Positions 1-48,155 of a stretch of DNA of 48,155 nucleotides are shown here, piece after piece. Position numbers and translations under genes: made by a program. Position 1 is the first letter of the stretch. Each line of letters begins with the position of its first letter. The notes under the pieces were generated by a model. The model had not been told where the DNA came from. It did not search any database and saw nothing but the letters and a program-made list of their open reading frames with translations. This DNA is from Bacteroidota bacterium (lineage in GTDB: Bacteria > Bacteroidota > Rhodothermia > Rhodothermales > UBA10348), in contig JAJCYQ010000047.1 of assembly GCA_029262835.1 (NCBI GenBank), forward strand, positions 1 to 48,155, given 5' to 3'.

Positions 1-99
1 AATAACGATCTCCTTGGAAGCTGTGCGAAGGTCAATCGAGGTCACGCGCCAGGGCGTGGATATGCCCAGAATCTGGGCGAAAATCTCTTTGTCTTTCAT
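1..99 (-). CDS. ISL3-family transposase, N-terminal 33 codons only
   Basis: Reading leftward from ATG at 99 gives MKDKEIFAQILGISTPW followed by RVTSIDL. This matches the usual ISL3 transposase opening: a short helix with L-x-x-L-L-G-I, then P-W-x-V-x-x-V-x-L leading into the N-terminal zinc-binding region. The zinc cysteines and DDE catalytic residues would lie beyond the left edge, so integrity cannot be judged. A contig edge falling in a transposase is typical, because multi-copy elements break assemblies. Confidence 0.65.
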   Translation of the reverse strand, partial: MKDKEIFAQILGISTPWRVTSIDLRTASKEIVI

Positions 100-140
100 G
101 CCGCCTAACTTAACCCACCCACACCATCAAAGGAAGACCC
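1..140 (-). mobile_element. End of an ISL3-family insertion sequence (partial)
   Basis: The window opens inside an insertion sequence that runs leftward off the edge. The minus strand carries the first 33 codons of an ISL3-type transposase (1-99). The likely outer end of the element is GGGTCTTCC (minus strand, 132-140), a start resembling terminal repeats I associate with this family. The other end lies outside the window, so target duplication and exact boundary cannot be checked. Immediately beyond, at 141, beta-propeller coding sequence begins in mid-protein, which fits insertion into that gene. Confidence 0.6.
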
Positions 141-832
141 AAATAGCATTCTCAGATGGCTCCAATTCAACAATCGAATTTCTGTCGCGTGATGGTGCCG
201 ATCGCGGCAGGCTTGATCATACGCGAGGCGGCGGCCGACCCTTTGATATCTTTGGTGACAAGTTTGCAGTCCAAGGAGTACTCTCATACAGATTATCGGT
301 CTACAACAGGAGCGGGCGTGTCGTTGCGAACGTGTTTCCTATCGGTGACGATGACGGTGAGTTGCTATTGCACACCTCCGGGGGGGGAGTCGCTTTCATC
401 GACAGTGTGGTCTACATGATGAATGCTTTAGAGCCCCGCATTTTCGCATACGATTTGTCAGCTGACTCGGAAAATGTGATTGTGCCCAGAGAATGGCAGG
501 CACTCCAAGGCCTACAGGGAACGGATCAGGTATCGCAGCTGAGTTTCGAGGAATGGTCCACAAATAGTAGTAAGTACGCCTCGTTCTATAAATTCGACAA
601 GGTTGCCTTATCTGACAACAATGATGATGTTCTGGTCGCCGCCTATACTCTAAATGACAACAACTATATCGACATTCTGACTCTGGAGGGCCATGTGCTT
701 CATCACTCCGAGTTCCCGGGTTGGTTCTTCGGGACCAACGGAAACCTGATTCATTTCGTTGAAGCAGTCGATGGCACAACGAGTAGGTTCCGCATTATTT
801 CCTACAGCCTTGAGCGATTGTCACTTCCCTGA
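141..832 (+). pseudogene. 5'-truncated six-bladed beta-propeller protein fragment
   Basis: The frame is open from the left edge to the TGA at 830-832, but only the part after about 141 looks like protein of a known kind. It has successive strands with the 6-bladed propeller rhythm: a 'dG' turn with a G-G-G-R-P-F-D-I segment (the usual G-x-G-P-x-E-F position), then a 'v-F-d' blade strand around FAYDLSA, and further blades to the C-terminus. No convincing start codon or signal peptide exists; codons before 141 are ISL3 sequence read in the wrong strand. I therefore call it the remnant of an exported propeller gene cut by the insertion sequence. It resembles the intact propeller gene at 1677-2753 in type and in its lower GC content. 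Function unknown; such proteins are usually periplasmic or outer-membrane lipoproteins in Bacteroidota. Confidence 0.55.
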
Positions 833-1038
833 CGTCGCTTGTCAATTCCACGATGACGGCTGCAATTGGCAGTCGTATACGCGTTCTTCTTCACGCCTTG
901 TTGTATTCATGGCACAGAATCTGAGCTTCAATTGAGTCTCCTACTTATGCTTCTCATCCGTCAAAGCATGTATAACTTGAGCGAGCCTGCGTGTCCTCGA
1001 GTAGGACATACCGAACTCATAAATGCTGGTGTTCAGGA

Positions 1039-1410
1039 ATGAAAGTCTATGCTATCGCAGTTGTTTGTGCTGTTTTAGGGATGACATCGTGTTCTAACGA
1101 GAGCATCGTCTTTGCGGATTACGAGGATAACGACGCAATATCGCGAGAGCTGCTGATCAGTATTGATGCCGATGGTCGCATCCAATTGGATGGGATGACT
1201 ACCAGGCTTGAAGAGTTCAGAGAGGCTTTCTTGACAAATGTCAAGGATGAGAGAGCCAATGTCACAGTTGCGATCCATCCTCAGACTCGAATGGGAATGG
1301 TCTTCGATTTATCTAATCGACTGCCGCTAGACCGCGTTTCATCTATCAGTTACACCGCATTGACAGACCCTGATACCGACACTACGCTCCGACGGAACGC
1401 CATTGACTGA
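1039..1410 (+). CDS. Small lipoprotein with ExbD/TolR-like periplasmic domain
   Basis: The start chosen is ATG 1039, because the protein then begins with a lipoprotein signal: MKVYAIAVVCAVLGMTSC, with Cys18 as the probable lipidation site. The in-frame extension back to 991 is unlikely. Residues about 35-105 have a strand-helix-strand pattern like the periplasmic domain of ExbD/TolR: a short strand followed by 'dGrIqLdG', a helix ending in the 'a-F-L-t-N-v-k' region, then V-T-V-A-I-H-P and a 'V-F-D-L' helix. ExbD itself has an N-terminal membrane helix and a conserved Asp in it; here a lipobox replaces that helix. The similarity is by pattern only, and 123 aa is short. It precedes the Cys-rich peptide and propeller genes in the same direction and may be cotranscribed with them (17-bp gap). 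Confidence 0.5.
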   Translation: MKVYAIAVVCAVLGMTSCSNESIVFADYEDNDAISRELLISIDADGRIQLDGMTTRLEEFREAFLTNVKDERANVTVAIHPQTRMGMVFDLSNRLPLDRVSSISYTALTDPDTDTTLRRNAID

Positions 1411-1427
1411 AATACGGGCGAAAATCA

Positions 1428-1661
1428 ATGCAGCACAAGCAATTCGTTTTCATGCATGATTTCTTCCTGGCGTCAATCTTTATGCTTTTGACCTGGCATG
1501 CATACACTCCTGAATCGAATGTTTCGAGCGCAACTGTACCGTGCTGGTATGAAGGGTGCTCGACGAGTGAGTGCTTCGGATTTCCCAATCAGGAGTGTAT
1601 AGCTGTGTTATGCCCAGACGGAATGTACCTGTGCTGGAGGGAAGTACAGGAACCAGGCTGA
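1428..1661 (+). CDS. Short exported Cys-rich peptide, unknown function
   Basis: A 77-aa protein that I do not recognise by sequence. It begins with a hydrophobic stretch (FFLASIFMLLTWHA, about residues 11-24) that could be a signal peptide. The mature part carries six cysteines in about 30 residues (spacing C-x3-C-x4-C-x7-C-x4-C-x6-C), ending 'CPDGMYLCW'. The TGA at 1659-1661 lies just upstream of the propeller gene, so the two may be translationally linked. The arrangement, a small Cys-rich exported peptide followed by a six-bladed propeller protein, resembles NVEALA-type peptide/propeller pairs of Bacteroidetes. No NVEALA motif is visible, so this is analogy only. A chance ORF is possible, but the length, signal-like start and Cys spacing argue for a real gene. 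Confidence 0.5.
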   Translation: MQHKQFVFMHDFFLASIFMLLTWHAYTPESNVSSATVPCWYEGCSTSECFGFPNQECIAVLCPDGMYLCWREVQEPG

Positions 1662-1676
1662 AGGTTGACGAGCAGC

Positions 1677-2753
1677 ATGTCGAATCTTGAACGCAAGCGT
1701 CGAGTAGCATCACGGTCACGAATGAATCGATTCGTGACCGTGATGCTACTGACAGGTATTGGCTTGGTCGTGGTGTTGAGATACACGGATATCCTGAGCG
1801 GACGGGATCATCGATCTGCATATGCTGAACTGTCAGATCTGGATACCTACTACGCACCGACTGAACGAATATGGATGGACTTGGAGCCGGAATCAGTACA
1901 GCACATGCGACTTGACTCCATGCTGACGGCGCCGCGCGATGTGTTGTACACGGAAGGCTCACTGATTGTCTCTGATCATCCAGTCAGGATATTAAGGTTT
2001 GATTCCACTGGACGCTACATGAATCGGTACAGTGAAGGTCAGGGTTTCGCCCCCGGGCAGCTACCGGACTATTCGGACGTTTTTGTGGACGATGATGCCG
2101 TTGTCGTCCTCAGTCCGAATGGACGAAGGATGATGCGATTCTCTCTGGATGGAAACCTGAGTGGTAGCATTGATCTCGACTTTCTCGCTATATACGGCGT
2201 ATCGTGGAATGATTCTCTTTTGATCAGCACTCTGATCATGAACAGGAAGTCTCCATTTCAGGTTGTCTCGCTCGGAGGAATCATTGGGTCAGAGTACGGA
2301 CAGGAAATAGGTAACTTCGGATCAGCGCTGGATGTAACAGGACGGCTGACCAGAAGAGAGAGCGGCGGCCTCTATTATGTTTTCCGTTATGCCAGCGTGT
2401 TGCTTGAATACGCCGCCGACGGTCGACTGATTCGTCGGGTCGAATTACCCGATCGGCAGTCGATAGAAGAAGGGCGCGGTGTCAAGGATGGACAAGGCAA
2501 TACCTCATTTCGAGCTCCCAACCCGCCTGTACAGTACACCGATGTAGAATATTCAAATGGACGAGTTTACATCGCGGGTTCCTCACGACGGACGAGTGGA
2601 GGAATAGCTTTCATCGATATTTATGAGGTAGAGCCATGGGTCTATATCGGCTCAGTCAGAATGAAGCATACGCCAAGAGGCCTGTCTGCAAGCAGCTCAA
2701 GCGTGTATGCTGCGGCCGATACGTCTATCATCCGAGTTGAATTACCGCATTGA
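1677..2753 (+). CDS. Membrane-anchored six-bladed beta-propeller protein
   Basis: About 358 aa. The N-terminus has a basic segment followed by a single hydrophobic helix (MNRFVTVMLLTGIGLVVVL), so the protein is probably anchored in the inner membrane or exported. The rest is a run of blade-like repeats, with the diagnostic 'RFDSTGRYMNRYSEGQGFAPGQ' type signature (a variable strand, dG turn, then G-x-G-x-x-P-G-Q) typical of the Bacteroidota 6-bladed propeller family (BF3295-like/NHL-like). The start is uncertain: TTG 1665, ATG 1677 or ATG 1722 are all in frame, and the last lies in the loop of a perfect inverted repeat (1703-1750). Either ATG leaves the membrane helix intact. The gene is lower in GC than the genes to the right. 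Substrate or partner unknown. Confidence 0.65.
   Translation: MSNLERKRRVASRSRMNRFVTVMLLTGIGLVVVLRYTDILSGRDHRSAYAELSDLDTYYAPTERIWMDLEPESVQHMRLDSMLTAPRDVLYTEGSLIVSDHPVRILRFDSTGRYMNRYSEGQGFAPGQLPDYSDVFVDDDAVVVLSPNGRRMMRFSLDGNLSGSIDLDFLAIYGVSWNDSLLISTLIMNRKSPFQVVSLGGIIGSEYGQEIGNFGSALDVTGRLTRRESGGLYYVFRYASVLLEYAADGRLIRRVELPDRQSIEEGRGVKDGQGNTSFRAPNPPVQYTDVEYSNGRVYIAGSSRRTSGGIAFIDIYEVEPWVYIGSVRMKHTPRGLSASSSSVYAAADTSIIRVELPH
1703..1750. repeat. Perfect 21-bp inverted repeat with 6-nt spacer
   Basis: The arms 1703-1723 and 1730-1750 are exact reverse complements; the spacer 1724-1729 is GAATCG. The structure lies inside the 5' end of the propeller coding frame, so the encoded peptide and the antisense frame share residues. 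A candidate start codon (ATG 1722-1724) sits at the top of the stem. As RNA it would form a very stable hairpin over the start of the gene. Confidence 0.9.
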
Positions 2754-2767
2754 GAATTCGACGCGCG

Positions 2768-3001
2768 TCATCCCAAGCCAAGTTTCTGTATCGCGTCATT
2801 GAATGGGACTCCTTCAGTCCGTTCCATGGATTCCAGGAGACGCTGCCGCATGGGTTCAGAACGCAGAAGATGCTCGGTTTCCCGTTCCGACAATAGATCC
2901 TTCCATGTATCGATAGGAACGATCACGCCCGTCACGTTACCGGCATTATCAGTGATATACTGTACTTTTGGCGTCTTCATGTCCTGGAAGGCGAGTTGCA
3001 T
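2768..3001 (-). CDS. Phd/YefM-like (prevent-host-death) antitoxin, apparently orphan
   Basis: A 77-aa protein with the typical order of Phd/RelB-like antitoxins: an N-terminal strand-turn-strand with KVQYITDNAGNVTGVIVPID (about residues 12-31), a W-K-D-L-L helix, and a charged C-terminal helix of the kind that would wrap a toxin. Antitoxins of this build bind DNA with the N-terminal half and neutralise RelE- or PIN-type toxins with the C-terminal half. No toxin gene is adjacent: the next minus-strand gene upstream is the aldehyde dehydrogenase, and the next sequence downstream is the convergent propeller gene. It may act in trans or be a remnant. Coding probability is good, given the well-formed domain; the partner is unknown. 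Confidence 0.7.
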   Translation of the reverse strand: MQLAFQDMKTPKVQYITDNAGNVTGVIVPIDTWKDLLSERETEHLLRSEPMRQRLLESMERTEGVPFNDAIQKLGLG

Positions 3002-3096
3002 AATATTACGACCTCAAACGAGCTTCGGATGAAAAAGGTTTGTTCCAGCGAGAGTAAAGTCCAGCAGATGGGCCCAGAAAGGTTGGCAACATAACC

Positions 3097-4503
3097 TCAC
3101 ATTCGCAGCAACCACTCCAGCAGGCGGGTTTTGCGGGGTGTCCAGGGCGGCGCGAGGAGGCGGCCCAGCCGCCCTCCGACACGCCGCCTCATCGCGGTCT
3201 GCTCGTTGGTGAAGGCCAGAAAGCCCGATTCGCCGTGTGTACGGCCGACGCCGCTCGACGCCAAGCCGCCGAAGGGCACGTGCGGATTGGCAAAATGAAC
3301 GAGCGTATCGTTCTGGCTCGTAGCGCCCGTTCGCACGCGCTCGCCAAGCGTACGCGCCAGGTCTTCGCTGCGGCTGAATACGTAGATGGAGAGAGGCGGC
3401 GCCAGCGCGCCGATCTGTGCAACGATATCTGATTCCGACCGATACGTCACGACGGGTAGCAATGGACCGAAAATCTCCTCCTGCATGATGCGCGCATCCG
3501 GCGTTACGTCAAGAAGCAGCGCTGGCTCGGCGTAGCGCTCCTCGGTGTCGATGCGGCCGCCGAAGGCCAGCCGCGCACCGCGCCGCGTCGCATCCATAAT
3601 CAGTTCCTGCATGCGGTTGGTATGCCCGCGGCTAATGAGGCGGGCGTAGTCGGGCGTGAGGGCCCGCTCCTCGGCGGTTTCGCCGAAGCGTCGTGAAATC
3701 TGGTCAACCAGCTGCGCCACAAGGGCATCGCGGTCCTCTTCATGCACGAGTATGTAATCCGGGGCAATGCAGGTCTGGCCGGCGTTGGCCCATTTGCCGA
3801 AGGCGATGCGCTCGGCGGCAGCTTCCATGTCGGCGTCCTTCGCAACCACAGCTGGGGATTTACCGCCGAGCTCCAGCGTCACCGACGCCAAGTGCTCGGC
3901 CGCTGCGGCCATGACCAGCTTCCCAACGCGCGTGCTGCCCGTGAAGAAAACGTGCCGGAAGGGCAGTCGGAGGAGCTCCTGGGCCGTTTCTGCGCCACCC
4001 AGAACGGTCACGACTTCCTCCGGGCCGAACAGATCGGCCGTCAGATTCTGCACCAGCGACGACGTGGCGGGCGTCAGTTCGGACGGCTTGATGAAGACAG
4101 GGCACCCGGCGGCCAGCGCGTGCACGAGTGGGCCGAGCGAGAGCGTGATCGGGTAATTCCACGGCGAAATAATGAGCGATGGCCCCTTCGGCTCGCGGCG
4201 CACCTCCCATGACGCCCCGCCCAGCACGAGCGGCGCCGCTCTCCTGACAGGTTTCATCCACGTGTGGATACGGCGCACAGCGTGGTCAATCTCAAGCAGC
4301 AGGGGCAGGATTTCCGTGGTGTCGACTTCCTGCCGCGGCTTTCTGAAATCCTCGTGGATGGCCGCCTGGATGCGTTTTCGGTTGTCCAGGATATGCTGTC
4401 GCAGTGCCTTCAGTCGGCCTGTGCGCGCCCGCGCATCGGGCGCCCTGGCCGAGTCGAAGGCGGCCATCTGGTGGTTGAACAGCGTGGAGTGGGAGCGGGC
4501 CAT
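3097..4503 (-). CDS. Aldehyde dehydrogenase, class 3 (fatty aldehyde type)
   Basis: A 468-aa NAD(P)-dependent aldehyde dehydrogenase. Visible motifs: the P-W-N-Y-P cofactor segment near residue 114, F-T-G-S-T (187-191), the general base Glu211 in LELGGKSP, and the catalytic Cys245 in NAGQTC. The N-terminal helical region and the overall length fit ALDH3-type enzymes, which oxidise medium- and long-chain aldehydes, coniferyl-type or other hydrophobic aldehydes, to acids. The C-terminus ends with a basic and hydrophobic tail (LLEWLLRM) that could give weak membrane contact, as in ALDH3A2-type enzymes; this is inference. Start chosen at ATG 4503, where the family's opening helix begins; the longer in-frame extension is low-complexity. 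It is divergently arranged with the threonine dehydratase-like gene. Confidence 0.88.
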   Translation of the reverse strand: MARSHSTLFNHQMAAFDSARAPDARARTGRLKALRQHILDNRKRIQAAIHEDFRKPRQEVDTTEILPLLLEIDHAVRRIHTWMKPVRRAAPLVLGGASWEVRREPKGPSLIISPWNYPITLSLGPLVHALAAGCPVFIKPSELTPATSSLVQNLTADLFGPEEVVTVLGGAETAQELLRLPFRHVFFTGSTRVGKLVMAAAAEHLASVTLELGGKSPAVVAKDADMEAAAERIAFGKWANAGQTCIAPDYILVHEEDRDALVAQLVDQISRRFGETAEERALTPDYARLISRGHTNRMQELIMDATRRGARLAFGGRIDTEERYAEPALLLDVTPDARIMQEEIFGPLLPVVTYRSESDIVAQIGALAPPLSIYVFSRSEDLARTLGERVRTGATSQNDTLVHFANPHVPFGGLASSGVGRTHGESGFLAFTNEQTAMRRRVGGRLGRLLAPPWTPRKTRLLEWLLRM

Positions 4504-4522
4504 GCGTGACGGGTGGGGCGCC

Positions 4523-4543
4523 GTGTGTGTGTCTGTGTGTGTG
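4523..4543. repeat. GT-rich dinucleotide tract
   Basis: A (GT)n run with one interruption lies 20 bp upstream of the aldehyde dehydrogenase start, in the 251-bp divergent spacer. Such tracts can slip during replication and change promoter spacing; no evidence for that is visible here. Confidence 0.7.
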
Positions 4544-4754
4544 GCGGACGGATGGAGGCCGGTGCCCGGAAGATAGTCAGGCCCCGTCAACACTACCAGC
4601 GGCGCCGTGAACACGGCTGGCGGTCCCGTGGGTATATTCTCTGGGACATTTCGTCCTTATGTCACGACGCAGACACTTAAGGTCCGGACGTGCGTCTAAA
4701 CAGCCAAGGCCTCACCAACGCTCTCCGCCCCGTAACCAAGAATCTACTCCGCTC

Positions 4755-5834
4755 ATGGCCATGCTTTCGATGGATGCCATACGCCGGGCGGCGGCCTTTC
4801 TTGACGGCCGCGTGCGCCGGACGCCGCTCGAGCGTTCAGCAGCGCTGTCCGAGCGGGCGGGTCGAGATGTGTACCTGAAACTCGAGAACTGGCAGGTAAC
4901 TGGCAGCTTCAAGGCGCGCGGCGCGCTGTATGGCCTCCATGCGCTGATGGCCGAGGGGCACACGCACGTGGCTACGTGCTCGGCCGGCAATCACGGCAAG
5001 GGCCTGGCGTGGGCAGGGTCGGAACTGGGAGCAGAAATCACCATTTTCGTCCCTTCGACCGTAGACAGCTCCAAGGAATCCGCGATGCGTGCCCTCGGCG
5101 CTCATGTCGAGAAGAGTCCATTTCCCGGGTTCGATGAGACCGAGCGCTGGGCGCTGCGCGCGACCGCCGAGCGCGGCCTTCCGTTTCTGAGCGCCTACGA
5201 CGACGAGCGCATTATGGCGGCCAACGGAGGCAGCGTAGCACTCGAGGTCTGGGAGCAGTTGGGCGAAGCCGGTATTCTCCTGGCAGGCGTTGAACGTGTA
5301 GATGCGGCGGCCGAGCCCGCACCAACGTTCCTGTTTCCGGTGGGTGGCGGCGGGCATGCGGCTGGTTTTTCATTCGCCATGCAGGCGCTGTGCCCAGATG
5401 CCCGGTTCGTAGCCGCGCAGGCGGCCGCATCGCCCGCTCTCGCGCTGTCACTGGAGCGGGAAGAAGCGGTCACAGAGCTCGATGCCGTCGCCGAGACCCT
5501 GGCCTGGGGGCTTGAAGGAGGATTGGGGCAGGGGCCGTTCGATGTGCTCTCGCACGGTGTCGGCCACGGAAATGGGGAGCGCCGGCGGGTGCACCATGTC
5601 GCGCTCGTCACGGAGCCTGCCATTCGCGGCGCCATGCGGTTCATGCTGGAAGCGCATCAGATGGTGGTCGAAGGCTCGGCCGCCGTACCCATTGCGGCCC
5701 TCCTGGCAGGTGATCTCGGTTCGGCCTCGCCGGGCGTCGAATCGGGTTCCGCCGGGGTCAGCGCGCCACTCGTCATCTTCGTCTCCGGCCGAAATATCGA
5801 CGCGATCACCTACCTGGGAGCTGTGGCCAACTGA
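4755..5834 (+). CDS. Threonine/serine dehydratase-like PLP enzyme
   Basis: A 359-aa fold-type II pyridoxal-phosphate enzyme. The PLP lysine is Lys53 in VTGSFKARGA. The substrate/cofactor loop is SAGNHGKG, and the phosphate-binding glycine loop is PVGGGGHAAG. Catabolic threonine dehydratases (TdcB type), which convert threonine to 2-oxobutyrate and ammonia, and serine dehydratases/racemases share this layout without a C-terminal ACT domain; none is present here. The loop between the glycine-rich motif and the C-terminus has low-complexity insertions. The S at the end of the sheet (FVSGRNID) is in the usual cofactor-contact position (S-G-x-N). Start chosen at ATG 4755, where homology begins; upstream codons are basic and low-complexity. 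Substrate (Thr versus Ser or a hydroxy-amino acid) cannot be settled. Confidence 0.85.
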   Translation: MAMLSMDAIRRAAAFLDGRVRRTPLERSAALSERAGRDVYLKLENWQVTGSFKARGALYGLHALMAEGHTHVATCSAGNHGKGLAWAGSELGAEITIFVPSTVDSSKESAMRALGAHVEKSPFPGFDETERWALRATAERGLPFLSAYDDERIMAANGGSVALEVWEQLGEAGILLAGVERVDAAAEPAPTFLFPVGGGGHAAGFSFAMQALCPDARFVAAQAAASPALALSLEREEAVTELDAVAETLAWGLEGGLGQGPFDVLSHGVGHGNGERRRVHHVALVTEPAIRGAMRFMLEAHQMVVEGSAAVPIAALLAGDLGSASPGVESGSAGVSAPLVIFVSGRNIDAITYLGAVAN

Positions 5835-5870
5835 TCGGCAGCTCGTTTCCGAGCATAATGACCTTCAGAA

Positions 5871-5913
5871 AAGGACAAATATTGTCAATTTTGTCCTTCG
5901 TGCAAGGACAATT
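5871..5913. promoter_or_regulatory. Operator-like GGACAA/TTGTCC repeats
   Basis: Upstream of the large propeller gene, AAGGACAAA (5871-5879) is mirrored by TTTGTCCTT (5890-5898), a perfect 9-bp inverted repeat with 10-bp spacing. Nested in it is GACAAATATTGTC (5874-5886), a smaller dyad with 5-bp arms. A third half-site, AAGGACAA, follows at 5904. Multiple evenly sized half-sites suggest a repressor or activator site for the gene at 5988. The regulator is unknown. Confidence 0.45.
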
Positions 5914-5987
5914 GCAGGACGATGAGCGCGTGGCTGATTACTTTTGGAGCGCTACCGCGCTCACGAATCTGCCATCCGGCCAACCGT

Positions 5988-8900
5988 ATGAACTCCCGCA
6001 CTGCCATTCGCTCCGGTCTCAGCTCCGGTCTCCTTTCCGCCCACTGCGTCCGTCTCAATTCAGCCCTGGGTATTGTCGTCAACTCAGCGCTCGGGGTTGC
6101 ACTCACCGCTGTTGTCCGCCCGGCCGTATTTTTCGCGCTGCTGATCGGGGGCGTGGCCAGCGTCCTGGCTTCAGCACCGGCCCATGCCAGTGCCCATGCC
6201 AGTGCCCATGCCATTGCCTTGGCTCGGGCACAGTCCCAATCCCAGACCCAATCCGCGGCCCCGGATATGCGCCGCTCGGCGCCGCCGCACGCCGCAACGC
6301 CTGCCGCAGAGCGCCTCAAGGGCACCCGGACGCGCGAGCGTCTTTTCAGCGAGGGCCTGTTGGCCCACGTTCCGGTGCGCAATATTGGGCCGACCATACA
6401 GAGTGGCCGCATTGTGGATATCGACGCGAACCCGGTGCGGCCGTCGCACTTCCTGGCGGCCTACGCCAGCGGGGGGCTCTGGTATACGGAGAACAATGGC
6501 CAGAGCTTCCGACCGCTCTTCGACCAGGAAGCGGTGATGACGATCGGCGACATTGCTGTCGACTGGGAGCGGGGCACGATCTGGGTTGGCACGGGCGAGA
6601 ACAACTCGAGCCGCTCGTCCTACGCCGGCACGGGGCTCTACGTGAGCCAGGACTGGGGCGAAACGTGGGAGCATCGTGGACTGGCCGCGACCCACAGGAC
6701 TGGGCGCATTGTGCTGCATCCATCGAATCCTGACATCGTGTGGGTGGCCGCAGCGGGCGCGCTCTATTCAAACGGCCCCGACCGGGGCGTGTACCGCACG
6801 GAAAATGGCGGGCGGACGTGGGAGAAAACGCTCTATGTGAATGACGTGACGGGCGCTATTGACCTGGTCATGCATCCAGAGCGTCCCGATGTGCTGTATG
6901 CGGCCATGTGGGAGCGGGACCGGCGCGCGTGGAATTTCGTGGAATCGGGAAGTGGGAGCGGCGTATACCGCTCCATCGATGGGGGGCGCTCGTGGACGCT
7001 CGTATCTACAGAGGAATCGGGGCTGCCGACGGGCGACGGGGTTGGTCGGATCGGGATTGACTTTGCGCGCTCGAACCCGGACGTGATCTACGTGAGTGTC
7101 GACAACCAGAACCGGCGGCCACCGGAGGACGAGGATGGGGGAGATGCGACCGGGGAGGTAACACGGGACGACCTGCGCTCCATGTCGCGCAACGACTTTC
7201 TGGCGCTGCCCGACTCGGCCGTTGCGGGCTACCTCGCCGCCGAGCGCTTCCCCGACAAATACGACGCGGAAACAGTGAAGGGCATGGTCGAGCGCCGCGA
7301 GATCGAGCCTGTCGCGCTCGTTGAGTTTGTGGAAGATGCCAATTCGCTGCTGTTCGATACGCCGGTCATCGGGCTCGAAGTGTACCGCAGCGACGACGGC
7401 GGCGCCTCCTGGCGGCGCGCGCACGAAGACTATCTGGACGGCGTCTATAATTCGTATGGGTATTATTTCGGGGAAGTCCGCGCGGCGCCGGATGACGAGG
7501 ACCAGGTCTATGCGCTCGGCGTGCCCATTCTGCGCAGCGATGACGGCGGCGCGACGTGGAAATCGATCGGAGGGCCGCATGTGCACGCCGATCACCAGGC
7601 GCTCTGGCTGAATGCGTCACTGCCCGGCCACATCATTGACGGCAACGATGGCGGGCTGAACATGAGTTACGATGCCGGAGAGACGTGGTCGGTGCTGAAT
7701 GTGCCGCCCGTGGGCCAGTTCTACGCCATCCAGGTCGATATGGCGAAGCCGTACAATGTGTACGGTGGTCTTCAGGACAACGGCACGTGGCGCGGGCCCA
7801 GCACGTATGCATTCAGCTCGCGGTGGCTGGTTGGCGGAGAGTATCCGTATGACCGGCTCGGCGGTGGGGATGGCATGCAGGTCGAGGTCGATACGCGCAC
7901 GAACGAGGTCGTTTATTCGGGGTCGCAGTTCGGCTTCTACAGCCGGCAGGACCTGTCGACGGGCGAACGGCAAAGCATCCGTCCGCGCCATGAACTCGGC
8001 GAGCGGCCACTGCGCTTCAACTGGCAGACGCCCATCCACCTTTCCCGTCACAACCAGGACATTCTCTATTACGGCGCCAACCGGCTGTTCCGCTCCATGA
8101 ATCGGGGCGCGGACCTCACGCCCATTTCGCCGGATTTGACGCGCGGCGGTTTGAAAGGCGACGTGCCCTACGGCACGCTCGCGACGATCGACGAATCGCC
8201 GCTGCGCTTTGGGCTCCTGTATACGGGCTCGGACGATGGGCTCATTTACGTCTCGCGCGACGGGGGCGCCTCCTGGCAGCGCATTGACGACGGGCTGCCC
8301 CAGGAGCTCTGGGTGAGCCGCGTCGAGGCGTCGGCGCACGCCGAGGGGCGTGTCTACGCGACGCTGAACGGCTACCGGTGGGATCATTTCGATGCGTACG
8401 TGTACGCGAGCGACGACTACGGCGCTTCGTGGACGCGGATCGGGACGGACCTTCCTGCCGAACCGGTGAACGTGATCGTGGAGGATCCAGCGAACGAGGA
8501 TGTGCTCTACGTGGGCACGGATCACGCGGTGTACGTGAGTCTGGACCGGGGCCTCACGTTCATGGGGCTGGCTGCGGACATGCCGAAGGTGCCGGTTCAC
8601 GACCTCAAAGTGCAGCCCCGGGACGAAGAGCTGGTCATAGGCACACACGGGCGCTCGCTTTTCGTGGCACCAGTGCGCCATGTGGTCCAGCTTACGCCCG
8701 ACATGCGCTCGCGCCCGGTCCACGTCTTCGAACTCGACGACATCCGGCACAGCGAGCGTTGGGGACAGCAGTTTGCATCCTGGAGCGAGCCGTTTGAGCC
8801 GTCCGTCACGGTGGCCGTGTACGCGCGCCGTGCGGCAGGCGGCGCGGATGGCGGCGACTCGGGCGCGGCTCGGCTCGTCGTGCTGGACGCGGACGGCAAC

Positions 8901-9125
8901 GAGGTGCACTCGGAGCGCGTCGCGCTCGGTGGCGGCCTCAATTACGTGGAATACGACCTGGCGGCGGGCGGCGAAGCCGGCTCGCTGGCTGGCACGGCAC
9001 TTGAGGGCGCCGAACCCGCCGATAACGGCACGACCTACCTCACGCCAGGCACATGGACGCTGCGCGTCGTGCTGCCCGGCGGCGAGAGCAACGAGACGGA
9101 GCTGAAGGTCACGAAGGGGCGGTAG
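5988..9125 (+). CDS. Large exported Asp-box (VPS10/sortilin-like) beta-propeller protein
   Basis: About 1045 aa. A hydrophobic segment with 'ALLIGGVASVLASAPAHA' serves as the signal peptide, followed by an AHAS-rich low-complexity stretch. The body has at least eight Asp-box motifs (S-x-D-x-G-x-x-W), for example SQDWGETW, SIDGGRSW, SDDGGASW, SDDGGATW, SRDGGASW and SDDYGASW. These mark ten-bladed VPS10/sortilin-type or sialidase-like propellers, often labelled 'glycosyl hydrolase' although the catalytic residues of sialidases are not evident. An acidic insertion of about 100 residues with helices splits two blades near the middle. The C-terminus is a beta-sandwich-like domain but no clear type IX sorting domain. 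Start chosen at ATG 5988, which leaves a basic N-terminus before the signal. Probably cell-surface or periplasmic; substrate unknown. Confidence 0.8.
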   Translation: MNSRTAIRSGLSSGLLSAHCVRLNSALGIVVNSALGVALTAVVRPAVFFALLIGGVASVLASAPAHASAHASAHAIALARAQSQSQTQSAAPDMRRSAPPHAATPAAERLKGTRTRERLFSEGLLAHVPVRNIGPTIQSGRIVDIDANPVRPSHFLAAYASGGLWYTENNGQSFRPLFDQEAVMTIGDIAVDWERGTIWVGTGENNSSRSSYAGTGLYVSQDWGETWEHRGLAATHRTGRIVLHPSNPDIVWVAAAGALYSNGPDRGVYRTENGGRTWEKTLYVNDVTGAIDLVMHPERPDVLYAAMWERDRRAWNFVESGSGSGVYRSIDGGRSWTLVSTEESGLPTGDGVGRIGIDFARSNPDVIYVSVDNQNRRPPEDEDGGDATGEVTRDDLRSMSRNDFLALPDSAVAGYLAAERFPDKYDAETVKGMVERREIEPVALVEFVEDANSLLFDTPVIGLEVYRSDDGGASWRRAHEDYLDGVYNSYGYYFGEVRAAPDDEDQVYALGVPILRSDDGGATWKSIGGPHVHADHQALWLNASLPGHIIDGNDGGLNMSYDAGETWSVLNVPPVGQFYAIQVDMAKPYNVYGGLQDNGTWRGPSTYAFSSRWLVGGEYPYDRLGGGDGMQVEVDTRTNEVVYSGSQFGFYSRQDLSTGERQSIRPRHELGERPLRFNWQTPIHLSRHNQDILYYGANRLFRSMNRGADLTPISPDLTRGGLKGDVPYGTLATIDESPLRFGLLYTGSDDGLIYVSRDGGASWQRIDDGLPQELWVSRVEASAHAEGRVYATLNGYRWDHFDAYVYASDDYGASWTRIGTDLPAEPVNVIVEDPANEDVLYVGTDHAVYVSLDRGLTFMGLAADMPKVPVHDLKVQPRDEELVIGTHGRSLFVAPVRHVVQLTPDMRSRPVHVFELDDIRHSERWGQQFASWSEPFEPSVTVAVYARRAAGGADGGDSGAARLVVLDADGNEVHSERVALGGGLNYVEYDLAAGGEAGSLAGTALEGAEPADNGTTYLTPGTWTLRVVLPGGESNETELKVTKGR
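6181..6216. repeat. Three tandem 12-bp repeats coding for AHAS
   Basis: The unit CCCATGCCAGTG occurs twice, followed by CCCATGCCATTG. It encodes a short Ala-His-Ala-Ser run just after the signal peptide of the propeller protein and may vary in copy number by slippage without shifting the frame. Confidence 0.85.
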
Positions 9126-9176
9126 GGGTTGTGTCAAAATGTTGGCATATATGAATAAGTGTATGTAATATGCCAC

Positions 9177-9785
9177 ATGGCAGATCGACGTGACAGAATG
9201 CAGCAGATACTCGATCTCGCTCGCACGTCTGGAGTGGTGAGTGCTGCCGAAGTGCGCTCGCTGGGTATTCACAGTGAGTACCTGAGGCGCCTGTGTGCCC
9301 AGGGACAATTGGTTCGGATTGGTCGTGGACTTTATGAATTACCTGACGGCGATGTGACGTCTCATCATGGGCTGGCCATTGTCGCCAAAGCTGTACCGAA
9401 TGGTGTAGTCTGTCTCCTCTCGGCGCTTCGATTCCACGAAATTGGTACAGAAGCCCCCCGGTCAGTCTGGATGGCCATTGACCGGCGCATGCGCGTTCCA
9501 CAGGCGAACGTACAGAATATGCGGTTTGTTTTTTTCTCGGGGGACGCGTTCACGGAGGGTGTCGATGAACACTTTATAGAGGGCATCCGAGTGCGCGTTT
9601 ATAATCCAGCCAAGACGGTTGCAGATTGTTTCAAATACCGAAACAAAATTGGTGTCGATGTGGCTTTATCTGCCCTTCGCGAAGTCTTGCGTGCAAGAAG
9701 ATGTACGGTCGATGAACTCTGGATGTATGCGAAAATATGTCGCGTTACCAAAACCATGCTTCCATACATGGAGGCATTGGTATGA
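9177..9785 (+). CDS. abiEi: AbiEi-type antitoxin of a type IV toxin-antitoxin system
   Basis: A 202-aa protein matching the AbiEi/AbiEi_1 antitoxin layout. It starts with a winged-helix domain (about residues 1-60), with the recognisable 'RRLCAQGQLVRIGRGLYELP' type ending (the helix, then G-x-L-x-R-I-G-R-G-L-Y). A second domain follows, with A-V-P-N-G-V-V-C-L-L-S-A-L-x-F-H and N-P-A-K-T-V-A-D-C-F-K-Y-R. AbiEi represses its own operon by binding repeats in the promoter, and in type IV systems it counteracts the nucleotidyltransferase toxin without tight binding to it. The start is taken at ATG 9177, after which homology starts. The stop overlaps the toxin start by ATGA, giving translational coupling. 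GC content is visibly lower than in the flanking genes, in keeping with horizontal acquisition. Confidence 0.88.
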   Translation: MADRRDRMQQILDLARTSGVVSAAEVRSLGIHSEYLRRLCAQGQLVRIGRGLYELPDGDVTSHHGLAIVAKAVPNGVVCLLSALRFHEIGTEAPRSVWMAIDRRMRVPQANVQNMRFVFFSGDAFTEGVDEHFIEGIRVRVYNPAKTVADCFKYRNKIGVDVALSALREVLRARRCTVDELWMYAKICRVTKTMLPYMEALV

Positions 9786-10702
9786 AAAACTCCCGCCCCA
9801 AAAATATTGCGGCATCCGTTCGACAACGTCTCCTCAATATTTCTCGTGAATCTGGTGATGACACGCACCTGGTATGGACACGCTACGCGACCGAACGATT
9901 GCTCTACCGACTGTCGGTATCTGCGTACTCGGAAGAATTTGTTCTCAAAGGTGCCATGCTTTTTGTCGCGTGGACCGGCCGTGTCTACAGACCGACAGTG
10001 GATATGGATTTTCTTGGCTACGGTGAGGATTCAAGTCAGCGATTTGCCGAAATATTTCGCAGTTTGAGCGTCATGGATGTTGAGCCGGATGGTCTCAAAT
10101 TTGACCCGACCACAGTACATGCAGGCCCCATTCGCGAACAACAGGATTACCAGGGTCAGCGTGTGACGTTGACCGCTTTTCTGGAAAAAGGTCGAATTCC
10201 AATCCAGGTGGATATCGGGTTTGGCGATATCATTACTCCGGCGGCAGTGGAAGTTGAGTATCCAACGATTCTGAAATTCCCAGCTCCGATCATTCGAACG
10301 TGCCCCAGAGAGACGGTTGTAGCTGAAAAATTGCACGCCATGGTTTTTCTGGGCATTGCAAACAGTCGCATGAAGGATTTCTTCGACATGTACGTCCTCG
10401 CGAAAGACTTCGATTTCGATGGCGGTACGCTGGTCCATGCCATTCAGGCGACTTTTCAGCGAAGGAAGACCAGGATTCCGGTAGAGGTCCCACTGGCGCT
10501 GACCGACGAGTTTGCACACCACGAAGACAAACTCGTTCAATGGTCGGGATTCATACGCAAGGGCGGGCTGGACGAACACAGATATTCGGAACTACCAGAA
10601 ATCCTTGCACTGCTGAAAGTCTTTCTACTGCCGGTTATGAAGGCAGCAGGAAACAATAGGGATATTCCACATCAGTGGCCCAAAGGCGGCCCGTGGCGAT
10701 GA
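9782..10702 (+). CDS. abiEii: AbiEii-type nucleotidyltransferase toxin
   Basis: A 306-aa nucleotidyltransferase of the AbiEii (DUF1814) family. Motifs seen: motif I as VLKGAMLFVAW; motif II with the catalytic acids in RPTVDMDFLGYG; motif III as IQVDIGFGD; motif IV with the lysine in ETVVAEKLHAM. Family members transfer nucleotides to target RNAs (tRNA acceptor ends in studied relatives) and cause abortive infection or growth arrest. The set of motifs is complete, so the enzyme is probably active. Start ATG 9782 overlaps the antitoxin stop codon. Together with abiEi this forms a complete two-gene module placed between the large propeller gene and the convergent peptidase gene, with no transposase nearby. 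Confidence 0.9.
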   Translation: MKNSRPKNIAASVRQRLLNISRESGDDTHLVWTRYATERLLYRLSVSAYSEEFVLKGAMLFVAWTGRVYRPTVDMDFLGYGEDSSQRFAEIFRSLSVMDVEPDGLKFDPTTVHAGPIREQQDYQGQRVTLTAFLEKGRIPIQVDIGFGDIITPAAVEVEYPTILKFPAPIIRTCPRETVVAEKLHAMVFLGIANSRMKDFFDMYVLAKDFDFDGGTLVHAIQATFQRRKTRIPVEVPLALTDEFAHHEDKLVQWSGFIRKGGLDEHRYSELPEILALLKVFLLPVMKAAGNNRDIPHQWPKGGPWR

Positions 10703-10726
10703 TGAACGAGGCCAGCCCCCGTCCGC

Positions 10727-12034
10727 CTACAACGTGGCCCTGATATCTGTGCCGAGCAGCATGGCGTAGTTCGGATCGAGACCGCCAGTCTCAAGTGGCA
10801 GGTCGAGCTGGGCTTTGTAACGGGCGCGGACGTCGGCGTAGGTGGCTACTTCCTCTGCGGGGACCGGGCCGACCGACGGGAAATCCTCACGCCGGTGATC
10901 GACCTGCTGGCCGTTTTTCCAGAATCGGTAGCAGACGTGGTTGCCGGTTGCAAGGCCCGTTGCGCCGACGTATCCGATGACCTGCCCCTGGCGCACGCGA
11001 ACGCCCGGCCGTATGCCCGATGCAATCTTCGACATGTGCAGGTACTGCGTCGTGTATGTCCCGTTGTGCCGCACCTTCACGTAATTGCCGTTGTACTTTC
11101 CATAGGTCGCGGCCGTCACGACGCCATCGCCCGTTGACTTGATGGGCGTACCACGATCGGCCGCATAATCGGTCCCGAGGTGTGCCTTGTAGCGCTTCTG
11201 CACGGGGTGGAAACGCCGCTGCGTGTAACCACTGCTTATCCGCGAGAACTCCACTGGCGCCATCAGGAACGCCTTGCGCAGGCTGTTGCCCTCTTCGTCA
11301 TAGTGCTCGTCAATGCCCGTTTCCTCGTTCACGTAGCGGAACGCGTAGAAGTCGTTTCCGAAATGCTTGAATTTGGCCGCCTGGATATCGCCAATACCAA
11401 TCGTTTCCCCGTCGATGTGGCGCTCCTCGAACACGATCCGAAAGGCATCGCCCCGCTGGATCCGGTAAAAATCGACCTGCCAGGCGAACACTTCCGACAT
11501 ACGTGTTGCCAGCTCCGGATGCACATCCTGCTCCATGAGCGTCACGTAGAGCGAACTGTTGATGGTTCCCTCGACGGTTCGCACGCGCGTCTGAACGGGC
11601 CGCTCCACGCGCCGCGCGCCGCCCTCTTCACCGAGATCAAAGACCACGAAACTGGTTCTGTCGGGCTCATACACGAGGTAGCGGGCGGCGCCCGTCGAAT
11701 CGACCGAATAAATACGGTAGGACCCGCCTGCCTGCACGCGTCGGACGTCGAACGTGGGCTTGGAAGACTGCGCAAGTGTTACAATGCGCTCGTACGGAAC
11801 ATCGTGCGGCACAAGGAGATCGGAGAATGTAGCATTCCTCGGTACACGAGCGGAGACGGTTTCAAGGTCCGCAGGCAGTCCGAACTCATCGAGGATCGGG
11901 GTCGATGCGGTGCTCGTCGGCTGGACATCTGCCGCGGCTGGTTTTGGGGCCTCGGAGGCCGTCGTGACGGTCAGCAGTACAATGATGGCCAGACCGCCGA
12001 GAAGGATGCCAGCCGGTAGCAGGATGTGTCGCAT
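10727..12034 (-). CDS. M23 (LytM) family metallopeptidase, cell-wall endopeptidase
   Basis: A 435-aa membrane-anchored peptidase: an N-terminal hydrophobic helix (about residues 5-24), a Pro/Ala/Thr-rich linker, an opacity-associated/LysM-like middle region (about 60-260), and a C-terminal LytM domain. Zinc and catalytic residues visible: His285 and Asp289 in HLGTDYAA, His333 in YLHMSK, and His366-Val-Cys368 in GNHVCYRFW. The last motif is usually H-x-H; here the second His, normally a zinc ligand, is Cys. I recall the H-V-C form from Bacteroidota MepM-like enzymes, so it is probably functional. Expected role: cleaving peptidoglycan cross-links during growth. It stands alone between the convergent AbiE pair and the FG-GAP gene. 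Confidence 0.85.
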   Translation of the reverse strand: MRHILLPAGILLGGLAIIVLLTVTTASEAPKPAAADVQPTSTASTPILDEFGLPADLETVSARVPRNATFSDLLVPHDVPYERIVTLAQSSKPTFDVRRVQAGGSYRIYSVDSTGAARYLVYEPDRTSFVVFDLGEEGGARRVERPVQTRVRTVEGTINSSLYVTLMEQDVHPELATRMSEVFAWQVDFYRIQRGDAFRIVFEERHIDGETIGIGDIQAAKFKHFGNDFYAFRYVNEETGIDEHYDEEGNSLRKAFLMAPVEFSRISSGYTQRRFHPVQKRYKAHLGTDYAADRGTPIKSTGDGVVTAATYGKYNGNYVKVRHNGTYTTQYLHMSKIASGIRPGVRVRQGQVIGYVGATGLATGNHVCYRFWKNGQQVDHRREDFPSVGPVPAEEVATYADVRARYKAQLDLPLETGGLDPNYAMLLGTDIRATL

Positions 12035-12106
12035 GATTCTCCGGTTTATCGGGTGCGTACGTGCGCTTCCTGTGAAGGTTCTCGGTTGGCGGGGCGGCTG
12101 ACCCGA

Positions 12107-14062
12107 TTACCGGACGCTCACGAGGCGCGTCAGGGTTTTCTGCGACGCCCGGTGGTGCGCCCGGAGGAGGTAGACGCCGGGGGCAAGGGCCGCTTCCGGG
12201 GAGATGCGCCGACCTGTGATGTCAAATAGTGTGATGTCATAAAGCGTAATGTCATTGAGTTCATAGCTCCCGCCCTCGATGTCGACGCGGAAGGGGCGCG
12301 CTACGCCGGCGGGGGCCGGGTTTGGCCAGACGGCGAGTTGGGGCGCGGCGCCAGCGGCGGTGGGGGAGGTGGGGCGCGTGGCGACATGCGTGACGAAGGC
12401 GTGCACCATATCCACGCGCCCTGCAGCGAGGTCTCCGGAGCTGAGCGTGCGCTCGGCCACTACGCCGTCCGGCCATGTGACGCGGACAACTGGGGCGGCG
12501 CTCTCGGCTCCCGCGTTTCCGGTATCGGAGGTTCCGGTTCCGACGCTGCCAAACAAGACCGTGTTGCTGGACTGGGACATGAAACTCTCGCCCGCGAGAA
12601 TGAAGCGGGTGCGGGTCTGGGGCTGGTGCGGCGGATTCCCGGGCTGATTTCCGGGCGCCTCGCTCGACTGCAGCTCAATGCGCGCGCCGATCGATGTCCG
12701 GTTGCCAGGCGGACCGTGCAGGCGCACGGTCAGCGCTCCGGGGGCGCGGCCGCCGAGCGAGCTTCCATCCGGGGTGCTGCCACCAGATATATTGCGCAGC
12801 AGGCGGTGCGGCCCGGTCGTAGCTGGAACGATGACGTCCGGCCGCCCATCCTGATCAAAGTCGCCAACCGCGAGGCCCTGGTTTTCGGCCATGAATCCGA
12901 AGCCCGCCAATGCGCCCCGCTCGGAGAACGTTTCCGGCCCTGTCCGTTCGAAAAACAGCGCTGGTGTGCCGTCGAAAGAGGATGAATGCACGACCGCGAG
13001 GTCCTCATCACCGTCGAGGTCCGCATCCAGAAAGACCGTGCCCCAGGACATGCCATTGCGCGAGGCGCCCCATGCGGCGGCAACGTCCGTGTAGGTCACC
13101 GGATTGGCGGCGGGGGACGAGCTGGCCGCTGCGCTCACGAACAGCCCACCGGTTCCAATTCGCGATACGTAGAAATCGGGGTACTGGTCGCCATTCAGGT
13201 CGCTGACGGCCACGCCCATGCTGTTGCCGGGCCCGATGTCGTCCAGTCCGAGGAGCGCGCCCTCTTCGGTGAACTGCCCGGCCCCATCGTTCACAAAGAA
13301 CCGGCTCCGGGTCTGCCCGTCGTAGAGCGAATAGAGGTCCATGTCGCCGTCGAGGTCCGCATCTACAAAAACAGACTGCATGGGCTGGCTGCCGGGCGGG
13401 TCCATGACGCCCCGCGCGGCGGCTTCGTTTCGGTAGATGGGCACCGGGAGGCCGCCGCCCGCTCCGACATCGGGAGCGCCGGGAGTCTGCACTGCCACGA
13501 GTAGGAACAGCTTGTCGGGGCCATCGTCGACCGCCAGGAAGAGGTCGTTCGCGCCGTTCAGGTCGACGTCGGCAATGGCCGCCGCCACGATGGGTTGCGA
13601 CACGTGGAGTCCCGCCGCGGCGGTAACGTCAAACAGCGATCCATCTGCAGCGCCCAGAAAGAGCGCCGTTTTCGTGCCCCCCACGAAGAGGTCGGGCCAC
13701 GGATCGCCGTTGGCATCGAACCAGATTGGCGCGCCCCATGTGCCGCCCGCAAACAGGTCTCCGTCTCCGTCGTCGGTGAACGTATTCGGCGGCGTAAATA
13801 CGGAAAATGTGCCGTCGCGGTTATTTGCCAGCAGGCGCAGGACGCCGATTTTGAGAACGAACGTCACGTCGTCCCATCCATCGCCCGTAAAATCGAAAAA
13901 ACTGACGCCCGCGGCGGCGCCAATGCCCGATCCCGTGATGCCGGCCGTATCAGCCACGTTCTCGAACGCGGGCGACTGCGCGGCGACGGGCCCCAGGCCG
14001 GAGACCGCCATACTGGCGAGGGCGACCATCGTCAGGCCAAATCGGAGCGCCAAATATTTCAT
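12107..14062 (-). CDS. Exported FG-GAP/VCBS repeat protein with type IX sorting domain
   Basis: A 651-aa secreted protein. It begins with a signal peptide (MKYLALRFGLTMVALASMAV) ending near AQ. The body carries repeated Ca2+-binding FG-GAP/VCBS motifs of the form D-x-D/N-x-D-G-x-x-D: FDFTGDGWDD, DANGDPWPDLF, DADLDGDMDLY, DLNGDQYPDFY, DADLDGDEDLA and DFDQDGRPDVI. Next is an ASPIC/UnbV-like domain (V-R-V-T-W-P-D-G). The last ~75 residues form a type IX secretion C-terminal sorting domain starting at LAVWPNPAPAG and ending in K-T-L-T-R-L-V-S-V-R. Within it the peptide DIT-LY-DIT-LF-DIT arises from a 15-nt tandem repetition. Start ATG 14062 chosen for the signal peptide. It fits the presence of porQ in the window: likely surface-attached through the type IX system. 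Ligand unknown. Confidence 0.88.
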   Translation of the reverse strand: MKYLALRFGLTMVALASMAVSGLGPVAAQSPAFENVADTAGITGSGIGAAAGVSFFDFTGDGWDDVTFVLKIGVLRLLANNRDGTFSVFTPPNTFTDDGDGDLFAGGTWGAPIWFDANGDPWPDLFVGGTKTALFLGAADGSLFDVTAAAGLHVSQPIVAAAIADVDLNGANDLFLAVDDGPDKLFLLVAVQTPGAPDVGAGGGLPVPIYRNEAAARGVMDPPGSQPMQSVFVDADLDGDMDLYSLYDGQTRSRFFVNDGAGQFTEEGALLGLDDIGPGNSMGVAVSDLNGDQYPDFYVSRIGTGGLFVSAAASSSPAANPVTYTDVAAAWGASRNGMSWGTVFLDADLDGDEDLAVVHSSSFDGTPALFFERTGPETFSERGALAGFGFMAENQGLAVGDFDQDGRPDVIVPATTGPHRLLRNISGGSTPDGSSLGGRAPGALTVRLHGPPGNRTSIGARIELQSSEAPGNQPGNPPHQPQTRTRFILAGESFMSQSSNTVLFGSVGTGTSDTGNAGAESAAPVVRVTWPDGVVAERTLSSGDLAAGRVDMVHAFVTHVATRPTSPTAAGAAPQLAVWPNPAPAGVARPFRVDIEGGSYELNDITLYDITLFDITGRRISPEAALAPGVYLLRAHHRASQKTLTRLVSVR

Positions 14063-14320
14063 TTTCACGTGTCTCATGAGCGCAAGCGCCATCGACGCGG
14101 TAGGAGCCTTGAAAAACTTGGTACGCAATATAATATAGTTGCGATTTTGACAGGCATATCAAATGCCGGCGACGCAGGATGAGCCTTCAAAAACCCGATG
14201 GGCCATATATGCGGTTTCGGCAACCACGACCAAAGAAGCAGGCTCATCTTTCATGGGCAGGGCAGCCGACCGCGAATCGATCTCCTCCTTTCGCCGATAC
14301 CGGTGTGCGTCCCGGCATAT

Positions 14321-14343
14321 GCTGGTTTTTCAACAGGTTTCTG
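14321..14343 (+). repeat. End fragment of the ~160-bp dispersed repeat
   Basis: GCTGGTTTTTCAACAGGTTT plus CTG matches the right end of the repeat copy at 36562-36722 at 20 of 23 positions. The rest of the element is not recognisable to the left. It lies in the 284-bp spacer between the FG-GAP and SGNH genes, which otherwise holds only upstream sequence of the FG-GAP gene. May be a relic or chance resemblance. Confidence 0.35.
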
Positions 14344-14346
14344 GGC

Positions 14347-16416
14347 TCAATTTCCGCTGGATGCGCCGCTCAGGCGCTGAAGGATGGCCCGGGCGCGCCC
14401 GTGGTCAGGGTAGGTGTCCACGTCACGCCGGAGCCGCTCAACCGCCTGCGCCCCGCGGCCCGACGCGGCAAGGAGCGCGGCGAGGCGGATGGTGGCGTCT
14501 TCATGCGAGGGGCGGAGGGCGAGGGCGCGCACGAAGGCGGCTTCGGCGGCCTGCCCATCGCCGAGCGCGATGTGCGTGTTGCCGATCGCTACCAAAAGCT
14601 CCGGTGTTTCCTCAATGTCGCGGGCCTTTCGGTAATAGTCCAGTGCGCGCCGCGCGAGGTTGGCGGCGGCGTAGCGGGCGCCGAGCTCGGCGTTCGGCCC
14701 CGGCAGGAATGGAAACTGCATTTGCAGGGCGCGCGCGGCGCGCACCGCCTCGGCGTCAAAACCCAGCTCGGCGTACCGGCGCGACAGCCGCGACGTGCCC
14801 TCCTGCCAGGACATCTCGCCGCGGAAGACCGGCAGGGCGAGCGAATCGACCATGGTGCGTGCAACGAGTGTATCGCGAAAAGCGCCGACGCCGGGCTCCT
14901 GGAACGGCCAGTTGGCCTGAAGCTGAAGGAGTCGGAATGCTCCGAAGCGGCGATCGAGCGGCGTGGCAGCGATATTGTCGCGCCAGCTTCTGACCGCCGG
15001 ATGGTCGTCCGACAGCGCGGCCACCCCGTTCTGGAAGGGTTCGGGCAGGCGCACGGCACCGTTGGCGACCTCGCTCATCAGGGCGCGGCGAAACGCGTCG
15101 GCCAGCACGAAATAGCCGTCCACGTTCGGGTGCAGGTGCTCGAGCATGAACTGGGACCCAATTACGCTGCCGGTCGATGCCGCGCGCAGCGCCGCCTCCC
15201 CATCCACAACCGTTGCGCCCGACAGCCGTCCAACGCGCTGAATGATTTCGTTCGCGTCCGAGGATGCGCGAAAACGAAGCGCATCCCGGTCGCGGGCGGC
15301 CACGAAATCGCGCCGGGCATCGGCCATACGGCCGCCCCGCCGGTGGAGAAGGCCACGGGCATAGAAGGCGAGCGCGCCGTCGGGCTCCTGCCGGATGAGC
15401 TCTGTGAGCGCGTTGAGCGCCTCGTCGCTGGCTGCGGAAACAGCGCGCAGGGCCTGCCGGACGGCCGCGGTATAGGCTTCTTCATCTGCCACGGCGTTCT
15501 CGAAGGGCGGCATGTCGCCCTCATTGCTCGCAATCGTGCTCACAAACACGGGTATACCGGCCTCGGTATACGTCCGGATGAGGCGCTCCAGGTTATGACT
15601 GAACTGGTTGAGGCCCGCCTGGTAGGTGTCCGAGGAGAGCGGGATGCGCTGCTCGCCGACCATCCTTTCCATGAGCGTGGTGCGGGCCGCAGGGTCTGCG
15701 CCGGGCCTGCGACCGCCGCTGCGTCCGTCGCTGTTTCCGTCTGCCGGGCCGCTGTCGCCCCCCGAAACAAGGGACATCGTGCCGCGAATGCCGCGTTCCA
15801 GAAGGCGGACCGTCCGGAGCCGTTGCAGGTCCAGATAGAAATTGACGAGCGACGGAGACCGGCCCAGCGTTTGCGACGATCCGACGCCGAGTACGCCGTA
15901 GAACTCGTTGTGGCCGGCGTAGATCAGCACGGCGTGTGGGCGGATGGCGACGATTTCCGGCGCGAAATCGAGCAACGTGTACGAATTCACGGCCGAAAGC
16001 CCCGTGTTGATGACTTCGACGCGCCCCTCGGGCACGGCGTTCTCCAGGAGCAGCGCGAGCATGCGCGAGAAGGCGGCGCCGTAGAAATAAGGGTATCCGG
16101 CCGCGCTCGATCCGCCCTGAACTACAATGCGCAGCGTGCTGTCACCGGGCACTCCGGGCCGGAATACGTCCGAGAGACCGGTAGGCAGGCTGGCACCCCG
16201 CGGGAAATAGCGGGCGGCGACGCGCTCGTTCTGGACGCGCCAGTCCTCAAACCCATCGACGGGCACGAACAGGGGCTCGCGGGCGGCGACGCCTGCCAGG
16301 CGCAGCGCCAGCTCGAGCGCCGCGAGCAGCACAAACGGCAGCATCACAGCCGCGGCCGCGAACAGGCGTCGCCGCCCGCCACTCAGGCCCTTCTTTTCAT
16401 GCCGCGCCGCGCTCAC
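14347..16416 (-). CDS. SGNH/GDSL hydrolase with C-terminal TPR repeats
   Basis: A 689-aa protein. A hydrophobic helix near residues 18-44 (AAAVMLPFVLLAALELALRL) suggests a membrane anchor or signal. SGNH hydrolase signatures follow: a block I serine in VVQGGSSAAGYPY (about Ser103/104), the glycine/Asn block as YAGHNEFYG (Asn170), and a late His in LHPNVDGY. The C-terminal ~200 residues are helical repeats of TPR type (for example ALDYYRKARDIEETPELLVA and AEAAFVRALALRPSHEDA). Such enzymes act as esterases or acyl/acetyl hydrolases, often on surface polysaccharide; the substrate is unknown. The start is GTG 16416, overlapping the stop of pduO (GTGA), so the two are translationally coupled. A long opposite-strand frame here is a GC-driven shadow. 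Confidence 0.72.
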   Translation of the reverse strand: MSAARHEKKGLSGGRRRLFAAAAVMLPFVLLAALELALRLAGVAAREPLFVPVDGFEDWRVQNERVAARYFPRGASLPTGLSDVFRPGVPGDSTLRIVVQGGSSAAGYPYFYGAAFSRMLALLLENAVPEGRVEVINTGLSAVNSYTLLDFAPEIVAIRPHAVLIYAGHNEFYGVLGVGSSQTLGRSPSLVNFYLDLQRLRTVRLLERGIRGTMSLVSGGDSGPADGNSDGRSGGRRPGADPAARTTLMERMVGEQRIPLSSDTYQAGLNQFSHNLERLIRTYTEAGIPVFVSTIASNEGDMPPFENAVADEEAYTAAVRQALRAVSAASDEALNALTELIRQEPDGALAFYARGLLHRRGGRMADARRDFVAARDRDALRFRASSDANEIIQRVGRLSGATVVDGEAALRAASTGSVIGSQFMLEHLHPNVDGYFVLADAFRRALMSEVANGAVRLPEPFQNGVAALSDDHPAVRSWRDNIAATPLDRRFGAFRLLQLQANWPFQEPGVGAFRDTLVARTMVDSLALPVFRGEMSWQEGTSRLSRRYAELGFDAEAVRAARALQMQFPFLPGPNAELGARYAAANLARRALDYYRKARDIEETPELLVAIGNTHIALGDGQAAEAAFVRALALRPSHEDATIRLAALLAASGRGAQAVERLRRDVDTYPDHGRARAILQRLSGASSGN

Positions 16417-17051
16417 GGCGCATCTGGCAGCCACTCCACATCGCGTACGCCAAGTGCTGCATTGGCGGCCCTGGCCGCCGTGAACAGGTAGTCCGAGAGC
16501 CGGTTCAGGTACGTGACCGCGAGCGCGCTGACCTCGGTCTCCGTCGCCAGTTCGACGACGAGGCGCTCGGCCCGGCGGCACACCGTGCGCGCCACGTGCA
16601 GGCCGGCCGCCAGGCGCGATCCGCCAGGCAGTATGAACCGCTCAAGCGGCGGGAGCACGTCCGTCAACCGGTCAATGGCTGCTTCAAGCGCCTGGACCTG
16701 ACTGTCCGACACACGGGCCACCTTCGCCTTGGAATCGAGCGGCGTAGCCAGATCCGCGCCGAGCAGAAAGAGCTCCTTCTGGATCTGCTCCAGTTCGGCA
16801 TCGAGCGCCGCGAGGGCCTGCATCTGGCCAGCGGAGAGCGCCTGGGTGGGGCCAGATGGAGAGCCAGAGCGTGCCTGCAGGTCGGCTGCCGAGCCCGCGC
16901 TGGCGTGCAAATCGGCGCGTGCTACGCCGAGCACGGAATTCAGCTCGTCGACCGTGCCGTAGCTGGTAATGCGAAGATGGGTCTTGGGAACGCGGGGACC
17001 TCCAAAAAGGCCGGTTGTGCCGTCGTCTCCCGTACGGGTGTAAATTTTCAT
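16413..17051 (-). CDS. pduO: Cob(I)alamin adenosyltransferase, PduO type
   Basis: A 212-aa ATP:corrinoid adenosyltransferase that makes adenosylcobalamin from cob(I)alamin. It shows the PduO hallmarks: the N-terminal ATP-binding MKIYTRTGDDGTTGLFGG, the T-x-x-Y-G-T-V-D-E-L-N-S helix, the central P-x-G-x-S/T segment as LPGGSRLAAGLHVARTVCR with the RTVCRRAE motif, and the C-terminal LNRLSDYLF. An Ala/Ser/Gly-rich insertion of about 25 residues lies in the loop near residues 50-75, longer than usual. Downstream gene coupled by GTGA overlap; upstream by 118 bp is an ABC ATPase of the vitamin B12/siderophore type. This may reflect cobalamin uptake and activation. Confidence 0.9.
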   Translation of the reverse strand: MKIYTRTGDDGTTGLFGGPRVPKTHLRITSYGTVDELNSVLGVARADLHASAGSAADLQARSGSPSGPTQALSAGQMQALAALDAELEQIQKELFLLGADLATPLDSKAKVARVSDSQVQALEAAIDRLTDVLPPLERFILPGGSRLAAGLHVARTVCRRAERLVVELATETEVSALAVTYLNRLSDYLFTAARAANAALGVRDVEWLPDAP

Positions 17052-17057
17052 GCAACA

Positions 17058-17082
17058 CAGAACGTCACGCGGCGCCGTTCTG
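17058..17082 (-). promoter_or_regulatory. Hairpin just upstream of pduO
   Basis: CAGAACG (17058-17064) and CGTTCTG (17076-17082) form a 7-bp inverted repeat with an 11-nt GC-rich loop, directly 5' of the pduO start codon. It could be a leader hairpin or the terminator of the upstream ABC gene; no U-run follows. The 118-bp spacer is too short for a full cobalamin riboswitch and I see no B12 box. Confidence 0.3.
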
Positions 17083-17169
17083 TTCGCGGGAGCCGGGAGT
17101 CAGGAGCCGGAAATCAGCGTCTGGGCCGCATGTCCGGGAGGGGTCTCCGCCCCGCACGGGCACGGCACC

Positions 17170-17985
17170 CTACACCGGTCCCTCGAAATGCAGTCGCAGG
17201 CGGCCGTGGGCGTCGCTGTGGGCGGACGCATCCATCCGGAAAACGCGGCGAAGCCGCTCGGGCGTGAGGGCGCGCTCGGGCGTGTCGAACGTGGCTATTC
17301 GGCCGTCGTCGAGCATGAGCAGTTGGGATGCGAAGCGGGCGGCGAGTTCGAGATCGTGAACCGCCCCAATGACCGTTATGCCGCGCTCAACAAGGCGCTC
17401 CACGTGCTGCATGAAGCCGAACTGGTGGTGCACGTCGAGATACGTCGTGGGCTCATCGAGAAGCAGCAGATCGGCCTTTTGCACCAGGGCCTGCGCGAGG
17501 AAGCACCGCTGCTGCTCGCCGCCCGAGAGCGTGCCGAGATCGCGCTTTTCGAAGCCGCTGAGATCGACGAGTTCCAGCGCCTCCTTCATGAGGCGCCGGT
17601 CCTGGGCATCCCACGTGGTGATGAGGCCTTTGTGGGGGGTGCGACCAAGGAGCACGAGTTCGCCGACCGTGAAATCGAACGCAGGCGGGCGGGCCTGGCG
17701 CACGAGCGCCACGCGGCGGGCGCGCTCCTTCAGGCTCCAGGCGCCAAGCGATCGGTCCATGAGCGTGATGTGTCCCGAGAAGGGCACGAGCCCAGCGAGT
17801 GCCCGCAGCAGCGTCGTTTTGCCCGATCCGTTGGGGCCCACGAGCCCGATCCACGAGCCGCGCTCGACGCGGAGATCGATTTCCTCGAGCACCGTACGGC
17901 CCGAGAGCGCGACGCTCACACCCGAGACCTCAAGAAGGGGCGTTGCAAGGGCGGACAAGGCGTTGTCAGACGATCGAGTGGTCAT
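17170..17985 (-). CDS. ABC transporter ATPase, BtuD/FecE-like (cobalamin or iron-siderophore uptake)
   Basis: A 271-aa ABC ATPase. Walker A is GPNGSGKTTLLRALAGL, the Q-loop lies near VRQARPP, the signature is LSGGEQQRCFLAQAL, Walker B is LLLLDEPTTYLD, and the H-loop His is in GAVHDLELAA. The T-T-Y-L-D ending of Walker B and G-R-T-P-H after the Q-loop are typical for the FecCD-associated ATPases that import Fe-siderophores, haem or vitamin B12. No permease or binding protein is adjacent, so the partner membrane proteins must be elsewhere. The neighbouring pduO makes cobalamin an attractive substrate (inference). Start ATG 17985 follows the family's usual length; longer in-frame extension is noise. 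Confidence 0.8.
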   Translation of the reverse strand: MTTRSSDNALSALATPLLEVSGVSVALSGRTVLEEIDLRVERGSWIGLVGPNGSGKTTLLRALAGLVPFSGHITLMDRSLGAWSLKERARRVALVRQARPPAFDFTVGELVLLGRTPHKGLITTWDAQDRRLMKEALELVDLSGFEKRDLGTLSGGEQQRCFLAQALVQKADLLLLDEPTTYLDVHHQFGFMQHVERLVERGITVIGAVHDLELAARFASQLLMLDDGRIATFDTPERALTPERLRRVFRMDASAHSDAHGRLRLHFEGPV

Positions 17986-18099
17986 GGCGAGTAGATTCCG
18001 CGGCGCAGGCGTGCTCCGGGGATATACGGTAACGCGGGGCCCGGGGACGTACGGGAACGCGGGACGGTGGCAAAGGTAGCACAAAAAAATTTCAGCCCC

Positions 18100-18579
18100 A
18101 TGTCTGTAGCCGCCACCCGGTTTCTTCTGCTCCTCGTGCTTCTTCCGCTTGCTGCCTGCGATACGGCCGAGCGGCAGGATGACTTCGTGGACGATGCATC
18201 GACCGTGCCCGAGGGGTTCGCCCGCACGGGTGAGGATGGGCGGATTCTGGAGGACGACCAGGATGACTGGCGCACGTCGCCCGTCTACGGCGGCAAGGTC
18301 CGCTTCGATCCGGCATTTCCGAACCCCACGTCGGGATCGCTCGTGACGCTCTCGCTCACGGTCCTCGAATTCAATGCCGTGCAGGGAGGGCTCGTGCTGC
18401 GCGGGCGGGATGCGAACGGCACGCTGCGAACGCTCGACGATCTGCCCGAAGCCTCCGAACCCGGCGTGCACGCTTTTCTGTTCAGCCCGTCCATCCTGGC
18501 GCGCGAGGGGCTTGTCCGCGTGTTCGTGTTTGACCGCGTGGGCGAGCTCGTGACCTACGGCGACCTGTTCCTCGAATAA
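18100..18579 (+). CDS. Small lipoprotein, conserved hypothetical
   Basis: A 159-aa protein with a clear lipoprotein signal: MSVAATRFLLLLVLLPLAAC, Cys20 as the lipidation site. An acidic linker (DDFVDDAST and similar) is followed by a beta-rich domain that begins with FDPAFPNPTSG, a phrase that recalls the start of type IX sorting-domain sandwiches (x-x-P-N-P), then strands ending with V-R-V-F-V-F-D and Y-G-D-L-F-L-E. A full sorting domain is not present. It is divergent from the ABC ATPase gene and convergent with the lipase gene. I do not recognise a specific family. Confidence 0.7.
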   Translation: MSVAATRFLLLLVLLPLAACDTAERQDDFVDDASTVPEGFARTGEDGRILEDDQDDWRTSPVYGGKVRFDPAFPNPTSGSLVTLSLTVLEFNAVQGGLVLRGRDANGTLRTLDDLPEASEPGVHAFLFSPSILAREGLVRVFVFDRVGELVTYGDLFLE

Positions 18580-18602
18580 ATGTAACTTTCATTGTTACAT
18601 TT
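18578..18602. terminator. Bidirectional terminator-like hairpin spanning two stop codons
   Basis: AAATGTAAC (18578-18586) and GTTACATTT (18594-18602) form a perfect 9-bp stem with a 7-nt loop TTTCATT. It includes the end of the lipoprotein stop codon (18577-18579) and the stop of the convergent lipase gene (18595-18597). The AT-rich stem may end transcription from both sides, although it lacks the GC-rich stem of classical terminators. Confidence 0.55.
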
Positions 18603-19479
18603 CCAGCATGCGCACGATCGCGGCCATGAACTCGTTCGACGAGAAATCGCTCGATGCCAGCAGGTCCACGCCGATCTGCTGGCCGTGATCGGCCGCCACC
18701 GGGCCCAGGTACGTGCCCCACTGCGCGGAGGTAACCGACACAAACCCGTCGTTGATACCTTCTTTGCCGTAGAGCAGGGCGTTGAGCGGCCTGAGCACCG
18801 GATTGATCGTGTTCTCGCACTCGCGTCCCGCCTGGCCCGCGTAGGAGTAGTAGCGGACGTCCGGATGGTCAGGCACTTCGTTGTTGAAGTGATGTTGCAC
18901 GTATTCGGGCGTCAGATCCTGCACCGCCCGGCGAAAATCGGCCGTACCGCCGTCAATGGCGCGCTCGCCAGCCCAGTTGGCGGCGTCCGAAAGCCACTCC
19001 TGGATGCGTTCCGGGCGCTCGAGCACGATATTGGCGACGCTCGATCCCCGATGCGGGGTGGCAATCGTCGTCAGCGATTCAATGTGCCGGGCATAATCAA
19101 GCCGCGAAATCAGCCAGCGGGCATCGAGCCCGCCCATGCTGTGGGCAATGAGGTGCACTTTTTCGGCGCCCGTTTCCGCGAGGATGTGATCTATCCGGTC
19201 CCGCCACATTTCGGCGCGCGACGGGACGGTGTGATACGGACTCACGTTCGGCGCGTAGGCAATGACGCCGCGCAACCTCAAATAGAGGGCTTCATCGTGC
19301 AGGTGCCCACCGCGGATGAGCACCGAGAGCAGGCCAAAGCCGTGCATGAGAACGACTGGGTGCCGAGCCCGAAGGACCGGCGGTTGCGGAAAGGCGTCCA
19401 GGCCGACAAGGCGCCGGAACCCCTTGCGGGCGGCGGCGGGTCCGGGCGGAATGGAGTGTGACTCCGGAGAATCCATCAT
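18595..19479 (-). CDS. Lipase/esterase, alpha/beta hydrolase (bacterial true-lipase like)
   Basis: A 294-aa alpha/beta hydrolase. The oxyanion strand is PVVLMHGFGL (about residues 41-50), the nucleophile Ser114 is in IAHSMGGLDAR, and ATPHRGS follows, a combination typical of family I bacterial lipases (Pseudomonas/Burkholderia LipA type). The Asp and His of the triad are probably in GINDGFVSVTS and in AADHGQQIG. Family I lipases usually have a signal peptide and a helper foldase; here no signal peptide is evident and no foldase gene is nearby, so the enzyme may be cytoplasmic or use another export route. Probable action: hydrolysis of acylglycerols or esters. Confidence 0.8.
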   Translation of the reverse strand: MMDSPESHSIPPGPAAARKGFRRLVGLDAFPQPPVLRARHPVVLMHGFGLLSVLIRGGHLHDEALYLRLRGVIAYAPNVSPYHTVPSRAEMWRDRIDHILAETGAEKVHLIAHSMGGLDARWLISRLDYARHIESLTTIATPHRGSSVANIVLERPERIQEWLSDAANWAGERAIDGGTADFRRAVQDLTPEYVQHHFNNEVPDHPDVRYYSYAGQAGRECENTINPVLRPLNALLYGKEGINDGFVSVTSAQWGTYLGPVAADHGQQIGVDLLASSDFSSNEFMAAIVRMLEM

Positions 19480-19523
19480 GCTCTGACTGGATATGGATTT
19501 GGGTGGATGCGGGGCGTTCGCGG

Positions 19524-20132
19524 TCAGGCCACGAACATCAGCCCATAGAGTACGACGGCGCCGGCAAAGGGTGCCACAAGGTTGTCATTCAGCCGCAGCG
19601 GCGCGCCTTCGACGAGCATGGCCGCGGTGACCGATACGCCGAGCATCCACACGGGGAAGTCATAGGGGAGCAATACGGCCGCCGCCCCCGCCGTGATGAG
19701 GAACGCCGCGCTGCCCTCAATGGTGCAGCCTTCGCGGCCCCAGTGCGTACGCCCGAAGCGTCGTCCGGCGAGGGCGGCGGCCGCATCTCCCAGCATGAAC
19801 GTGACGAAGGCAACGACCGCAATGCCCGCCGGAAAGACGGCCGTGAGCAGCGCCATGGAAATCAGCACCCAGGTGGCACCGTTGATGACGATGGCGCTGC
19901 CGAGCGAGGGGCGCTCGGAGGGGCGCATCATCCATCCAAAAAAACCATCGATGGCGCTGTGGACCCAGGAAATGCGCACGCGGGCAATGTCCAGAAAGAG
20001 GGCCGAAGCGGCGAGAGGGACAAGGCCGTAGAGGGCCTCGGCGCCAAAGAGGTGAACGGCGGCCGGGAGGACGAGGGCGAGCAGGTGAAGCGCCTTGCGG
20101 CCGAGTTCACCCCGATAGTCGAGCGTGGGCAT
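19524..20132 (-). CDS. SEC59/DGK-type lipid (dolichol/phytol-like) kinase
   Basis: A 202-aa multi-pass membrane protein with about six hydrophobic helices. The conserved CTP-binding and catalytic segments of the SEC59/VTE5/DGK1 group are visible: E-L-G-R-K-A-L-H-L near the N-terminus, LGDAAAALAGRRFGR, CTIEGSAAF, and the C-terminal EGAPLRLNDNLVAPFA. Known relatives phosphorylate dolichol, phytol or diacylglycerol using CTP. In bacteria the substrate is usually unknown; isoprenoid alcohol salvage is possible. The gene is divergent from the YjbR-RluA fusion, with only 34 bp between the two proposed starts. Confidence 0.8.
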   Translation of the reverse strand: MPTLDYRGELGRKALHLLALVLPAAVHLFGAEALYGLVPLAASALFLDIARVRISWVHSAIDGFFGWMMRPSERPSLGSAIVINGATWVLISMALLTAVFPAGIAVVAFVTFMLGDAAAALAGRRFGRTHWGREGCTIEGSAAFLITAGAAAVLLPYDFPVWMLGVSVTAAMLVEGAPLRLNDNLVAPFAGAVVLYGLMFVA

Positions 20133-20166
20133 GGGAACTGTGGGTCGAGGGGTGGGTCAGAGCGGC

Positions 20167-21192
20167 GTGCTCGATAAAATCTATACATACTGCACGGCAA
20201 AAGCTGGAGTCACGGAAGGGTTTCCGTTCGGCGAGGAGACGCTTGTGCTCAAGGTGGGGGGCAAAATATTTGCTCTCATGGGGGTCGATGCGCAGCCGCT
20301 GCGGATCAACCTGAAGTCAGATCCGCTCGAAGCCATCCAGCTGCGCGAGCGCTACGAGGGTGTCGCGCCGGGCTACCACATGAACAAAACCCACTGGAAT
20401 ACGGTGACGGTGGGGCTCGATGTGCCACCCGATGTGCTTTTCGGCATGATAGACCGGTCCTGGGAGCTCGTCTACGAATCGCTCCCCCGCAAGGCGCGCC
20501 AGCCCGACGTGCTCTTCGAAGACAATCATCTGCTCGTTGTCAACAAAGCGCCAGGCGTGCTGAGCCAGGCGGACAGTACGGGCGACATGGATGTGTTGAC
20601 GCTCGCGAAGATGTATGTGGCCCGCACGCGCGGCAAGAAAGGGGCGGTCTACATGGGGCTCGTGCACCGGCTGGACCGGCCGGCTGGCGGCGTGATGGTG
20701 CTCGCGTGCACATCGAAGGCGGCGGCGCGGCTGTCAAAGCAGTTCCGCGAGCGCTCGGCGACGAAAGAGTACGAGGCGCTCGTCGAGGGGCGGCTCGCGG
20801 GCGAAGGCGTTTGGGAGGACCGGCTCGAAAAACGCGATGGGCACGTGCACGTGGTGAAGACGGGCGGCAAGGAGGCCCGCCTCACGTGGCGGGCCGTCGA
20901 GACGTTTGAGGTTGGTCATGGCGGCGGGGGTGCTGGCAGCGGGGGTGCTGGCAGCGGCGCGCAGGTCCTCACCCGCGTGCGCATTACGCTCGATACCGGG
21001 CGCGCCCATCAGATCCGGGTGCAGTGCGCCGAGCGTGGGCACCCCATACTCGGGGATTTCCGGTACGGGAGCAGGAACGAGCTCGACGGCAAAAACCTGG
21101 CGCTGCACGCCCGGCGGCTTACCCTCGAGCACCCGGTGAAGCGGGAAGAGATGACCTTCGAAGCCGCGCCGCCACGGAGTTGGCCGGGGTAG
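20167..21192 (+). CDS. MmcQ/YjbR domain fused to RluA-type pseudouridine synthase
   Basis: A 341-aa two-domain protein. Residues about 1-105 form an MmcQ/YjbR domain (CyaY-like fold, possible nucleic-acid binding): LDKIYTYCTAKAGVTEGFPF, the G-K-I-F-A-L strand, INLKSDP, PGYHMNKTHWNTV and the I-D-R-S-W-E-L-V helix. Residues about 115-341 form an RluA/RluC/RluD pseudouridine synthase: FEDNHLLVVNKAPGVLSQ, the catalytic Asp170 in HRLDRPAGGV, KEYEALVEG, R-A-H-Q-I-R-V-Q, and G-D-F-R-Y-G. There is no S4 domain. Start GTG 20167 is chosen because the upstream in-frame region is Gly-rich and overlaps the divergent kinase gene. A Gly/Ala/Ser insertion from a 15-nt duplication (20924-20953) lies in the synthase. 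Predicted role: isomerising uridine in rRNA or tRNA. Confidence 0.82.
   Translation: MLDKIYTYCTAKAGVTEGFPFGEETLVLKVGGKIFALMGVDAQPLRINLKSDPLEAIQLRERYEGVAPGYHMNKTHWNTVTVGLDVPPDVLFGMIDRSWELVYESLPRKARQPDVLFEDNHLLVVNKAPGVLSQADSTGDMDVLTLAKMYVARTRGKKGAVYMGLVHRLDRPAGGVMVLACTSKAAARLSKQFRERSATKEYEALVEGRLAGEGVWEDRLEKRDGHVHVVKTGGKEARLTWRAVETFEVGHGGGGAGSGGAGSGAQVLTRVRITLDTGRAHQIRVQCAERGHPILGDFRYGSRNELDGKNLALHARRLTLEHPVKREEMTFEAAPPRSWPG
20924..20953. repeat. Two tandem 15-bp repeats
   Basis: GCGGGGGTGCTGGCA is exactly duplicated in tandem inside the RluA domain, coding for a Gly/Ala/Ser loop. It keeps the frame, so slippage would only change loop length. Confidence 0.8.
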
Positions 21193-21329
21193 GTGCTCGG
21201 TGACGCGTGCGCCGCGACATTTCGATCACATGTCCGGTAAGACACGATTCACAGGTACGCCACATCTTGAACGTCTACGCCGGAATCAAAGACGCTGCCA
21301 GGCGACCGCACATGAGGCCGTCGAGGCGT

Positions 21330-22601
21330 TCAGTAATCCCACCGTTGCCGATTGTCGATGATTGAATCGAAGGCGTTCTCGAGTTCGGGTACGGCTTCGG
21401 CAAACGAAGGGGCTTGGGCCAGAAACACCACAACGGTCATCGATTTTGTCTCGCCCGGCAGTAGGTCAAATGGCGCAATTGATACAAGGTTGCGAACGTC
21501 TCGTCTGGTGTCAAGCCAACCCGTTTCGGATACGGGATCCCCGGTGTGGGCAAACGGCGTGACCTCGCCCGTGACCGGATTCACCATGGGCTCGCCGAGT
21601 GCCGACAGCCCCTGCAGAGCAAAAAGAACCTGGGTGGGGGTTTTAATCTCTACCGCCTTGAACTGTTGAGGCCCACGAAATCTCACCAGAATTCGATGTG
21701 TCAACTTCGATTGCGACAGTCCACCGGTCGATTCCATGTCCAGGATCGAGTACCCAACAATTATTCCATAGCACTCGGGCGCCAGGTCTGGATCTGACTC
21801 GTGGGGCTTCGTGTACGTGAAGGCGTAATGTTTGCGGGCATTGTACCCGTTCTGGTTTTGGTTGTGATTCACTTCCGGCCGCTCGCAGGTCCCCTCCCGA
21901 GAGGTCCGAGAATTCCACTTCAGATCTATGTCACCCCCGAATCCAAGGTGCAGGTCCGTTACTGGGTTTTCGGACGCGTTCGTCAGGTCGTAGCGAAAAA
22001 AGAGCGTCTTTTCCAGCAGACCATCGTGGAACACAAACGACGTCATTCCAACGTTCAGCCCTGAAAAATTGTGTACCCGTTCATTTGGCTCGTTCGACGG
22101 ACGGAAGAGCCCCCATATCATTTCATCGCCATACATCTTTGGACTGCCGTCTGGATGTGCCGGGGCGCCATCCTGAGCGGGCCAGTTCTCAATGTCCTGC
22201 AATGCCTCATTCGCGGATAGCTTATACAGACCTCCGCCTTCTGACACGGGTTGCGCGAATTCAAATTGATTCAGTCCGGGGAACGAAAGACCGGCGATGT
22301 TTGCATTCAGTCCGTCATGTTGAAAACCAGCGATCCAGAGTCCTACCAGATTAACGAGCAACATAGACTCATTTGGCTCGGAAAGATCTGGGGTGAAAAA
22401 AGCCCCTGCTATTCTGCTGTCTGACTCGATCCGTGACTCAAGTATATCGTTGGATAATGAAATTATTGGCCCCGGCGTCAGGACAACCCCCGATTCGCCA
22501 CCCTGTCCGTCGCAGCCTGCGAGCGTCAATAAGAGCAGGCACGTGAGGCCGGTCACCGATCTTGGGTTCAGTACGGGGTGTTGGTAATTGTTGCTTTTCA
22601 T
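21330..22601 (-). CDS. Lipoprotein of unknown function, partner of the NAL1-like protease
   Basis: A 423-aa protein that begins with a lipoprotein signal (LLLLTLAGC, Cys30). The rest is beta-rich, with segments such as GLWIAGFQHDGLNANIAG, MYGDEMIWGLFRPSNEP and F-F-R-Y-D-L-T-N-A-S-E-N-P-V-T-D-L-H. It resembles large surface proteins of Bacteroidota that describe 'sandwich' domains, but I do not recognise a family. A region near residue 190-215 (LTNASENPVTDLHLGFGGDID) could coordinate metal through its acids. The start ATG 22601 shares its A with the TGA of the upstream protease gene (TGATG), so the two are translationally coupled. Lower GC than flanking genes. Confidence 0.68.
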   Translation of the reverse strand: MKSNNYQHPVLNPRSVTGLTCLLLLTLAGCDGQGGESGVVLTPGPIISLSNDILESRIESDSRIAGAFFTPDLSEPNESMLLVNLVGLWIAGFQHDGLNANIAGLSFPGLNQFEFAQPVSEGGGLYKLSANEALQDIENWPAQDGAPAHPDGSPKMYGDEMIWGLFRPSNEPNERVHNFSGLNVGMTSFVFHDGLLEKTLFFRYDLTNASENPVTDLHLGFGGDIDLKWNSRTSREGTCERPEVNHNQNQNGYNARKHYAFTYTKPHESDPDLAPECYGIIVGYSILDMESTGGLSQSKLTHRILVRFRGPQQFKAVEIKTPTQVLFALQGLSALGEPMVNPVTGEVTPFAHTGDPVSETGWLDTRRDVRNLVSIAPFDLLPGETKSMTVVVFLAQAPSFAEAVPELENAFDSIIDNRQRWDY

Positions 22602-24763
22602 CACAGTTCACTCGGATCGTAAATGTCAACTATTAGAGAATCGATGTCCTGGTTTGCCGGTAAGTCGCTGTCCGTAATCGTCATGCGGATTTTCATATCA
22701 AAGAAATCACTCGATACGGTTTTCGACCACGACGATCCTGTTCCACCCTGATTCCAGGTATCACACTCCTCGACCTGGATTTTTATCCCCTGGGCATTGC
22801 AGACCCACATGAAGTCCCAGTCGTACGTGTAGGGGGGCACCCCACTTTGACCGCTTGCACTCCAATTCCCCTCGACATTCATTGCCAGTGACGACGGACC
22901 GGTAATTGATCCGGTTAATGGCTGGTCAACGACACTGAACGTGCTACTCGACGCAGAATTTCCACTGCCATTGTCAACGACCTTTATTTGAATGTCCGAA
23001 TATGTCTGTGTAGGCGTCCAGACGAAGGAGCCACTCCCGTCATCCTGGTCCCCCGTCGTCGTGATGGTCGTCTCGTTCGCACCATCAATAATTTTAATGG
23101 TGGCGTTCTGCGGGAAAAAGGATGGCAATGTCCATCCTTCTCCGCCTCCTTGCCAGTCTGCGTCCCACGTAATCTCCTGGCCTTGACCAACCGAGTGGGG
23201 AGTCCCTACAGAAACGGCGCTTATGTGAGTCGTTACGACCGCGATGTCATAATATTGTGACGAAGCCTCTGAGAACGATTCCGTCCCTGTGTTTACGGTA
23301 AGAGTAGCCTTTCCATCAACTGAACCGGTTTCCCTGAAGAGATATACGGCATTGTCTGCGCTTGCCGATCTGACGATATAGGGAGTGTCATTATTGAGTA
23401 TCACCTGACATATGGTGCAGTTACCGCCTTCCATCTCGGCCGCCCAGTTGAACGCATTGTCGACGATAATGGAATTCGCTGATACACCACATGTCTTTGT
23501 TGTCGCCGATGCGTAGGCACAGACTTCAAGTTCTACGGGTTGCCCGCTTGAATTCTCGACATCAAGGCCGAATTCAGACTCTCCGTGCGGGCTTGCATCA
23601 TAGTGGCCCACATCGTCATTGTCGCCTTCGTGTCCACCACCATGGTCATCGCCCTGCGTCGCTCCGTTCAACTCGCGTCCATCAATCTGGACATTGAATC
23701 GACTGAGCACCTTGTCGATGTCATTTGCAACGGAAATGGAGGGCGAACCGGCGAATAGAAGTCCTACGGGCCGTTCATCTTTTTTCCTGCTTGGCGAGCT
23801 TGTTACCACCAGTGAACCGGAATCTCCGCCCTCGCTGAACTCTCCGGGTGAAATGATGATCTGATCTGTAAAGCACGCTACACCCGCGTTGCCGTATCCC
23901 ACTTCAACGGTCGCATTGACCGCAACAACGGAGCCATATGTCAATCCGCTCGTGCGACCGTACTTCTGGACCTGCATTCCCGATACAGCCTCGGAAGTTG
24001 AACTCCAGGGCACTCCGTATCCTGAGACCGGCGTCTCGTTTGTGAGCTGATCAAGCGTGGTTTGGGCAATCGCCGCGTCGATCGTGTTTACACATTGACC
24101 GCTGAAGTCTATTGCCTCAAAGTCCGTCAATCCACCGATTGTATGAGACGTCTCCGTGCCACCGTCGACGGGTCCTGGCTGGAGCACTGGATCTCCTATA
24201 TTCCCGCTGTTGATGGAGGCGAGAACGTGGTTGTTTGAAAGAGCGAACACAGATTCCCCATCTGTCACGCGTGCACCGATCGTGCCCGTCAGCCCGTGAG
24301 GAGTACCAGTAGAGACGCCGGTTGGAACCGGTCGACCAAACTCCTGTGCACCAATCATTGCACCTGTGCCCTGGAAGCGGATCGGGGCGCTGATTTCACC
24401 GGTGACCACAACGTGAACAGGGACGCCACCTGCCTTGAGCGGAATCTGGGCTCTCTTACCCGGCTTCCACGTTTCAACCGGTGTCTTGGCTAATACAACA
24501 ATACGCTCCTCTCCTGTGACCGACACGGTTGTCGCAAAGCCTACGATTTCGTCGTCGGAAAGAAGTGCTGTAGTGAGGCTGTCCTGAATGTGCCTCGTGG
24601 TCTCGCTGATCCGAATATGCTGCTCTATGTCCTGCTTGCCACGATCTGAGTTAATTTCCGATGGCGCCGTCGCGTCGCAGCCATAGAGGGCGAGCGAGAG
24701 GATTATGACACCGAGGACGGGTAATGAGAGGTCGGAAGCGGGTCGATCAATGTGATGTATCAA
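22601..24763 (-). CDS. NAL1-like trypsin-fold protease lipoprotein with Ig-like C-terminal domains
   Basis: About 720 aa. From TTG 24763 the protein opens with a lipoprotein signal (LGVIILSLALYGC, Cys29). Residues about 70-370 are a chymotrypsin-fold serine protease of the NAL1 type: His179 in LSNNHVLAS, Asp229 in NTIDAAIA, Ser316 in EGGDSGSLV. A conserved Y-G-R-T-S-G-L-T-Y-G segment precedes the serine, as in NAL1 relatives. A His/Asp/Gly-rich linker follows (GDDHGGGHEGDNDD), then several beta-sandwich regions with Cys residues, ending with a PKD/Ig-like segment (PPYTYDWDF). The catalytic triad is complete. Likely a cell-surface protease. It is coupled to the downstream lipoprotein. The start is an assumption made for the lipobox; the ORF extends further without sense. 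Confidence 0.75.
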   Translation of the reverse strand: MIHHIDRPASDLSLPVLGVIILSLALYGCDATAPSEINSDRGKQDIEQHIRISETTRHIQDSLTTALLSDDEIVGFATTVSVTGEERIVVLAKTPVETWKPGKRAQIPLKAGGVPVHVVVTGEISAPIRFQGTGAMIGAQEFGRPVPTGVSTGTPHGLTGTIGARVTDGESVFALSNNHVLASINSGNIGDPVLQPGPVDGGTETSHTIGGLTDFEAIDFSGQCVNTIDAAIAQTTLDQLTNETPVSGYGVPWSSTSEAVSGMQVQKYGRTSGLTYGSVVAVNATVEVGYGNAGVACFTDQIIISPGEFSEGGDSGSLVVTSSPSRKKDERPVGLLFAGSPSISVANDIDKVLSRFNVQIDGRELNGATQGDDHGGGHEGDNDDVGHYDASPHGESEFGLDVENSSGQPVELEVCAYASATTKTCGVSANSIIVDNAFNWAAEMEGGNCTICQVILNNDTPYIVRSASADNAVYLFRETGSVDGKATLTVNTGTESFSEASSQYYDIAVVTTHISAVSVGTPHSVGQGQEITWDADWQGGGEGWTLPSFFPQNATIKIIDGANETTITTTGDQDDGSGSFVWTPTQTYSDIQIKVVDNGSGNSASSSTFSVVDQPLTGSITGPSSLAMNVEGNWSASGQSGVPPYTYDWDFMWVCNAQGIKIQVEECDTWNQGGTGSSWSKTVSSDFFDMKIRMTITDSDLPANQDIDSLIVDIYDPSEL

Positions 24764-24901
24764 AACGCAGCGAAAAGTGTGGCTGTGTACGATCAGGGTA
24801 ACCAATGCAGTCGGGGATTCCAATTGGCGCAGGCTGACGCTCGAACGGACCACGCGCCACACATGCAATCCCCGCCAGGTCGACGAGGCCATCCGGCGCG
24901 C

Positions 24902-25195
24902 CTACGACGGAATGCGGAATGGCTGCCAGGAGGCCGCGTCGCGGCCGGGTTTGGGGACGACGCAGATGGCATGGTCCCGGAAGGGATCGACGACGACCGG
25001 GATGTGATTCCAGGTCTCAAAGTCGCCGGTGCCGCGCCGCAGCTCGGCGGCGAGTTCTTTGCAGAACGCCGAGTAGGCCGCCGGTCCCATGAGGATGAAT
25101 CGGGCCTCGGCGCCGCCGTCAGAGAGCTGCCGAACTGACTGTGACAGGAAATCGAGCGTTTCCCCCTGCCCGGGGGCGTGTTCAAGAATGGTCAT
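24902..25195 (-). CDS. Small protein of unknown function (97 aa)
   Basis: The codons show strong G/C at third positions, as in the genuine genes around, and the frame begins at ATG 25195. The protein has an N-terminal helix, then a strand-helix unit ARFILMGPAAYSAFCKELA, and later HIPVVVDPFRDHAICVVPKP. I do not recognise the family. The 'lMGP-aY-aF' plus 'iPVVVdp' order is superficially like the central (A) domain of HK97-fold coat proteins, which also occurs alone in small encapsulin-like proteins; this is only a pattern impression. It lies 138 bp upstream of the protease gene on the same strand, and is preceded by repeat copy A. Confidence 0.6.
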   Translation of the reverse strand: MTILEHAPGQGETLDFLSQSVRQLSDGGAEARFILMGPAAYSAFCKELAAELRRGTGDFETWNHIPVVVDPFRDHAICVVPKPGRDAASWQPFRIPS

Positions 25196-25303
25196 GGCGT
25201 CTGGCAGCGTGAATGGTTTGTGACCCGGGCGTGAAGCTTCGGCAAAGAGGGTCAGGTTTCACACAGACCTGAAACAGGACGCGTGGTAAGGACTGTAATT
25301 TTA

Positions 25304-25464
25304 GAAGCGTGTTGACAAACCATCGCACACCCTCCTGAGGCGGCGAAACGCCATCTGCCGCGTTGTCCCTCCTTCGAATAGCACCACTATTCGGCGTCGG
25401 GACGCCTTGCATCTGGCATTCCGGCGCTCGCATCCTGGCGCACGCTGGTTCGTCAACACGCTTC
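25304..25464 (-). repeat. ~161-bp dispersed structured repeat, copy A
   Basis: Terminal 13-bp inverted repeats GAAGCGTGTTGAC (25304-25316) and GTCAACACGCTTC (25452-25464) are perfect. Inside are a 14-position helix (AACC...GGTT ends), a CGAATAG/CTATTCG hairpin and a GGCGTC/GACGCC hairpin. The core is shared with copies at 34059-34223 and 36562-36722. The strand on which the helix makes G.U pairs is the minus strand here. It fills most of the 296-bp spacer between the small gene at 24902-25195 and hemH. Confidence 0.85.
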
Positions 25465-25491
25465 CAGGCCGTTTCAAACCAATATTCCTGC

Positions 25492-26784
25492 ATGTCGCCT
25501 CGCGAATTCAGACAAGCCTACGCATCGGATGAGCGCCTGTTCACAGGCCGCTTTTTTCCGGACGGACCGCTGCGGCTGAATGACGAGAGCCATGTCGGTG
25601 TGCTCCTTCTGGTGCCGGGTGCGCCCGAATCCCGCGCGGAGGTCTTCTCCTACCTCTACCGGCGCCTTGTTTCGCCGCACAAAGGCGGACTGTCCCGGTT
25701 TTGGCGATCCCACATGGCGGCCTGGCTGCGCGCGCGCATTGCCGCGCGGTATTTGACGTGGCAGTACGATGCTATTGGTGGCGGAAAGGCCATCAACCAG
25801 TTCCACAGGGAGCAGGCGCATATGCTGCAGGGGCTCATGGACCGCTCGGACCTGGGCCGCGCGTCTGTGTATCTGGCCTCGCCATTCGGGAGTCCGGACA
25901 TTGCGGCAGCCGCGGAGAAGATGGAAAAGGACGGCGTGACGCACGTGGTGCTCCTGCCGCTCTTCCCGCAGTACGCTGCCGAGACGTCCGGTCGGTCGTT
26001 CGCCGAATGGGAATCGCTCATGCGCCAGGGCATTGTGGCAGCGCGACCGACTGTAGCCGTGCGACAGTTCGCCACGCACGAAGGCTATATCGAAGCCCTT
26101 AATGACCGGGTAGATCAAGGGCTGCAACGGTTTCCGCGGCATGTCCGCTCACAGGTGCAACTGGTCTTTGCGGCGCACGGAAGTACGACCCAGCAGCATG
26201 GGGGGGTGCCTGATCCGTACTGCTGCCTCTCGCATCACACCGTGGAGGCCCTCATGCAGCGCCGGGGTCATGATCTGGCCCACATGTTGGCATTCGTGCG
26301 GCCCGATTCCTGGGGAGGCAATCTGGCGGGCGATGTACCGGCCCGGTTCCGGGAACTGGCGGCCAATGGCCACCGCGCAGCGCTTGTGGTTCCGGTCGAT
26401 CACGTGACCGAACAGTTCGATACAGCCTACCTGCTTGACGTGCGCATGCGCGAGGTGGCCGAGGACGTCGGAATATCCCACTACCAGGTGGTGAACGGTC
26501 TGAACTGTCACCCGCTGTTCATGGAAACGCTACTCGACCTGGTACGCGCGCCGCTGGGCCGCCGGACGGAGCCGCTGCCCGGGCTGGATTGTCTCGCGTC
26601 GTGTCCCCGACCGGAATGGGACGTGGAGCCGGAGAGCCGATGCGCGGCGTGCCCATTCGGCGTTCGGGGGCCGGTCAACGACAAGCGTCGCCGATCGGTG
26701 GCATCGGGTGACGGATTCACTGTGCCCCACGTGCGTCCCACAAGGCGTCAGGTCAATTCGCCCGCATCTTCCGACGCAAAGTAG
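25492..26784 (+). CDS. hemH: Ferrochelatase with Cys-rich C-terminal tail
   Basis: A 430-aa ferrochelatase, the last step of protohaem synthesis (inserting Fe2+ into protoporphyrin IX). Visible: VLLPLFPQYAAETSG (substrate loop), the catalytic His229 in LVFAAHGS, DSWGGNL, the acidic DHVTEQFDTAYLLD helix that corresponds to the usual D-H-V-E-T-L-x-E-x-D, and the terminal N-x-L-N-x-H-P motif. The tail carries four cysteines, Cys367-x3-Cys371-x12-Cys384-x2-Cys387, suitable for an Fe-S or zinc site. Some ferrochelatases bind a [2Fe-2S] cluster through C-terminal cysteines, but the spacing here was not checked against them. Start ATG 25492 lies 27 bp after repeat copy A. The 3' end overlaps the convergent ATPase gene by 37 bp. 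Confidence 0.85.
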   Translation: MSPREFRQAYASDERLFTGRFFPDGPLRLNDESHVGVLLLVPGAPESRAEVFSYLYRRLVSPHKGGLSRFWRSHMAAWLRARIAARYLTWQYDAIGGGKAINQFHREQAHMLQGLMDRSDLGRASVYLASPFGSPDIAAAAEKMEKDGVTHVVLLPLFPQYAAETSGRSFAEWESLMRQGIVAARPTVAVRQFATHEGYIEALNDRVDQGLQRFPRHVRSQVQLVFAAHGSTTQQHGGVPDPYCCLSHHTVEALMQRRGHDLAHMLAFVRPDSWGGNLAGDVPARFRELAANGHRAALVVPVDHVTEQFDTAYLLDVRMREVAEDVGISHYQVVNGLNCHPLFMETLLDLVRAPLGRRTEPLPGLDCLASCPRPEWDVEPESRCAACPFGVRGPVNDKRRRSVASGDGFTVPHVRPTRRQVNSPASSDAK

Positions 26785-27464
26785 GATTTCAGGCTTTCGA
26801 GGGTTTCCTCTGAACGGGCCTCATCGCGCAGGATTTCTCCGCGTCCAATCAGCGTAATGCGTGTGCATACGTCGGTCACGTGGCCAAGATCGTGGCTCGA
26901 TATGAGCATGCTCAGTCCGGCCTGCGAAAGCCGCGAGAGATGCTCCTTGAGACGGATCTGGGAGGGCGGATCGAGATTGGCGAACGGCTCATCGAGCACG
27001 AGCAGGCGCTGCGCCACGAAAAGGGCGGCGGCAATACCGACTTTCTTGGCATTCCCGGTTGAGAGGTCGCGGATGTAGCGGCGGGAATCGGCCGTTGAGA
27101 CGGGCAGAAAGTTGGCAAAGGGGGCAATGGCAGAGGTCACATCGGCTCTGCGAAGCCCGTAGGTGGCACCGGTGAACTCCAGAAATTCCGGGATGGTCAG
27201 GTATTCGATCAGGAAGGAGCGGTCAAGGAACGAACCCGTCGCAAGACGCCACGACTCATCCTCGGCGACGCTTCGGCCCTCGAAGAGGACCTGGCCGGTA
27301 TCCGGCTGGAGCAGATCCAGTATGAGCCGCAGAAAGGTCGTCTTGCCCGCGCCATTGCTGCCTACAAGACCCACGACCTCGCCCGGCTGCATGGACCAGG
27401 CAGGTACGTCGAGCGCTATCTTGGCGCCGTAGGACTTTCGTATGTGCTGGAAATCAAGCAGCAT
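26748..27464 (-). CDS. ABC transporter ATPase, partner of the DUF5687 permease
   Basis: A 238-aa ABC ATPase: Walker A as VGSNGAGKTTFLRLILDL, a signature degenerated to L-S-T-G-N-A-K-K-V-G-I, Walker B as LLVLDEPFANLDP, H-loop as SSHDLGHV. The L-S-x-G-x-x-x-K form is common in export-type ATPases that pair with DUF5687 or ABC-2 permeases in Bacteroidota. It lies 12 bp downstream of such a permease and is probably cotranscribed. Substrate unknown. The gene's 3' end overlaps the convergent hemH end by 37 bp. Confidence 0.85.
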   Translation of the reverse strand: MLLDFQHIRKSYGAKIALDVPAWSMQPGEVVGLVGSNGAGKTTFLRLILDLLQPDTGQVLFEGRSVAEDESWRLATGSFLDRSFLIEYLTIPEFLEFTGATYGLRRADVTSAIAPFANFLPVSTADSRRYIRDLSTGNAKKVGIAAALFVAQRLLVLDEPFANLDPPSQIRLKEHLSRLSQAGLSMLISSHDLGHVTDVCTRITLIGRGEILRDEARSEETLESLKSYFASEDAGELT

Positions 27465-27476
27465 GGAGATGGTGTA

Positions 27477-29012
27477 TCATGGACTGCCCTCGCGGAAGCC
27501 GGCCAGCATGCGCTGCTTGCGCACGCGGAGACCGGCCGCAAAATAGCGCGCCCACAGGTTGGTGGCCAAGATGCTTGCAAAACCTGCCGTGGCCAGAATG
27601 GCGAGGGCCAGCTCCTGGTGCGCATCCATAGCGATCATGAAAAGGACCGGGGGCAGCGCCGTTGGAATGAACCAGATCCAGTGGCGGCTTGAGAGCCCTT
27701 CGTAATTGAAGAACCCGCCGGAGCGGCCAATGTCTACAGCCTGCCTGTTGCGCGCGGCGAGCTCCATCACGAGTACGCTCGTAACACCTGCGTTGTAGAA
27801 GAGAAAGGCGAAGTGGACGCCGATCTGCTCGGGTGCCAGAAGCACGAAGAGGGGGAGTGAGACGACAAAGAGGGCCACGCACGACGCCTGCAGCACAACG
27901 AGTTTCGACTTCACGAGCGTACGGAAGGCGATGTTGCGCGTAACGAGTGCCGGGTAGTAACTGCTGTCCCAGCCGAACATGAGCTGTCCGTAGTTGAGGA
28001 TGAAGCCGCCGGATGCGAAAAGGCCCACCATGGCGCTCATGCCGGCGCCCGTGATCCTCCCGCCGGGGCCGAGCATGAAGGCCAGGTACATGGTCGAAAA
28101 GAGGAGCGAAATAATCAGGTAGTGGCGCGGACGCCGGTTGCGCCACATGAGCAGTAGTTCGAGCCGGATGAGTTGTCCCTCCGTGCCCCAGTCGGCGGAG
28201 AGGAGGCGCTCGGCCGCGCGTGGCAGGCGCAGCCAGGGGCGGGCCGGTGCCGGGGCGGGGGGCTCGGGGCGCAGTCCCTTCAAGAGGGTACGCGTTGAGA
28301 GCACAACGCCAAGCAGCGTGAACGCCAGGAGCCACACGGTGCCGAGCGGGCGGCCACGCAGGATGTCGGTAAACAGGAACTCGGAAAGCGTGCGCTGAAG
28401 GCCGGCGCCGAGCCACTCGTCAATGACCGCGGTCACGACAAGAAGTAGCGTCAGCGCGTAGAACAGGCCGGTGCGCTGCTGCAACGTACTGCGCAAAAAC
28501 AGGATGGCGAAATGACTGGCCACGATGAGGAGCAGCACGGCAAACAGCCATGAGGAGGCGGCCGCCCCTCCGGCCTCGGGCACAACGAAGCGCATCCAGA
28601 AGGGAAGAAAGAAGAGCAGCGGATACGCGTTGTGTACGGTCGCAAGCGATGACACCTGGAAGAACGCGGCGAGACTGCGCCGGGAGATGGGCAGGTGCAG
28701 GTAGGGCACGATTTTCATCCGCGGCGTCTTCTGGAACAGGAAGCGGATGAAAAAAAGCGACAGGAAAGCGGCCAGCAGGTACTGGTTTACGACGCGAACG
28801 GGAGGGACATCGGGTACGGCGAGGCGCGAGAACTTATCGAAGAAAAAACCGAGTGTCAGCAGGGTCGTCGTGACGTAGAGCGCCACGAAGCCGACCACAA
28901 ACCACGTAATCCAGGACTTCCGCATGAAAAGCGCCCGCAGGGAAATGCGGCGCTGCGCGCGCGCAAGCAGCAGAAAGGCAGCAGGACCGGATATCAGATG
29001 GCGGGGCGTCAC
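27477..29012 (-). CDS. DUF5687-family ABC permease
   Basis: A 511-aa integral membrane protein with about twelve hydrophobic helices in two halves separated by a Pro/Arg-rich linker (EPPAPAPARPWLR). It has features of the DUF5687 family of Bacteroidota: the early basic segment followed by a 'F-V-A-L-Y' helix, the K-T-P-R-M-K-I-V-P-Y-L-H-L-P-I loop, W-R-N-R-R-P-R near the middle, and the N-Y-G-Q-L-M-F-G-W-D-S-S-Y-Y loop in the second half. Probably the membrane part of an ABC exporter with the adjacent ATPase. The start GTG 29012 retains the usual N-terminal helix; ATG 28925 (second Met) is an alternative. Confidence 0.82.
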   Translation of the reverse strand: MTPRHLISGPAAFLLLARAQRRISLRALFMRKSWITWFVVGFVALYVTTTLLTLGFFFDKFSRLAVPDVPPVRVVNQYLLAAFLSLFFIRFLFQKTPRMKIVPYLHLPISRRSLAAFFQVSSLATVHNAYPLLFFLPFWMRFVVPEAGGAAASSWLFAVLLLIVASHFAILFLRSTLQQRTGLFYALTLLLVVTAVIDEWLGAGLQRTLSEFLFTDILRGRPLGTVWLLAFTLLGVVLSTRTLLKGLRPEPPAPAPARPWLRLPRAAERLLSADWGTEGQLIRLELLLMWRNRRPRHYLIISLLFSTMYLAFMLGPGGRITGAGMSAMVGLFASGGFILNYGQLMFGWDSSYYPALVTRNIAFRTLVKSKLVVLQASCVALFVVSLPLFVLLAPEQIGVHFAFLFYNAGVTSVLVMELAARNRQAVDIGRSGGFFNYEGLSSRHWIWFIPTALPPVLFMIAMDAHQELALAILATAGFASILATNLWARYFAAGLRVRKQRMLAGFREGSP

Positions 29013-29056
29013 TGGATGATGGGCGTCACGGGCGGAGGGGCATCACAGATATGGTA

Positions 29057-31150
29057 TCAGGCAAAAACAAAGTCGATTTCCCTGTTCTCCATGCTGGCAC
29101 TCGCAATCTTGACGCGGACTTCCTGTCCGAGTTTGTAGGTCCGCCCGGACTTGCGTCCGCGCAGTACATACTCCTCTTCAATGTACTCATAGAAATCGCC
29201 GTCCATGTCCCGCACGTGGATAAGTCCTTCGATGAGGAGTTTCGGCAGTTCTATGAAAATCCCAAATCGGGTGAGCCCGGAAATAACGCCATCGAATTCG
29301 TCGCCGACGTGCATGCGGGCGTACTCGACCTGCTTGAGCTTCACGCTCTCGCGCTCGGCCTGCGTGGCAATTTGTTCTCGCTCGGTGCAGTGCGAGGCCA
29401 TTTCGTCGAGCGCACCAGGCGATGGGCGGCCGAGCCCATTCAGGTGCGCCTTCACCAGGCGGTGTACAATCAGGTCGGGGTAGCGCCGAATGGGACTCGT
29501 GAAGTGCGTGTAGGCGTCCAGTGCCAGCCCGTAGTGACCGATATTGTCAATCGCGTACACGGCGCGCGACATGGCGCGCAGCGCCGCCTGCTCAATGATC
29601 GCTTCCTGCGGCGTGTCCTTGACATGCTCGAGCAGGCTGTTCAGCGCCTGCGGTGTGATGGAACCGTCCCGGTGCTCGACGCGCAGCCCGAACGCTTTCA
29701 TGTAGGAGGCCAGACGGGCAATGCGCTCGGCGTTGGGCACATCGTGTACCCGGAAAATGAAGCCACCGAACTTTTCGTCTCCGAAGTGCTCGGCGACACT
29801 GCGGTTGGCGAGCAACATGTATTCTTCGATGAGCTGGTTCGCTTCGTGTCGCTCGCGGAGCACGATATCGACCGGGTGGCCCTTTTCGTCGAGCACGACC
29901 CGGATTTCGGGCAGATCGAAATTGACCGATCCCTTCTCGAAGCGGGATCGCCGCATGGAGCGCGCCAGGCGGGCCAATGTCCGCACGTCTTCGGCGAGCT
30001 CGTGATCGGCGCCGTCAATGAGGCGCTGCGCATCTTCGTAGGCGAAGCGCTGCTGGGAGCGGATAATGGTCTCGGCGGGGCGGAATTCGATGACGTTTCC
30101 GTGTTCGTCCAGCTCAAAAATGCACGAAAAAGCGAGCCGGTCTTCATCTGGGCGCAGCGAGCAGACATTGTTGGACAGATGCTCGGGCAGCATGGGCATG
30201 ACCCGGTCCACGAGATAGACCGATGTACCCTTTTCAATGGCATCCCTGTCGAGCGCCGAGCCTTCCGGCACGTAGTGGCTGACGTCCGCGATGTGCACAC
30301 CGACCTCGAAGTGGCCGTTACCGAGCGCATGCACGTGCAGCGCGTCGTCAAAATCCTTGGCATCGACCGGGTCGATCGTGAACACGCGGCGGTGCCGGAA
30401 ATCTTCGCGGGCCTTCAGCGTGGCCTTGTCAATCCGGACTTCGGCGCGCGCCGCCTCAGCTTCTGCTTCCCGGCTGAAGCCATCAATGGCGCCGACGCTG
30501 AGCGCCACCGAGAGCGTCTGCACGGCCGGGTCATCCGCCCGCCCAATTACGCTGATCAGCCGACCGCGCGGGGCGCTGCCCCGTTTGTCGAAGGCATCGA
30601 TGGAGACGACCACCTTGTCGCCGTCCTTGGCCTGACCCACCGTGTCCAGATCCACAAAAATGTCGTGTGTCAGGCGGCGGTCGTCGGGCGTCACGGTCGC
30701 GAACGATCCGCTGTGTTCGAATGTCCCGACGGCGCTCTGGCGGCTACGCTCAACGACGTCGACGACCTCCACTTCGCGCCGCTGATCGCCCTTTTTGGCG
30801 GCGACGGTGGCCACTTTGACGCGGTCGCCGTCGAGCGCCGTGCCCATGCGGCGCGAGCGGACGTAGAAATCGTCGTCCCAGCCCTCGACCGTCACAAAGC
30901 CGAAGCCGTCCGGATGCACCGACAGGCGGCCTTCCATGTGATTCTCGGGAGGGCGATAGGAATAGCGCTTGCTGCCGGCGGCCTGGATGAGCCCCCGCTT
31001 TTCGAGCGATTCAATGGCCGCGGCAGCGGCTTCGTAGTCTTTCCGGTCTGTCAGGTCGAGCCGCTTGGCGACTTCTTTGGCGCGGAAGGCGCGTTTGCCG
31101 TGGTTCTGGAAAAAGGACAGGACACGGTCTTCAATACGGGATGTACTCAT
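29057..31150 (-). CDS. rnr: Ribonuclease R (RNB-family exoribonuclease)
   Basis: A 697-aa 3'-to-5' exoribonuclease. Order seen: N-terminal winged helix (about 1-60), two cold-shock/OB domains (about 70-220), the RNB catalytic domain with the Mg-binding acids in TIDPVDAKDFDDALH, then FTSPIRRYPDLIVHRL, and a C-terminal S1 domain (GDEFDGVISGLTRFGIFIEL). RNase R degrades structured RNA without a helicase and takes part in rRNA quality control and mRNA turnover. Its start overlaps the stop of the DtxR-like regulator by ATGA, so the two are translationally coupled. No Lys-rich C-terminal tail as in Escherichia coli RNase R. Confidence 0.93.
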   Translation of the reverse strand: MSTSRIEDRVLSFFQNHGKRAFRAKEVAKRLDLTDRKDYEAAAAAIESLEKRGLIQAAGSKRYSYRPPENHMEGRLSVHPDGFGFVTVEGWDDDFYVRSRRMGTALDGDRVKVATVAAKKGDQRREVEVVDVVERSRQSAVGTFEHSGSFATVTPDDRRLTHDIFVDLDTVGQAKDGDKVVVSIDAFDKRGSAPRGRLISVIGRADDPAVQTLSVALSVGAIDGFSREAEAEAARAEVRIDKATLKAREDFRHRRVFTIDPVDAKDFDDALHVHALGNGHFEVGVHIADVSHYVPEGSALDRDAIEKGTSVYLVDRVMPMLPEHLSNNVCSLRPDEDRLAFSCIFELDEHGNVIEFRPAETIIRSQQRFAYEDAQRLIDGADHELAEDVRTLARLARSMRRSRFEKGSVNFDLPEIRVVLDEKGHPVDIVLRERHEANQLIEEYMLLANRSVAEHFGDEKFGGFIFRVHDVPNAERIARLASYMKAFGLRVEHRDGSITPQALNSLLEHVKDTPQEAIIEQAALRAMSRAVYAIDNIGHYGLALDAYTHFTSPIRRYPDLIVHRLVKAHLNGLGRPSPGALDEMASHCTEREQIATQAERESVKLKQVEYARMHVGDEFDGVISGLTRFGIFIELPKLLIEGLIHVRDMDGDFYEYIEEEYVLRGRKSGRTYKLGQEVRVKIASASMENREIDFVFA

Positions 31151-31791
31151 GCTGGAGCTGCAAAAATATGGGCCGCCACGTCGGCTGGAACGGAGATGTG
31201 ATCGTGGTCGAGATGGACGACAAGCAGGTCGTCATCGGTGTCCAAAATACGAAAAACGGTGCCGGGAAGCAGACCGAGGTCCTCAATCCGGTGCAGCATG
31301 TCGTGGTCGGTATCGAGCAGGCGGCGCACTTCAAGATCCGTCCTGACGGGGCAATCGGGCAGCGGATCGGCCGGCACGTGCTCAATGGTGCCGTCGCGCG
31401 AGGGAATGGGATCCCCATGCGGATCGTGCGTAGGGTAGCCGAGCAGCGCATCTATCCGATCCTCGAATTCTTCCGAGATATGATGCTCCAGATGCTCGGC
31501 CTCGGAGTGCATTTGCTCCCACGCATACCCGAGGACATCGCGCAGGTACGTCTCGAGCAGCCGGTGATGACGGATGATTTCGAGGGCTATTTTCTCGCCC
31601 GCTTCCGTGAGCGCCACACCGCGGTAGGGCGCGTATGTGACGAGCTTCAGCTTCGCCAGCCGCGTCATCATGTTCGTGACCGACGCCGACGATACGCCGA
31701 GCCGCGCCGAGAGCTCGGACGTCGTCACGGGCTTGCCATCGTGCAGCGTATAGATGGCCTTGAGGTAGTCTTCGACGGCCTGACTCAGCAT
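31147..31791 (-). CDS. DtxR/MntR-family metal-dependent transcription regulator
   Basis: A 214-aa regulator with the full three-part layout: N-terminal winged helix (AVEDYLKAIYTLHDGKPVTT, V-T-N-M-M-T-R-L), the metal-binding and dimerisation helices with H-H-R-L-L-E-T-Y-L, E-A-E-H-L-E-H-H-I-S, and a C-terminal FeoA/SH3-like domain (LGLLPGTVFRILD, V-V-H-L-D-H-D-H). The metal-site residues (His/Glu) are in place. DtxR-type proteins repress Fe2+ or Mn2+ uptake genes when metal is bound; which metal cannot be told. It lies in a run with aspartate racemase (4 bp) and RNase R (ATGA overlap). Confidence 0.88.
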   Translation of the reverse strand: MLSQAVEDYLKAIYTLHDGKPVTTSELSARLGVSSASVTNMMTRLAKLKLVTYAPYRGVALTEAGEKIALEIIRHHRLLETYLRDVLGYAWEQMHSEAEHLEHHISEEFEDRIDALLGYPTHDPHGDPIPSRDGTIEHVPADPLPDCPVRTDLEVRRLLDTDHDMLHRIEDLGLLPGTVFRILDTDDDLLVVHLDHDHISVPADVAAHIFAAPA

Positions 31792-31795
31792 GGAT

Positions 31796-32617
31796 TCAGT
31801 TCGGGTTGAGGCGCTCCGGGTACGTCGCCCGGATGAGCGCCCGTGCGACGACGCGTGTCGGGTTTATTACGTATGGATGCAGCCGATGGTGCCCGGCCAC
31901 CGCCAGCGGAAGCTCCGTGCACCCGAGAATGACTTTTTCGGCGCCTTTTTCGATGAGATGCTCGATACATGCGGCAACGGCCCGCGCCGCGCGCTCAGTG
32001 ACAGGAGAAGAGGTCGCCTTGATGCCGTAACCCGGATCGTAAATCGCCGGAAACAGATGCGTGTCGCGGAAGTCGGCATCCGGTAGCAGCGGATCGAAGC
32101 CCGCTGCCTCGAGGGCATCGTCGTAGAGTCGGAAGTGGTACGTTCCGGCGGTCGCCAAAAGGCCTATCTTCGCAGCGGGGCCGGGTGGGTCCGCGTGCGG
32201 GCCCACTCCCTGGCGAATGGAGGCCACCGTCTCCTCGATCATGTGGAGCAGCGCAAGCTTCGGAGCGTGCGCGCGGACGTACGCCTGCACGCGCTGGAAT
32301 ATGGGCCCGGCGTGCGCTGTGTTGCAGGCTATGGCCGCCACCGTGGCGCCCGCCTCGGCCAGTTCGACAAGCGCACGGCCCATGGGCGGCGCGGGGTCGG
32401 GCGGAGCGCCCTCCCGACCCCGCGCCGCCGTATCGGACGCCACGCCGCCCAGCAGAAAGGTCGTCCGGTCCGGAATGTGCGCGGCGCTCGATACGAGCGT
32501 CGGAATGTGTTCCTGGTCGCGCGCGGCCACGGTATTGTCCAGGACCGCCTGGAACAGGTCCAGGCCAGCCTGTGGCCCCATACCTCCGAGGATGCCAATT
32601 GTCGGTTGTTTCTGCAT
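31796..32617 (-). CDS. Aspartate/glutamate racemase family protein
   Basis: A 273-aa protein of the Asp/Glu racemase superfamily. The N-terminal signature is TIGILGGMGPQAGLDLF. Both catalytic cysteines are present: Cys98 in IACNTAHA and Cys233 in ILGCTELPL. The G-G-M-G-P-x-A opening is typical of aspartate racemase (RacD/YgeA) rather than glutamate racemase MurI. Product would be D-aspartate or another D-amino acid. A Pro/Gly-rich insertion (about residues 62-82) is unusual. Start ATG 32617; the upstream in-frame extension shows no signal. It is first in the leftward run racemase-dtxR-rnr-permease-ATPase and divergent (136 bp) from the DmpA-like gene. Confidence 0.85.
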   Translation of the reverse strand: MQKQPTIGILGGMGPQAGLDLFQAVLDNTVAARDQEHIPTLVSSAAHIPDRTTFLLGGVASDTAARGREGAPPDPAPPMGRALVELAEAGATVAAIACNTAHAGPIFQRVQAYVRAHAPKLALLHMIEETVASIRQGVGPHADPPGPAAKIGLLATAGTYHFRLYDDALEAAGFDPLLPDADFRDTHLFPAIYDPGYGIKATSSPVTERAARAVAACIEHLIEKGAEKVILGCTELPLAVAGHHRLHPYVINPTRVVARALIRATYPERLNPN

Positions 32618-32753
32618 GGGCGATGTACTTCTGACTCTTGGGTATGGTTCGACAGGTCGTGTCCGAATCATCATGGCAGGTCGGGGATCCGTATTTTCGG
32701 CGCAGTGACCGCCGTACCGAAACCCGCCACGCTTCCCATCTCCCGAAAAACGC

Positions 32754-33962
32754 ATGATTCCTCCAAGAAAGGCATTCCGAACGTTTCTGCTGTTGCTGTT
32801 TCTCGCACGGACCGGCGTTGCGCTGCCCGGCCTTGCGCTGCCCGGCGTCGCCGCGGCGGCGTACGGCGCTCCACAGGAGGAGGACGCGCTCCGCATGCGG
32901 GCCCGGGAGGCGGGAATCCGGCCAGGGGTGCTGCCGACGGGTCCCCTGAACGCCATTACCGATGTGGAAGGCGTACGGGTCGGGCATGTCACGCTCGTCC
33001 GCGGCGATTCCGTGCGCACCGGAGTGACGGCCGTTCTGCCTCACGGCGGGAATCTGTATGCGGACAAGGTGCCAGCCGGGTTCAGCGCGGCCAATGCATT
33101 CGGCAAATTTGCCGGTAGTACGCAGATCCGGGAGCTGGGCGAAATCGAAACGCCGATTGTGCTGACGAACACGCTCTCGGTGGCGCAGGGCATGGAGGGC
33201 GTCATTGACTGGACGCTGCGGCAGGCGGGCAATGAAAACGTACGCTCGGTCAATGCGGTCGTTGGCGAGACGAACGACGGGTTTTTGAACGATATTCGGG
33301 GGCGGCACGTGCGGTCGCATGACGTGGTGGAGGCGATTGTGCGCGCCGAGGCCGGGCCGGTCACAGAAGGCGCCGTGGGAGCCGGCACCGGGACCGTGAG
33401 TTTTGGGTGGAAGGGAGGCATTGGCACGAGTTCGCGCCAGCTGCCCGCTGCGCTCGGTGGCTGGACGGTCGGCGTGCTGGTGCAGACCAATTATGGAGGC
33501 ATTCTGCAGATAGACGGCGTGCGCGTCGGCGAGGCGCTCGGTCAGTTCTATCTGGACCGCTACGTGGACCGGGGAGATGCGGATGGGTCGGTGATCGTGG
33601 TCGTAGCGACCAACGCGCCGCTCTCGGACCGGAACCTGGAGCGGCTGGCCCACCGGGCGCTGTACGGCGTGCCGCGCAGCGGATCGCCGGCCACGAACGG
33701 GTCGGGCGATTACGCCGTGGCATTTTCGACGCACGAAGGCGTCCGGCGCACGCCCGAGCGGCGCACGCCGGACGCGGACGGCCCGGGCACCCTGCTTGCC
33801 GAGTGGCCGAATGACCGCATGAGCCCTCTGTTCCAGGCGGCGATGGAGGCTTCTGAAGAGGCCATCTATAATGCCCTCTTCATGGCCACGACGACATCCG
33901 GTCACCGGGGTACGGTACAGGCACTTCCACTCCAACGCGTCCTGGACGTAATGGGCAGGTAA
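32754..33962 (+). CDS. P1-family peptidase (L-aminopeptidase/D-esterase, DmpA type)
   Basis: A 402-aa enzyme with an N-terminal signal peptide (FLLLLFLARTGVALPGLALP, about residues 10-29), so probably periplasmic. The body matches DmpA/P1 peptidases: GPLNAITDVEGVRVGHVTL, GNLYADKVPAGFSAANAFGK region with F-A-G-S-T-Q-I, N-T-L-S-V, V-G-E-T-N-D-G-F-L, G-T-G-T-V-S-F-G-W-K-G-G-I-G-T-S. The self-cleavage and catalytic site is Gly278-Ser279 in DADGSVIVVVATNAPLS; after cleavage Ser279 becomes the N-terminal nucleophile. Members release N-terminal amino acids (L form, or beta-amino acids) from peptides, and act on D-amino acid esters. Placed opposite the racemase. Confidence 0.88.
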   Translation: MIPPRKAFRTFLLLLFLARTGVALPGLALPGVAAAAYGAPQEEDALRMRAREAGIRPGVLPTGPLNAITDVEGVRVGHVTLVRGDSVRTGVTAVLPHGGNLYADKVPAGFSAANAFGKFAGSTQIRELGEIETPIVLTNTLSVAQGMEGVIDWTLRQAGNENVRSVNAVVGETNDGFLNDIRGRHVRSHDVVEAIVRAEAGPVTEGAVGAGTGTVSFGWKGGIGTSSRQLPAALGGWTVGVLVQTNYGGILQIDGVRVGEALGQFYLDRYVDRGDADGSVIVVVATNAPLSDRNLERLAHRALYGVPRSGSPATNGSGDYAVAFSTHEGVRRTPERRTPDADGPGTLLAEWPNDRMSPLFQAAMEASEEAIYNALFMATTTSGHRGTVQALPLQRVLDVMGR

Positions 33963-34058
33963 TCGGGGATGGTCCGTGTCGGTCCGGAGGCGGTGAAGAT
34001 TGTGTAACGATGCCCAATTCGTTGCGGGGCGTCCGGTGAATCCCTATTTTCACGGTTC

Positions 34059-34223
34059 TATATGCCCGATGGAGAACCAGCGCGCGCCAGAATGCGTGAG
34101 CCGGAATGTCAGATGCAAGGCGTCCCGACGCCGAATAGCAACGCTATTCGAAGGAGGGACAACGCAGCAGATGGCGTTTCGCCGCCGCAGGAGGGTGTGC
34201 GATGGTTTTTCATCGGGCATATA
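34059..34223 (+). repeat. ~165-bp dispersed structured repeat, copy B (inverted relative to A and C)
   Basis: The outer 13-bp arms are TATATGCCCGATG (34059-34071) and CATCGGGCATATA (34211-34223), perfectly complementary to each other but unlike those of copy A. The core is the same: closing helix 34075-34088 with 34194-34207, GGCGTC/GACGCC hairpin, and CGAATAG/CTATTCG hairpin with loop CAACG. In the helix one U.G pair of copies A and C becomes C-G. It lies 17 bp upstream of tRNA-Gln on the same strand, in the 278-bp spacer after the DmpA gene. Confidence 0.85.
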
Positions 34224-34225
34224 TA

Positions 34226-34236
34226 CCCCTTCGGGG
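34226..34236 (+). promoter_or_regulatory. Small CCCC-TTC-GGGG hairpin before tRNA-Gln
   Basis: CCCCTTCGGGG can close as a C(UUCG)G tetraloop on a 3-bp stem, or as 4 bp with a 3-nt loop. It sits between repeat copy B and the tRNA 5' end and might help tRNA 5' processing or end transcripts entering from the repeat. Confidence 0.3.
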
Positions 34237-34240
34237 ACTC

Positions 34241-34311
34241 TGCCCGGTCGTCTAATGGCAGGACAGCGGCCTTTGAAGCCGTATGTGGAGGTTCGAGTCC
34301 TCCCCGGGCAA
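34241..34311 (+). tRNA. tRNA-Gln (anticodon UUG)
   Basis: A 71-nt cloverleaf. Acceptor TGCCCGG pairs with CCGGGCA, giving the U1-A72 pair typical for tRNA-Gln. The D-arm is GTCT/GGAC, the anticodon stem GCGGC/GCCGT, and the loop CTTTGAA has anticodon TTG. The T-arm is GGAGG/CCTCC with loop TTCGAGT, and the discriminator is A. CCA is not encoded. It is followed after 52 bp by prs, so the two may share a transcript. Confidence 0.95.
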
Positions 34312-34363
34312 CAAAGGTCTGGCAGAAGACCGAGAAGCCGAATTGCCCATATTTCGCGTATCC

Positions 34364-35302
34364 ATGAAAGGAGATCATCCCATCCAGATGTTTGCCGGCC
34401 GGTCCAATCCGGCGCTCGCCCGTGCCATAGCCACGGCGTATGGGCAGGGTCTTGGCAAAGTGGAAATCAAGAATTTCTCTGATGGGGAAATTTATGTCCA
34501 CTTCGAGGAGTCCATCCGGGGCGGGGATGTCTTTCTGATCCAGAGTACGCCGCCGCCCGCAGATCACTGCATGGAGCTCATGCTGATGATTGACGCGGCG
34601 AAGCGCGCCAGCGCCGAGCGCATAACTGCGGTCATTCCGTACTTCGGGTATGCCCGTCAGGACAGGAAGGACCAGCCGCGCGTGTCGATTGCGGCCAAGC
34701 TCATGGCCAACATGCTCACGATGGCGGGCGTGGACCGCGTCCTGACCATGGACCTGCATGCGGCGCAGATCCAGGGGTTCTTTGATGTGCCCGTGGATCA
34801 TCTTTACGGCAGCGCGGTCTTCATTGAGCATTTCCGCTCCATGCAGCTCGACGATCTCGTGGTCGTCGCCCCGGATGTGGGCGGCATCAAGATGGCGCGG
34901 GCCTACTCGAAGCGACTCGGCGCGGATCTGGCCATGATTGACAAGCGTCGGCCCACGCAGAACGTGGCCGAAGTCATGAACATCATTGGCGAGGTCGAAG
35001 GCAAGAATGTGATCCTGATCGATGACATGATTGACACGGCCGGTACCATTACGAGCGCCGCATCGGCCCTCAAGAAAGCGGGCGCGCTGCGTATCATGGC
35101 GGCGGGCACGCATGCATTGCTGTCCGGTCCGGCATTTGACCGCATTGAAAACTCTGAAATTGAACGTATGGTCGTGACGGATACCATTCCGCTCGTACGG
35201 CCATCGGAACGCATTACAGTGGTGAGCACGGCGGAAATTTTCGCCGATGCCATCCGGCGTATTTACACAGATGAATCAGTCTCTACACTGTTCATCCCCT
35301 AA
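34364..35302 (+). CDS. prs: Ribose-phosphate pyrophosphokinase
   Basis: A 312-aa PRPP synthetase (ribose-5-phosphate plus ATP to PRPP and AMP), supplying nucleotide, histidine and tryptophan synthesis. Class I motifs: FSDGEIYVHFEESIRG, IPYFGYARQDRKDQPR (ATP and catalytic loop), MDLHAAQIQGFFDVPVDHL, DKRRPTQNVAEVMN, and the PRPP loop VILIDDMIDTAGTI. Start ATG 34364 gives the family's N-terminal length. A Shine-Dalgarno-like AAAGGAG lies just downstream of this ATG, 14 nt before ATG 34388, which would remove the first strand; I prefer 34364. It is followed by rplY after 32 bp. Confidence 0.95.
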   Translation: MKGDHPIQMFAGRSNPALARAIATAYGQGLGKVEIKNFSDGEIYVHFEESIRGGDVFLIQSTPPPADHCMELMLMIDAAKRASAERITAVIPYFGYARQDRKDQPRVSIAAKLMANMLTMAGVDRVLTMDLHAAQIQGFFDVPVDHLYGSAVFIEHFRSMQLDDLVVVAPDVGGIKMARAYSKRLGADLAMIDKRRPTQNVAEVMNIIGEVEGKNVILIDDMIDTAGTITSAASALKKAGALRIMAAGTHALLSGPAFDRIENSEIERMVVTDTIPLVRPSERITVVSTAEIFADAIRRIYTDESVSTLFIP

Positions 35303-35334
35303 GCACAACACAACGAATACAGGAAGGAATTGGC

Positions 35335-35979
35335 ATGGAAGCGATAACGCTCGAAGTGACCCCCCGCGAGACGGGCAAGAAGGCAACGAAAGCCGCCCGG
35401 AATGCCGGTCACGTGCCGTGTGTCATGTACGGATTCGAAGAGGACGCCAAGTCGTTCAGCGTTCCAGTGCTGGACATGCGTCCGCTCATTTACACCGACG
35501 AATTCCGCCGCGTGAACGTGGTTTATGACGGGAAATCGTATGAATGCGTGGTCAAGCGGGTGGATTTCCACCCGGTCACCGATGTGCCCATTCATGCTGA
35601 CTTCCAGATCCTTCACCCGGGTGAATTGGTGAACCTGCGCGTTCCCGTTCACTTCGAGGGGGTATCGATCGGACAGAAGAATGGTGCTATTGCGCAGACG
35701 TTCGTCAACAAAATCCGTGTCCGGTGCCTGCCCAAGGATCTTCCCGATCACGTCGTGGTCGACATTTCGCCGCTCAGGATTGGTCAGTCCCTGATGGTCC
35801 GCGATCTGGAAATTGAGGGTGTTGAGTTCCTCACCCCTGCCGACCAGACGCTCGTCACCATCACCGTGCCGCGCGGTATTGCGACTGCCGAGGACGAGGA
35901 GGCCGACGACGATGCGGCCGGTATCCTTGCCGAGGGTGAAGAGGGAGAGGAAGTCGCCGAAGGAGAAGCCGAAGCCTGA
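35335..35979 (+). CDS. rplY: 50S ribosomal protein L25/general stress protein Ctc
   Basis: A 214-aa protein of the long (Ctc-type) L25 family. The N-terminal 5S-rRNA-binding domain contains TPRETGKKATKAARNAGHVPCVMYG (R-x-T-G-K-K family variant) and V-K-R-V-D-F-H-P-V-T-D-V-P-I-H-A-D-F. A second beta domain follows, with V-N-L-R-V-P-V-H-F-E-G and L-P-K-D-L-P-D-H-V-V-V-D-I-S. The end is an acidic Glu/Ala tail (EGEEGEEVAEGEAEA). It binds 5S rRNA in the large subunit. The prs-rplY-pth order is a classic bacterial arrangement; pth starts 13 bp downstream. Confidence 0.94.
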   Translation: MEAITLEVTPRETGKKATKAARNAGHVPCVMYGFEEDAKSFSVPVLDMRPLIYTDEFRRVNVVYDGKSYECVVKRVDFHPVTDVPIHADFQILHPGELVNLRVPVHFEGVSIGQKNGAIAQTFVNKIRVRCLPKDLPDHVVVDISPLRIGQSLMVRDLEIEGVEFLTPADQTLVTITVPRGIATAEDEEADDDAAGILAEGEEGEEVAEGEAEA

Positions 35980-35992
35980 GACTGACAGACGC

Positions 35993-36562
35993 GTGTCCAC
36001 GAAGCGATTCATCATAGGTCTGGGAAATCCAGGCTCTGAGTACGCGAAGACGCGACACAACGTTGGTTTCGAGGTCGTGGACGCGGTAGCCGGGCGACTC
36101 CGGGATGTATCTTTCTCGCAGAAGGGGCAGTCGGAGGTGGCCGAGTCGCGTTGGCGCGGCCGGCACATCGGATTGGCCAAGCCGCAGACCTACATGAACC
36201 GGAGTGGTCTGGCGGTCGAGGAGCTTGTGCGCCGGCACGGACTGGACCATCAGGACCTGCTGGTAATTGTCGACGATATCCATTTGCCGTTTGGGAGAAT
36301 CCGTATCCGGCCTTCAGGCGGCAGCGGCGGACACAACGGGCTGGAAGACATCGGCGACTGGCTTGATGGGGACGACTTTCCGCGCCTCCGATTCGGTATC
36401 GGGTCGGAGTTCGACGAGGGGCGGCAGTCCGGTTATGTACTTGCCCCGTTCAGCGAAGATGAGCAGACGGACCTGGAGCGGCTCGTGGGACATGCCCGCG
36501 ATGCCGCTCTCGCATTTGTGACCGATGGGCTTCAGACCGCCATGAACCGCTATAACCTCTGA
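35993..36562 (+). CDS. pth: Peptidyl-tRNA hydrolase
   Basis: A 189-aa Pth that releases peptides from prematurely dissociated peptidyl-tRNA. Motifs: FIIGLGNPGSEYAKTRHNVGF with Asn and the catalytic His in TRHNVGF, LAKPQTYMNRSG, IVDDIHLPFGRIRIRPSGGSGGHNGL with the catalytic Asp region, and RLRFGIG. Start GTG 35993 places the G-L-G-N-P-G loop at the correct distance. The stop codon's last base is the first base of repeat copy C, so the element sits directly after the gene. Confidence 0.94.
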   Translation: MSTKRFIIGLGNPGSEYAKTRHNVGFEVVDAVAGRLRDVSFSQKGQSEVAESRWRGRHIGLAKPQTYMNRSGLAVEELVRRHGLDHQDLLVIVDDIHLPFGRIRIRPSGGSGGHNGLEDIGDWLDGDDFPRLRFGIGSEFDEGRQSGYVLAPFSEDEQTDLERLVGHARDAALAFVTDGLQTAMNRYNL

Positions 36563-36722
36563 GCGCGTATAGAAAAACCATCGCACACCCTTCTGCGGCG
36601 GCGAAACGACATCTGCTGCGTTGTCCCTCCTTCGAATAGTACCACTATTCGGCGTCGGGACGCCTTGCATCTGTCATTCCGGCGCTCGCATCTTGGCGCA
36701 CGCTGGTTCTTCAACACGCTTC
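36562..36722 (-). repeat. ~161-bp dispersed structured repeat, copy C
   Basis: Same orientation and core as copy A. The right terminal arm TTCAACACGCTTC (36710-36722) differs from copy A at one of 13 positions, while the left arm (36562-36574) matches its expected partner at only 8 of 13, so the outer stem has decayed. The CGAATAG hairpin and the GGCGTC hairpin are intact. It directly abuts the pth stop codon and occupies most of the 260-bp spacer before hppA; the remaining 100 bp before hppA shows nothing I can name. Confidence 0.85.
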
Positions 36723-36822
36723 TGAATTATTGGTTAACGGGTGTAAGGTGCCTCCTTGCCCCCTATTTTCCCGGATCTTATTCAACCCGGAATATCATCA
36801 ACCCGAATACAACCCACTCACC

Positions 36823-38925
36823 ATGGATCTTGCATTATTGACCTGGCTTGTCCCCGTTTCCGGCGTCCTGGCGCTGCTCTACGCCTTTTCGCGCGCCCAG
36901 TGGGTCGGAAAGCAGGAGGTTGGAACGCCTCTGATGGCCGAACTGGCCCAGGCCATTGCCGAAGGCGCCCGCGCCTTTCTTCGCCAGGAGTATCGTGTGC
37001 TGGTCATTTTTGTGGCTGTTGTGGCCGTTCTGTTGGCGTTTGCCAACATGTCGCAGCCCGAATCGTCCTGGATGATTGCCATTTCGTTTGTCGTTGGCGC
37101 GTTCTGTAGCGCGCTGGCCGGGTTCATTGGCATGACGGTGGCGACCAAAGCGAACGTACGCACGACGCAGGCGGCCCGCACCGGGCTGGCGCCGGCGCTG
37201 AATGTCGCGTTCTCCGGAGGCCTGGTCATGGGACTCAGTGTCGTCGGACTCGGCGTCCTCGGTCTTGGCGTGCTCTTTCTGGCGTACGATGCCATGACGG
37301 TCTGGTCCATCACGAAGGTGATCGGTGTGATTTCCGGCTTCTCGCTTGGCGCAAGCTCCATCGCTCTGTTCGCCCGCGTGGGCGGCGGTATTTACACGAA
37401 GGCGGCCGACGTGGGTGCCGACCTGGCCGGAAAGGTCTATGAAGGTATTCCCGAAGATGACCCCCGCAACCCGGCAACGATTGCCGACAACGTGGGTGAC
37501 AACGTAGGGGATGTAGCCGGCATGGGCGCCGACCTGTTTGAGTCCTACGTGGGCTCGATCATCGGTACGATGGTGCTGGGGTCGGCCTTCATTTCGCTTC
37601 CTGCGTTCGCGTCCGGCGGCATGGGCGACATCAGTGCGGTCATTCTCCCGCTCGTCCTGGCGGGTGTCGGCATTCTGGTGTCCATCGCCGGATCGCTCTT
37701 CGTCAAGGTCAAGGAAGGGGGCAATCCGCAGCACGCCCTGAACATTGGCGAGTTTGGCGCGGCCGGTCTGATGGCTGTTCTGGCCTATTTCATTATTACG
37801 ATCATGCTGCCTGAGACGTGGAACCACACGTCCTGGAATGGCGTGACGACCGAGTACACGTCGCTCGGCGTGTTCTGGGCGGTGCTCATAGGCCTTGCGG
37901 CAGGCACCATCATTGGTCTCGTGACTGAGTATTACACGGCGACCGGTAAGGGTCCGGTCACAGGAATTGCCCACCAGTCTGTTACGGGATCGGCCACGAA
38001 TATCATTGCCGGGCTCGGCGTGGGCATGTTCTCGACGGGTATTCCGGCGGTTGTGCTGGCCCTGGGTATAATTGGCGCTTTCGCATTTGCCGGCCTCTAT
38101 GGCATTGCCATAGCAGCGGTTGGCATGCTGTCTGTCACGGGCATCCAGTTGGCGGTTGACGCCTACGGCCCGATTTCTGATAACGCGGGTGGCATTGCTG
38201 AAATGGCGGAACTGCCCCCGGAAGTACGTGAGCGCACGGACAAGCTCGACGCGGTTGGCAACACGACGGCGGCCATTGGCAAGGGCTTTGCCATTGGAAG
38301 CGCCGCCCTGACGGCGCTCGGCCTCTTTGCGGCGTTCATGCAGCAGGCCCAGGTACCGAATATTGACGTAGCCAACCCGAATATCCTGGCGGGTCTTCTG
38401 CTGGGCGCCATGTTGCCGTACGTGTTCAGCGCCATGGCCATGGGCGCCGTGGGCCGCGCAGCCGGTGACATGATCAAGGAAGTAGGGCGTCAGTTCGCCG
38501 AGATTCCGGGACTGCGCGAGGGAACGGCAAAGCCGGATCACGAGCGCTGTGTGGAAATCTCGACAAAGGCGGCCATCCGCGAAATGGTCGCGCCGGGTCT
38601 GCTGGCCGTGATTGTACCCGTTGTAATCGGCTTCATTGACAAAAGCATGCTGGGCGGTCTGCTTGCGGGCGTCACCGTGTCTGGTGTGCTTTTCGCCATT
38701 TTCCAGTCGAATGCCGGCGGTGCATGGGACAATGCCAAGAAGATGATTGAAAGCGGGATCATGATTGATGGCACCCAGCACGGCAAGGGCTCCGAAGCCC
38801 ACAAGGCCGCTGTTGTTGGCGATACCGTCGGTGATCCGCTCAAGGATACCTCCGGCCCGAGCCTCAACATCCTGATCAAGCTGATTGCCGTTGTGGCACT
38901 CGTGATTGCGCCATTGATTGCCTGA
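36823..38925 (+). CDS. hppA: Membrane pyrophosphatase, K+-dependent, Na+-type signature
   Basis: A 700-aa, 16-helix ion-pumping pyrophosphatase. Substrate motifs: [46 protein letters not shown], and [14 protein letters not shown]. The K+-dependence position is Ala483 in [10 protein letters not shown] (K+-independent enzymes have Lys there). In the gate helix, Asp237 is followed by Glu240 (DLFESYVGS), the spacing of Na+-pumping enzymes; H+-type plant enzymes have Glu seven residues after the Asp. So it probably pumps Na+ (or Na+ and H+) using pyrophosphate, and fits a marine or saline habitat. Start ATG 36823 precedes the first helix. Confidence 0.92.
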
Positions 38926-38992
38926 TCTTTTCAGGCGCAGCCGCGTACGTTTCTTTCCTCAATCACCACCAGATCTCCAGATCGCGCTCCAC

Positions 38993-40717
38993 ATGGCGAA
39001 AGTTGAAGTGACCATGCCCAAGATGGGCGAGAGTATCACGGAAGGCACCGTAATTGAATGGCTCAAACAGCCGGGCGATACGGTCGAAATGGATGAGCCG
39101 CTGCTGGAAATTGGCACGGACAAGGTCGATACGGAGGTCCCCTCGCCGAATGCGGGTGTGCTCTCGGAAATTCTGGTGGAGGCGGGCGATACCGTAGAGG
39201 TCGGTACGGCCATTGCCATCCTCGAAACCGATGCTGACGGCGCGGGTGGAGACGGGCAGGAGGCGGCCGCAGAGCCGGCGCCTGAACCTGAACCTGAGAC
39301 GGAGCCTGCCACTGAAGCTGCTCCCGAGCCTGAACCGGAGCCGGCCGCTGAAGCCGCGCCCGAGCCCGAGTCGGCGCCGCAGCCGGAGGCGAAACCGTCC
39401 GCACCGGCTGGTGGGAAGCGCGTTGAAGTCCACATGCCCAAGATGGGCGAAAGTATTACAGAAGGCACGGTGCTTTCATGGGCGAAGAAGGTGGGAGACG
39501 CCATTGAGCTCGACGAAACGCTGCTTGAAATAGCGACCGACAAAGTGGACACGGAAGTCCCGGCCCCTTCGGCGGGCGTGCTCCAGGAAATCTGTGTAGA
39601 GGAAGGAGAAACCGTTGAGGTGGGCACGCTGATAGCTGTTATTGGGTCCGAAGCGCCTGCCGAGGCCGTTCCGGCTCCGGAGCCGGACGATCAGAAACCA
39701 GCCGCAGCACAACCTGCCGAGCCGGCCGGACCCATTACCCGGACCGACGACGAAGGGCGGTTCTATTCGCCGCTCGTGCGCTCCATTGCTGAGGCCGAGG
39801 GCGTTTCGATGTCCGAACTGAAGCAGATCAAGGGCTCCGGGCGTGATGGTCGTGTGACGAAGACCGACCTGATGACGTATCTGGAATCGCGCGGCAGCGC
39901 GCCAGCGCAGCAGCAGCCGTCGGCTGCCGCTCCGGCAGCGAAGGCCGCGGCGAAAAGGGCGGCGGCGAGCGTCGCATCTACAGGAACAGCCGCGTCCGGG
40001 GACCGGGTGGAAGTGGTCAAGATGGACCGCATGCGGCAGATCATTGCCGAGCACATGACGCGTTCAAAGGCCACGAGTGCGCACGTGACGTCGTTTGCCG
40101 AGATCGATGTGACCAACCTCGTCCGTCTGCGCGAGAAGAACAAGGCGGCATTCCAGAATCGGGAGGGTATAAAATTGACGTACACGCCGTTCTTTGTACA
40201 GGCGGCGGTGCAGGCGCTCAAGGAGCATCCTATTCTGAACAGCTCGGTCGATGGCGATACCATTGTGTACCGCAAGGACTTCCATATCGGAATTGCGGTA
40301 GCGATTGGTACGAGCGGGCTGCTCGCTCCAGTCATCCGCGATGCCGGGCAGCGTAATCTGACGGGGCTCGCGCACGCGACGGCCGATCTGGCGTCGAGAG
40401 CGCGCAGCAAGCAGCTCATGCCCGATCAGCTCGCAGGCGGTACGTTTACCGTCACGAACGTGGGATCGCTCGGGTCCGTCATGGGGACGCCAATCATCAA
40501 CCAGCCGCAGGTTGGCATTCTGGCAACGGGCGCCATCAAAAAGCGGCCGGTCGTGATCGAAGATCCGGTCATGGGAGACGTTATTGCCGTGCGCCACATG
40601 ATGATGGTGTCGCTCTCCTATGACCACCGGGTCATTGATGGATCCATGGGGTCCTCGTTCCTGCGGGCGTATACGGATGCCCTCGAGGGATTGGATCCTG
40701 ATGCGGAAATTCAATAA
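38993..40717 (+). CDS. 2-oxo acid dehydrogenase E2 (dihydrolipoyl acyltransferase), two lipoyl domains
   Basis: A 574-aa E2 subunit. Two nearly identical lipoyl domains come first, with lipoylated lysines Lys44 (GTDKVDTEV) and Lys184 (ATDKVDTEV). They are separated by a Pro/Glu-rich linker (about 85-140). A peripheral subunit-binding domain lies at about 255-300 (SPLVRSIAEAEGVSMSEL), then an Ala-rich linker, and the catalytic core at about 340-574 with the SYDHRVIDG active-site motif. The lipoyl motif VTMPKMGESITEGT and the core suggest a branched-chain or 2-oxoglutarate type (SucB/BkdB) more than pyruvate. E1 and E3 genes are not in the window. Start ATG 38993. Confidence 0.9.
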   Translation: MAKVEVTMPKMGESITEGTVIEWLKQPGDTVEMDEPLLEIGTDKVDTEVPSPNAGVLSEILVEAGDTVEVGTAIAILETDADGAGGDGQEAAAEPAPEPEPETEPATEAAPEPEPEPAAEAAPEPESAPQPEAKPSAPAGGKRVEVHMPKMGESITEGTVLSWAKKVGDAIELDETLLEIATDKVDTEVPAPSAGVLQEICVEEGETVEVGTLIAVIGSEAPAEAVPAPEPDDQKPAAAQPAEPAGPITRTDDEGRFYSPLVRSIAEAEGVSMSELKQIKGSGRDGRVTKTDLMTYLESRGSAPAQQQPSAAAPAAKAAAKRAAASVASTGTAASGDRVEVVKMDRMRQIIAEHMTRSKATSAHVTSFAEIDVTNLVRLREKNKAAFQNREGIKLTYTPFFVQAAVQALKEHPILNSSVDGDTIVYRKDFHIGIAVAIGTSGLLAPVIRDAGQRNLTGLAHATADLASRARSKQLMPDQLAGGTFTVTNVGSLGSVMGTPIINQPQVGILATGAIKKRPVVIEDPVMGDVIAVRHMMMVSLSYDHRVIDGSMGSSFLRAYTDALEGLDPDAEIQ

Positions 40718-40783
40718 CCGTTATTGACAAAGTCCGTCAAAGTTGGTTGATTGGGGGGCCGTCATTCTGCACGAAGCTGCCCC

Positions 40784-41698
40784 ATGCCCATGACCCTTGC
40801 CGAGACCCCGGACCTGAAGCTGTCCCCTGCTGCACTCCGGGAGCACATGCAGCGCTTTCTGCGCGAGTATCTGGCGGACAAGAGTCCGGAGACGGTGGGT
40901 ACGTACCGCCGCTCGCTGAACGAGTTTGAGCGCTGGTTCGTGCGTGAAGATACCGACTGCGTGTTCCGTACCGAAGACATCGCGGCCTACAAGACATGGC
41001 TCATGGAGGCGCGCGGCCTGCACGAAGTATCGGTATCGACCTATTTGACGGCTGTCCGGCGGCTGTGCCAGTACATGGTAGACCGTGGCCTGCTACCCGA
41101 GAATCCGGCGCGGGCCGTCAAGGGAAACCGGCGGCCGGACGCCCACACGCGGGATGTGCTCTCACGGGCTGAGGTGGACAATCTGCTCGCGGGGATTCCT
41201 GTGGATTCGCGCATCAGTAAACGTGACCGGGCCATTGTGCACATGATGCTCTTTGCCGGGCTCAGTGAAATCGAGATTACGCGCGCCGACGTGCAGGATC
41301 TGGAGCAGACGCTCATGGGCTGGTATTTGCGAATCCAGGGAAAAGGTCATACGCTGAAGGATCAGCAAGTGCCGATTGATCCTCCTGTGATGGATGCCAT
41401 TCGCCTTTACCTTGATGCGAGGGGCCGGATTTCGCCGGAAGATCCGCTTTTTGTGTCGCACGGCCATCGAAGCGAGGGCAAGCGGCTCAATACGCGGTCG
41501 GTGCGGAGCCGGATCAACGCACATTTGCAGGAAGCGGGCGTGAAACGGGAGGGTATAACGCCCCACAGCCTGACACACACTGCGGCGCTGTTGTGGCTCG
41601 GTGACGGCATGTCGGTAGACGACGTGCGGCGCCGCATGCGACACGGCACGCTCGAAACCACCATGATGTACTATCGTCGACAGGAAGAAGGTCAGTAA
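40784..41698 (+). CDS. Tyrosine-recombinase-like (Xer fold) protein lacking both catalytic arginines
   Basis: About 304 aa. The N-terminal SAM-like core-binding domain (about 15-105) and the C-terminal integrase fold are clear: RDRAIVHMMLFAGLSEIEITRADV, the beta-hairpin Lys187 in IQGKGHTLKDQQVP, PHSLTHTAALLWLGDG, RHGTLETTMMYY. In active enzymes the first block is G-L-R-x-x-E; here the arginine position is Ser161. The second block is H-x-L-R-H; here it is H261-S-L-T264-H265. The Lys, both histidines (His261/265, His287) and the tyrosine (Tyr296) remain. So it looks like a recombinase-derived DNA-binding protein, or an enzyme with altered chemistry. Start ATG 40784 (or 40790). It is 3 bp upstream of alkD-like gene and probably cotranscribed. 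Confidence 0.8.
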   Translation: MPMTLAETPDLKLSPAALREHMQRFLREYLADKSPETVGTYRRSLNEFERWFVREDTDCVFRTEDIAAYKTWLMEARGLHEVSVSTYLTAVRRLCQYMVDRGLLPENPARAVKGNRRPDAHTRDVLSRAEVDNLLAGIPVDSRISKRDRAIVHMMLFAGLSEIEITRADVQDLEQTLMGWYLRIQGKGHTLKDQQVPIDPPVMDAIRLYLDARGRISPEDPLFVSHGHRSEGKRLNTRSVRSRINAHLQEAGVKREGITPHSLTHTAALLWLGDGMSVDDVRRRMRHGTLETTMMYYRRQEEGQ

Positions 41699-41701
41699 CC
41701 C

Positions 41702-42406
41702 ATGCCAGGACCCATAGACATTCCCCATCTGTATTCTCCTGAGGATGTAGTCCGCTTCGTGGGTCGCGAGCTCGCGGCCGCACGGGATCAGGAAAAAGCG
41801 CATCAGATGGCGCAGTACATGAAAACGCGCATGCCGTTCTACGGCGTGCAGAAACCGGGGCGCGAGCACATTGCGCGTGCCGTAAAGTGGCACTTCCGGC
41901 CGTCATCCCAGGCCGAGTACGAGCGCCTGGTGCGTCTGCTCTGGAACCAGCAGCACCGGGAGGAAAAGTACCTGGCGGTACAGTTCGCGCGTACATTCCG
42001 GCTCTTCATTACATCCGAATCCATGCCGCTCTACGAATTCCTGATCCGTGACGGGGCGTGGTGGGATTTTGTGGATGATATCGCTATTCGCCTGGTGGGA
42101 ACCGTGCTCCGCCACGAAAGGCCTCAGATATCAGCGACGCTCGATGCCTGGATTGTGGACGAAGATCGGTGGATACGCCGGGCGGCGCTGCTCTCGCAGG
42201 TCATGCACCGCGAGCACACGGACCATGCCCGGCTCTTCCGCTATTGTCGTGCGTGCATGAGCGAGGAAGATCCTTTCATCCTGAAGGCGGTCGGGTGGGC
42301 GCTTCGTGACTACGCGAAGGCCGCGCCGGACCGCGTGGAGCGATTCCTGGCCGAGTTCAATGGGTCGCTGCCGGGCGCGGTGGAACGGGCCGTGAACAAG
42401 CGGTAG
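41702..42406 (+). CDS. DNA alkylation repair protein, AlkD family
   Basis: A 234-aa HEAT-like repeat protein of the AlkD DNA glycosylase family, which removes bulky or positively charged alkyl purines without flipping the base. Features: the opening K-T-R-M-P-F-Y-G-V-Q-K-P-G-R segment, the repeat helices, the catalytic-site WWDFVDDIA with Trp121 and Asp125 at the W-x3-D spacing, the RRAALLSQ helix (Arg of the active site), and KAVGWALRDYAK with the third conserved Trp. These correspond to the residues known in Bacillus AlkD. It follows the recombinase-like gene after 3 bp and is convergent with porQ. Confidence 0.88.
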   Translation: MPGPIDIPHLYSPEDVVRFVGRELAAARDQEKAHQMAQYMKTRMPFYGVQKPGREHIARAVKWHFRPSSQAEYERLVRLLWNQQHREEKYLAVQFARTFRLFITSESMPLYEFLIRDGAWWDFVDDIAIRLVGTVLRHERPQISATLDAWIVDEDRWIRRAALLSQVMHREHTDHARLFRYCRACMSEEDPFILKAVGWALRDYAKAAPDRVERFLAEFNGSLPGAVERAVNKR

Positions 42407-42423
42407 GTGGGCGTCAGGCCTCG

Positions 42424-43416
42424 TCAGCGGATAGCCGTCTGAATGGTGAGCCGGTGCAGGCCGCCGAGCGACGACCATGACGTGAAGCCATAGTCGACGG
42501 CCACGCGGCGAATACGCACGCCGACGCCCGTTGAAACGCCCGCCAGGTCGAGACGCGACTTGATTTTGAGTTCGTCGTGGCGGCGATGGTTGTAGCCGAG
42601 CCGGACACGAAAACCTTCGGAAAACTGGAATTCGGCCGCCGGAATAACGTGGTAGAAGATATTGGCGAGCACGGTGCTGCCGTCTGGGCCCCCTTCCAGA
42701 TCGTGCAGCCGGTAGGCGGTGACCGAAAAGAGCACCGGGAGGTGTTCAAGGCGCTTGGTAATACCCAGCCGCAGATCGGTTGGCACCTCGTCCCGGCGCG
42801 ATCCGAGGGACGAGAGCACGACGCCGGCATGTTGCAGCGTAAGGCCCGCCGAAAAGCGTCGCTCTGCATCGTGATAGAGGGCACCAGCATCGATGGTAAG
42901 TGCCTGCGACCCCTCCGAGTCTATACTGCTGTGGAGCCAGTTCAGTCCGGCGCCGTAGCGCAGCCGCTCGCCGACGGGGTGCGTCGTGGGTAGCGACCCT
43001 GACACGCTGAGCGAGACGCCGATGTCCGAGGCATTGAACGTGCCGAGGCGGTTTCCGCTGGCGTCGAGCCGGTCAAGATCGCCGAAACCCATATACCGGA
43101 TGCCCAGCGCGGCCGTGCCCACGCGCTCCACGTTGCGGGCGTAGGAGAGCCAGCCCCCGCTGATATCTGACACGTGATTCAGGTAGGTGAATTCGGCCGC
43201 GCCGTGCATGGATGGGTCAAGCAGGGCCGGATTGACAAACATGCCACCCGTTCCACGGGCGACCAGGGCGGGGTTGTGCCCTCCCAGGCTGCTCGCGCGC
43301 GCCGAGGCATCGAGCTGCGCGACAGGGAACGCGGCCGACTCCACCTGGGCAAGGGCGGGGCGCAAAATCAGGCTGCCGACCAGTAGAAGTGCAGCATGCA
43401 GGAGAGGGACACGCAT
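42424..43416 (-). CDS. porQ: Type IX secretion system protein PorQ
   Basis: A 330-aa outer-membrane beta-barrel of the PorV/PorQ (PorP_SprF/UPF0164-like) group. It starts with a signal peptide (MRVPLLHAALLLVGSLILRP, ending ALA). The SARASSLGGHNPALVARGTGGMF stretch, the N-P-A-L-L segment, and the alternating strands ending with D-Y-G-F-T-S-W-S-S-L-G-G-L-H-R-L-T-I match PorQ. The type IX system exports proteins carrying C-terminal sorting domains such as the FG-GAP protein at 12107-14062. Start ATG 43416 is chosen for the signal peptide; the upstream frame codes a short repeat. Convergent with alkD and divergent from secA. Confidence 0.85.
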   Translation of the reverse strand: MRVPLLHAALLLVGSLILRPALAQVESAAFPVAQLDASARASSLGGHNPALVARGTGGMFVNPALLDPSMHGAAEFTYLNHVSDISGGWLSYARNVERVGTAALGIRYMGFGDLDRLDASGNRLGTFNASDIGVSLSVSGSLPTTHPVGERLRYGAGLNWLHSSIDSEGSQALTIDAGALYHDAERRFSAGLTLQHAGVVLSSLGSRRDEVPTDLRLGITKRLEHLPVLFSVTAYRLHDLEGGPDGSTVLANIFYHVIPAAEFQFSEGFRVRLGYNHRRHDELKIKSRLDLAGVSTGVGVRIRRVAVDYGFTSWSSLGGLHRLTIQTAIR

Positions 43417-43419
43417 GGG

Positions 43420-43459
43420 CAATCTGGGGTGCAATCTGGAGTGCAATCTAGGGTGCAAT
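43420..43459. repeat. Tandem 12-bp repeats upstream of porQ
   Basis: Three near-identical 12-bp units (CAATCTGGGGTG, CAATCTGGAGTG, CAATCTAGGGTG) plus a partial CAAT end lie 4 bp upstream of the porQ start. They would sit in its leader and could act as a repeated protein-binding site or vary by slippage. Confidence 0.8.
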
Positions 43460-43590
43460 GGGTCGTCCTGTATTCGATTCGGCGCGCAGCAGTAGGCCGC
43501 GTATACCGGATTGGACCCCGGTGGTTCTGCGAACTGGGCACGAAATATGACTCGTCCGGGAACGACCGCCGAGCGCATCGCGTGTCAGGC

Positions 43591-43609
43591 GGATGCCAAT
43601 AGGGCATCC
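43591..43609 (+). promoter_or_regulatory. Hairpin in the secA leader
   Basis: GGATGCC (43591-43597) and GGCATCC (43603-43609) form a perfect 7-bp stem with loop AATAG, 20 bp upstream of the secA ATG, followed by an AT-rich tract. It could control secA translation or act as an operator. No SecM-like upstream ORF is visible. Confidence 0.45.
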
Positions 43610-43629
43610 ATCATTTATTTTGCGTCGTT

Positions 43630-46600
43630 ATGCTGAACTTGCTCAAGAAAGTATTCGGAGACTCCCAGGATCGGGCCGTGAAGCGCCTCTGGCCGAAAGT
43701 GCACCTCATCAACGAGGAGTATGAGAAGCTGGCCACATTGACGGACGAGGAGTTGCAGGCCAAGACGGGTGAGTTCAAGGAGCGCATTCATGCGGCGCTG
43801 GCTGAAATCGAGGCTGATAGGGACCGCATTGAGGCCGAATTGAGGGCTGGTCACGAGGACGGCGTCGAGGAGCGGCTCACGCTCGACGACCGGATGCGCA
43901 TGTACGATGAACTCGATGCGCTCGAGAAAGAATGGTATAACACGCTCGACAGGGCGCTCGACGAGCTACTGCCCGAGGCGTTTGCGGTCGCGAAAGATGC
44001 GTGTCGCCGCATGTTGGGCCGCGAGTGGCAGGCTGGCGGACAGACGATTGTCTGGGACATGATTCCATACGATGTGCAGCTGCTCGGCGGCATTGCCATG
44101 CATGAGGGGAATATCTCCGAGATGAAGACGGGGGAAGGCAAGACGCTTGTTGCTGTGGCGCCCGTTTATCTCAATGCTCTTGCGGGTCAGGGCGTCCATC
44201 TCGTCACGGTCAACCCCTACCTGGCGCAGCGTGACGCGGAGTGGATGGGGCCCGTCTATGAGTTTCTGGGGCTCAGTATTGACGTAATTGACAAGTTCGA
44301 GCCCCATACCCCGGGCCGGAAGGCGGCCTACATGGCGGACATCACGTACGGCACGAACAACGAATTCGGCTTCGACTACCTGCGTGACAACTCGTTCGTG
44401 AATGATCCAGAGCATCTGCAGCAGCGCAGGCATCATTTCGCCGTGGTCGATGAGGTCGATTCCGTCCTGATTGACGAAGCCCGCACACCGCTCATTATTT
44501 CCGGGCCCGTGCCGGAATCGGACGAGACACAGTTCCATGATTTCAAGCCGTCTGTAGAGCGGCTTGTCTACTCGCAGCAGAAGCTCGTAGCGGGTTTTGT
44601 GAGCGAAGCAGAAAAACTGCTCGCTGAGCGCGACGAGCTGCTGGCGGCGGGAAAGAACAGGGAGGCGGCGGCTGCCGAGAGCGATGCCGGTCTGGCGCTC
44701 CTGCGTGCGCACCGGGGTTATCCCCGTAACAAGAAGCTGCGCAAACTGTTACAGGAGCCGGGTGTGGAGCAGTTGAGGCAGAAAACAGAGTTCCTCTACC
44801 TGCAGGACAACGCCAAGAACATGCCGATCGTGGATCAGGAAATGCATTTTTCCTACGACGAGAAGCAGCGTTCCCTTGAAATGAGCGACATGGGCCGCGA
44901 ATTCATAGGCAAGGCAGCAGGGCAGGACCAGAACATGTTCATCCTGCCGGACCTGGGCGAAGAGGTGGCGCAGCTCGAAAAAGAGAACATGGCCGAGCAG
45001 ACGAGGATTGAAGAGGAACTCGCTGCCGATACCACGCTGACCGAGGAAAAACGCCAGAACAAGCTGGATAATGATCTCCGCGTGCTGAGAAACACGCTGG
45101 CCGACCAGAAGCGGGAGCTGTATGCACGCTACGCCGACGCGGCCTCGCGTCTGCACGCGATTGAACAGCTCCTCAAGGCCTACATCCTGTTCGAGAAGGA
45201 TACGGAGTACATTGTACAGGACGGGAAAATCCAGATCGTGGATGAGCACACAGGGCGTGTGCTCTCGGGCCGCCGCTATTCGGATGGTCTCCACCAGGCC
45301 ATTGAGGCGAAGGAGGGAGTCACGGTCCAGGCGGCCACACAGACCTACGCCACGGTCACGTTGCAGAATTATTTCCGGCTCTATCACAAGCTGGCAGGTA
45401 TGACCGGTACGGCCGAGACCGAGGCCGAGGAGTTCTTCAAGACCTACAAGATGGAAGTTGTAGTCGTGCCGACGAACCGGCCCATTGCACGCCAGGATCT
45501 GGACGACCTCGTATTTCGCACGAAGCGGGAGAAAATCAACGCGGTCATCCAGAAAATCCAGGAGTACCACGAGAAAGGGCAGCCGGTACTGGTGGGTACA
45601 ACGAGTGTCGAAGCGTCCGAGATGTACAGCCGCATGCTCACGCGGGCCGGTGTTCGCCATAACGTGCTCAATGCCAAGAGAGACCGGGCCAAGGCCGAAG
45701 CCCTGATTGTTTCGGAAGCAGGACAGAAGGGCGGAGTGACCATTGCCACCAACATGGCGGGCCGTGGTACAGACATCAAGCTTGGGGAGGGCGTCCGCGA
45801 AGTCGGGGGTCTGGCCATCATTGGCACCGAGCGGCACGAAAGCCGGCGCATTGACCTGCAGCTTCGAGGTCGAAGCGGTCGCCAGGGGGATCCTGGAGAG
45901 AGTCAGTTCTATATCTCGCTCGAAGACAATCTGATGCGGCTGTTCAGTTCGGATCGGGTGGCGAAGGTCATGGACCGTCTGAATCTGGAGGAGGGGGCGG
46001 TGATTACGCATCCCTGGGTGAACAAGAGTATTGAACGCGCCCAGTCGAAAGTGGAGCAGAACAACTTCGGCATGCGCAAGCGGCAACTGGAGTACGATGA
46101 CGTGCTCGACGCGCAGCGCAAGGTGATCTATGAGCGCCGAGCCAATGCGCTGCGGGGACAGCGTCTGGCGGGTGATCTGCTCGACATGCTTCGCCACATG
46201 ATCGACGAGATGGTAGGGCGCCACTATGGGGACGGCAATCTGGACGAACTGCGCGAGGAACTCCTGCGGGTCCTGGCGCTCGACTTCGAGGTCGACCGCG
46301 AGACGTTTGCCAAGCTCGGCGAGGAAGGCGTAGCCGACCGTATTTATGACGAAGCGGTCGAATACTACACCCGCAAGCGGGACGCGCTGGCGCGGCCGTT
46401 CTTCGAGAGCATGAAGAATCTGGCCGAAAGCGACCGGGAAAACAAGCCGGAAAAGGTATTCATTGACTTTACCGATGGACGAAAGGCCATCCGGGCCGTC
46501 GTAGCCATTGAAGACGCCCTCGCATCTGATGGGCAGGAAGTCAACGATGCGCTCGAGCGCGTGGCCATGCTCACCTATATCGATTCGCACTGGACCGAAC

Positions 46601-47016
46601 ATCTGCGTAACCTGGATGAGGTGAAAGAGGGGATTGGTCTGAGGGCCTACGGGCAGCGGGACCCGTTGATCGAGTACAAAATGGAGGCCTATGGCCTGTT
46701 TGCGGACATGATCGATTCAGTCAACAAGGAAACGGTATCGTTTATTTTCCGCTCCGGACCGCTTGTCAGCCAGTCGTCCGAAGCGTCGGCCCGGGCGCGG
46801 CAGAGCCGCCTGGATCCGAAGCGTGCCAAGGCGCAGCATGACTCGATTTCGCCGACCTACGGCGTCGGCGCGGGAGGCAATGGACGGCAGGCCGCGGCAG
46901 CTGCCGACCCGACGGCGAAAGCCGCACCGGTTACGGTTGACGACAAAGTGGGTCGTAATGATGCCTGCCCCTGCGGCAGCGGAAAGAAATACAAACATTG
47001 TCATGGTCGGCAGTAG
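43630..47016 (+). CDS. secA: Preprotein translocase ATPase SecA
   Basis: A 1128-aa SecA, the motor that drives preproteins through SecYEG. Order: N-terminal FGDSQDR-AVKRLWPKV; Walker A near residue 168 (MKTGEGKTLVA); NPYLAQRDAEWMGP; DEVDSVLIDEARTPLII (Walker B); preprotein cross-linking region; an insertion of about 150 helical residues after the L-I-I segment, with V-D-Q-E-M-H-F-S-Y-D; GTTSVEASE; NMAGRGTDIKLGEGV; GRSGRQGDPG; scaffold and wing domains; and a C-terminal zinc SEC-C motif (CPCGSGKKYKHCH). The length over 1100 aa and the insertion are normal for Bacteroidota-type SecA. Followed by recN after 3 bp. Confidence 0.97.
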   Translation: MLNLLKKVFGDSQDRAVKRLWPKVHLINEEYEKLATLTDEELQAKTGEFKERIHAALAEIEADRDRIEAELRAGHEDGVEERLTLDDRMRMYDELDALEKEWYNTLDRALDELLPEAFAVAKDACRRMLGREWQAGGQTIVWDMIPYDVQLLGGIAMHEGNISEMKTGEGKTLVAVAPVYLNALAGQGVHLVTVNPYLAQRDAEWMGPVYEFLGLSIDVIDKFEPHTPGRKAAYMADITYGTNNEFGFDYLRDNSFVNDPEHLQQRRHHFAVVDEVDSVLIDEARTPLIISGPVPESDETQFHDFKPSVERLVYSQQKLVAGFVSEAEKLLAERDELLAAGKNREAAAAESDAGLALLRAHRGYPRNKKLRKLLQEPGVEQLRQKTEFLYLQDNAKNMPIVDQEMHFSYDEKQRSLEMSDMGREFIGKAAGQDQNMFILPDLGEEVAQLEKENMAEQTRIEEELAADTTLTEEKRQNKLDNDLRVLRNTLADQKRELYARYADAASRLHAIEQLLKAYILFEKDTEYIVQDGKIQIVDEHTGRVLSGRRYSDGLHQAIEAKEGVTVQAATQTYATVTLQNYFRLYHKLAGMTGTAETEAEEFFKTYKMEVVVVPTNRPIARQDLDDLVFRTKREKINAVIQKIQEYHEKGQPVLVGTTSVEASEMYSRMLTRAGVRHNVLNAKRDRAKAEALIVSEAGQKGGVTIATNMAGRGTDIKLGEGVREVGGLAIIGTERHESRRIDLQLRGRSGRQGDPGESQFYISLEDNLMRLFSSDRVAKVMDRLNLEEGAVITHPWVNKSIERAQSKVEQNNFGMRKRQLEYDDVLDAQRKVIYERRANALRGQRLAGDLLDMLRHMIDEMVGRHYGDGNLDELREELLRVLALDFEVDRETFAKLGEEGVADRIYDEAVEYYTRKRDALARPFFESMKNLAESDRENKPEKVFIDFTDGRKAIRAVVAIEDALASDGQEVNDALERVAMLTYIDSHWTEHLRNLDEVKEGIGLRAYGQRDPLIEYKMEAYGLFADMIDSVNKETVSFIFRSGPLVSQSSEASARARQSRLDPKRAKAQHDSISPTYGVGAGGNGRQAAAAADPTAKAAPVTVDDKVGRNDACPCGSGKKYKHCHGRQ

Positions 47017-47019
47017 CCT

Positions 47020-48099
47020 GTGCTCCACACGCTCCACATCCGGGATCTTGCGCTGATAGAAGCGCTCGACATTGAGTTCGGGCGTGGGCTGAACATTGTG
47101 ACGGGGGAGACCGGAGCGGGAAAGTCCATTCTGGTGGGCGCCATGAAGCTGATCCTGGGCGACAGGGCGTCGACCGACGTGGTTCGGCCCGGTGCGAAGC
47201 GGGCTGTCGTGGAAGGAACGTTTCGTCTCGATGCCGACTCGGCCGCCGCCAAGGTTGTGCGGCGCATTCTGGAGGAGAACGAGATTGATGTGCAGCCGGA
47301 TCTGATCCTGCGCCGGCAGGTATCGGCGACCCAGAGCCGGGCGTTCATCAATGACACGCCGGTGACAGTGACCCTGCTCCGCGACGTGGCGCGTGAGCTC
47401 GTGGATCTGCACGGCCAGCACGAACACGTGTCACTGCTGCGGACAGAGCATCATCTGGATCTGGTCGATGCGTTCGGTGTGCTCGGCGAGGAGGCCGCGG
47501 CCTGCAGGAGGGCTTACGAGGAGGCGCGTGCGCTGCACGAGCGACGGGAAAAAGTCCGCGCCACGGCGGGTGAGCTGCAGCGCGAGCGGGACATGCTCGC
47601 CTTCCAGCTGGAAGACATCGATGCGGTGGCGCCTGAAGCCGGCGAGGAAGAACGGCTTGAGGAGGAGCGTCGGCATATGGAGCACTCCGAGCGGCTGTAT
47701 GACCTGACGGCGCGATTGCAGGAGCTGCTCTTCGACGGCGAGCCCGCCATCCAGAACCTGCTGGCCGAAGTCAAAGCATTGCTCCAGGAGGCTTCCCGCA
47801 TTGATTCGGCCTTTGAGAGTACGCTCCAGGAGATGATTTCGGCGCAGATCATGGCCGGAGAAGCGGCCACGTTCGCCCAGGACTACCAGAGTGACATCGA
47901 TTTCAACCAGGAGCGGCTGGAGTTCATTCGCTCGCGCCTCATTGCCATCGACGCGCTCAAGCGCAAGTACGGGGGCACGCTCGAAGCCGTGCTCGCCTTC
48001 CGTGAGGACATTGCCGAGCGCTTCGAGATGGCATCCGATGTGGAGGGTACGCTGGGGCGGCTCGACGAGGAGTTCGGGGCGGCCAGCCCCCCGCGTTAG
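47020..48099 (+). CDS. recN: DNA repair protein RecN, 3'-truncated at window end
   Basis: The first ~359 residues of RecN, an SMC-like ATPase in double-strand break repair. Seen: GTG start 3 bp after secA, LHIRDLALIEALDIEFGRGLN, Walker A GETGAGKS, V-R-P-G-A-K-R-A-V-V-E-G-T-F, the L-D-L-H-G-Q-H-E-H loop and a long coiled coil. Full RecN proteins have about 550-570 residues, with the signature and Walker B in the missing C-terminal part. The frame ends early at 48099 just where the sequence turns into C-runs, so this is probably an end-of-contig artefact rather than a real truncation. Confidence 0.85.
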   Translation: MLHTLHIRDLALIEALDIEFGRGLNIVTGETGAGKSILVGAMKLILGDRASTDVVRPGAKRAVVEGTFRLDADSAAAKVVRRILEENEIDVQPDLILRRQVSATQSRAFINDTPVTVTLLRDVARELVDLHGQHEHVSLLRTEHHLDLVDAFGVLGEEAAACRRAYEEARALHERREKVRATAGELQRERDMLAFQLEDIDAVAPEAGEEERLEEERRHMEHSERLYDLTARLQELLFDGEPAIQNLLAEVKALLQEASRIDSAFESTLQEMISAQIMAGEAATFAQDYQSDIDFNQERLEFIRSRLIAIDALKRKYGGTLEAVLAFREDIAERFEMASDVEGTLGRLDEEFGAASPPR

Positions 48100-48155
48100 G
48101 GCGCCGCTTTTTGGGCGTGGGCCCCCCCGCCGCAAGCCCCCCCCCGCCAGTAGGA
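48100..48155. other. C-rich, probably low-quality contig end
   Basis: The last ~70 bases contain several runs of 6-9 C and a G/T run, quite unlike the preceding recN codons, and they break the reading frame. I see no gene. Likely sequencing or assembly error. Confidence 0.6.

Follow-up and report, generated by a model that had tools for sequence, protein, structure and literature searches.

How can two copies of one short element each end in a perfect inverted pair when the two pairs differ from each other? The question arises in a contig of a Bacteroidota bacterium (order Rhodothermales; JAJCYQ010000047.1), analyzed here over a window that comprises the whole stretch of 48,155 nucleotides. 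Copy B ends in TATATGCCCGATG (34059–34071) and CATCGGGCATATA (34211–34223), and copy A in GAAGCGTGTTGAC (25304–25316) and GTCAACACGCTTC (25452–25464). The initial annotation described each of these as a perfect 13-bp inverted pair, different between the copies and surrounding a conserved inner core; all of this holds, and the A and B cores are approximately 90% identical. About 0.1 perfect 13-bp inverted pairs with arms 60–200 bp apart are expected per shuffled window, and A and B are among a handful of such pairs in the window, the remainder being GC-rich repeats. Two readings had been offered: either compensatory change maintains the outer stem of an RNA, or the element inserts into the loops of host hairpins. 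The answer that we consider very probable is that copy B is a MITE insertion mobilized in trans by a helper of the IS5/IS1182 type, with variant terminal inverted repeats (TIRs) and an older, separate core.

Three Copies of One Element

A, B, and C are copies of one non-autonomous transposon (MITE) of 159–161 bp. Copy C (36563–36721), absent from the initial annotation, has a degraded left end (GCGCGTATAG), so not every copy has perfect ends. The family alignment reveals TIRs that start within the 13-bp arms. The arms do pair over their full length, but their outermost bases are target duplication and lie outside the element (CTAT/ATAT in copy B, TTAG/CCAG in copy A). The features of the window, with their sources, are:

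34062..34220, + strand: copy B, a 159-bp MITE (161 bp with the duplication taken as TA); empty sites in the congeners G001 and G003, family alignment
34062..34077, + strand: left TIR of B, ATGCCCGATGGAGAAC; in-register alignment with 27 other copies
34205..34220, − strand: right TIR of B, reverse complement ATGCCCGATGAAAAAC; alignment
34058..34061, unstranded: left target duplication of B, CTAT; target duplication analysis
34221..34224, unstranded: right target duplication of B, ATAT (one mismatch to CTAT); target duplication analysis
34098..34185, + strand: conserved folded core of B, a match to the R2 model (74.1 bits, E-value 1.3e-14) and one of its 49 rows
25305..25463, − strand: copy A, the same MITE, with TIR AAGCGTGTTGAC; family alignment, no copy in G001 and G003
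36563..36721, − strand: copy C, the same MITE, its left end degraded; alignment, empty sites in G001 and G003
36559–36562 and 36722–36725: target duplication of C, CTGA; empty site TCTGA in G001 and G003
34241..34312, + strand: tRNA-Gln(TTG) gene, outside the element and given for context; ARAGORN, Rfam tRNA

Empty Sites and Target Duplications

Both congeners keep the gene order of the window and lack all three copies. At the position of copy B they read ...GTTC TATA CCCCTTCGGGG..., running directly into the tRNA-Gln gene; the site is a plain ...GTTCTATACCCC... without a palindrome, relative to which the net insertion is 163 bp. At copy C both read ...AACC TCTGA ATTATT..., and at copy A the congener flanks align around a gap, with a junction less exact than those of B and C. 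These empty sites establish mobility. Because they contain neither the arms nor a palindrome made by them, the arms must have come with the element. This bears directly on the proposal that the element enters the loops of existing terminator hairpins, so that the arms would be host target and only the inner part the element. Unlike arms around a conserved core in A and B are what such insertion would produce, and it predicts empty sites that are plain hairpins. However, the sites in the two congeners checked are not hairpins; moreover, the arms of B align in register with the TIRs of other copies, and the GCCCG end variant is found again at unrelated sites. We therefore reject a host palindrome as the target and regard it as extremely improbable.

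The target duplication is 4 bp long and CTAG-like, typically CTAG, TTAG, CTAT, CCAG, or TCAG. In 24 pooled copies, the four bases flanking each side agree at 67 of 96 positions, higher than in any of 5000 shuffles (mean 51.3, standard deviation 3.2), and the duplication is perfect in seven of the 24. Copy B by itself is fitted equally exactly by a 2-bp TA duplication and a 161-bp element. A TA-only duplication was rejected nevertheless, since C (CTGA), L105 (CCAG), and similar copies are fitted better by 4 bp.

Two of the insertions lie close to genes. The tRNA-Gln(TTG) gene begins 20 bp downstream of the end of copy B (34058–34312), so the tRNA transcript may include the hairpin of copy B as a 5′ leader. 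The insertion point of copy C coincides exactly with the stop codon of a gene (36559–36725) that, by our own reading of the open reading frame, is peptidyl-tRNA hydrolase-like; its TGA stop is retained through the CTGA duplication.

Variant Ends within the Family

The genome of the window holds about 20 near-complete copies of the MITE as well as fragments, and several of its contigs end within copies. Its common TIR is AAGCGTGTTGAA(G/A)AACC. Variants in the same register carry GCCCG (L003, L004) or GCGTG (copy A) and, elsewhere, GTCCG or GTGCG (G001), GCCTG (G012), and GGCTG (G002, G019). Copy B has its own variant, ATGCCCGATG, with a unique GCCCGAT; no second instance of its exact end type was found in four congeneric genomes. 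The outer ends of the copies, which the initial annotation had proposed comparing, are mostly matched but variant TIRs, although those of several copies are mismatched. TIR type and core kinship disagree: L004 (GCCCG) is 3.1% distant from A (GCGTG) and 5.4% from L003 (GCCCG).

A few copies deserve separate mention. One end of L004 (1490–1680), ACGCCCGCTGA, is identical to the host sequence just past the far duplication (CTGG ACGCCCGCTGA), including two non-consensus bases, and was possibly converted by it. Four loci (L039, L047, L053, L127) belong to a second MITE family of 229–291 bp that has the same TIR and a diverged core, with relatives in G002. In L018, L055, and L044, TTGCGCCGGTATCGGCGCAA takes the place of the apical hairpin while the remaining core is unchanged. 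Elements of approximately 270 bp (L185, L200, L238, L263) seem to have a second, inverted core-like hairpin (GCGTTGCGCTCCTTGTCGAGACGG...).

A Candidate Helper

Among autonomous IS elements, one shares its ends with the MITE: a 1,466-bp IS in the congener G003 (L135, 1300–2765), flanked by AAAGCGTGTTGAAC and AAAGCGTGTTGAAA, with the same TIR. The overlap between the two comprises just the terminal 13–16 bp or so. The product of the IS is a 465 amino acid DDE_Tnp_1/DUF772 transposase, which scores 176.8 against the IS5 model of NCBIfam (NF033581, cut-off 140) and 262.8 bits against the IS1182 model (NF033551), below the cut-off of 270 for membership. By these profiles the IS appears IS5/IS1182-like, lying between the two groups. 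From the common TIR, a transposase of this type likely moves the MITE in trans. The window's own genome yielded no transposase gene with the MITE TIR, and this absence may represent a loss or an assembly gap.

Several other candidates were rejected. A 762-bp TIR pair on contig C5 holds no transposase, the window's genome has no IS630-type (DDE_3) helper, and a matching TIR was not found at the other DDE_Tnp_1 loci of G003 and G000. The Aquisalimonas genome has 114 TIR matches, with no pair at IS length among the matches listed. In G001 (contig C56, L141), a relative of the G003 transposase (71% over the first 174 amino acids) precedes a different terminal sequence, TATCTAACAAAATAGTACTA, which resembles the TIR of another G003 IS (L136); ends may thus be exchanged between IS elements as well.

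The Folded Core

The core of B reads CAAGGCG-TCCC-GACG-hairpin-AGGAGG-GA-CAACG, and the general signature is CAAGGCG-N4-GACG-hairpin-AGGAGG-N2-CAACG. The whole element B folds at −96.8 kcal/mol (z −9.8) in the written strand and at −69.7 (z −5.0) in the other, and all 26 full copies have the same strand preference. The inner stem contains 157 G-T pairs against 7 A-C pairs, a count biased by the program that supplied the structure, which permits G-T. Over 49 divergent sequences, 81.2% of cells are paired compared with 30–47% when the structure is slid, covariation is very strong (0.586 compared with 0.12–0.20), and double changes occur at 22 of the 26 core pairs. When anchored on the motif only, 41 cores with less than 60% flank identity have Watson-Crick pairing well above shuffles at 13 outer positions by the motif, usually with all four pair types; by our own sums, stem pairs 1–13 contain 62 G-T and 15 A-C pairs. 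The loop bases (AAGGCG, GACG, AGGA, CAACG, and a G three positions further along) show little or no variation, which in motif-selected rows is mostly by construction, the last G and six rows from the covariance model being exempt. The N4 stem beside the loop alternates between CGCC/GGCG and CGAC/GGAG, and the positions between the loop bases can, as we read them, form tandem G-A pairs.

A covariance model of the core finds relatives with different TIRs beyond the genus, within the family and order. A degenerate pattern of the core center matches at least 119 stretches in genome contigs, where we estimate less than one match by chance. According to their record titles, the matches include Planctomycetota, Pseudomonadota, Desulfobacterota, Bacteroidota, Nitrospirota, Omnitrophota, Gemmatimonadota, Acidobacteriota, Actinomycetota, Eisenbacteria, and Elusimicrobiota. 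Judged by these matches, the core is present in at least 10 phyla, in elements with unrelated TIRs. In most relatives the two TIRs match each other and lie about as far from the core as here. One group has 4-bp CTAG duplications (TIRs TGTCCTGTCCC, TGGTGTGTCGTGGG, TGTCGCGTCAAGCC, and others); another, mostly in Betaproteobacteria, has 5-bp duplications (TIRs CCTAGAAACCGCAGTTG, CCTAGATTCGGCAGTTG, CCTTGAATCCTCAGTGG, and others). Since the duplication lengths differ, different transposases are presumably involved. In the 5-bp group the inner TIR bases vary among elements and the two ends track each other almost exactly, so the matched but copy-variable ends noticed in the window recur in another phylum.

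The core occurs, often in many copies, in 56 of 299 genomes sampled from the phylum to which the gammaproteobacterium G114, an Aquisalimonas MAG, belongs, and in six of 296 genomes of the window's own phylum, Bacteroidota, again often multi-copy. This patchy multi-copy distribution fits a mobile element rather than a housekeeping RNA. We looked for a sense-orientation bias in host transcripts and found no preference relative to the flanking genes (++ 9, −− 13, +− 15, −+ 11); a function in host mRNA is therefore not supported.

Why the Two Ends Match

What keeps the two ends of each copy alike? In the outer stem, 21 cells are changed on both sides and 36 on one side, compared with 12 and 63 in the inner stem. 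All 33 double changes retain pairing and none breaks a pair. This retention, the strand-specific fold, and the G-T excess in the inner stem are what one would expect if the outer arms changed together under compensatory selection to keep the outer stem of a transcript. Yet B, A, and L003 each carry double changes of their own in the ends, and these are transversions (A-T to T-A, A-T to C-G), which cannot proceed through a G-U intermediate, so gradual RNA compensation fits them worse than homogenization of the ends or replacement of the TIR. Mismatched ends in several copies also speak against it, as does the weakening of the G-T excess towards the ends. As an account of the ends, RNA selection seems unlikely to us. 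The initial annotation was right in that pairing is kept and the core strand is folded; its compensatory reading likely holds for the core and less so for the outer arms, which are TIRs. Alternatively, B may descend from a lineage adapted to a different helper, a transposase variant for ATGCCCGATG since lost or unsampled, and may owe its ends to that helper instead of to homogenization of a single mutated arm. The TIR subtypes GCGTG, GCCCG, GTCCG, GCCTG, and GGCTG do form groups that partly track the genome, and ends are exchanged relative to cores, but four genomes yielded neither an IS nor another MITE that ends as B does; we consider this possible but rather doubtful.

Template switching is a known mechanism by which imperfect inverted repeats become perfect (PMC8604942, PMC7202029, PMC3820800). 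Either this or the need of a transposase for equal ends may produce the match. Could it explain the core too, as decayed IS sequence shared by common descent, whose pairing reflects template switching and not function? The same papers do describe the arms of inverted repeats becoming alike. Homogenization, however, would remove G-T and A-C pairs equally, whereas the G-T pairs of one strand persist (62 versus 15), and conservation of the unpaired loop positions extends across phyla and to rows that were not selected by motif. Decay of this kind is, in our judgment, improbable.

We return to the preferred explanation, a MITE moved in trans. Copy B represents one insertion of the 159-bp element into a CTAG-like target. 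A DDE transposase of the IS5/IS1182 type would recognize the TIRs, and the helper would have to encounter an identical sequence at either end, so that the ends of each copy match; template switching at replication would homogenize the long inverted repeats. The ends would then agree within a copy and differ between copies (GCGTG, GCCCG, GTCCG, and the GCCCGAT of B) because the helper needs equal ends and inverted repeats are homogenized. The core, in this view, is a separate module of much greater age: a folded single strand, either RNA or single-stranded DNA, whose non-canonical loops are invariant. The role that we favor for it, though with the balance of our confidence slightly against it, is recognition of this folded strand by a widely conserved host factor, in a way that would aid the spread or tolerance of the element with any transposase. 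We propose just as tentatively that MITEs with different transposases have repeatedly captured one pan-bacterial folded module, read as a single strand by a conserved cellular factor; in that case the core, and not the ends, would be the lineage, a mobile RNA or single-stranded DNA module whose ends are swapped.

Relation to Known Repeats

MITEs are usually viewed as the wrecks of IS elements and are defined by their ends. The element of the window is an ordinary MITE, unusual for its copy-specific ends; what we had not expected is a pan-bacterial, strand-specific folded core carried by MITEs with interchangeable ends. With ends that turn over and an interior structure that persists across phyla, a cis function independent of the transposase becomes testable, as does the identity of any cellular factor that reads the core. 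The position of copy B, 20 bp ahead of a tRNA gene, offers a natural test of read-through, and the covariance model can now be used to annotate a widespread repeat that forms the end of many contigs.

Rfam yields no match at gathering score over the element or over its relatives in 18 loci, and a literature search by sequence and by concept, with poor coverage of subscription papers, preprints, and ISfinder, found no description of the core. Bacterial MITEs such as Correia elements, MITEAba12, and QMITE2 (reviewed in PMC10969869) are likewise short, non-coding, multi-copy, bounded by TIRs, flanked by target duplications, and able to form a stable hairpin, and they are presumably mobilized in trans by IS elements, as is the element here. 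In contrast to them, a single core is here common to elements from many phyla whose TIRs are unrelated and whose target duplications differ. IS elements of the IS5/IS1182 type resemble the MITE through the G003 IS, with its shared TIR and DDE_Tnp_1 transposase, and through the 4-bp CTAG-like duplications; unlike them, the MITE lacks any coding part, and only about 13–16 terminal bp are common to it and the G003 IS. CGTC-tagged REPs (PMC3733652) are also palindromic, occur in several phyla, have no known dedicated transposase, and carry CGTC beside the hairpin; however, they are single hairpins of 20–40 bp, whereas the present element is approximately 160 bp long and has TIRs, duplications, and a CAAGGCG/CAACG internal loop. 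Strand-specific folded hairpins are shared with IS200/IS605 and RAYT/REPIN systems (PMC6006769), where they are mobility signals. In contrast to these, TIRs and target duplications are present here, suggesting a DDE double-strand mechanism. A RAYT-style GTAG foot at the hairpin is absent from the consensus, and the element thus lies outside the REP/REPIN class, which has this foot and no target duplication.

The window also contains two direct repeats of 207 nucleotides (39002–39628), 71% identical and spaced 420 bp apart, which are apparently unrelated to the MITE.
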